34,439 nucleotides of DNA from Acidobacteriaceae bacterium (lineage in GTDB: Bacteria; Acidobacteriota; Terriglobia; Terriglobales; Acidobacteriaceae): positions 1 through 34,439 of the forward strand of contig PLUW01000037.1 of the NCBI GenBank assembly GCA_003162935.1, read 5' to 3'. Shown here piece by piece: positions 1 to 34,439 of this stretch. Every line of letters starts with the position of its first letter. The first letter of the stretch is position 1. Position numbers and translations under genes: made by a program. Under the pieces are notes generated by a model. The model was given only the letters and a program-made list of their open reading frames with translations, was not told the DNA's origin and made no database searches.

Positions 1-870
1 GACACGCCGGAAGCTTTTTCGCGGATTGAGAACCTGCGCGAACTGGTGAATGCGGCCATGGACTCGCGCGACCGCGGGGAGACGCTCGATCAGTTCCTCG
101 ATCATGCGGCGCTGGTGAGCGATGCCGATCAGTATGACGAACAAGCGCAGATCACGCTGATGACATTGCACGCGGCCAAGGGGCTGGAGTTTCCGCTGGT
201 GGTTCTGGCGGGACTGGAAGAAGGACTGTTCCCGCATTCGCGGACCATGCTGGAGCCGGATTCGATCGAAGAAGAACGGCGGCTGTGCTATGTCGGGATG
301 ACGCGGGCGATGGACACGTTGGTATTGTCGCGCGCCGTTTATAGGCGGCGTTATGGGACGGACATGCCGGAAGCCAGTGTGCCTTCACGGTTTTTGGAGG
401 AGGTGCCGCCGCAGTTGGTGGAAGAACTGGGCGGGGCGCGGCGACGAGAAGCTTCGGCTTCTTCGTCTACCTCCAGATTTTCCTCTGGTGCCGGCGGTTC
501 GCGGACAGGAATGTCCGCGCCACACAAGCCGCACTATTCCTATGAGGACGAGGACCAGAGCGCGGTTTGGAATCCGGCGAAACTGAAGGCGAAGACTCCG
601 ACTCCGCTGAAGAACTACAACTCGATCGACAACATTGCCGAGTTTTTTGCTTCGCGGGGGAAGAAATTCAATGTCCCGAAAATGGCGCCGGAAGAGCCTA
701 CGGGACGGCGTGGATTCCGTCCCGGCCAGAAGGTCAAACACCCGAAATATGGCGAAGGGACGGTGTATCAGCGCGAAGGGGATGGGGAAGATGCCAAGAT
801 TACGGTACAATTCCCTCGCTTCGGTTTGAAGAAATTGGTGGAGAGGTACGCGCAGCTGGAGAAGGCGTAA
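1..870 (+). CDS. pcrA: ATP-dependent DNA helicase PcrA/UvrD, C-terminal part (5' truncated by window edge)
   Basis: The reading frame is open from base 1, so this is the last 289 residues of a superfamily 1A helicase that unwinds DNA 3'-5' in repair and replication restart. Visible are helicase motif V/Va (LMTLHAAKGLEF followed by GLEEGLFPH), motif VI (EEERRLCYVGMTRA, with the arginine finger) and, after a low-complexity Ser/Arg/Gly linker, the C-terminal Tudor-like domain typical of PcrA (GQKVKHPKYGEGTV ... FPRFGLKKL). The Walker A part is outside the window. The first ATG at 46 is internal and is not a start. The linker holds a DNA palindrome (501-518) that may be an inserted repeat element. 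PcrA and UvrD are hard to separate from the C-terminus alone; the Tudor-like end favours PcrA naming. Confidence 0.95.
   Translation, partial: DTPEAFSRIENLRELVNAAMDSRDRGETLDQFLDHAALVSDADQYDEQAQITLMTLHAAKGLEFPLVVLAGLEEGLFPHSRTMLEPDSIEEERRLCYVGMTRAMDTLVLSRAVYRRRYGTDMPEASVPSRFLEEVPPQLVEELGGARRREASASSSTSRFSSGAGGSRTGMSAPHKPHYSYEDEDQSAVWNPAKLKAKTPTPLKNYNSIDNIAEFFASRGKKFNVPKMAPEEPTGRRGFRPGQKVKHPKYGEGTVYQREGDGEDAKITVQFPRFGLKKLVERYAQLEKA
501..518. repeat. Perfect palindrome inside the helicase linker
   Basis: GCGGACA-GGAA-TGTCCGC, with 7-bp arms and a 4-nt loop, lies in frame in the variable linker of the helicase and encodes part of SRTGMSAP. Palindromes of this look usually sit between genes in such genomes. 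Its place in a disordered linker suggests a tolerated insertion, which is inference. Confidence 0.5.
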
Positions 871-907
871 CAACTGCGAAAGAGTCCCGCGACTGGCGAG
901 AACTGCA

Positions 908-935
908 GATCCCTCGCTACGCTCGGGATGACAAT
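908..935 (+). repeat. Dispersed intergenic repeat, copy 1 (short form)
   Basis: Contains the core CCCTCGCTACGCTCGGGATG followed by ACAAT. The same core (TCCTTCGCTACGCTCAGGATGACAA type) recurs at 9856-9896 and, inverted, at 30443-30482. All three are intergenic. This copy lacks the CCGGCAAAAA flank of the other two. Confidence 0.75.
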
Positions 936-992
936 CCACAAAGAAGAAGTTCGAAATAACAATTCGAGAAGAGAGAGAAAAGAACCGCAATT

Positions 993-1154
993 ATGGCAAA
1001 CACAAAAAAGCTGACCAAAGACGAACGCAAGAAAAGCAAACGAGCCGCCCGCAAGAAGATCAAAGCGGAAAAGCCGAAGAAGCCCCGCGACTACGCGCGC
1101 GGATCGAAGAAGCCCAAGGTGAAAAAGCTGGCACGCGGCCAGGCGAAGCGGTAA
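993..1154 (+). CDS. Small lysine/arginine-rich basic protein (53 aa)
   Basis: An ATG at 993 opens a 53-residue frame ending in TAA. About half of the residues are Lys or Arg (MANTKKLTKDERKKSKRAAR at the N-terminus, ending KKLARGQAKR), with no Cys, no hydrophobic segment and no signal peptide. A purine-rich stretch (GAGAAGAGAGAGAAAAG) precedes the start but there is no strict Shine-Dalgarno. Such composition suits a nucleic-acid or ribosome-binding mini-protein, but I recognise no family. A hairpin at 1197-1220 follows the stop and could terminate the transcript. That the frame is so strongly biased and flanked by plausible signals favours a real gene. Function is unknown. Confidence 0.6.
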   Translation: MANTKKLTKDERKKSKRAARKKIKAEKPKKPRDYARGSKKPKVKKLARGQAKR

Positions 1155-1196
1155 AGAGCCGCTAGCTTTCGGCTACTAGCTTCTAGCGATGACGGA

Positions 1197-1220
1197 GGCA
1201 CGGGCGGGTTCGCTCGTGCC
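1197..1220 (+). terminator. Hairpin after the small basic protein gene
   Basis: GGCACGGGCG-GGTT-CGCTCGTGCC forms a 10-bp stem with one G-U pair and a 4-nt loop, between the small basic gene and the permease. No U-tract follows (TTCGAGTCC), so termination is only suggested. Confidence 0.4.
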
Positions 1221-1250
1221 TTCGAGTCCATCTGAGGAGACAACGAACTC

Positions 1251-2837
1251 TTGTCACAACCATCCAGTGACCCAGCCGGCGTCATTCGTACTTCCGACAG
1301 CCAGATGTTCTGTTGCAAGTCCATCGACAAGCTGATCTCGGACTCCGAAAACCCGGAACACCGGCTCAGCAAGACGCTGGGGCCGTGGTCGCTGACGGCG
1401 CTCGGCATCGGCGCCATCATCGGCTCAGGAATTTTTGTGCTGACGGGAACGGCAGCCGCGGGAGAGTACTTTCAAGCGCCTTCGCTTCTTCACGCGCAGG
1501 CGCTGGATGTGATCATAAATTTCGTGCGCACGGGCAGCACCGCCGGAGCGCTGATGCACGGTCGTCCGCCGGCGGGGCCATCGATCGCCATTTCATTTTT
1601 GTTGGTGGCGATCGCATGCAGTTTTGCAGGATTGTGCTATGCCGAGTTGGCATCGATGATTCCGATTGCCGGCAGTGCTTACACCTATTCCTATGCGACG
1701 CTCGGCGAGATTTTTGCCTGGATCATTGGCTGGGATCTGATTCTCGAATACGTGGTCAGCAATGTCGCGGTGGCGGTTAGTTTTGCCGGTTATGTGAAAG
1801 CGCAACTGGCAGTGTTTGGTCTCAACCTGCCGGATAAGTGGGCGAGCCCGGTGTGGGCCTCGGGGCAGTGGACGGGGTCTTACTTCAATCTCCCGGGTTT
1901 CCTCATCGTCTTCATTCTGACGCTGCTGCTGGTGCGCGGCGCGAAGGAATCGGCGAAGACGAACAACATCATGGTGGCGATCAAGATCGGCGCCATCCTG
2001 ACCTTCCTGGTGGTCGGAGGAATGCTGGTGAAGCCCGCGAATTGGACGCCGTTTGCGCCTTCCGGCTTTAGCGGAGTCATCACCGGCGGGGCGATCGTTT
2101 TCTTTACCTACATCGGATTCGATTCGGTTTCAACCGCGGCGGAGGAATCGCGCAATCCGCAAAAAGACTTGCCCTTCGGCATCATCATGTCGCTGATTGT
2201 CTGCACCGTGCTCTATATCGGCGTGGCCGTCGTGCTGCTGGGCATGATGAAATACACGACCTTTGTTTCCGGAGAGGCCGCCGATGCCCCCGTCGCCTAC
2301 GCGATGAAGTATCTCGGAGTGCACCCGTTGTTTCAGTCGGTGATCGTGATTGGCGCGCTGATGGGGATGATTTCGTCATTGCTGGTGTTTCAATACGGGC
2401 AGGCGCGCATCTGGTATGCCATGTCGCGCGACGGCTTGTTGCCGAAGTTGTTTTCGGCTGTGCATCCGAAATACAAGACGCCGTACTGGTCCACTTGGAT
2501 CGCTTGCTTTGCGGTGGGAATTCCCGCCGGGTTCGTGGATATAGGGAGCGCGGCCGATCTTGCTAACATTGGGACGCTGTTTGCCTTCGTGCTGGTTTCG
2601 GTGGGAGTCATTTTGCTGCGCCGCAATCAACCCGACCGCAAGCGAGCGTTTCGCGTGCCGTTTGTGCCGTGGTTCCCGCTACTCTCGGTGTTGTTCTGCG
2701 GCGGACTGATGTTCGGGCTGACGCTGATTACCTGGCTGCGCTTTGTGATCTGGTTGGCGCTGGGGCTGATAATTTACATTTTTTATAGTCGGCATCATAG
2801 CGAGTTCAGGAAAAGCAGGTCAGAAGTCAGAAGTTAG
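1251..2837 (+). CDS. APC-superfamily amino acid permease (cationic amino acid transporter type)
   Basis: 528 residues with about 12 hydrophobic segments, the fold of amino acid/polyamine/organocation permeases in the inner membrane. The first helix carries the substrate-binding GIGAIIGSGIFVLTG motif; later landmarks are FAGLCYAELASMIPIAGSAYTY and FFTYIGFDSVSTAAEE, typical of the CAT/YfnA-like branch. The start is TTG at 1251, supported by GAGGAGA at 1234-1240 with a 10-nt gap; the next ATG (1304) has no such site. Between helices 1 and 2 there is an extra segment of roughly 35 residues (GEYFQAPSLLHAQALDVIIN onward). The last residues (KSRSEVRS) are encoded by one arm of an intergenic-type inverted repeat (2822-2911). 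Substrate cannot be read from sequence. Confidence 0.93.
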   Translation: MSQPSSDPAGVIRTSDSQMFCCKSIDKLISDSENPEHRLSKTLGPWSLTALGIGAIIGSGIFVLTGTAAAGEYFQAPSLLHAQALDVIINFVRTGSTAGALMHGRPPAGPSIAISFLLVAIACSFAGLCYAELASMIPIAGSAYTYSYATLGEIFAWIIGWDLILEYVVSNVAVAVSFAGYVKAQLAVFGLNLPDKWASPVWASGQWTGSYFNLPGFLIVFILTLLLVRGAKESAKTNNIMVAIKIGAILTFLVVGGMLVKPANWTPFAPSGFSGVITGGAIVFFTYIGFDSVSTAAEESRNPQKDLPFGIIMSLIVCTVLYIGVAVVLLGMMKYTTFVSGEAADAPVAYAMKYLGVHPLFQSVIVIGALMGMISSLLVFQYGQARIWYAMSRDGLLPKLFSAVHPKYKTPYWSTWIACFAVGIPAGFVDIGSAADLANIGTLFAFVLVSVGVILLRRNQPDRKRAFRVPFVPWFPLLSVLFCGGLMFGLTLITWLRFVIWLALGLIIYIFYSRHHSEFRKSRSEVRS

Positions 2838-2911
2838 AATGCAGAGGTGAGAATCGTTCGTTGAGGGATATGAGGTTACTTCTTCAATTTGACTTCTAGC
2901 TTCTGACTTCT
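2822..2911. repeat. Inverted repeat overlapping the permease stop codon
   Basis: Arms AGAAGTCAGAAG (2822-2833) and CTTCTGACTTCT (2900-2911) are exact reverse complements with 66 bases between. The left arm contributes the last codons of the permease. The second arm lies just before the deaminase start, so an RNA hairpin here could end the first transcript or affect translation of the next gene. Confidence 0.6.
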
Positions 2912-2933
2912 CTGGTTGAATCCCGGCTCCCCC

Positions 2934-3929
2934 ATGTCATTTATCCTCTCTCTGCCCAAGGCCGAGCTCCATCTGCATCTTGAAGGCTCAATCGAGCCCT
3001 CCACGCTGCTCGAACTCCGACAGCGTCACGGGATGGAAGGCGCTTCACTTGCCGAGGTGGAGCAGCTTTTCAACTACGCAGACTTCAAGGGCTTCCTCTC
3101 GGCGTTCAAGGATGTGACCGGACACCTGCGCACTCCCGAAGACTACGAGTTGATCACGTACCGCCTGATGGAGCGGTTGAAGGCGCAGAACGTGCTTCAT
3201 GCCGAGGTCATTGTTTCGGTCGGCGTCTGCCTCTGGCGCAAGCAGGATTTCGCCGCGATTTTCGAGGGTCTGGAACGTGGACGACAGCACGGAGAGAAAG
3301 ATTTCGGCCTATCGCTCGTGTGGATATTCGATACCATCCGGCAGTTTGGCGCGGAGAAGGCGCAGAAGGTGCTCGACCTCGCGATTCAGTTTCACGATCG
3401 CAACGTAGTCGCCTTTGGCATTGGCGGCGATGAGAGCGCTGGGCCCCCAGAGTGGTTTGCGGAGGTGTACGCGCGCGCCGCGGAGCGTGGGCTTCATCTC
3501 ACCGCGCACGCGGGTGAGAGCGCCGGGCCCGAGTCGATTTGGGGCGCGCTGAACCTGAAGGCGGAACGCATCGGGCACGGGCTTACTGCCGGGCAGGATG
3601 CGGAGTTGATGGAAGAGTTGGCGGAGCGGCAGGTGCCGATTGAAATCTGTGTGACGAGCAATCTGCGCACGGGATGCTGCGCCGAGCTCGCGCAACATCC
3701 GGTGCGGCGCTACTTCGACGAGGGACTGATGCTGACCCTCAACAGCGACGACCCGGCGATGTTTCGCACGTCGCTGATCAAGGAGTACGCGCTGGTGCAG
3801 CAGACGTTCGGTTTTACCGACGAACATCTGCGAGAGTTGGCGAGGAATTCGTTTGAGGCATCGTTTCTGCCGGCGGAGAAGAAAATTGCATTTCTGAATC
3901 TGTTGGATGCAGCGACTCCGCGGGCGTAA
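2934..3929 (+). CDS. Adenosine deaminase family protein (adenosine or aminodeoxyfutalosine deaminase)
   Basis: A 331-residue cytoplasmic TIM-barrel amidohydrolase. It has the zinc-binding HLHLEGS (His13, His15), HAGES (His192, catalytic Glu195), ERIGHG (His215) and the NSDDPAMF loop (Asp272/Asp273), so all catalytic residues of the family are present. It deaminates an adenine-type nucleoside to the 6-oxo product. The ATG at 2934 is chosen because homology begins right after it (SLPKAELHLHLEGS); a TTG at 2916 would add six residues. A menaquinone gene, mqnE, lies at 31208-32338, and some members of this family deaminate aminodeoxyfutalosine, so that role is a real alternative to adenosine salvage. 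The sequence alone does not decide. Confidence 0.9.
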   Translation: MSFILSLPKAELHLHLEGSIEPSTLLELRQRHGMEGASLAEVEQLFNYADFKGFLSAFKDVTGHLRTPEDYELITYRLMERLKAQNVLHAEVIVSVGVCLWRKQDFAAIFEGLERGRQHGEKDFGLSLVWIFDTIRQFGAEKAQKVLDLAIQFHDRNVVAFGIGGDESAGPPEWFAEVYARAAERGLHLTAHAGESAGPESIWGALNLKAERIGHGLTAGQDAELMEELAERQVPIEICVTSNLRTGCCAELAQHPVRRYFDEGLMLTLNSDDPAMFRTSLIKEYALVQQTFGFTDEHLRELARNSFEASFLPAEKKIAFLNLLDAATPRA

Positions 3930-4023
3930 GTCGCTGTCCGTCGTTCGCAGCTCGCCGTTCGCTATTCGCAGCCAGGAACCGATCAGCGAAAAGCGAACGA
4001 CGAACAGCGAGCAGCGTTCTCAC
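3930..4023. repeat. Intergenic repeat-rich segment (TTCGC/GCGAA clusters)
   Basis: Between the deaminase and the carboxyltransferase, words such as GTTCGCAGCTCGCCGTTCGC are followed by their rough complement AAGCGAACGACGAACAGCG. The result is a long imperfect inverted repeat able to fold on itself. I see no coding potential in it. Confidence 0.5.
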
Positions 4024-4090
4024 GCGAACGACGATCTCCCATCACACGGGCCTGTGGCCCTCGTCACGCCCAGCTGTTTTTGGCCTCGCC

Positions 4091-4096
4091 TATAAT
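4091..4096 (+). promoter_or_regulatory. Candidate -10 box (TATAAT) 9 nt before the carboxylase start
   Basis: A perfect TATAAT ends 8 bases before the ATG at 4105. If used, transcription would begin at or next to the start codon, giving a leaderless mRNA; consistent with this, no Shine-Dalgarno is visible. No clear -35 box at 17 nt spacing, so confidence is limited. Confidence 0.4.
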
Positions 4097-4104
4097 GTCT
4101 CCCT

Positions 4105-5655
4105 ATGAAACTCGACGAAAAAATTGCCGAACTGAAAAAACGAGACCAGATGGCCGAAGAAGGCGGCGGCGCCAAGCGGCGCGAGCGCCAGCACAAAGAG
4201 GGCAAGATGTCGGCGCGCGAGCGTGTGGAATTTCTGCTCGATGAAGGCACGTTCGAGGAAACCGACAAACTGGTCACGCACCGTTGCTACAACTTCGGCA
4301 TGGCCGACCAGAAGATCTACGGCGATGGTTTCATCACCGGCTATGGGCGCGTGGAAGGGCGGCTTGTTTTTGTCTTCGCGCAGGATTTTACAGTGTTCGG
4401 CGGATCGCTCTCCGAGACCAACGCGGCCAAGATCGTCAAGATCATGGATCTGGCGGCCAAGATGGGCGCTCCCGTCATTGGGCTGAACGATTCGGGCGGC
4501 GCGCGCATTCAGGAAGGCGTGATGTCGCTGGCCGGCTACGCCGACATTTTTTTGCGCAACACGCTTTACAGCGGAGTGGTGCCGCAGATCTCGGCCATCA
4601 TGGGGCCGTGCGCAGGCGGCGCGGTTTATTCTCCGGCGATCACCGATTTTATTTTGATGGTCGATCAAACTTCTTACATGTTCATCACCGGTCCCGACGT
4701 GATTAAGACGGTCACGCATGAAGAGGTCACGAAAGACCAGCTGGGCGGAGCGCACACGCACAACGAAACTTCTGGCGTGGCGCACTTCATGTGCCGCGAC
4801 GATGCCGAATGTCTGTCGATGGTGCGCGAGCTGTTGAGTTTTATCCCGTCGAATAATCTGGAAGACCCGCCGCGCAAGACTTGCACCGATCCGATCGATC
4901 GAGTGGATGCGAAGCTGGACACGATCATCCCCGACCAATCGAACATGCCGTATGACATGAAAGATGTGATTCACACGGTGGTCGATGACGGATACTTTTT
5001 CGAAATTCACGAGCACTATGCCAAGAACATTGTCGTCGGGTTCGCGCGCTTCAACGGCAAGCCGGTCGGGATCGTGGCCAATCAGCCGGCGATGCTTGCG
5101 GGCACGCTCGATATCAACGCGTCGGTGAAGGGCGCGCGTTTTGTGCGCTTCTGCGATTGCTTCAATATTCCGCTGGTGACGTTTGAAGATGTGCCTGGTT
5201 TTCTGCCCGGCACGCAGCAGGAGTACGGGGGAATCATCCGGCATGGCGCGAAGTTGCTCTATGCGTTTGCGGAAGCGACCGTGCCGAAGGTGACGGTGAT
5301 TACGCGCAAGGCTTACGGAGGAGCGTATTGCGTCATGGCGTCCAAGCACATTCGCACGGACGTGAATTACGCCTGGCCGAGCGCGGAGATCGCGGTGATG
5401 GGGCCGGAGGGCGCGGTGGATATCGTCTACAAGCGCGAACTGGATGGCGCCAAGAATCGCGAAGCGGCGCGGCAGGAGAAGATCGAAGAATTCCGCGACA
5501 CTCTGGCCAATCCCTACGTGGCGGCTGATCGCGGATTTGTGGATGCGGTGATCCAGCCGCGCGAGACGCGCAAGAAGCTGATCCAGGCGCTGGAGATGCT
5601 GGAGACCAAGCGGGATAAGAATCCGCCGAAGAAGCATGGGAATATACCGCTGTAG
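4105..5655 (+). CDS. pccB: Acyl-CoA (probably propionyl-CoA) carboxylase carboxyltransferase subunit
   Basis: A 516-residue biotin-dependent carboxyltransferase of the PCCB/MmdA type. It transfers CO2 from carboxybiotin to acyl-CoA, usually propionyl-CoA to give methylmalonyl-CoA. The two crotonase-like halves are clear. The N-terminal half has GGARIQEGV and the oxyanion-hole segment [16 protein letters not shown]. The C-terminal half has [24 protein letters not shown] and [19 protein letters not shown], then the 'P..AA.RG.VD.VI.P..TR' end. Length fits the family (about 510-540). The biotin carboxylase and carrier subunits are not in this window, so the holoenzyme depends on genes elsewhere. 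Acetyl-CoA carboxylase AccD is unlikely because the N-terminal zinc ribbon is absent. A decarboxylase subunit (MmdA) remains possible. A leaderless start is possible (TATAAT at 4091). Confidence 0.93.
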
Positions 5656-5696
5656 GTCGGTCGATGGTCGATGGTCGTTTGTCGTTGGTCGGCAGG
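5655..5696 (+). repeat. Short tandem GGTCGNT-type repeat
   Basis: GGTCGGTCGATGGTCGATGG is followed by TCGTTTGTCGTTGGTCGGCA, a degenerate 7-mer reiteration starting at the stop codon of the carboxyltransferase gene. It resembles the other repeat-type gaps in this window and is non-coding. Confidence 0.5.
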
Positions 5697-5791
5697 CTTC
5701 AAATGAGGGGACTTGCTGTGATGGAGGCGGTTGCAGTGGCCTACGTTGTGAACCTCCAAACGAGCTGAACAACTTAATAAAGGCGGAACGA

Positions 5792-7591
5792 ATGAGAAGA
5801 GTGCTGCCTGGCGAGCGAAAACAACGACCGCGGGATCATTTCTGGGTGCTGGCTTATTGTTTCCTTGTTCTAGCGTTACTGGCACCGAGCGGAGTTTGGG
5901 CGGCGGATGGTTACGAAGTCACCATCGAGCACAGCGTGCCGGTAAAGATGCGGGACGGGGTCGTGTTGCGTGCAGATATTTACCGTCCAAAGACGAACGG
6001 CAAGTTTCCGGTGCTGTTGACACGCACGCCCTATGACAAGACTGCGGCGTTGGATTTTGGCCTAAAGGCAGCGGCCCGCGGCTATGTGCTGATCGCGCAG
6101 GATGTCCGGGGAAGATATGCCTCGCAGGGTGATTGGTATCCGTTTAAGTACGAGTCGCAGGACGGGTACGACACCATTGAGTGGGCGGCTGCGCTTCCGT
6201 ATTCGAACGGAAAGGTCGGGATGTACGGCGGCTCCTACGTGGGCGCGACGCAGTATCTGGCTGCGATTGCCCAGCCGCCTCATCTTGCCGGAATTTGCCC
6301 CAACTATACGGCGTCCAACTATCACGATGGCTGGACTTATCAGGGCGGAGCATTCGAACAGTGGTTCAACGAGTCGTGGACGACGGTGCTGGCGGAAAAT
6401 ACCATGCGCCGCCGCGTCGAGTCAGGCAGCGACGCTATTAACTGGATACAGACGCTGCCGCTGCTGTCTTATCCTGTGCGCGAAGCACCTGGGTCTGCGG
6501 GACTGGCGCCGTATTTCACCGACTGGCTTCTGCATCCCAACTATGACGACTATTGGAAGCAGTGGTCGATCGAAGATCACTATGCGCAGATTCAAGTTCC
6601 GGTGTTCAGCCTGGGTGCGTGGTACGACATTTTTCTTGGGGGGACGTTAAGAAATTATGTCCGCCTCAAGAACGAGGCCGGAAGCGAGGCGGCGCGGCGT
6701 GGCCAGCGGCTGATCATCTACGTAGGGGGCCATGCCGGTGGATGGAATGACAAGAAAGTGGGCGCGGTTGATTTTGGAGATAGGTTGCCGTTCGATCTCT
6801 ATGAAGCGACGTTGCGCTGGTACGACAATCTCCTGAAGGGAATGGCGAATGGAGTGGGCCAGGAGAAGCCGGTAAGAATCTTCGTCATGGGCACCGACGA
6901 ATGGCGCGAAGAAGACGACTGGCCGCTGGGGCGCGCAAAGGCGACCCGGTATTACCTGCGGTCGACCAAGCCCGCGAACGGGCTTGCAGGAGGCGGCACG
7001 CTGAGTGCGGCCGCTCCGGCTGAAGAGAAACCCGACCAATATGTGTACGATCCGAACGACGCGGTGCCCACGATTGGCGGACCGCTTTGCTGCGGAGCGC
7101 TGCCAACGGGGATTGGTCCCGAGGACCAGCGACTGGCGGAGGCGCGGGGCGACGTGCTGGTATTCACTTCGCCGGCATTTACGCAGAACACCGAGGTTAC
7201 GGGTCCGGTTTCGCTGGACTTGTATGTGAGCAGTTCCGCGGTGGACACAGACTTTACAGGGAAGCTGGTTGACGTGTGGCCAAACGGGTTTGCGCAGAAT
7301 TTGACGGAAGGCATTCTGCGCTTGCGCTACCGCAATTCGCAGGAGAAGCCGGAACTTGCAAATCCCGGGGAGATCTATCACATTGCTCTTGATCTTTGGG
7401 CGACAAGCAATGTTTTCCTGCCGGGACACAAACTACGGCTCGAGGTTTCCAGCAGCAACTTTCCGCGATTCGATCGAAACCTGAACACGGGCGAGGAACA
7501 GGCGAGTGGAACGCACATGGCTAAAGCGACCAACGTGATTTATCACGACAAGGGTAGACCGTCGGCTCTGATTCTCCCTATTGTGCAGTAG
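5792..7591 (+). CDS. Exported CocE/NonD-family hydrolase (X-Pro dipeptidyl-peptidase S15-like)
   Basis: 599 residues. The N-terminus is a signal peptide (basic MRRVLPGERKQRPRD, hydrophobic run about 17-33, cleavage near VWA-ADG), so it acts outside the cytoplasm. The alpha/beta-hydrolase domain starts with VPVKMRDGVVLRADIYRP and holds the nucleophile elbow GMYGGSYVGATQ (Ser148), the GxSYxG pattern of cocaine-esterase/S15 enzymes. The C-terminal jelly-roll domain is seen in TGPVSLDLYVSSSAVDTDFTG and HKLRLEVSSSNFPRFDRN. These enzymes cleave esters or amides (for example glutaryl-7-ACA acylase relatives, X-Pro peptidases); the substrate is not predictable. The frame stays open upstream to 5636, but the ATG at 5792 begins a proper signal peptide and follows AGGCGG. 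It stands alone as a transcription unit. Confidence 0.9.
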   Translation: MRRVLPGERKQRPRDHFWVLAYCFLVLALLAPSGVWAADGYEVTIEHSVPVKMRDGVVLRADIYRPKTNGKFPVLLTRTPYDKTAALDFGLKAAARGYVLIAQDVRGRYASQGDWYPFKYESQDGYDTIEWAAALPYSNGKVGMYGGSYVGATQYLAAIAQPPHLAGICPNYTASNYHDGWTYQGGAFEQWFNESWTTVLAENTMRRRVESGSDAINWIQTLPLLSYPVREAPGSAGLAPYFTDWLLHPNYDDYWKQWSIEDHYAQIQVPVFSLGAWYDIFLGGTLRNYVRLKNEAGSEAARRGQRLIIYVGGHAGGWNDKKVGAVDFGDRLPFDLYEATLRWYDNLLKGMANGVGQEKPVRIFVMGTDEWREEDDWPLGRAKATRYYLRSTKPANGLAGGGTLSAAAPAEEKPDQYVYDPNDAVPTIGGPLCCGALPTGIGPEDQRLAEARGDVLVFTSPAFTQNTEVTGPVSLDLYVSSSAVDTDFTGKLVDVWPNGFAQNLTEGILRLRYRNSQEKPELANPGEIYHIALDLWATSNVFLPGHKLRLEVSSSNFPRFDRNLNTGEEQASGTHMAKATNVIYHDKGRPSALILPIVQ

Positions 7592-7702
7592 GTTGGCGTC
7601 GTTGCGGGAAGTGGGGTGATGCGGACCTTGCTTTGTTAACAGCAAAAATAGAGAGTCCCGAGGTGATGTTGGAATCATTCGTCTCGGCCAGTAGCTCGCG
7701 TT

Positions 7703-7948
7703 TAGACCCTTGCTGACCTTTTCCTGCAACTCCCTTGCGGGTGCATTGCAGGCCGATCTTTGCTCGGGCTCCGGGCTCACCGCCAACCGGATAAATCAGT
7801 CCAACGCCTCGGGACTCTATCTTGCCTTCAACAGAGGCTCTTGTTCTCCTCGACCAGCGCTTAGCTATAGACCCTTGCTCGCCCTCCCAGACCCACCTCG
7901 CGGTTGTCTGAGTGACTACGCTTGAGCCCCGGACGCTGCACCAACCGG
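7703..7948. repeat. Two imperfect direct copies (about 88 and 81 bp)
   Basis: Copy 1 is 7703-7790 and copy 2 is 7868-7948. Shared ends are TAGACCCTTGCT and CCAACCGGA. The centres differ by small gaps but both contain a G/C-rich, hairpin-like middle. The copies are 165 bp apart, start to start. Confidence 0.45.
7723..7752. repeat. Inverted repeat CCTGCAA/TTGCAGG
   Basis: Exact 7-bp arms at 7723-7729 and 7746-7752, with an inner TCCC-TTGC-GGG(T) stem that would extend the hairpin. It lies within the first copy of the duplicated non-coding segment. Confidence 0.45.
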
Positions 7949-8278
7949 AAAAACTTCAGAACGTGTCAAAGAACGATTATGGTTTTAACACTTCTATTAT
8001 TTTCGTCAATCAAAAATATGCGTCTGTAAGTGGTTATTCCTCAATCGAGTGCAGGGCGTGCACAGGCGGGTGACGCGGAAATTGTGCAGACGGGCGGGCG
8101 GCAGCGCGCCATCGCCGGTATTCACGCGATTAGTTGCGGCTTCGGCGCGGCTGGGGTCCCTGGCGCACATCGGATTGTGATTGTGCAAATCGGAGTTTCA
8201 GAGGTATGAATGCTGGCGATTCCTTCCGCGCTCGGGAATCCACTACAATACGGGGTCTTAACAGTGGGAGGCATTTTC

Positions 8279-9832
8279 ATGCGACGGCTTCGGACTTCGG
8301 CAATCGTCAGTCGGGTATGGGGTTGGGTGTGGATTGGTTGGGTGGGGATTCTGGCGCTGGCGGCAATCGCGGCGGGGCAGAGTCCGGAAGAGAAGACGGC
8401 GAAATATATGGAATCGGTGCGGCATCAGCCGGAATTGTTGCTGCCTTTTCTACAGGCGATGCCCAAGGGCGGCGACCTGCACGTCCACTTGTATGGCGCT
8501 ATCTATGCAGAGAGCATGATCGACTGGGCGTCGGAGAACGCTTTGTGCGTGGATCGCAGCACTTCGAAGCTGATCCACGCGGCTTGCGATTCCTGCGAAC
8601 CGTATCGGAACAAGCCGTCGGTGCGCTGCGCGTATCAGGATCATATTCTTTACGACCAATTGGTGGATGCGTGGTCGATGAGGAATTGGCATGCGGCGGA
8701 GGAATCGGGGCACGACCATTTCTTTGCCACGTTTGATAAGTTTGGTCCGGCGTTCGAGAAGCATGTCGGCGACGCACTGGCAGAAGTGGCGTCGCGGGCG
8801 GCGGCCGATCATCTGCAATACGTGGAGCTGATGCATACGGCGGATGGCGCAGGCGCGGCGATGTTGGGCGCAAAGATCGGATGGGACGACGACTTCGCCA
8901 GGCTCCGCGACAAGTTATTGGCCGGCGGAATGGCGGATGTGGTCGCGTCGGTGCGCAGCCAGCTTGATGCCGATGAAGCTCGAAAGAAAGAGGTGCTGCA
9001 TTGCGGGACGGCGCAGGCGGCTGCGGGATGCGAGGTTGCGATTCATTATCTGTATCAGGTGTTGCGCGGATTGCCGCGGGAGCAGGTGTTTGCGCAGATC
9101 CTGCTCGGATTTGAGTTGACGAAGGCCGATGCGCGTTTCGTGGGATTTAATCTGGTGATGCCGGAAGATTATTACGTGCCCATGCACGACTTCGACCTGC
9201 ACATGAAGATCATCAAGGCGTTGCATAAGTTCTATCCGGCGACGCATGTGTCGTTGCACGCCGACGAACTGGCGATGGGGTTGGTTCCTCCTGAGGGGCT
9301 GCGGTTTCATATTCGCGAATCGATTGAACGCGCCGGCGCGGAACGCATTGGGCATGGCGTGGCCGTGATGAGCGAAGACGATCCGATCGGGCTGCTGCAA
9401 GAGATGGCGAAGAAAAATGTGCTAGTCGAGATTTGCCTGACGTCGAACGATGTGATCCTGGGCGTGAGCGGCGACCGGCATCCGCTGCCGGTTTATATGA
9501 AATACGGAGTGCCGGTGGCGCTCGCCACCGACGACGAGGGCGTCTCGCGCAGCGACATGACGCATGAATATCTGCGGGCGGCGGAGACTTATGGCTTGTC
9601 TTATGGCGAGTTGAAACGCATGGCGCGCGCGAGCTTGGAACACAGTTTTATTCCAGGTGATAGTCTGTGGGGCGATGAGCGGGAGTTGCGGCGGGCGGCG
9701 GTTTGCGAAGGGGAGAAGGCGGCGGGCGATCGACTCTCGGGAAAATGCGAAAAGTGGATTGGGGCGAATGAGCGGGCGCGCGTGCAGTGGGAGTTGGAGC
9801 GGGCGTTCGCGGAATTTGAGAAGAGCTACTAG
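8279..9832 (+). CDS. Exported adenosine-deaminase-like protein
   Basis: 517 residues of the metal-dependent adenosine deaminase superfamily. Seen are GGDLHVHLYG (metal ligands His68, His70), SLHADEL (His328, catalytic Glu330), ERIGHG (His359) and ALATDDEGVSRSDMTHEY (Asp418/Asp419), so the active site looks complete. Before the domain there is a signal peptide: basic MRRLR, a Trp-rich hydrophobic core and a likely cut near AIAAG-QS. It should therefore act in the periplasm or outside, like the longer secreted ADA/ADGF-type enzymes, which are also about 500 residues. The start at 8279 is set by GGGAGG at 8266-8271; the frame is open from an ATG at 8210 that lacks both. Purine nucleoside phosphorylase follows 89 bp downstream on the same strand, suggesting joint nucleoside catabolism. 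Adenosine as substrate is inferred. Confidence 0.9.
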   Translation: MRRLRTSAIVSRVWGWVWIGWVGILALAAIAAGQSPEEKTAKYMESVRHQPELLLPFLQAMPKGGDLHVHLYGAIYAESMIDWASENALCVDRSTSKLIHAACDSCEPYRNKPSVRCAYQDHILYDQLVDAWSMRNWHAAEESGHDHFFATFDKFGPAFEKHVGDALAEVASRAAADHLQYVELMHTADGAGAAMLGAKIGWDDDFARLRDKLLAGGMADVVASVRSQLDADEARKKEVLHCGTAQAAAGCEVAIHYLYQVLRGLPREQVFAQILLGFELTKADARFVGFNLVMPEDYYVPMHDFDLHMKIIKALHKFYPATHVSLHADELAMGLVPPEGLRFHIRESIERAGAERIGHGVAVMSEDDPIGLLQEMAKKNVLVEICLTSNDVILGVSGDRHPLPVYMKYGVPVALATDDEGVSRSDMTHEYLRAAETYGLSYGELKRMARASLEHSFIPGDSLWGDERELRRAAVCEGEKAAGDRLSGKCEKWIGANERARVQWELERAFAEFEKSY

Positions 9833-9855
9833 CGTAGGACCTGTTGTCTATCGCA

Positions 9856-9896
9856 CCGGCAAAAAAGCAGGTCCTTCGCTACGCTCAGGATGACAA
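9856..9896 (+). repeat. Dispersed intergenic repeat, copy 2
   Basis: CCGGCAAAAAAGCAGG then TCCTTCGCTACGCTCAGGAT-GACAA. It is about 35 of 40 positions the same as the inverted copy at 30443-30482. It lies in the short gap between the deaminase-like and phosphorylase genes, so it would be transcribed if these form an operon. Confidence 0.8.
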
Positions 9897-9921
9897 CTTG
9901 TATTTATGACAGTGTGTGCTT

Positions 9922-10785
9922 ATGACCCCAGACCTGTTTACTCGCGCTGAATCCGCCGCGGCATTCGTGCTGTCGCAGACCAAGCTGCGCCCGCAGATTG
10001 GACTCGTGCTCGGCTCCGGGCTGGGATCGTTTGCCGACGATCTGACCGAGGCAGTGCGCATTCCTTATGCCGATATTCCGACCTTTCCACGTTCGACGGC
10101 CGTGGGACATGCCGGGCAACTCGTCGTCGGTAAGTCGGGTGAAATTCCGGTCGCCGTGATGCAGGGACGCGTGCATCTCTACGAAGGCTATCCAGCAGCC
10201 GAGGTCGCGTTCCCCGTGCGCGTGCTCGGACGCATGGGCATCCGCGCGCTCATCCTCACCAACGCCGCTGGCGGCATCAACGTCGAGTACGGGCAGGGAG
10301 CGCTGGTCATCCTGCGCGATCACATCAATCTTCAGGGGCAGAATCCGCTGACGGGCGCGAATGACGAGCGCTTTGGGCCGCGATTCCCTGATATGAGTTA
10401 TACCTACGCCAAGCGCTATCGCGAGATTGCGCTGGAAGAGGCGAAGAAGCTTGCGATTCCTCCGCGTGAGGGCGTGTATGCGGCGGTAGCGGGGCCGAGT
10501 TACGAGACTCCGGCGGAGATTCGCTACCTGCGCACCATCGGCGCCGATCTGGTGGGCATGTCGACCGTGCCGGAGGCAATCGCGGCGCGGCATATGGGGA
10601 TGAACCTTCTGGCCATCTCGTGCGTGACCAATATGGCCGCGGGAATTCTCGATCGGGCGCTCGTCCACGAGGAAGTGCTTGAGGTGGGACGGCGCGTCAT
10701 GGGGCAGTTCATCGCGCTGCTGCGGGCGGTGCTGCCGCGGATTGCGGAGGAGTTGCATAAGACCGGCAGCCCACCTAGAACGTGA
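9922..10785 (+). CDS. punA: Purine nucleoside phosphorylase (trimeric type)
   Basis: 287 residues of the low-molecular-mass, trimeric PNP family, which splits inosine and guanosine with phosphate to base plus ribose-1-phosphate. Landmarks are the phosphate-binding GLVLGSGLGSFAD, His63 in VGHAGQ, GRVHLYEGY (Arg83, His85), TNAAGGIN, GPSYETPAEIRYL and the base-binding SCVTNMAAG (Asn237). There is no signal peptide, so it is cytoplasmic. The ATG at 9922 is chosen; a GTG at 9916 would add two residues. It lies 89 bp after the exported deaminase-like gene, with a repeat between. Its stop overlaps the stop of the opposing receptor gene by 11 bp. The pairing of deaminase and PNP fits adenosine to hypoxanthine catabolism. 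Confidence 0.95.
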   Translation: MTPDLFTRAESAAAFVLSQTKLRPQIGLVLGSGLGSFADDLTEAVRIPYADIPTFPRSTAVGHAGQLVVGKSGEIPVAVMQGRVHLYEGYPAAEVAFPVRVLGRMGIRALILTNAAGGINVEYGQGALVILRDHINLQGQNPLTGANDERFGPRFPDMSYTYAKRYREIALEEAKKLAIPPREGVYAAVAGPSYETPAEIRYLRTIGADLVGMSTVPEAIAARHMGMNLLAISCVTNMAAGILDRALVHEEVLEVGRRVMGQFIALLRAVLPRIAEELHKTGSPPRT

Positions 10786-13700
10786 GTTTCAATGCCACTT
10801 GAAGCACGCGCGGACCACCTCCGCCGAGGCCAGGATTCGTCTGGGCCACGTCAGGCGTCTGGGTGAGTTCGCCGCCCGAAGTTCCTCCCGGTTCAATGAC
10901 GTGGTTGGGCTGCGCGAAATTGGGATGGTTGAGGACGTTGAAGAATTCGGCCCGCAGTTGCACCCCCAGCCGTTCCGTTAATTGTGTGTTCTTGGTGAGC
11001 GAAAAGTCGAGGTTCTTGTAGCCCGGACCATAGATGGAGTTGCGTCCCAGGTCTCCAAAAGTGCCATCGGCGGGCTGAGAGAACGCGTTCAGATTCAGAT
11101 AGCCGGTAGCCGGGCTCCAGTTGTGCACAATCGGATCGATTCCCGGAACTACGTTGGGGCGTTGGTTGAAATAGTAGCGCCCGCTGGTGTCGTTGGCGGT
11201 TACGATTGGAATCGGCCGTCCGCTTTGCAGGCTGGCGATCCAGTTGAGTTGCCATCCGGAGCCGAACTTGCCAGCGGCGTGCCATGAGGGCAGACCGTAA
11301 TTGATCGCCGCCGTGAAGCGTTGGCGCGTATCGAAGGAGGAAGGCCCATGCTCCGCCTTGAGATTGCTGGGGTCTTGGGGGAAGGCGACGCCGGGGGCGA
11401 AATCGATGCCGTCGGAAGCGTCGTCGAGCGACTTGGAAAAGTTGTAAGTGGCGAAACCAGAGACGCGGTGCAAATTCTGAATTCTCAAGGTCGTCTGCAA
11501 CGCGCTGTAGGTGGACGAACTGATCGGCGTCAGTAAATCGATCGCGTTGAAATTCGGGTTTGGCCGGTCATCGTTCGCGTCGGGTTCGTTCGCGTCCGTT
11601 AAACGCACCAACTTCGTGCCCTTGCTGCCGACGTAGCCGATTTCGAGCGACGCCTTGTCGGCCAACTTCTGTTGCACGTTCAGGTTGAAGTTCTGGGTAT
11701 AGGGACTGTGAAACTGACGAGGCGTTCCGAAAATGTCGTAGGGGCCGCTGGTGGCTACGGTCAGAATTGGGTCGGTTGTGTCGGTGCCGTTGAACGCCGC
11801 CGAGTTGAAGTTCATGGGGAGCACTGCTTTCGGCCCAATCGGATTTGTGGCCACTCCGGCGGAGTTGGTGAAGTTTGCGATGAGAAGATCCTGAGGCACG
11901 TAGTCGTAAAAAATCCCGTAGCCCCCGCGAACCACGGTGTTCTTGAGCACATTCCAGGCAAAGCCCAGGCGCGGACCGAAGTCATGCAGGTCCCGCGCGT
12001 AGAGGCCATTCAGGCCGTCCGAGCCAACCATGGCCAAATTCCCGTCGGACCCCAGGTTGGAAAGCAGGTTGTTCTTCTCGCTGAGCGGGCCGAAATACTC
12101 CCAACGCAATCCCGCATTCAAAGTGAAGGTCGGCGCGAAGCGGTAGTCGTCCTGGGCGAAGAAGCTGAAGCCGTTGTTGTAAGTCGTCCGCTGCGTGTTG
12201 CCGCTGTCGACGGAAACGAAACTGCAGCAATCGTTGAGGTCGTCCGCCCCGCCGGTATAGAAGTCGGCGAGAGAATCGACGATCGGGTCTGAACTCAATC
12301 CGAGGCCCGCCGTGAACTGATAAATTCCGCGCTCCAGATTGTCATTGAAGTTGTCGACAGCTGCGTGGCGGAACTCTCCGCCGAACTTGAAGGTGTGCTT
12401 GCCGTGCAGCCAAGTGAAGTTGTCGAGGATCTGAAAAGTCTGGCTGGTGCGGCCGCGGGGAACGCTGTAACCGATCGCGCCCAGGTTCTCGATCCCGGTG
12501 AAATCGAACTCCGGGAGCCCAAGCTTGCCCGTGCCGAAGTTCAGGCCATTCGCCTCGGGGTTCCAATTCGCGTTGAGCGAACTGAACGAGGTGCGGTAAC
12601 GGCTGTAGCCAAAGCGTACTTCGTTGATCTTGGAAGGAGAAAGGGTGGAAAGCCAACTGAGAGAAAGTATTTGAACACGGGTCGGCGACGTTTGCGAAAA
12701 GGCCGCCAGGCGCGATCCGGTGCCATAGCCGCCCGGAGAACCCAAAGGAAACACCTGATAATTCCGCGCAAAAGCATAGCGGCCAGTGAGAAACTGCTGA
12801 TTGGAAAGGCTGTGATCCACCTTTACGATCAAATTATCGCCGCTATTCTGGTCGTTCACCGAACTGGCCAGGGTGTTCGTGTTGCTCTGTGGATAAAAAG
12901 CGAGAATGGCGTCGAGGCCGGGATTGATCACGCCACCGTTGAGAGTTTGTGCGATGGATCGCGCCTGCGAAATTTCCGATTGGGTCGGAACTAGAAGGAG
13001 GAAGTCCGATCCTACCCGCTCTCGTTCTCCTTCGTAGGCTCCAAAGAAAAAAGTCCTGTCTTTGACGATGGGTCCGCCTAGAGCGCCGCCGAAGTTGTTG
13101 TTTTGGAATACCGATTTCCGCGGTTCGAAGTTGAAAAAGTTGCGTGCGTCGAGGCCGCTGTTCCGGAGAAAATCGAATGCGGAGCCATGCAGCCGGTTGG
13201 TGCCAGAGCGAGTGACGATGTTGACCACCGAGCCGCTGTTCCTGCCGTATTCGGTGCTGAACTGCGACTGCAAGTTGAATTCCTCGATGGCCTCAACCGG
13301 CAAAAGGGCAGCGGGAGCGCCGCCGATGCCAGCCTGATTCAGCGCAGAGTTGTTGAAGTAGGGATCGTTGTCGTCGGTGCCATCCAGCGTGTAGTTGTTG
13401 GAGCGGTCGCGGTTGCCATTGATGTTGAATTGGCCAAACCCTCCCTGCGTACCTGCGACTCCCGAGGGGTCAACCGTGGTGCCGGGAGTAAGAGCCACCA
13501 GCTTGCCAAAATCGCGACCGTTCAGCGGGAGTTCGTTTACGAGTTGCCGCTCCACCACCTGTCCGAGGACGTCTCTTGTGGTTTCGATCAGCGGCGCTTC
13601 CGCGGTCACAGTCATCTGCTCGGTCTGCTGCCGTACCTTGGTCAGATCAAAGTTGGCGGTTGTGTCGAGCCCGACGTTGACCTGAATGTTCTGCGCGGCG

Positions 13701-13987
13701 GGCGACAGCGGGGCGGACTCGGCGGTGACCGTGTATTCGCCGGCGGGGAGTTCGGCCAGCACGTAGGCTCCATCGGGACCGGTGGTGGCCTCTCGGTGCA
13801 AGCCGGTGCCGATGTTCTTTGCCGTGACCTTGGCTCCGGCGATCACCGCGCCGCTGGGATCGGTCACCGTACCGCGGATCGATCCGCGAAAGCTCTGCGC
13901 CCATGCCGTCGCGACCAGGAACAGGGCTGCCAGGCTAGTTGCCAGAATCGAGATTGCCAGTGTCCGTCGACTTATGCTTTTGCCCAT
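10775..13987 (-). CDS. TonB-dependent receptor, Oar-like, with N-terminal carboxypeptidase-regulatory-like domain
   Basis: 1,070 residues, an outer-membrane beta-barrel of the large family expanded in Acidobacteriota. In order: a signal peptide (cut near AWA-Q, residue 30), a carboxypeptidase-regulatory-like Ig fold at about 33-115 (GSIRGTVTDPSGAVIAGAKV ... PAGEYTVTAES), a plug domain from about 135 with the typical ELPLNGRDF (152-160), and a barrel ending in VALKLTF, the aromatic C-terminus of outer-membrane proteins. Start: ATG at 13987 with AAGGAA 6 nt upstream gives a normal signal peptide. An ATG at 14047 overlaps the stop of the upstream gene as ATGA but would add 20 residues before the signal. 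Cotranscribed with the exported SAM hydrolase. Ligand unknown; nucleosides are a guess from context. Confidence 0.93.
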   Translation of the reverse strand: MGKSISRRTLAISILATSLAALFLVATAWAQSFRGSIRGTVTDPSGAVIAGAKVTAKNIGTGLHREATTGPDGAYVLAELPAGEYTVTAESAPLSPAAQNIQVNVGLDTTANFDLTKVRQQTEQMTVTAEAPLIETTRDVLGQVVERQLVNELPLNGRDFGKLVALTPGTTVDPSGVAGTQGGFGQFNINGNRDRSNNYTLDGTDDNDPYFNNSALNQAGIGGAPAALLPVEAIEEFNLQSQFSTEYGRNSGSVVNIVTRSGTNRLHGSAFDFLRNSGLDARNFFNFEPRKSVFQNNNFGGALGGPIVKDRTFFFGAYEGERERVGSDFLLLVPTQSEISQARSIAQTLNGGVINPGLDAILAFYPQSNTNTLASSVNDQNSGDNLIVKVDHSLSNQQFLTGRYAFARNYQVFPLGSPGGYGTGSRLAAFSQTSPTRVQILSLSWLSTLSPSKINEVRFGYSRYRTSFSSLNANWNPEANGLNFGTGKLGLPEFDFTGIENLGAIGYSVPRGRTSQTFQILDNFTWLHGKHTFKFGGEFRHAAVDNFNDNLERGIYQFTAGLGLSSDPIVDSLADFYTGGADDLNDCCSFVSVDSGNTQRTTYNNGFSFFAQDDYRFAPTFTLNAGLRWEYFGPLSEKNNLLSNLGSDGNLAMVGSDGLNGLYARDLHDFGPRLGFAWNVLKNTVVRGGYGIFYDYVPQDLLIANFTNSAGVATNPIGPKAVLPMNFNSAAFNGTDTTDPILTVATSGPYDIFGTPRQFHSPYTQNFNLNVQQKLADKASLEIGYVGSKGTKLVRLTDANEPDANDDRPNPNFNAIDLLTPISSSTYSALQTTLRIQNLHRVSGFATYNFSKSLDDASDGIDFAPGVAFPQDPSNLKAEHGPSSFDTRQRFTAAINYGLPSWHAAGKFGSGWQLNWIASLQSGRPIPIVTANDTSGRYYFNQRPNVVPGIDPIVHNWSPATGYLNLNAFSQPADGTFGDLGRNSIYGPGYKNLDFSLTKNTQLTERLGVQLRAEFFNVLNHPNFAQPNHVIEPGGTSGGELTQTPDVAQTNPGLGGGGPRVLQVALKLTF

Positions 13988-14043
13988 GGTTGCTTCCTTA
14001 GTGGAAATCATTTGTTGGACCTGTTCGAAATTGTATTCTCCCG

Positions 14044-14979
14044 TCATTGTTTCTCAACGGGCTTCTTGCGGGGAATCCACACCGGTTGCGGCGGTTCGAT
14101 TTTGTATGCCGCCGCGAAGCTGGCCTGATTGAGCGCAAAGCTGGCTCGTCCTCGCGAATCGATGAACAGCAACGGCTGCTTGAGCGGCACGTCGCTGAAC
14201 GTTCTGACAAAGGGCATTTCAATTTCGTGACCGGCGATTGTGACTCTCAATTTGTCGCCGCGCTGATAGCCGAGCTTCAGAAAATCGTCGGCGCTGATGT
14301 TGGTGATAATGTTGCCGAAGGGGCCGTCGAGGGCGATGACTTCGCCCGTCAGGCCTTTGTCGTCGACGGTGGCAGGCTTCAGATCGAGACGGACTAACTC
14401 CTTGACCGGTGGGCCGACCTGGGTCCAGTCGTCGCCGCGCGCAATATGAGCGCCGACCGGTGAAAAAATATCGCGGCCATGAAAAGTGGAGGAAATCTTG
14501 GCGCCGACCATCCAATCGGGGTTGGTCACTTCGCGGATGGCTTCGGTGCCGTCGCGGTCTTCGACCATCGTCATCAGGCCATTGTCGGGCAGCACGAAAA
14601 ACTGCCCGCGCTTCGATTTCACGACCACGGCCTTGCGCGAACTGCCCACGCCGGGGTCGACCACCACCACGAACACCGTTCCGGCGGGAAAGTAGGGAGT
14701 CGCCCCGAACAGGAAGCGAGCTCCGTCGCGAATCGAAAAAGCGTTCACCTGATGGGTGAGATCGACGATCCGCAGGTTGGGCGCGATGCCGTACATGACG
14801 CCCTTGCACAGCGCCACCGAATCGTCGACGACGCCAAAATCGGTCATGAAGACGATGGTGGGCGGCGGTTGCACCGCGGATTGCTGCGCTAGAAGAAGGC
14901 TCGCGGCCAGAAATAAGAACGTAAACCATAAATAGAACGCTCGTCTCGATTTTCCGGTACGGGTTGGCGTTATGTGCAT
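14044..14979 (-). CDS. Exported SAM hydroxide adenosyltransferase family protein (DUF62)
   Basis: 311 residues of the SAM hydrolase/fluorinase-chlorinase fold family; characterised DUF62 members split S-adenosylmethionine with water to adenosine and methionine. Family marks: TIVFMTDFGVVDDSV (TDFG 46-49), VVVVDPGVGSSRK, VLPDNGLMT, STFHGRDIFSPVGAHIA (His167, candidate for the proposed catalytic histidine) and the C-terminal GPFGNIITNI region. Unusually, a signal peptide or N-terminal anchor (about residues 14-32) precedes the domain, ending near LLAQQ-SA. AGGAGG lies upstream of the start with an 11-nt gap. It is the first gene of a two-gene operon with a TonB-dependent receptor. Halogenation activity is possible in the fold, but the context gives no support for it. 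Confidence 0.88.
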   Translation of the reverse strand: MHITPTRTGKSRRAFYLWFTFLFLAASLLLAQQSAVQPPPTIVFMTDFGVVDDSVALCKGVMYGIAPNLRIVDLTHQVNAFSIRDGARFLFGATPYFPAGTVFVVVVDPGVGSSRKAVVVKSKRGQFFVLPDNGLMTMVEDRDGTEAIREVTNPDWMVGAKISSTFHGRDIFSPVGAHIARGDDWTQVGPPVKELVRLDLKPATVDDKGLTGEVIALDGPFGNIITNISADDFLKLGYQRGDKLRVTIAGHEIEMPFVRTFSDVPLKQPLLFIDSRGRASFALNQASFAAAYKIEPPQPVWIPRKKPVEKQ

Positions 14980-15202
14980 CGCGTTGGCAACCTCCTAAAA
15001 GACTACTAGTTTACTAGAGATTAAGGAAGACACAACTGGTCGACGCTTCGCCAGCCCCTTGCCGGTCGTCGGGCCCAAATGTCGCTCCTGTGGAGATGAT
15101 GATTCTATCCGCACAAGTGCGGAAGCCGAATGCCGCCGCTGCATCTATAATCGGGGCGGGAATTCATCCACTATTATTCGTTCAATGTAAGGAGATTAAA
15201 CA
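14980..15202. promoter_or_regulatory. Divergent promoter region with palindrome and TATAAT
   Basis: Between the SAM hydrolase operon (-) and the PPOX-type gene (+). It contains a TCCGCAC-AA-GTGCGGA palindrome at 15108-15123 and a perfect TATAAT at 15146-15151 facing the PPOX-type gene. An ACTAGTTTACTAGA near-palindrome lies at about 15005-15020, close to the start of the leftward operon. No good -35 box is visible for the TATAAT. Confidence 0.45.
15108..15123. promoter_or_regulatory. 16-bp perfect palindrome, candidate operator
   Basis: TCCGCAC-AA-GTGCGGA ends 22 bp before the TATAAT at 15146, so it would overlap the -35 region of that promoter. This placement suits a repressor or activator site for the PPOX-type gene. 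A simple RNA hairpin is the alternative, though it lies upstream of the likely start of transcription. Confidence 0.4.
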
Positions 15203-15601
15203 ATGTCTAACGTGATTCCTGAAAAATACGCCGACCTGTTCCAGAAGCGCGCGTTCGCCAGTCTGGGCACTCTCATGCCCGACGGACGGCCGCAGGTTAC
15301 GCCCGTGTGGTGCGATTTCGACGGTCAGCATGTGATCTTCAACTCCGCCCGCGGACGGCAGAAAGACAAGAACGTGCGCCGCGATCCGCGGGTTGCGATC
15401 GCGATCATCGATCCCGACAATCCTTATCGCTATCTGGAGATCCGCGGTACCGTGGTCGAGATCACCGAAGATGGCGCCAGCGCCCATATCGACAAGATGG
15501 CGAAAAAATATATGGGAGTCGATAAGTATCCCTACGCGCAACCGGGAGAGGTCCGCGTGCTTTACAAGATCCGGCCCGAGCACACGACCGTGATGGGCTA
15601 G
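15203..15601 (+). CDS. PPOX-class (F420/flavin split-barrel) family protein
   Basis: 132 residues with the pyridoxamine-5'-phosphate-oxidase-like split beta-barrel: FASLGTLMPDGRPQVTPVWCDFDG, then FNSARGRQKDKNVRRDPRVAIAIIDPDNPYRYLEIRGTVVEI. This is the pattern of PPOX-class F420-dependent proteins (TIGR03618-like), which bind FMN or F420 and reduce varied small molecules. Cytoplasmic, no signal. AAGGAG at 15187-15192 precedes the ATG well. Upstream are a TATAAT and a palindrome. Single gene, with substrate and cofactor unproven; heme or FMN binding by other members is possible. Confidence 0.85.
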   Translation: MSNVIPEKYADLFQKRAFASLGTLMPDGRPQVTPVWCDFDGQHVIFNSARGRQKDKNVRRDPRVAIAIIDPDNPYRYLEIRGTVVEITEDGASAHIDKMAKKYMGVDKYPYAQPGEVRVLYKIRPEHTTVMG

Positions 15602-15739
15602 GTCGCCACGCGCGCCCGTTTTTCTCCGGTAACGTTTCTTCCGCAAACGAGTCCAACTCTCGACGGGAACTTTGAGGGCGGCCTTTCCGTATTAGAAGGC
15701 AAGAGTCGAGAGACCCTCGTCGTTCTGCTGGAGGACGCT

Positions 15740-16258
15740 ATGGAAGTGGAGAAGAATCACGATGGCCTGCACGCGCACTTCATGGATGCGCAAGCCAATC
15801 ATGTTTCGGCGCAGCAGGTGGTGAAGGCAGCGCATGAAGAGCTCCTCCAGCTCCTGCGGCAGCGCGCCGACGTCATGAAACGCATTGGCACGGTGAAGCA
15901 GACGATCTCTGGATTGGCGGATCTTTTCGGCGACCAGGTGCTGGGCGACGACTTGCTCGAACTGATTGACCGTAAGCCCAATGGCCGCCAACCCGGCTTC
16001 ACCAAGGCGTGTCGCAGGGTTCTGATGGAAACGCGGCGTCCGCTGGGCGCGCGCGAAGTTTGCGTGGAGCTGGATCGGTGCGCGCCCACGGTCCTGGCGC
16101 GGCACAAGGATCCGCTGGCCTCGGTCACCACCGTTTTAAATCGTCTCGTCGATTACGGCGAAGCCCGCAGCCTGAGCAACGATCGAGGCCGCCGCGTGTG
16201 GGAGTGGATCAGCGAATGCGAAGCCTCGCCGGACGCGATGCCCTCCAGGACGGCTTGA
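15740..16258 (+). CDS. Helical protein with C-terminal winged-helix-like domain (unknown function)
   Basis: 172 residues, no signal peptide. The first half is helical and charged (VKAAHEELLQLLRQRADVMKR, then IGTVKQTISGLADLFGDQV), likely a short coiled coil. The second half (KACRRVLMETRRPLGAREVC ... DPLASVTTVLNRLVDYGEAR) reads like a winged helix used to bind DNA: an 'R.PL...E' helix pair, a recognition helix and a final WEWI beta-like end. GGAGG at 15730-15734 supports the ATG at 15740. No named family is recognised; a DNA-binding or signalling adaptor role is inference. It ends 18 bp from the converging repeat-protein gene. Confidence 0.75.
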   Translation: MEVEKNHDGLHAHFMDAQANHVSAQQVVKAAHEELLQLLRQRADVMKRIGTVKQTISGLADLFGDQVLGDDLLELIDRKPNGRQPGFTKACRRVLMETRRPLGAREVCVELDRCAPTVLARHKDPLASVTTVLNRLVDYGEARSLSNDRGRRVWEWISECEASPDAMPSRTA

Positions 16259-16276
16259 GCCAATTTTCCAGTTTCC

Positions 16277-19200
16277 TCAGTGAATCACTACCGTCGGTTG
16301 AACTCCCGTGGTCCAAACGTCTGCCGGTGGCGTGATGGTGGTCGGTAGCGCGCCGCCCGCGGAGGCTCCCGCCGAGAGGCCAATGGCGAAGCTCACATAG
16401 GTGGTCGCAGCCTCGACCTTGGCGCAAGCGGTCGTGCAATTCGTGGTGATGGCCAGATAGTATCGGCCGGCCGCCAGGCTGGTGGAACCTTGCGTCCACG
16501 CCAGAGTCTCAAACGCTTTCGCCGGCGCGAAAGCCGTTCCTGGAGTCGGCCCAATATCCAATACGAGATTTCCGGAGTTATCGAAGATTCCAATGTCGTA
16601 GTCGTGGGTTGTGTTGTCCGCAGTCGCCACGTCGTAGGTCACCTGGGTCGTGGTCACGTTGTACGGCAAGAGGAATCCCCAAAGCTTGGTGACGTTTGCG
16701 GTGGTGGCTTGCGTGCCGCCGGTGTGCTGGCCGCCGGTTACGAAGAACGGCAAGGTCGCGGTGCCTCCGCCTAATGCAGAGATTGTGACGGACCCTGGAC
16801 CATTCGTAATGTTGATGTTCTGGCCCGCCGTGAGTGTGCCCAGCGCCGGAACGGTGCCCGTCGAACCAATCAGAACCTGCCCGTTGGTGGGGGCAGGTGT
16901 CGAAACCAGACTCGTGGGATTCGAAAAATAGGCGATTCCATCGGGCGTGCCCGACAAATTGCTGGCCAGCGTGACTGTGCCGCCCAATGCGACGGTGCCG
17001 CCGCCGGAGAGTCCCGATCCCGCCGCGATGGTGACGGAATTGTTGGCGAGCATGCCGTTGGTTATGCCCGCGGCGGGAATACTGATTGTGCCGGTCGAAG
17101 TGATCGGTCCTCCCGTTAGACCTGCGCCTGTGGCGACGCTGGTGACCGTTCCTCCCGAGGCCGTGTTGGTCAGCGTGACCGTGCCGCCTAACGCCACGGT
17201 GCCGCCGCCGGACAACCCCGATCCCGCCGCGATGGTGACGAAGTTGTTGGCCAGCATGGAATTGGTAACGCCCGCGGGAGGAATGCTGATCGTGCCGGTC
17301 GAAGTGATCGGTCCGCCCGTCAGACCCGCGCCCGTAGCGACGCTGGTGACAGTCCCACTGCCGCTACCGCCGGGAAAGGTTTGCCCGGAGGCGAAGGTGA
17401 TCTGTCCGTTGCTGGCAATCGAGAGCCCCGTTTCCGCGGGCGAGGTTCCGTTCGATCCGAACAGAAGATTCAACGTGCCCGAGGGAGACGATGTGTCGTT
17501 CCCGGCCGGCTCCGCCTGCCAGCGGAAGTCCTGAGTGACGCCCGCTGCGGTCGTGCTGCTGAACGCCGATGCCTGCAAATCGAATGGGTTCGAGTTGAAA
17601 CCCTGGGTAGCCGTCGCCGTGCCCGTGTCCGGCAACACAGCACCTGCCTCCGATACTGTGCCGCTAAACATGCCCGTCGATGCCGACACGCCGCCACTGA
17701 AAGCGGCGGAGGTGCCGCTCAGTGCTCCGGTCAGCGTGCCTCCCAGAAGCTGCAGGTAGAGCCCGTTGGTATAACTCGTATTCAGACTGAGACTGCCGCT
17801 GGACGTGATCGGCCCTCCGGTCAGTCCCGTGCCGCTAGACACGCTGGTCACGGTTCCTCCCAAACTTGGGGCCGAATTGGTGAGCGTGATCGTGCCGCCC
17901 AAGGGCACGCTGCCGCCGCCGGACAATCCCGATCCCGCAGTGATCGTGACGGAGTTGTTCGCCAGCATGGTGTTGGTCACTCCGGCGGAGGGAATGCTGA
18001 TGGTGCCGGTCCCGGTGATCGGTCCTCCCGTTAGACCTGCGCCGGTCGCGACGCTGGTGACAGTCCCACTACCGCCGGAGCCGGGAAAGGTTTGGCCCGA
18101 CGCAAAGGTTACCAGTCCGTTGCTCGCGATGGTAAGCCCGGTTTCCGCCGGCGCAGTTCCGTTCGATCCGAACAGCAGATTCAAAGAGCCAGAAGGAGAC
18201 GATGTGTCGTTCCCGGTCGGCTCCGCCTGCCAGCGGAAGTCTTGCGTCACGGCCGCTGAGGTCTTGCTGCTGAACGCGGATGCTTGAAAATCAAATGGGT
18301 TCGAGATGAAGCCCTTGGAGGCCGTCGCCGTGCCCGTGTCCGGCAACACAGCACCCGCTTCCGATACTGTGCCGCTAAACGTGCCCGTCGATGCCGACAA
18401 GGCACCACTAAAAGCGGCGGAGGTGCCGCTCAGTGCTCCGGTCAGCGTGCCTCCCAGAAGCTGCAGGTAGAGCCCGTTGGTGTAACTCGTATTCAGGCTG
18501 AGACTGCCGCTGGAGGTGATCGGGCCGCCGCTCAGACCGGTGCCGCTAGACACGCTGGTTACGGTTCCTCCCAAACTTGGAGCGGTGTTGGTGAGCGTGA
18601 TGGTGTTGCCCAAAGCCACGGTGCCGCCGCCAGACAATCCCGCGCCCGCCGTGATCGTAACGGAAGGGTTGGCCAGCATGGTGTTGGTTACGCCGGCGGA
18701 GGGAATACTGATAGTGCCGGTCCCAGTGATCGGTCCGCCCGTCAGACCCGCGCCAGTCGCGACGTTGGTTACCGTTCCATTGCCCGTGCCGGGGAAGGTT
18801 TGGCCCGAGGCGAAACTCACCAGCCCCGTGCTCGCAATGGAGAACCCCGTTTCCGCGGGCGCAGTTCCATTCGATCCGAACAGCAGATTCAAGGAGCCCG
18901 AGGGAGACGATGTGTCGTTCCCCGTCGGCTCTGCCTGCCATCGGAAGTCTTGCGTCACGGCCGCTGCGCTCTTGCTGCTGTATGAGGATGCCTGCAAATC
19001 AAATGGGTTCGAGATGAAGCCCTTGGAGGCCGTCGCGGTGCCGGTGTCCGGCAACAACGCACCCGCCGCCGACATGATGCCGCTAAACGTGCCGGTCGAT
19101 CCCGACAAAGCGCCGCTGAAAGCAGCTGAGGTTCCGCTCAGCGCTCCGGTCAGCGTCCCTCCCGCGAGCTGCAAGTAGAGACCGTTGGTGTAGGTGGTAT

Positions 19201-20515
19201 TCAAACTGAGGGTGCCGCTGGAAGTGATCGGTCCTCCGGTCAGTCCGGTTCCGCTGGCCACGCTGGTGACCGTTCCTCCCAAACTCGGAGCGGTGTTGGT
19301 GAGCGTGATGGTGTTGCCTAAAGCCACGGTGCCGCCGCCCGATAGTCCCGAGCCCGCCGTGATCGTAACGGAAGGGTTGGCCAGCATGGCGTTGGTTACG
19401 CCGGCGGAAGGAATGCTGATGGTGCCCGTTTTGGTGATCGGTCCACCGGTCAGGCCCGCGCCCGTAGCGACGCTGGTCACCGTTCCATTGCCCGCGCCGG
19501 GGAAGGTTTGGCCCGAAGCAAAAGTAATCACCCCAGTATTGGCGACCGATACCCCAGTTTCAACTAAGTCTCCGGTGACACCGTACAGCAGGTTGAGGGT
19601 TGCATTGGTGTCTGAAGAATCGTTTCCCGACGGCTCTGCCTCCCAGCGCCAGACATAGGTCGCCGCTTTCGACAAGGACGAGTTGTACAGGGAAGCCTCG
19701 ATGTCCAGCGGGTTGGAAACGTACCCTTGCGAGGTCGTCGCGGTACCGGTTGGAGGCATGACGGCACCCGCTAGAGCCGACAGTGAGCCGCGAATGATGG
19801 CGGTTCCGGATACATCCAACACGGCTGCGGGGCTGGTGTTGCCGATGCCCACGTTGCTGCCGGATTCGTAGATGGTTGAATTCTCAATGTTGCAGGCGGT
19901 GGTGAACTTCGTGATCTGGTTGGCCGTGGCAGTGCCATCGCTGGTGATGGAGGAACACGCGGTCTGCGGCACCGGGCTCATCAGGATGGTTCCTTGACCC
20001 GGATTTAGAATCTGCGGAGTCGCCTGACCCGAGGCCGACTGCATTGGCGTGTTTTGAGTTTCCGCAAGGAGATATGCCGAAGCCGGTCTTCCGCCCAACA
20101 TCTCGGTGTCTGCCGCCTTGAGCGCATAGGCCACGCTTAGCAACAGGATTCGCGGCTGCTCCGCTTGTCCATCTGGGCGGATCCCCAGCCAGCGTGCTGC
20201 GCCCGCGGAGAAAATCTCCAGCGGCAACCCTGCCTCATTCGTTGCTCCCAGCAACACGCTAAAGCGCCCGGCTGAATCGAGTGGCAGGTTCTGGGTTTCT
20301 TGCCAGACTGTAAGCTGGCCCGCTTCATCCTGGTAAAGCGTGAACGTGATTCCATGGTTCCCAGCCAGCGGTTTCCCCGCTTCATCGCGCGCCGATCCAT
20401 TGATCCGAATCAGGCGAGGCACCGTCGCTGTGGAAACTTCCACCTGCGCGGATGCAACCACGCCCAGGACCACCAGCACCATGACGATGGAAACGGAAAA
20501 GCGGCGAAAGCTCAC
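16277..20515 (-). CDS. Very large exported repeat protein (1,412 aa)
   Basis: The start is GTG at 20515 with AGGAGG 5 nt upstream, giving a signal peptide VSFRRFSVSIVMVLVVLGVV ending ASA-Q. The frame is open upstream to 20692 without signals. Residues about 25-165 form an N-terminal domain with ITFTLYQDEAGQLTVWQETQ and LLLSVAYALKAADTEMLGG, which I recall from other acidobacterial exported proteins. Then come Gly/Thr/Ser-rich beta repeats built on GTVTSVATGAGLTGGPITxT and ANxSVTITAGSGLSGGGTVAL. Three long units of 236-237 residues are encoded by 708-711 bp DNA repeats (17376-19502). The last 170 residues form a separate beta-rich domain (YDIGIFDNSGNLVLDIG ... AAGRYYLAITTNC). It has no barrel anchor or S74 protease. 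Probably a surface or extracellular fibre or adhesin; this is inference. Confidence 0.88.
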   Translation of the reverse strand: MSFRRFSVSIVMVLVVLGVVASAQVEVSTATVPRLIRINGSARDEAGKPLAGNHGITFTLYQDEAGQLTVWQETQNLPLDSAGRFSVLLGATNEAGLPLEIFSAGAARWLGIRPDGQAEQPRILLLSVAYALKAADTEMLGGRPASAYLLAETQNTPMQSASGQATPQILNPGQGTILMSPVPQTACSSITSDGTATANQITKFTTACNIENSTIYESGSNVGIGNTSPAAVLDVSGTAIIRGSLSALAGAVMPPTGTATTSQGYVSNPLDIEASLYNSSLSKAATYVWRWEAEPSGNDSSDTNATLNLLYGVTGDLVETGVSVANTGVITFASGQTFPGAGNGTVTSVATGAGLTGGPITKTGTISIPSAGVTNAMLANPSVTITAGSGLSGGGTVALGNTITLTNTAPSLGGTVTSVASGTGLTGGPITSSGTLSLNTTYTNGLYLQLAGGTLTGALSGTSAAFSGALSGSTGTFSGIMSAAGALLPDTGTATASKGFISNPFDLQASSYSSKSAAAVTQDFRWQAEPTGNDTSSPSGSLNLLFGSNGTAPAETGFSIASTGLVSFASGQTFPGTGNGTVTNVATGAGLTGGPITGTGTISIPSAGVTNTMLANPSVTITAGAGLSGGGTVALGNTITLTNTAPSLGGTVTSVSSGTGLSGGPITSSGSLSLNTSYTNGLYLQLLGGTLTGALSGTSAAFSGALSASTGTFSGTVSEAGAVLPDTGTATASKGFISNPFDFQASAFSSKTSAAVTQDFRWQAEPTGNDTSSPSGSLNLLFGSNGTAPAETGLTIASNGLVTFASGQTFPGSGGSGTVTSVATGAGLTGGPITGTGTISIPSAGVTNTMLANNSVTITAGSGLSGGGSVPLGGTITLTNSAPSLGGTVTSVSSGTGLTGGPITSSGSLSLNTSYTNGLYLQLLGGTLTGALSGTSAAFSGGVSASTGMFSGTVSEAGAVLPDTGTATATQGFNSNPFDLQASAFSSTTAAGVTQDFRWQAEPAGNDTSSPSGTLNLLFGSNGTSPAETGLSIASNGQITFASGQTFPGGSGSGTVTSVATGAGLTGGPITSTGTISIPPAGVTNSMLANNFVTIAAGSGLSGGGTVALGGTVTLTNTASGGTVTSVATGAGLTGGPITSTGTISIPAAGITNGMLANNSVTIAAGSGLSGGGTVALGGTVTLASNLSGTPDGIAYFSNPTSLVSTPAPTNGQVLIGSTGTVPALGTLTAGQNINITNGPGSVTISALGGGTATLPFFVTGGQHTGGTQATTANVTKLWGFLLPYNVTTTQVTYDVATADNTTHDYDIGIFDNSGNLVLDIGPTPGTAFAPAKAFETLAWTQGSTSLAAGRYYLAITTNCTTACAKVEAATTYVSFAIGLSAGASAGGALPTTITPPADVWTTGVQPTVVIH
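17376..19502 (-). repeat. Three tandem coding repeats of about 708 bp
   Basis: The marker AAGGTTT (coding QTFPG on the minus strand) recurs at 17376, 18087, 18795 and 19503, so the units are 711, 708 and 708 bp. Whole units stay in frame and share long identical stretches, such as the DNA for QDFRWQAEP and NDTSSPSGSLNLLFGSNGT. This points to recent amplification by recombination. Partial units flank both ends. Confidence 0.9.
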
Positions 20516-20894
20516 AAGGACCTCCTGCGAAGTAGAGGGGACGGCTAAAATCCGGGGGGAGGGAGAGCTAGCCTGAACCGCCCGAAGAAGCGAGGCAGTT
20601 TGCAGCCTATTCGGGCAGCGATGGGTTGATATGGCCGCTTTGCCAGCGCCCAAATCAGGATAGCTCTTGCATATCATCACTTGCGGGTGCATCTTCTTGC
20701 AACTCTCCGCTTGGTGTAGCCGGGCGAGTTAATTGATTGGGCTAACCCATTTGGGTAGTGTTTCGCTGGCTAACCAAAGGTGGAATTGACGCATGGCCGA
20801 ATCTGGGTTTAGATGGGGCTTGGATCACGGGTGCCAGACAATGGGCCAATTTCGCGATTCTGTAGGGTTTCGCGCTCAAGAGATGGAATTAAAC
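20516..20894. promoter_or_regulatory. 379-bp divergent intergenic region
   Basis: Separates the large repeat-protein gene (-) from a small secreted-protein gene (+). No coding frame is convincing. It contains one copy of the recurrent near-palindrome (20742-20758) and a partial one (CTAACCAAAGG, about 20770-20780). It could control both genes. Confidence 0.55.
20742..20758. promoter_or_regulatory. Recurrent near-palindrome, site a
   Basis: CTAACCCATTTGGGTAG. It matches the consensus CTAATYCRNNTGGGYTAG seen at 24216, 24255, 26522 and 27975, with one base missing in the right half. It sits 137 bp upstream of the 20895 gene and 227 bp upstream of the leftward gene. Confidence 0.55.
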
Positions 20895-21296
20895 ATGAAA
20901 ACTATGAAAAAACTGATCGTTACGATGTGTATGACGGCCTTGTTGCCGCTTGCTTTCGCCCAAAGCGCGCCGCCACCGCGAGTCAACCCAGCCGAGGCCA
21001 AGAATCACCTTGGCGAGACCGCAGTGGTATGCGGGAAGGTGGTCGACACCAAGACTTCCCGGTACGGGATCGCCGGCCGCGGAAAACCGGTAACCTTCGA
21101 TCTCGACCAACCGGAGCCGAATCCAGTGTTCTACTTCGTGACCTTCGGGGCGCAGCCTGGCGGTCCGGAAGAAGCGCTGGCCGCATACAAGGACAAGCGT
21201 GTTTGCGTGACTGGCAAGATCAGGACGCAAGCCGGCGTGCCCTTCATCATGGCGGATGATCGTTCCCTGATTAAGCTACAAGCGGAAAACAAGTAG
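20895..21296 (+). CDS. Small exported protein, OB-fold-like
   Basis: 133 residues. A signal peptide (MKTMKKLIVTMCMTALLPLA, cut near FAQ-SA) is followed by a compact domain with VVCGKVVDTKTSRYG, PVTFDLDQPEPNPVFYFVTFG and RVCVTGKIRTQAGVPFIMADD, the strand pattern of a small OB-fold. It has two Cys, which could pair outside the cytoplasm. Start chosen at 20895; a second in-frame ATG at 20883 would add four residues, and GGA near 20886 is a weak ribosome site. No precise family is recognised. It follows the motif-bearing region and precedes another exported gene by 147 bp; a hairpin lies between them. Confidence 0.75.
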   Translation: MKTMKKLIVTMCMTALLPLAFAQSAPPPRVNPAEAKNHLGETAVVCGKVVDTKTSRYGIAGRGKPVTFDLDQPEPNPVFYFVTFGAQPGGPEEALAAYKDKRVCVTGKIRTQAGVPFIMADDRSLIKLQAENK

Positions 21297-21332
21297 CCGG
21301 ATGCCGCATGCCCGCGGCAACTTGAAAACGGC

Positions 21333-21357
21333 GCTCGAAGGGGACGTCCCTTCGAGC
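21333..21357 (+). terminator. Hairpin between two exported-protein genes
   Basis: GCTCGAAGGG-GACGT-CCCTTCGAGC is a perfect 10-bp stem. It is nested within TGCCGCA (21302-21308) / TGCGGCA (21382-21388), so a longer fold is possible. No U-tract follows; it may be a terminator, an mRNA stabiliser or a repeat. Confidence 0.5.
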
Positions 21358-21443
21358 CCTCGAATCCGTCTTTATGGCCGTTGCGGCATGACGCCGCGGC
21401 AAGGCCCGAAGATACCTCACTCAACCTAGGGAAGGAGCAGGCT

Positions 21444-22157
21444 ATGGGGAAGAAACTGCTGGTGGCACTGTTGTTGTTGGGAGGACTTGATCTTTCGGCG
21501 CAGACGGTTGTCCAACAGTTCGCAGCCGTGAGCGCAGGCGCGGGCACGGTCTCAGACATGGATCTGGTTTCACCGACCCTCAAGGGCAGTGTTCTGATTG
21601 CGATGCCAGTGCTCCTTTCTCCAGGAGTCAAGGTATTGAGCGTTACCGACAATGCGCCGGAGGGAGGGAACACGTACAAGGAAGTTCCCGGGGCAACTTC
21701 GTCTTGCCCGAACGGCCCTCTTGATATTTGGTACTGCGAGAATTGCCATCCCGGCGTGACCGAGCTCAAATTCCATTTGTCCGGTCACGTGAAGAGCAGC
21801 ATCAATTCGTTTCTGGAAGTTTCAAACCTGGCCTTGTCCTCCGTGCTCGATGGAGAGGGAGCACAGGTAAGCAACGGGACGGCAACCAGCGCAGGTCTCT
21901 TGGTTGGACCCAAGATTGCCACCACAGCAACGGATTTTGTGATCGCCCGCTATTCTGCAAATCCTCCCATTCCAACCGGCGTAACTCCCGCGCCGTGGGT
22001 ATACAAGACGTCCTATGCTTACGTGCTGGACGGACCCCAAGGAACCTATCAACCGACGTTGACCGGCGGGAAGCCCGGGGGGAATTTCTGCATGGGCTTG
22101 GCCGCCTTCAAGACTGCCGCGTCCGCTTCCACTTCACGACCCGCTGCCAAGCATTAG
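21444..22157 (+). CDS. Exported protein of unknown function
   Basis: 237 residues. Signal peptide MGKKLLVALLLLGGLDLSAQ, then a mature domain rich in beta-strand patterns: VLIAMPVLLSPGVKVLSVTDNAP, IWYCENCHPGVTELKFHLSGH and a late NFCMGLAAFK. The CENC motif and a further Cys may form a disulfide or a metal site. AAGGAG at 21432-21437 supports the ATG at 21444; the frame is open upstream from 21381. The C-terminal tail is Ala/Ser-rich. It shares no clear similarity with its neighbours and I do not recognise a characterised family. A strong hairpin at 22254-22305 separates it from the converging DsbA-like gene. Confidence 0.75.
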   Translation: MGKKLLVALLLLGGLDLSAQTVVQQFAAVSAGAGTVSDMDLVSPTLKGSVLIAMPVLLSPGVKVLSVTDNAPEGGNTYKEVPGATSSCPNGPLDIWYCENCHPGVTELKFHLSGHVKSSINSFLEVSNLALSSVLDGEGAQVSNGTATSAGLLVGPKIATTATDFVIARYSANPPIPTGVTPAPWVYKTSYAYVLDGPQGTYQPTLTGGKPGGNFCMGLAAFKTAASASTSRPAAKH

Positions 22158-22253
22158 GCGCAGGGGCAGCTCTTTTCACTCGAATACTGGATCGGGTGGA
22201 ATCGCCAGAAAATCCGTCCCGGATCTGCGATCGCAGGTCGGTGGCATAAGGAA

Positions 22254-22305
22254 ACCCTCCCGCGATCATGCTGCTTGGTCATCTCAGCATGATCGCCGGG
22301 AGGGT
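22254..22305. terminator. Long hairpin between converging genes
   Basis: ACCCTCCCGCGATCATGCTG (22254-22273) pairs with 22285-22305 (CAGCATGATCGC-C-GGGAGGGT), a 20-bp stem with one bulged base and an 11-nt loop. On the minus strand it is followed by TTTCCTT, so it best serves the DsbA-like gene and may act in both directions. Confidence 0.75.
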
Positions 22306-22325
22306 GGGGTGGGCTGCCAACCTTG

Positions 22326-23369
22326 TTATTTCTTCTCCGCCTCTTTCGCGGGCGCCAGCGCCGCGCTCTGCTTTTGTGCGTTCAGTTCCTGCAACACGGT
22401 TTCCCGCAGCTTTGCGTATCCAACCGAGCCACTCAGGAAATGACCATTTACGAAGAAGCTCGGAGTGCCTACCAATCCGAGCCGCAGGCCTTCCTTGGAA
22501 TCCGCCTTCACGGCGGCAGTTTGTTCTCCGGAGTCCAGGCATTTGTCGAAACTGGCGGTGTCGAGTTTCAGGTCTTTCGCCTGCTGTTTCAAGTCCGACA
22601 GTTGCAGTTTCTTGTTCTGAAACAGAGCGTCGTGATACTCCCAGAACTTCCCTTGCGCGGCGGCGCAGCGCGCGGCCTCGGCGGCTCTAGCCGCAAGCGG
22701 GTGCATGGGAAGAGGAAAATCCTTGTAAACCACGGACACTTGATCGCCAAACTGGTCGCGCAGGCGATTGAGATCCGGGAACACTTTTTGGCAATACGGG
22801 CATTCATAGTCGGCGAACTCGATGATCTGTACCGGAGCCTTCTCGGAACCAAGTCTCTGCGCCTTCTCCACATCGACGTGAGCGCTGGGTTGGTTCAGCT
22901 CAACGACCACTCCGTATTGTCCTCGCAGGTCGGCGATGTAGGCGTCGCGCGCTTTTTTCGTGCGCAGTTGATGCACGGTCTCGATGATATTGGGCCGCGC
23001 CGTCTCGTATGGTTCCTCGGTTTGCACGCCCTCGTAGTAAAAGCGTAGCTGATCCTCGGTCGGCTCCGGAACGTTCACCGCCACGTGACGCTTGTAGAGT
23101 TCATCGAGCGTCACGCCTTCTTTTTTCGCCTGCAGTTCCAATAACTGATCGTCGATAAATTGCTCGAGGGCATCGCGCTCGGCAAGGTAGTACTTGTATT
23201 TGGCCTGGAGCAACTTGCCTGCCTGCTTTTGCTCCAACTCTTCGGTAGTGACCTTGCGGCCGGCAATCTCGGCGACTACGGCGGACTCATTCTGGCCCAT
23301 GGCGGGCATCGAAACAGCACCCATGGCGATTCCCAGTCCAAGAGCAAGCAGAGTATTCCTAGTGAACAT
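22326..23369 (-). CDS. SurA_N-like/DsbA-like fusion, exported thiol oxidoreductase
   Basis: 347 residues with a signal peptide (MFTRNTLLALGLGIAMGAVS, cut near AMG-QN). Residues about 30-130 are helical and charged, like the SurA/PrsA N-terminal chaperone domain (EIAGRKVTTEELEQ ... LEQFIDDQLLELQAKKEGVT). From about 170 follows a DsbA-type thioredoxin domain: APVQIIEFADYECPYC with active-site Cys190/Cys193, then LVGTPSFFVNGHFLSG containing the cis-Pro. It should act in the periplasm, oxidising or isomerising disulfides in exported proteins, several of which (Cys-containing) are encoded nearby. GAGGAA lies about 7 nt before the ATG. The C-terminal tail is Ala/Lys-rich. Redox direction and chaperone role are inferred. 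Confidence 0.9.
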   Translation of the reverse strand: MFTRNTLLALGLGIAMGAVSMPAMGQNESAVVAEIAGRKVTTEELEQKQAGKLLQAKYKYYLAERDALEQFIDDQLLELQAKKEGVTLDELYKRHVAVNVPEPTEDQLRFYYEGVQTEEPYETARPNIIETVHQLRTKKARDAYIADLRGQYGVVVELNQPSAHVDVEKAQRLGSEKAPVQIIEFADYECPYCQKVFPDLNRLRDQFGDQVSVVYKDFPLPMHPLAARAAEAARCAAAQGKFWEYHDALFQNKKLQLSDLKQQAKDLKLDTASFDKCLDSGEQTAAVKADSKEGLRLGLVGTPSFFVNGHFLSGSVGYAKLRETVLQELNAQKQSAALAPAKEAEKK

Positions 23370-23430
23370 TGTGGATTTCCTCTTTTAAAGATGTCTTTGG
23401 GGGGAGCAGAACGAGATAAGTCTATAAGAA

Positions 23431-23462
23431 CCGGACGCCGGGTGTAAACACCCGGCGTCCGG
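23431..23462 (-). terminator. Strong intrinsic terminator for the secreted Cys-protein gene
   Basis: CCGGACGCCGGGTGT-AA-ACACCCGGCGTCCGG has perfect 15-bp arms. Read on the minus strand it is followed by TTCTTAT. It lies about 70 bp after the stop of the 23532-24116 gene, which it probably terminates. A second small stem (GGCTCA/TGAGCC) lies between. Confidence 0.75.
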
Positions 23463-23531
23463 GATGTTCGGTGTTTGGCTCAACCGAAGCAGCTCAACTG
23501 AGCCGCCTCAGTCCTGCCTCACGTCAGAAGA

Positions 23532-24116
23532 CTAGAAGTCGCGGTCTTCCGGCGTGCAGCTGATCGTGCCAGAGCCGCTGCCCAGCAACTGCGCGTAGTA
23601 GCACAGGTTCTGGAGCAGGGTCTGTTCAGCCGAAACCAGGTTCGAGTCGTGGAACGCGGTTTCCGTCTGGACGTATGGCGCTGCGCCCTCGGGATACTTG
23701 TTCGCACTGCTCTGGATGTGGGTCGCCCAGCCGCGCAGGCCAGCTACCGGCGTGGTAGCGGTCGGGTCGAGGCTCGAAGACGAGATGACCTTGATGACGC
23801 CGTTGGGAACGGGTTTGCCGGTCAACGGGTTATTGGTCAGTTCGGTCTTCAGGGATTCCGAAAGCAGGCCGTCTGGCGTGATCTCGCAGGCGCCGCAAGC
23901 TTGCAGTTCCTGGCTGTTGTCGAACACGTAGATGGCCGCCCACAGGTTGCCAGCGGTGTCGCCGTCATTGATGAACCGGATCGTTGCATCCGGAGCAGCA
24001 GAGACGTTGTTGGCAAAATAAGTGGTGAAATAGACGCTGTTATCTTGCGCGAAGGCGTTTCCCCCGAGCATCAGGGCGATGGTCAGAACTACGAACACAA
24101 ATCCTAGCTTTTTCAT
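23532..24116 (-). CDS. Secreted protein with Cys-containing YVFD/LGSGSG domain
   Basis: 194 residues. A signal peptide (MKKLGFVFVVLTIALMLGG, cut near AFA-QD) leaves essentially one domain. Key segments: YFANNVSAAPDATIRFINDG, AAIYVFDNSQELQACGACEI, DGLLSESLKTELTNNPLTG, GVIKVISSSS, GWATHIQ and LLQNLCYYAQLLGSGSGTIS-C. The C-terminal 170 residues of the Big2 lipoprotein at 28089-29993 show the same order of motifs, so both belong to one family. Conserved Cys (CGAC/CCGC, NLC, final C) suggest disulfides. AGGAGG with a 9-nt gap precedes the ATG. Two copies of the recurrent near-palindrome lie 100-156 bp upstream and a strong terminator follows. Function unknown. Confidence 0.82.
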   Translation of the reverse strand: MKKLGFVFVVLTIALMLGGNAFAQDNSVYFTTYFANNVSAAPDATIRFINDGDTAGNLWAAIYVFDNSQELQACGACEITPDGLLSESLKTELTNNPLTGKPVPNGVIKVISSSSLDPTATTPVAGLRGWATHIQSSANKYPEGAAPYVQTETAFHDSNLVSAEQTLLQNLCYYAQLLGSGSGTISCTPEDRDF

Positions 24117-24215
24117 TTGTTGGATCCTCCTGGGTTTGTTTTGCCGCGCCTTGCGCTGGGGGAGGATCAGCTACGGGCGCTGGAAGAACTCTACCTTTTC
24201 TAGATTTCTTTACAA

Positions 24216-24232
24216 GTACCCACGTGGATTAG
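24216..24232 (-). promoter_or_regulatory. Recurrent near-palindrome, site b1
   Basis: On the minus strand it reads CTAATCCACGTGGGTAC. It sits 100 bp upstream of the secreted Cys-protein start and about 40 bp, centre to centre, from site b2, roughly four helical turns, in the opposite orientation. Confidence 0.6.
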
Positions 24233-24254
24233 CCAAAGACACTAAGACTCCGAG

Positions 24255-24272
24255 CTAGTCCAAGTGGGTTAC
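24255..24272 (+). promoter_or_regulatory. Recurrent near-palindrome, site b2
   Basis: CTAGTCCAAGTGGGTTAC, fitting the consensus CTAATYCRNNTGGGYTAG at nearly every fixed position. It lies 139-156 bp upstream of the secreted Cys-protein gene. Confidence 0.6.
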
Positions 24273-24313
24273 TTCATGATCTTATGGAGTAGTTAGGATC
24301 ACGTCCCATTACT

Positions 24314-24338
24314 GCCCGATTGCCAGGCGGTTTCGGGC
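24314..24338 (-). terminator. Possible hairpin after the Pro/Ala-repeat gene
   Basis: GCCCGA (24314-24319) and TCGGGC (24333-24338) pair around TTGCCAGGCGGTT. It lies about 30 bp beyond the stop of the 24366-26246 gene on the minus strand. The stem is short and has no U-tract. Confidence 0.35.
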
Positions 24339-24365
24339 GTGTGGTTGTCCCTTTATTTATTTTAT

Positions 24366-26246
24366 TTATTGCTGCTGCTGCGGTTGAAGCTGTTCGCGGA
24401 GCTGTTGCGCCCGCTCCCGCATCAGTTTTCCCATAATCTCCGGAGTCAACGACTCCTTCGGCGGCAAGCTTGCAGGGTCGATGGGCAGGGGCGCGCTCAC
24501 GCTGGAGGGAGCCGTTGGCGGTGGTGTCCACAATACGGAGGCTGTGGCAGTGTTCGTGACTTCCGGCGGAACGCCTGGGAGCGCTTGTTCTCCCCGCAGC
24601 GAGAGCAGAACTTGTGCCGGCATGTTCGGGTTTTGCGACGAGCTCACGATGATGAAGTCGTAGGCGGAACCATTGAGCAGCCGTACCAGCACATCCTGTG
24701 CCGGCGCCGGGCCATCATGTTCAAAAATTCGCTCCAGGCCGCTGCCCGGAGGCACCTCGATCGCCGCCCCACTCTTCTCGGCAACCAGCTTCAGCACCTC
24801 GGCCAGCGTTGCGTTGCGCGCATCAATCGTCAATTGGCCATCGCGATAGGTGACGACGGGTGCATTTTGCGTGGCGACAGCCGTTTCCGCCGAGTCGTCC
24901 GGCAACGGCAGCAAGGGAGTGCCGCTGGCGCTCTTGCCAGCTACTGGGGCGTTGGTCATCCGCGTCAGCGGGGTTGGGATCGGGTCCGTAGGACGCGTGG
25001 CAATCGGTGCTGGCAACGGCGGAATTGGCGAGTTATGAGCCAGGAGTTGGGTTCCAACCGTTGGAGCGGCAGCCACTGCGCGCGGCAGGGGAATCGTCGA
25101 GGCGTTGCGGGAATCGACTTGGATCTCGAGCCCCGGCGCAGCGGCAATCGCAGACGGCAGCGGGGGTGTCGAACCGCGAGCGATCGTCTGTGGTTCGATT
25201 ACGGGAGCGGCGGCGAGCGCATTCGGCAAGGGAAGCGTGGTGGCCTTGCGGGAAACGATCTGGCTTCCAGCGGCCGGCGCAGCCGCAACCGCAGCTGGCA
25301 GCGAGGGTGTCGAACCGCGAGCGATGGTCTGTCGTTGGACTACGGGAGCAGCAGCCAGTGCCTTCGGTAAGGGTAGCGTTGAGGCGCTACGGGAATCGAT
25401 CTGGATTTCGAGCCCCGGCGCAGCCGCAATCGCAGACGGCAGCGGTGGTGGCGAACCGCGAGCGATGGTCTGTCGTTGGACTACGGGAGCGGCAGCCAGC
25501 GCATTCGGCAGGGGAAGCGTTGTGGCTGTGGCTTTGCGCGAAACGATCTGGCTTCCAGCGGACGGGGCAGCGGCAATTGCAGCTGGCAGCGCGGGTGGTA
25601 ACGAGCCATGGGCGATGCTTTGTCGCTCCATGGCAGGCGGCGCAGTAACCGCATTCGGCAGCGACGGCAGCGAATCCCTGGAGGCAACGGTCTGAGTCTG
25701 AACCACTGGCGGCGGCGCGGTAGCATGTGGCAGCGGCGGGAATTGGGCGCCAGCCGCTATACTGCGTCCTCCAACCGCGAGGTCCGCGATCTGTTGAATT
25801 TCCGGGGTGGAGACAGGGGCAGGGACAGGGGCGGAGGCAGGGCTGGTTTTCGTCGCCGCAGCCGGTGCCAGCTGGATCTGCGTCAATACCGAGTAATTAG
25901 GATCCGATACCAGAACGCCTTCCAGCGTCACCACCTGAGGCTCTGGAAGTGAAGCTGGCGTCCGATAGACTCCCTTGTCGTCGATGCTGCCGCAAGCCAG
26001 GCCGGAGCAGCCGAGCCCGGAAACATTCCAATGCACGGCCACCGGTTTTCCCTGCGCGTCCGTTACTTCGAAGCGCTGGACTTGGTCGGCTGCTACCGTC
26101 GGCTCACTAGGACGAATGATGAACTTGTGTTGAAATCCATGTGCCGTGCGCCGCACGATCAGGGCGGGTGGATCGGAATTCGGCGACGCCGAGAGCGCCT
26201 GCCATCCGAAACCGGCCAGCAGGATCGTTAAGAGTATTCCGCGCAT
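24366..26246 (-). CDS. Exported Pro/Ala-repeat protein with Ig-like and STN-like domains
   Basis: 626 residues from ATG 26246, which begins a clean signal peptide (MRGILLTILLAGFGWQALSA). An ATG at 26333 preceded by GAGG is an alternative with a longer N-terminus. Residues about 30-120 form a Big2-like Ig domain (VHWNVSGLGCSGLACGSIDD, then GVYRTPASLPEPQVVTLEGV). The middle is a Pro/Ala-rich tandem array with a 47-residue period (QTIARGSxPxLPxAIAAAP ... TLPLPxALAAAPVV). From about 464 a short secretin/TonB N-terminal (STN)-like domain follows (GQLTIDARNATLAEVLKLVA, then LVRLLNGSAYDFIIV). The end is Gln-rich. The array may span the periplasm or cell wall, like a Pro-rich spacer in TonB-type proteins. 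Function unknown. Confidence 0.82.
   Translation of the reverse strand: MRGILLTILLAGFGWQALSASPNSDPPALIVRRTAHGFQHKFIIRPSEPTVAADQVQRFEVTDAQGKPVAVHWNVSGLGCSGLACGSIDDKGVYRTPASLPEPQVVTLEGVLVSDPNYSVLTQIQLAPAAATKTSPASAPVPAPVSTPEIQQIADLAVGGRSIAAGAQFPPLPHATAPPPVVQTQTVASRDSLPSLPNAVTAPPAMERQSIAHGSLPPALPAAIAAAPSAGSQIVSRKATATTLPLPNALAAAPVVQRQTIARGSPPPLPSAIAAAPGLEIQIDSRSASTLPLPKALAAAPVVQRQTIARGSTPSLPAAVAAAPAAGSQIVSRKATTLPLPNALAAAPVIEPQTIARGSTPPLPSAIAAAPGLEIQVDSRNASTIPLPRAVAAAPTVGTQLLAHNSPIPPLPAPIATRPTDPIPTPLTRMTNAPVAGKSASGTPLLPLPDDSAETAVATQNAPVVTYRDGQLTIDARNATLAEVLKLVAEKSGAAIEVPPGSGLERIFEHDGPAPAQDVLVRLLNGSAYDFIIVSSSQNPNMPAQVLLSLRGEQALPGVPPEVTNTATASVLWTPPPTAPSSVSAPLPIDPASLPPKESLTPEIMGKLMRERAQQLREQLQPQQQQ
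25171..25593 (-). repeat. Tandem coding repeats, 141-bp period
   Basis: GAACCGCGAGCGAT recurs at 25171, 25312 and 25453, exactly 141 bp (47 codons) apart. More degenerate units extend on both sides (about 25040-25740). They encode the Pro/Ala-rich spacer. Minus-strand sense: QTIARGS and LPLPNALAAAP motifs. Confidence 0.85.
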
Positions 26247-26485
26247 GGTTTTTGGGATGAAAAAGGGCGACTCGATAAACCACCGCGACCCGCCGACTCC
26301 ACGATCGCACTTGGCTCGAATGTCCTTACGCATTACCGCCTCAGTTCCAGGCGCCGCCATGCATCGCATGGGCGCGCATTCACTACTTTGGATGCGGCTT
26401 GCGCCACCGCGTGCGGGGAAGGCTGCGTTGCTAGGGGGAGCGTACTCCTGCTCAGTAGACTACGGCAATCCCCGGCCAGCAACTC

Positions 26486-26499
26486 CACGAACGGGTTAG
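26486..26499 (-). promoter_or_regulatory. Recurrent near-palindrome, partial site c2
   Basis: On the minus strand CTAACCCGTTCGTG, a good left half and poor right half of the consensus. It lies 23 bp from the full site at 26522, in the opposite orientation. Confidence 0.4.
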
Positions 26500-26521
26500 C
26501 CAATCCGCGTAACATTCTGAG

Positions 26522-26539
26522 CTAATTCGTTTGGGCTAT
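26522..26539 (+). promoter_or_regulatory. Recurrent near-palindrome, site c1
   Basis: CTAATTCGTTTGGGCTAT. It differs from the copy at 27975 only at the two central bases and the last base. It lies between the Pro/Ala-repeat gene and the LuxR-type regulator and could serve either. Confidence 0.6.
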
Positions 26540-26749
26540 AAAGCAATGCAGTGAACCAAATTAATGATTCCTTAAATGCAGTATAACAGGCACTCGCTCA
26601 CGGGCAGAGTCTTCCCCGGAGCCCTTTGCGGACCTTATTTGCGAACCATGTGCGATCCCCCAGAAAAGTTAACAATCCTGTGGAAAAGTAGGCAACATCT
26701 TGCACAGGATTAGGCAGCGTTTTGCGCCGCGGAAAAGCGATAAATGGCA

Positions 26750-26778
26750 TTGACAAAGTGGGCCCTGTGCGGGATACT
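26750..26778 (+). promoter_or_regulatory. Sigma70-like promoter for the LuxR-type regulator
   Basis: TTGACA (26750-26755), a spacer of exactly 17 bp, then GATACT (26773-26778; 4 of 6 to consensus). The expected start is near 26785, leaving a leader of about 175 nt before the regulator start at 26963. I recognise no riboswitch in the leader. Confidence 0.6.
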
Positions 26779-26962
26779 GATCACCGCTGGTTCCGGGCCA
26801 TTAGTTGTGGCTTGTTCGCAACCTCCCCCCTAAAACCGGAATTCAATCAGAGATTTTAAGTGATCGCGATTTGCACTGAGCGCGGTTATGTCCAGTACGG
26901 AAACCTGTGTGTGAGGATTCCGGCCTGAACGGGACAAGCCGGTTCGAGCACTGGAGAATATA

Positions 26963-27508
26963 GTGACAATGGCAGCGAGCGACAACGGCTTCTTGCTCCT
27001 GGATGCCGGGTTGAATCTGATTGCTTCGAATGCGCCCGCCCTGCAGATCCTATGTTTCCCCAGCGGGCCAGACCGCATCAAGCAGCCCAAGGTCTTTCTG
27101 GCCGATCGCGTACGCACTTCGCTGCTCGACCACCGCAATCAGGACAGCCCGAACTTTGTCAGCGAGTTCCGATCGGGGAAGCGTCGTTATATTTGCAAGA
27201 GCTTTCAACTGGACGGTAACGGACAACATCCGGTTCAGCCCGCTTTCGCTGTTCTGTTGGAGCGCAATGCCGTGAGCAGCAATTCAGCTCTGGCGGAAAT
27301 TGCCGATCAGTACGATCTGACGCAACGCGAAAAGGAAACCGTGGAGTTTCTCTTGCAAGGTCTTACCAGCAAAGAAATCGCCACTCGCATGAAGATCAGC
27401 CCCAACACGGTCAAGGCGTTTCTGCGATTGGTCATGGTTAAAATGAAGGTTTCGACTCGCTCTGGAATTGCCGGCAAAATTGCCGGATCCTCACGGGCGA
27501 ACGGGTAA
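26963..27508 (+). CDS. LuxR-type transcription regulator without receiver domain
   Basis: 181 residues. The C-terminal part (about 116-172) is a GerE/LuxR helix-turn-helix: YDLTQREKETVEFLLQGLTS, then KEIATRMKISPNTVKAFLR. The N-terminal 110 residues (NGFLLLDAGLNLIASNAPAL onward) resemble a degenerate PAS-like sensor and not a CheY receiver, since there is no phosphorylation Asp pattern. GGAGA at 26953-26957 fits the GTG at 26963 (5-nt gap); an ATG at 26969 is the alternative. A sigma70-like promoter with a long leader lies upstream, as do copies of the recurrent near-palindrome. It sits in the middle of genes whose upstream regions carry that motif, making it the best local candidate to bind it; this is inference. 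Confidence 0.88.
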   Translation: MTMAASDNGFLLLDAGLNLIASNAPALQILCFPSGPDRIKQPKVFLADRVRTSLLDHRNQDSPNFVSEFRSGKRRYICKSFQLDGNGQHPVQPAFAVLLERNAVSSNSALAEIADQYDLTQREKETVEFLLQGLTSKEIATRMKISPNTVKAFLRLVMVKMKVSTRSGIAGKIAGSSRANG

Positions 27509-27542
27509 GTTTTTGGTTGCGCATTCTGGGGTTAGGCGGGAA

Positions 27543-27560
27543 CTAGTTCGATTGCAGAAT
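27543..27560 (+). promoter_or_regulatory. Recurrent near-palindrome, half site d
   Basis: CTAGTTCGATTG matches the left half and centre of the consensus; the right half is lost. It lies just upstream of the PilZ gene. Confidence 0.35.
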
Positions 27561-27586
27561 TTACGGAACTAGCGATTTCAGGCATC

Positions 27587-27913
27587 ATGCAAACTGTGAT
27601 GCCATCCTCAGCTCAAGAACGGCGCCGGCATGAGCGGTTTCCGCAGGTTCTTGAAATCCATGCCCGTAGCTTGCTATCGGGCCGGACGGCGGGCGCCCTG
27701 CCCAAAGAATTCGAGGGTCGCATTCACAACCTCAGCAATGGCGGCATTTGCATCCTAAGTTCGACGCCCCTCCAGGCTGACACGTTTGTGACCTGCAACC
27801 TCCCGGTGCTCGATATTCCGGTTTCGATTCCAACGATCATGCAAGTGCGATGGACCACAAAGCAGGGAAACAAATCTCGGAGCTACATCAGTGGTCTCCA
27901 GTTTGTAGCCTAG
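27587..27913 (+). CDS. PilZ-domain protein (putative cyclic-di-GMP binder)
   Basis: 108 residues, essentially one PilZ domain. Both signature motifs are present: RxxxR in RRRHERFP (Arg13/Arg17) and NxSxxG in HNLSNGGICI (Asn48, Ser50, Gly53). PilZ proteins bind cyclic di-GMP and pass the signal to motility, export or polysaccharide machinery. No signal peptide, so cytoplasmic. The ATG at 27587 is used; an in-frame ATG at 27599 is possible, and no strong ribosome site separates them. It follows the LuxR-type gene by 78 bp on the same strand, so the two may be cotranscribed. A half copy of the recurrent motif lies in the gap. Confidence 0.88.
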   Translation: MQTVMPSSAQERRRHERFPQVLEIHARSLLSGRTAGALPKEFEGRIHNLSNGGICILSSTPLQADTFVTCNLPVLDIPVSIPTIMQVRWTTKQGNKSRSYISGLQFVA

Positions 27914-27974
27914 CGCGCGGCCATCTTAAGTCATAAAGTAGTGGCCCGATGAAGGCCATGGGTGCCCGATTGAT

Positions 27975-28047
27975 CTAATTCGAATGGGCTAGTTCGAATT
28001 GAGAATTGAGATGGTATAGTCCAATTCATATAGTCCTAATAGGCTAG
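27975..28047. promoter_or_regulatory. Array of recurrent near-palindromes over the Big2 lipoprotein promoter
   Basis: Four related sites: 27975-27992 (CTAATTCGAATGGGCTAG, best match), 27989-28003 (CTAGTTCGAATTGAG, sharing CTAG with the first), 28016-28033 (ATAGTCCAATTCATATAG) and a shortened 28036-28047 (CTAATAGGCTAG). The last two overlap the spacer, -10 box and start region of the promoter at 28006-28034, while the first two lie upstream of -35. This suits cooperative binding. Confidence 0.6.
28006..28034 (+). promoter_or_regulatory. Sigma70-like promoter for the Big2 lipoprotein
   Basis: TTGAGA (28006-28011), a 17-bp spacer, and TATAGT (28029-28034); each box matches consensus at 5 of 6. 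The expected start is near 28041, leaving a leader of about 48 nt before the ATG at 28089. Confidence 0.6.
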
Positions 28048-28088
28048 TTTGTTCCCTCGCCCCTCCCCCGAGCCGACAGGTTTTCGCC

Positions 28089-29993
28089 ATGAGACTCGGT
28101 CCAGCCATTCGCGCCATAAGTGTTCTTAGTGCGCTCTTATTTTCCGGAGTGTTTGTGAGCTGCGGCGGGGGCAGCATGTCAACGAAAAGCCCCGCAAAAC
28201 TCACGCTCATAAAAATTGCTCCGTCGAAGCCGGCCCTTGCCAAAGGCACGACGATGCAGCTCGTTGCTACCGGAGTCTTCAGCGACGGCACCGAGCAAAC
28301 GTTGGACGCTTCTCTGACTTGGCAGTCCAACAAATCCTCGGTTGCCACAATTGACGCGCAGGGCAACGTGACCGGCGCCGACGAAGGCGTCGCCCTGGTC
28401 TCTGCGTCTTCTCAAGGGATCACCGGAAGCGCCTCGGTTACCGTCGGGCTGCCGACCTTACTCAGCATCGCCGTCTCTCCTTTTCAGTCGTCTTTGCCGC
28501 TTGGCGAATCCGAGCAACTCACCGCGACCGGCAGCTTCTCCGATGGAACCGTTCAAGATCTAACGCAATCCGCGACTTGGACTCCCGTTGCCCCCACCAT
28601 CGCCAGCGCCAGCGCCCAAGGTTTAGTGACCGGCGTGAGTGAGGGCGTCACGCAGGTGTCTGCCGACTATCAGGGTGTGACCGGCAGCGCGTCGATCACA
28701 GTCGGAGTACCAGCATTACTCAGCATCACCTTGGGTCCAGACCAGTCTTCTTTGCCCCTCGGTGAATCCGAGCCGCTGACCGCGACCGGCAACTTCTCTT
28801 ATGGAGCGCCTCAAAATCTCACTCAATCCGTGACCTGGACTTCCTCCGGTGCGGCAATCGCCGTGACTGCTCAGGGAACCGTAACTGCACAGAAACTGGG
28901 CGTCGCTCGCGTGTTTGCCGTCTATCAAGGAGTAACCGGCGCCGCCTCGGTCACCGTGGGACCACCGGCGCTGCTGAGTATCACAGTCAGTGCGAACCAG
29001 CTCTCTTTGCCCAAGGGCGAATCCGAGCCCTTCGCCGCCATCGGAAACCTTTCCAATGGAACCACCCAAAATCTAACGCAATCCGCATCGTGGAGTTCCT
29101 CCGTTTCGACCATCGCCAGTGTGGGCACGGGCGGCACCGTCGTTGCCAACGCAGTAGGAACCTCCACCATCAGTGCGACCTCTGCATCCGTCACCGGAGC
29201 CGCGAACCTGACCGTCACTCCTCCCGTGCCTATCGCCTTGAATATCAACCCGCCCACTTTGTCCATCGTTCTGGAGGGCAGCCGCCAGTTACAAGCGATC
29301 GCGACCATGAGCGATGGAACCACGCAAAATATGACCGGAACGGCGGCGTGGAGCTCGATCGAGCCCGCCATTGTCAGTGTCAGCCCGGGCGGACTCGTAA
29401 CTGCCCAGCAGGTTGGCTCGGCGACCATCCTCGCCCAAAGCAACAACCTGTCGGCATCGGCGAGTCTCACCGTAATACCACTGATGGCCGTGAGTTACTT
29501 CAGCCTGATTGATTCCGTAAACGCCGGCGTTGACGGCACGTATCGGTTGATCAATCCGGGTCTTACGGCCGGCAATTCGTCGGCCGGCAGCCTGTGCGCG
29601 ATGGTCTACGTTTTCGACCAGAATCAGGAAATGAACGAGTGCTGTGGATGCGCGATCTCCGACAGTGGCCTGCTGACTCTCTCCCTGCTCAACGATCTCA
29701 CGGCGAACACTCTCACCGGGAACGCGCCTCGGGCGGGACAAATCAAGGTCGTGCCCTCCACTCCCGGGCCCAATCAACAATGCAACGCCGCTTCGCCATC
29801 TCCCAATGGAGTCGTCGTGGGATGGGGAACGAACGCTCAGAATCCCTCAACCGGCGCCTCTCCCATTACGGAAGAGGAGTTTAGTTTGGTCCCGCTGTAC
29901 GGCGGCGAAGCGACCGTCATGGAGAACTTGTGCAGCTACATTCAGCAACTGGGCAGCGGCAGCGGCATCTGTACCTGCGGAACCGGCGGCTGA
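28089..29993 (+). CDS. Big2-repeat lipoprotein with Cys-containing C-terminal domain
   Basis: 634 residues. A lipoprotein signal (MRLGPAIRAISVLSALLFSG, then VFVSC, lipidated Cys25) is followed by a short linker and five Big2 Ig-like repeats of about 85 residues (each with the pattern L.IxxxxxSLPLGESExLTATGxF.DGT.QxLTxSxTW ... VTGxASVTV). From the Met encoded at 29484 comes a C-terminal domain of about 170 residues: YRLINPG, AMVYVFDQNQEMNECCGCAI, SGLLTLSLLNDLTANTLTGN, GQIKVVPS, GWGTNAQ, MENLCSYIQQLGSGSGICTC. The secreted protein at 23532-24116 is built of the same domain. It is anchored in the membrane and displayed outward, possibly an adhesin. The near-palindrome array and a good promoter lie immediately upstream. 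Function unknown. Confidence 0.88.
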   Translation: MRLGPAIRAISVLSALLFSGVFVSCGGGSMSTKSPAKLTLIKIAPSKPALAKGTTMQLVATGVFSDGTEQTLDASLTWQSNKSSVATIDAQGNVTGADEGVALVSASSQGITGSASVTVGLPTLLSIAVSPFQSSLPLGESEQLTATGSFSDGTVQDLTQSATWTPVAPTIASASAQGLVTGVSEGVTQVSADYQGVTGSASITVGVPALLSITLGPDQSSLPLGESEPLTATGNFSYGAPQNLTQSVTWTSSGAAIAVTAQGTVTAQKLGVARVFAVYQGVTGAASVTVGPPALLSITVSANQLSLPKGESEPFAAIGNLSNGTTQNLTQSASWSSSVSTIASVGTGGTVVANAVGTSTISATSASVTGAANLTVTPPVPIALNINPPTLSIVLEGSRQLQAIATMSDGTTQNMTGTAAWSSIEPAIVSVSPGGLVTAQQVGSATILAQSNNLSASASLTVIPLMAVSYFSLIDSVNAGVDGTYRLINPGLTAGNSSAGSLCAMVYVFDQNQEMNECCGCAISDSGLLTLSLLNDLTANTLTGNAPRAGQIKVVPSTPGPNQQCNAASPSPNGVVVGWGTNAQNPSTGASPITEEEFSLVPLYGGEATVMENLCSYIQQLGSGSGICTCGTGG

Positions 29994-30105
29994 TGCGCCC
30001 CGTTGATGCGCCCCGACGACGCGCCCAAGGTTTCTGTTCGTGGTTGCCGGGTGGTTTCAATCCCGCGCCTCCGCCACGCTTTCCGTGTGCTAAGGTACCA
30101 GCAGC

Positions 30106-30408
30106 GTGAACAGTCCGGTGCAAACTCCGTTTGACAGCGTGGAGAATGCCCAGCAATACGTGGGCCTTTTACTCGATGCGATCGCCGAAGCCAAGAGCGA
30201 GATCGCAACCGACCTCGTCGACGCCTCGCACTCCCAGTCGGAGCGCCGCTTGCAGGCTCTGCGCATCGTGGAATTCAAGCTGGACAAACTGGAACAACAC
30301 CTGAAGACCAGCAGCCGCCTGCTCAACGACCTGCGCACCTTGCGCCGCCTTCTGCTGGACGAACGCGCCGAACCCGGACCCGAGAGCGGCCAAGATTCCG
30401 CCGGTTAG
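30106..30408 (+). CDS. Small helical (coiled-coil) protein, unknown function
   Basis: 100 residues from a GTG at 30106, with AAGG about 10 nt upstream. No signal peptide. Residues about 10-85 are helical and charged (VENAQQYVGLLLDAIAEAKS ... ALRIVEFKLDKLEQHLKTSS, RLLNDLRTLRRLLLDER), likely a helical hairpin or coiled coil. The tail is acidic and disordered (EPGPESGQDSAG). No family is recognised. Alternatives in other frames are less convincing. A dispersed repeat follows 35 bp after the stop. Confidence 0.65.
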   Translation: MNSPVQTPFDSVENAQQYVGLLLDAIAEAKSEIATDLVDASHSQSERRLQALRIVEFKLDKLEQHLKTSSRLLNDLRTLRRLLLDERAEPGPESGQDSAG

Positions 30409-30442
30409 ATCGGGGATTTCTTGCCCCGTAGCAAATAGGGAA

Positions 30443-30482
30443 TTGTCATCCTGAGCGGAGCGAAGGATACGCTTTTTGCCGG
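30443..30482 (-). repeat. Dispersed intergenic repeat, copy 3 (inverted)
   Basis: On the minus strand it reads CCGGCAAAAAGCGTATCCTT followed by CGCTCCGCTCAGGATGACAA, closely like 9856-9896. It lies between converging genes. Confidence 0.8.
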
Positions 30483-30537
30483 CAGCAATCGCGCGCTTGA
30501 CTCGCTTCCGTTCCGAGAGCCACCGCCAACCCCCGGC

Positions 30538-31077
30538 TTACGCCTTCAACTTTTCCGCAAATTTCGCTTCCAGCTTGGCCAGTTTCGGTGAAATCACAAA
30601 CATGCAATACGGCTGGCGCGAATTTTCGTTGTAGTAATTCTGATGGTTGCCTTCGGCCGCGTGAAACTCCTCCGCCGGTTCAACCGCGGTCACGATCGGC
30701 TCCGGAAACACCTTCGCCGCCGTCATCTCCGCAATCACATCCTCGGCAATCCGTTGCTGCTCTTCATCGCTGTAGAAAATGACCGACCGATACTGCTCAC
30801 CCGCATCATTGCCCTGCCGATTCAGCGTCGTGGGATCGTGCACCGTGAAGAATACGTCGAGCAGTTCACGATAGTTGATAAGGTCGGGATCGAAACTGAC
30901 CCGCACCACTTCCACATGCCCCGTATCGCCGTTGCACACCTGTTTGTAGGTAGCTTGGTCCGCCCCTCCGCCCATGTACCCCGACTCGACGTGCGAGACG
31001 CCCGTCAACCGCTGAAAAACCGCCTCAATGCACCAGAAACATCCGCCGCCGAAAACCGCTGTTTGCTCTTTGGCCAT
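30538..31077 (-). CDS. msrA: Peptide-methionine (S)-S-oxide reductase MsrA
   Basis: 179 residues, cytoplasmic (no signal peptide), reducing methionine-S-sulfoxide in proteins and as free amino acid. The catalytic GCFWC is at 12-16 (nucleophile Cys13). Further family marks are HVESGYMGG, GHVEVVRVSFDP, DVFFTVHDPTTLNRQGNDAG and QYRSVIFYSDEEQ, followed by the C-terminal NYYNENSRQPYC with the recycling Cys. Length and order are standard. There is no strong ribosome site before the ATG at 31077. Upstream is a 77-bp inverted repeat that separates it from mqnE on the same strand, so the two are probably not tightly coupled. Confidence 0.97.
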   Translation of the reverse strand: MAKEQTAVFGGGCFWCIEAVFQRLTGVSHVESGYMGGGADQATYKQVCNGDTGHVEVVRVSFDPDLINYRELLDVFFTVHDPTTLNRQGNDAGEQYRSVIFYSDEEQQRIAEDVIAEMTAAKVFPEPIVTAVEPAEEFHAAEGNHQNYYNENSRQPYCMFVISPKLAKLEAKFAEKLKA

Positions 31078-31120
31078 GGTTTTTAGATGCGCTGGGGCGT
31101 GGGAAGTTCCGCGCCGTTTT

Positions 31121-31197
31121 CACCACGGAGACACGGAGTCACGGAGACACACAAAGAAAATTGTTTTTCTCCGTGCCTCTGTGCCTCCGTGGTAGGT
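31121..31197. repeat. Large inverted repeat (CACCACGGAGACACGGAG type)
   Basis: The left arm, from 31121 (CACCACGGAGACACGGAGTC and on to 31149), is nearly complementary to the right arm, 31167-31197 (CTCCGTGCCTCTGTGCCTCC then GTGGTAGGTG), leaving a loop of about 17 nt. Internally it repeats CACGGAG. It would fold into a long RNA hairpin between mqnE and msrA. Confidence 0.75.
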
Positions 31198-31207
31198 GTT
31201 GCACGTT

Positions 31208-32338
31208 TTACACCGACACCGTAAACGACGTTTCCGTCCGCGTCACCGGACGATAAAGCGTGTCGCGCTCGATCGGCTCGCGCCCCGCTTCTTCGATCAG
31301 CCGCACCAGATCGTTCCGCCGCAGACCCTGCGGAGTCGTCGCTCCCGCATCGTGGTAAATCTTTTCTTCGACCACCGTGCCGTCGATATCGTCCGCTCCA
31401 AAGCGCAGCGAGATCTGCGCGATCTTCGGAGTCATCATCTGCCAGTAAGACTTGATGTGCGCGAAGTTATCCAGCACCAACCGGCTGACCGCAATCTGCT
31501 TGATGTCGTCCATTCCGGTGGTCGTAAAAAGATGCTGCAACGGCGTGTTCGCCGGATGAAACGCCAGCGGAATAAACGTCTGGAAGCCGCCAGTCTCATC
31601 CTGCAAGGCGCGCAGCTTGAGCAGATGATCGACGCGGTCCTCGTCGTTTTCGATGTGTCCGTAGAGCATCGTCGCATTCGATTTCAACCCGATCTGGTGG
31701 GCCAGCCGCGCCGTATCCAGCCACTGATCGCCATCAATCTTGTGATCGCAGATGATGTGCCGCACCCGATCGGCAAAAATCTCCGCCCCGCCGCCCGGTA
31801 GCGAATCGACGCCCGCTTCTTTCATTTTTACGAGCGTCTCGCGAATCGTCAGCTTCGAACGCTTCGCCAGGTACGCGACTTCCACCATCGTGAAGGCCTT
31901 CATGTGGACGAGCGGAAAGCGCTCTTTCAATCCGGAAACAAGATCAAGAAAATATTGAAACGGCAAATCGGGATGCAGCCCGCCGACAATGTGAAACTCC
32001 GTGACCGCCTCGGTGTAGCCGGAGGATGCCGTTGCAAACGCTTCCTCCAGCGCCATCGTGTAAGCGCCCGGAGTATCTTTCTTCCTCCCAAACGCGCACA
32101 ACCGGCAAGCCGCCACGCAAACATTCGTCGGATTGATATGCCGGTTGACGTTGAAGTAAGCCTTGTCCCCATGCATCCGCTCGCGCACCCAGTTGGCCAG
32201 CCATCCCACGGCCAGAATGTCGCTCGTCCCATAAAGCGCAAGCGCATCGCCCTCGTTCAAGCGTTCACCTGCGAGGACTTTGTCTTTGATCGGGACGAGG
32301 CGCGGGTCGTCGGTCTGAAATGGGTGTGAAACAGGCAT
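31208..32338 (-). CDS. mqnE: Aminofutalosine synthase MqnE (radical SAM)
   Basis: 376 residues of the radical SAM menaquinone family. MqnE joins SAM to the MqnA product to form aminodeoxyfutalosine in the futalosine route to menaquinone. The [4Fe-4S] motif is CVAACRLC (Cys74, Cys78, Cys81). Diagnostic MqnE stretches follow: EFHIVGGLHPDLPFQYFLDL, VDSLPGGGAEIFADRVRHII, SNATMLYGHIENDEDRVDHL and GFQTFIPLAFHPANT. The related MqnC has different text here. Length fits. The ATG at 32338 lacks a clear ribosome site. Of the other Mqn enzymes, none is visible, though the ADA-family enzyme at 2934-3929 could supply the later deamination. The presence of this gene shows a futalosine-type quinone route in the organism. 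Confidence 0.94.
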   Translation of the reverse strand: MPVSHPFQTDDPRLVPIKDKVLAGERLNEGDALALYGTSDILAVGWLANWVRERMHGDKAYFNVNRHINPTNVCVAACRLCAFGRKKDTPGAYTMALEEAFATASSGYTEAVTEFHIVGGLHPDLPFQYFLDLVSGLKERFPLVHMKAFTMVEVAYLAKRSKLTIRETLVKMKEAGVDSLPGGGAEIFADRVRHIICDHKIDGDQWLDTARLAHQIGLKSNATMLYGHIENDEDRVDHLLKLRALQDETGGFQTFIPLAFHPANTPLQHLFTTTGMDDIKQIAVSRLVLDNFAHIKSYWQMMTPKIAQISLRFGADDIDGTVVEEKIYHDAGATTPQGLRRNDLVRLIEEAGREPIERDTLYRPVTRTETSFTVSV

Positions 32339-32410
32339 CGCTATTGATGATACCGCAGGACGTGATGGAAGTCACAGCGGCTGAGGGTGGTTGAATTCGG
32401 ACTATTGCTC

Positions 32411-32608
32411 TCAGCGGTATTGGTATCCGTGTGGGTGATACCCAGACCACCTGTGATCTGTGATCGCATAACGGGCGCGATCTTCCTCGTCATCTAACCG
32501 TTGTTCAATCTCGCTGGCCAGTGTCCCTTCAGACACGCGAAGCCCCTTCTCTTGTCGTGGCCGGTCGAGTGCTTCGTATAACCGCTCGCATCGTTGGCAT
32601 AGATCCAT
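32411..32608 (-). CDS. Small CxxC protein (65 aa), unknown
   Basis: Opens with MDLCQRCERLYEALDRPRQE and continues with an acidic helix (GTLASEIEQRLDDEEDRARY) and an aromatic, His-rich end (HRWSGYHPHGYQYR). The ATG at 32608 has GGGGAGAG upstream on the minus strand, about 9 nt away, which is better than the ATG ten codons earlier. One CxxC could bind a metal or be redox-active. Short and unrecognised; it may be real given the ribosome site. Confidence 0.45.
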   Translation of the reverse strand: MDLCQRCERLYEALDRPRQEKGLRVSEGTLASEIEQRLDDEEDRARYAITDHRWSGYHPHGYQYR

Positions 32609-32708
32609 GACGCAATTCTCTCCCCACCTCTGTGTCAACGCAAGACAAATTCAGCCGCTACTGAGTGGTCGGTAGCGGGCCAGTTTCGTTTTTCATAGGC
32701 GGCGGCGT

Positions 32709-33896
32709 ATGATCCCGGTGGGTCAATCGCCTCGTTTCATGCGCTTCGTTCCGGCCACATTCGTCATACTCCTACTCCTGCTGCCCCTCGCCGTGGTCTG
32801 CGTCCAAGGGCAAGAATGGGACTGCCAAACTCCTGAGTGTGAGGGGCACAAGGCCGGTTACGACTGGGGTATGAGCCATGACGCGACGGAGCAAGAGTGT
32901 GAAACGGCTGGTGAGCACACAAACTCACCTTCATTTGCAGAAGGATGCAGGGTTGGCGTGCGAGTGAGGGAGCGGCTCGCAGCGCAACGGTTTGCCGAGG
33001 CACGTGAGCAGATCATCCCTTTGGTTCAGGGATACATGCTGGGGAAGCAACTGGCGAAAGAGCTACGAGTCCTCCCCGCTGAATGCGAGGAAGCGTACAA
33101 GTCGGTTGTGGAGGCTAAGGGTGAAAGCCTCGCCATTCCGTTTAGAACCGGCTGTCTGGAAGTGTCAAGGAAGCAGGCTAACAAAGTTGTCAAAGAGCGG
33201 GCGAAGGAAGCCTCGAAGCAAGCTAAGAGGCAAACGCCAGAGGAAAACAGAAGTGCATCGCACGTCCCAGCAGGTAGCGACAACCCCGTTGATCCACAAG
33301 TGATCGCAGACGCTATAGCAGGTGCGAAAGCAGGCGATGCTGCTGCACAATACAACCTTGGCTACGACTACTACCTTGGCCAAGGAGTACCGCAGGACTA
33401 TGCGCTGGCAGCAGTTTGGTGGCGTAAAGCTGCTGAGCAAGGGAACTCAAGCGCACAAGGCAACCTTGGCTTGCTTTACTTCGAAGGCCAAGGTGTTCAG
33501 CAGGACTATATCCAAGCCGGGGCTTGGTATCGTAAGGCTGCGGAACAAGGAAATGCCGAAGCACAAAGCAACCTTGCTTCGCTTTACGTGAGCGGCAAAG
33601 GTGTGTCGCAGGACTCTCAACGGGCTGCACAGTGGTCGCTCAAATCAGCGAAGCAGAACAATGCTGTTGCGCAATGCACCCTTGGCACCCTCTACTACTT
33701 TGGGCAGGGTGTTCCGCAGAGCTATGCGGAAGCCTATTTTTGGCTGGACCTTTCCGTAGCCAAGATGAATGGATCCGACAAAGATAAGTGCGAAAAAACT
33801 CGCAATGACTCCGCCTCGCAGCTGGCACCCGCGGAGTTGTCAAAAGTGCAAGAAAAGGCAGCAAGATGGTTTACCGAGCATCGGGTGCTTCCGTAG
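32709..33896 (+). CDS. Exported Sel1-repeat (TPR-like) protein
   Basis: 395 residues. An N-terminal hydrophobic segment (ATFVILLLLLPLAVVCVQG) works as a signal peptide, with possible lipidation at VVC. The first part is Cys-containing and charged (DCQTPECEGHKAGYDWGM; a Lys-rich linker at about 170-190). From about 203 to 350 there are four Sel1-like repeats, each with the AQYNLGYDYYLGQGVPQDYA ... AAVWWRKAAEQGN pattern. Sel1 proteins act as scaffolds for protein-protein contacts. ATG 32709 is used; ATG 32739 is an alternative. The base composition is lower in GC and its codon use is less biased than its neighbours, a hint of recent acquisition. Function unknown. Confidence 0.88.
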   Translation: MIPVGQSPRFMRFVPATFVILLLLLPLAVVCVQGQEWDCQTPECEGHKAGYDWGMSHDATEQECETAGEHTNSPSFAEGCRVGVRVRERLAAQRFAEAREQIIPLVQGYMLGKQLAKELRVLPAECEEAYKSVVEAKGESLAIPFRTGCLEVSRKQANKVVKERAKEASKQAKRQTPEENRSASHVPAGSDNPVDPQVIADAIAGAKAGDAAAQYNLGYDYYLGQGVPQDYALAAVWWRKAAEQGNSSAQGNLGLLYFEGQGVQQDYIQAGAWYRKAAEQGNAEAQSNLASLYVSGKGVSQDSQRAAQWSLKSAKQNNAVAQCTLGTLYYFGQGVPQSYAEAYFWLDLSVAKMNGSDKDKCEKTRNDSASQLAPAELSKVQEKAARWFTEHRVLP

Positions 33897-33920
33897 GAGC
33901 GTGGCCCACTCTTTGCCCGG

Positions 33921-34439
33921 CTATTCAAGCTGCTCTACAGTCATGAAAAAGTCATAAGCCACGCCACTCCCTCCACCCGCAAGATTAGCCGAGTAAATGA
34001 GTGGGGTTCCAGCGTTAGCCCTCACAAGAAAAGTCGCACCGGGCAATGCTCCCGTCGCCACTGTCGGCACGCAAGTCTGAACACATGCGGGTGAACCCTG
34101 CCCACTGGCGGCTTGTAAGGCAAGGTTTATCGGGCCTTGATTTATGGAGCCGACTTGGTCGGGGGAGTTAGTCATGATCTGCGTTCCTCCGTCGTCAGTC
34201 CACTGAAAAGTGGTGACCACGACGGGGCAATCGGAGTCTTCGGGGTTGTTACACGAGGAGGACTTCGGGAATGGCTGAACCATGTAAACGGAAATCCGGT
34301 ACAAGGTGCTCTTGGTTGGCGTGACCAGCGTGGTCGCTGGGATCGAGGCTGTCTGATTAGTCAGTGCTACCTTCGCAACGACCTTCGGCAGCGATGGTCT
34401 TACCGAGTCTGGAATAGCACCGCCCGCCCATGTGCCCAA
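33921..34439 (-). CDS. C-terminal part of an exported structural protein (runs off the window)
   Basis: The frame stays open to the window edge, so this is the last 172 or so residues of a larger protein; the first codon visible (TTG) is not a supported start. The text is beta-rich: KVALTNQTASIPATTLVTPT, KSTLYRISVYMVQPF, VVTTFQWTDDGG, GALPGATFLVRANAGTPLIY and SGVAYDFFMTVEQLE. It matches the C-terminal style I associate with acidobacterial exported fibre-like proteins (SIPATTLVTP, FLVRANAGTPL, YDFFMTVE). Four Cys are grouped in two pairs and could form disulfides. Its N-terminus and signal peptide are outside. Function unknown. It converges with the Sel1 gene, 24 bp apart. Confidence 0.75.
   Translation of the reverse strand: MGTWAGGAIPDSVRPSLPKVVAKVALTNQTASIPATTLVTPTKSTLYRISVYMVQPFPKSSSCNNPEDSDCPVVVTTFQWTDDGGTQIMTNSPDQVGSINQGPINLALQAASGQGSPACVQTCVPTVATGALPGATFLVRANAGTPLIYSANLAGGGSGVAYDFFMTVEQLE

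Follow-up and report, generated by a model that had tools for sequence, protein, structure and literature searches.

Results

Genes of the locus and the candidate regulator

We analysed a 34,439-nt stretch of DNA, hereafter the window, from the 3.64 Mb draft genome (83% complete) of an uncultured soil bacterium of the Acidobacteriaceae, and compared it with Terriglobia MAGs, several of which are named Acidobacteriaceae or Candidatus Sulfotelmatobacter. The proposed target gene encodes a Big2-repeat lipoprotein of 634 aa (28089-29993, plus strand; Pfam PF02368) with a lipobox-like FVSCGGG. It is preceded by a gene for a PilZ-domain protein (27596-27913, plus strand; PF07238) and, two genes upstream, by a gene for a LuxR-type one-component regulator of 181 aa (26963-27508, plus strand). 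The order regulator-PilZ-lipoprotein was kept in six other same-genus genomes (seven including the window) and partly kept in other families of the class. The cluster also holds gene 20793-21296 and the minus-strand genes 23532-24116 and 24366-26369; the products of the latter two are probably secreted proteins, and 23532-24116 is related to the C-terminal domain of the lipoprotein.

The C-terminus of the regulator matched the GerE/LuxR-type helix-turn-helix (HTH) domain (PF00196, 51.8 bits; cut-off 23.5), with GerE (1fse) and NarL (1je8) as top sequence matches, and Pfam gave no receiver (REC) domain match. The N-terminus had no Pfam PAS match and was predicted to form a mixed strand/helix domain, the best matches of which were VqmA and isolated PAS domains (target-normalised TM about 0.5). 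For the whole chain of the AlphaFold model (pLDDT 81), the best fold matches were VqmA and EL222. The protein is predicted to combine a PAS-like domain with an HTH. Its own promoter, TTGACA-17-GATACT (26750-26778, plus strand), had no heptamer of the kind described below 17 bp upstream. One relative carries a second, 57% identical copy of the regulator (L055, G004 C150:26138-26668) directly downstream of its lipoprotein gene.

A phased array of sites on the lipoprotein promoter

The predicted promoter of the lipoprotein gene, TTGAGA (28006-28011) and TATAGT (28029-28034) separated by 17 bp, was recovered with a score of 10 of 12. We scanned 27960-28060 with the heptamer NTARYYC, a consensus learned from the relatives and the window together, and found plus-strand heptamers at 27975, 27989, 28016 and 28030 and a minus-strand heptamer at 27986. 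These five occurrences on both strands compare with 0.59 expected from first-order Markov shuffles (fraction of shuffles with at least 5: 0.0002). The plus-strand heptamers are spaced 14, 27 and 14 bp from start to start, and a further one begins at 28044. The original prediction had placed four sites here at spacings of 14, 27 and 20 bp; its first three starts and the spacings of 14 and 27 bp held, and the fourth site, at 28036, was dropped, the scan showing no heptamer there and those at 28030 and 28044 taking its place.

The fuller motif is an 18-bp dyad, CTARYCC-N4-GGRYTAG, with a period of 13-14 bp. Dyad I (CTAATTC GAAT GGGCTAG, 27975-27992, plus strand) lies upstream of the -35 box, and 67% of its columns were invariant across seven genomes. 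It is followed by a putative -35-proximal activator site (CTAGTTC, GAAT, TGAGAA; 27989-28005, plus strand), which begins 17 bp before the -35 box. Dyad II (ATAGTCC AATT CATATAG, 28016-28033, plus strand) covers the -35/-10 spacer and the -10 box, and dyad III (ATAGTCC TAAT AGGCTAG, 28030-28047, plus strand; 61% of columns invariant) covers the -10 box and the predicted start (about 28041). The fifth heptamer, CTAGTTT (28044-28050, plus strand), reads TTAGTTC or TTAGTCC in 6/6 same-genus orthologues. No -35 box stands 17 bp from any downstream heptamer of the window (28016, 28030, 28044), and these heptamers accordingly do not belong to a further promoter.

In the gap between the PilZ and lipoprotein genes, 41% of columns were invariant across the seven genomes at 27970-28050, compared with 6% in the preceding 53 bp and 24% in the leader. 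The heptamers varied mainly at the R and Y positions, and that at 28016-28022 solely at N, R and Y. Within dyad I, CTA, C, AAT and GGGYTA were kept in 7/7 genomes, and in one relative (G014) the dyad is a perfect palindrome, CTAACCC AAAT GGGTTAG. The heptamers over the spacer, -10 box and start (28016, 28030, 28044) were likewise conserved (7/7), although the 28030 heptamer overlaps the -10 box and its conservation could stem from the -10 box alone. In two other genera (L056, L061), inspection by eye showed that the lipoprotein promoter has a -35-like word with a heptamer-like word 17 bp ahead of it, and that a dyad lies immediately past the predicted start.

The TATAGT -10 box was invariant in 7/7 genomes, and the TTGAGA -35 box (plus strand) was among the least conserved stretches (17% invariant columns), being replaced in relatives by TTGCAC, TTGGTA and others. 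The description of this promoter as strong found no support, its -35 box being weak and variable like those of activator-dependent promoters.

Recurrence of the layout at neighbouring promoters

The PilZ promoter (27543-27588, plus strand) consists of CTAGTTC, GATT and GCAGAA followed by the -35 box TTTACG (27560), 17 bp and the -10 box CATCAT (27583). With 24.4 bits it was the best match in the window of a PilZ-promoter matrix built from other genera, and it was kept in 8/8 same-genus loci. Relatives carry, for example, CTAATCC ATTT GAGGAG TTTACG, with the heptamer 17 bp before the -35 box in about 20 loci. The apparent GTG start of PilZ (27596), conserved in eight aligned upstream regions, lies about 8 bp past the predicted -10 box, so the mRNA may be leaderless or nearly so; the ATG proposed by the ORF finder (27587) falls within the -10 region. 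A second perfect PilZ-type promoter pattern occurs outside the locus in one relative (G014 C255:15519-15540), where it may mark another target or a paralogous locus.

On the minus strand, the promoter of gene 24366-26369 (26454-26499) combines CTAACCC (26499), the -35 box TTGCTG (26482) and the -10 box TCTACT (26459), and CTARYCC stood 17 bp before TTGCTG or TTGCCC in 7/7 genomes shown. A dyad, CTAATTC GTTT GGGCTAT (26522-26539, plus strand), lies between the divergent genes. The promoter of gene 23532-24116 (24188-24232, minus strand) combines CTAATCC (24232), the -35 box TTGTAA (24215), 16 bp and the -10 box TAGAGT (24193), with the dyad CTAGTCC AAGT GGGTTAC (24255-24272, plus strand) upstream of the gene. 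The region 20739-20814 (plus strand) carries a dyad (20739-20759) and the promoter of 20793-21296, with CTAACCA (20770), the -35 box TTGACG (20786) and the -10 box TTAGAT (20809), a layout also present in two relatives (G004 and G014).

The distance from heptamer start to -35 start was thus 17 bp at the PilZ, lipoprotein (27989 to 28006), 23532 (24232 to 24215) and 24366 (26499 to 26482) promoters, and 16 bp at the 20793 promoter. We counted -35-like words around 820 non-redundant heptamers from loci of other genera. The count was highest at offset 17 (21, the mean being 5.25), followed by 13 at offset 30; it is confirmatory and not blind because the -35 word list was chosen after the promoters had been seen. 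A promoter-consensus scan of heptamer distances was less clear than this simpler word count, with 17 standing out weakly (4 of about 33). In class II activation, a LuxR-type activator would contact polymerase from this 17-bp position. A dyad abutting the -35 box at a fixed distance, as expected of sigma-70 promoters that depend on a LuxR-type activator, was found at four promoters of the window and across genera. The 17-bp geometry and the weak -35 boxes support a reading as activation.

A common leader precedes targets of the 23532 type, composed of GCGCCA, a CCTCCCC loop flanked by the arms GCCGAGC and GCTTGGC, and then AGGAGG. This leader was found in L105, L107, L118-L121, L126, L128 and L130 (at about 4600-4700 in most) and in the window at 24114-24199 (minus strand), and its CCTCCCC loop could pair with the ribosome-binding site. 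In the alignment 85% of cells were paired, covariation was weak (one pair changed on both sides), and Rfam gave no match; the hairpin was accordingly not accepted as a proven RNA element. The lipoprotein leader contains CTCG CCCCTCCCC CGAG (28057-28073), possibly a small version of the C-rich hairpin.

Cross-genus prediction and motif specificity

We ranked sites in the window with a dyad matrix built from other genera, which is independent of the window. The eight top matches (27975, 20739, 24255, 26519, 24252, 28030, 26482 and 27540, in that order) were all intergenic and all within 20.7-28.05 kb, intergenic DNA making up 20% of the window. Dyad I at 27975 scored 22.2 bits, the second match at 20739 scored 17.6 bits and 28030 scored 15.3 bits; six matches reached at least 15 bits, compared with a mean of 0.1 in shuffles. 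In the organism's own genome, 3/4 distinct exact dyads lay on the window's contig. A one-mismatch scan gave 84 strand-matches, mostly background, with 24255, 26522, 27975 and 28031 clustering on the same contig.

In 37 loci of the regulator's near relatives, the dyad was enriched solely at spacer 4 (31 versus 2-11), and direct repeats were enriched at a period of 13-14 bp (34 and 53 versus about 10). Dyad density per 100 kb was 11.7 in these loci versus 1.2 in the Big2 loci of relatives. Far regulator loci (L122-L157) showed little dyad enrichment (2.7 per 100 kb), so the operator code may have drifted there. Among same-genus genomes, the PilZ-promoter pattern was present in 5/9 with the regulator and 0/15 without it. 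Because this version of the motif is confined to those same-genus genomes that carry the regulator, the 26963-27508 protein is the likely binder of the array.

The strict direct repeat CTARYCC-N7-CTARYCC was not enriched genome-wide in regulator-carrying genomes and fell below its reversed control. We discarded it as an unspecific genome-wide marker; 7-bp repeats in some relatives mimic it. Two Acidobacteriaceae-like genomes (G369, G412) contain many dispersed 7-bp tandem repeats of the CTAATCC or CTAACCC type.

Discussion

The motif is real, is kept in related species and recurs before neighbouring genes. It most likely forms the binding array through which the product of the adjacent regulator gene turns on a few nearby genes for secreted proteins. 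We consider it probable that the array serves the 26963-27508 LuxR-type regulator as a multi-site operator, through which it would activate a small local regulon. Each site would be an 18-bp dyad or half of one, placed every 13-14 bp. A regulator dimer at the 27989 heptamer, aided by a second at dyad I (27975), would contact sigma-70 RNA polymerase and turn on the lipoprotein gene from a promoter with a poor -35 box and an invariant TATAGT -10 box. The same layout would drive PilZ, the two minus-strand genes for secreted proteins and, at 16 bp, 20793-21296, and its presence at these neighbouring promoters would make the locus a regulon, small and local. At high regulator levels, dyads II and III, which cover the spacer, -10 box and start, would probably fill and so limit expression. 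Regulator binding, activation from the upstream sites and repression from the downstream sites are all inferred, and feedback repression via the downstream heptamers is the simplest reading that their positions suggest. Four observations weigh against this explanation: the strict direct repeat lacks genome-wide enrichment, dyads are sparse at far regulator loci, the 28030 heptamer shares sequence with the -10 box, and no heptamer stands at 17 bp in the regulator's own promoter.

Conservation, cross-genus prediction and geometry together give good support to a regulator array on a sigma-70-type promoter of the Big2 lipoprotein. The original prediction did not include the recurrence of the motif before neighbouring genes or the likely regulator encoded two genes upstream. 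It had further proposed both activation and repression, or cooperative occupancy; the fixed 17-bp distance between heptamer and -35 box supports activation, and downstream repression or cooperative filling is plausible from position alone. A fuller reading has one LuxR-type regulator turning on and capping the same promoter through a phased heptamer array. Class II activation would proceed from sites at about -53 and -67, occupancy of the spacer, -10 box and start would be self-limiting and, at some targets, a C-rich leader hairpin that can mask the ribosome-binding site would add a second control layer. We put this forward tentatively and think it possible, though doubtful, that it holds in full. 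If true, it would constitute a conserved module controlling surface proteins in Acidobacteriota that has not been described before.

Three other explanations bear on the array. A different DNA-binding protein, for example another LuxR-type regulator, might own the operator, the neighbouring regulator gene being merely co-inherited. GerE-type proteins may indeed be numerous, a loose first look giving 5-31 candidates per genome, but in many genera, and with differing downstream genes, the motif clusters near the gene for this regulator, and all 15 same-genus genomes without the gene lack the PilZ-promoter pattern, which makes this explanation unlikely. The identity of the binder aside, the regulator could be a repressor only, acting at all sites, with the upstream sites merely helping cooperative filling. 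Such a role would suit dyads II and III, which cover the -10 box and start and are conserved in 7/7 genomes, as well as the dyad past the predicted start in the two other genera. The fixed 17 bp and weak -35 boxes are, however, activation-like and occur at promoters that have no conserved downstream sites (PilZ, 24366), and we regard pure repression as quite unlikely.

It is very improbable that the array is what remains of a decayed tandem repeat of 7 or 14 bp and plays no part in regulation. There are 2.3 repeats of GAATTGA at 27996-28011, and CTAATCC-type 7-bp repeats do occur in some relatives (G369, G412); yet the dyad arms are selectively conserved in seven genomes, the same motif stands at unrelated neighbouring promoters and it was predicted across genera. 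A simple tandem-repeat origin was rejected on conservation.

Acidobacteriota are abundant, hard-to-culture soil bacteria in which the regulation of transcription appears little studied. Our preferred reading, a multi-site operator of the adjacent LuxR-type regulator, provides an operator code that is specific and testable, names a likely cognate regulator and lists target genes that are conserved across genera. Regulator, site and targets are thereby open to joint testing in a cultured relative, for example Paracidobacterium acidisoli (L095), in which a homologous regulator and PilZ promoter are present. A local LuxR-type regulon is of an already known kind; in the open-access literature, we found no published description of the CTARYCC-N4-GGRYTAG operator in Acidobacteria.

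Several known systems resemble parts of this one. NarL recognises several heptamers, variously arranged, on a single promoter. Response regulators of the NarL/GerE type have their HTH family in common with the window regulator, which differs in its heptamer and in having no receiver domain. VqmA, the PAS-LuxR quorum-sensing receptor of Vibrio and phage VP882, gave the best fold match to the whole chain of the predicted regulator, but the two share 12-16% identity, superpose with a large rmsd because their domains are placed differently, and have different targets; there is no indication that DPO, the VqmA ligand, acts on the window regulator. PimM and PteF of Streptomyces are one-component activators with PAS and LuxR-type HTH domains, which bind a short dyad with CTA/TAG-like ends. 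The PimM operator is the 16-bp CTVGGGAWWTCCCBAG (PMC6448028), and the window consensus does not conform to this operator of the PimM subfamily. In contrast to it, the window operator is an 18-bp CTARYCC-N4-GGRYTAG with arms of opposite G/C order, arranged in 13-14 bp arrays, and the proposed targets of its regulator, unlike those of PimM and PteF, are surface-protein genes.
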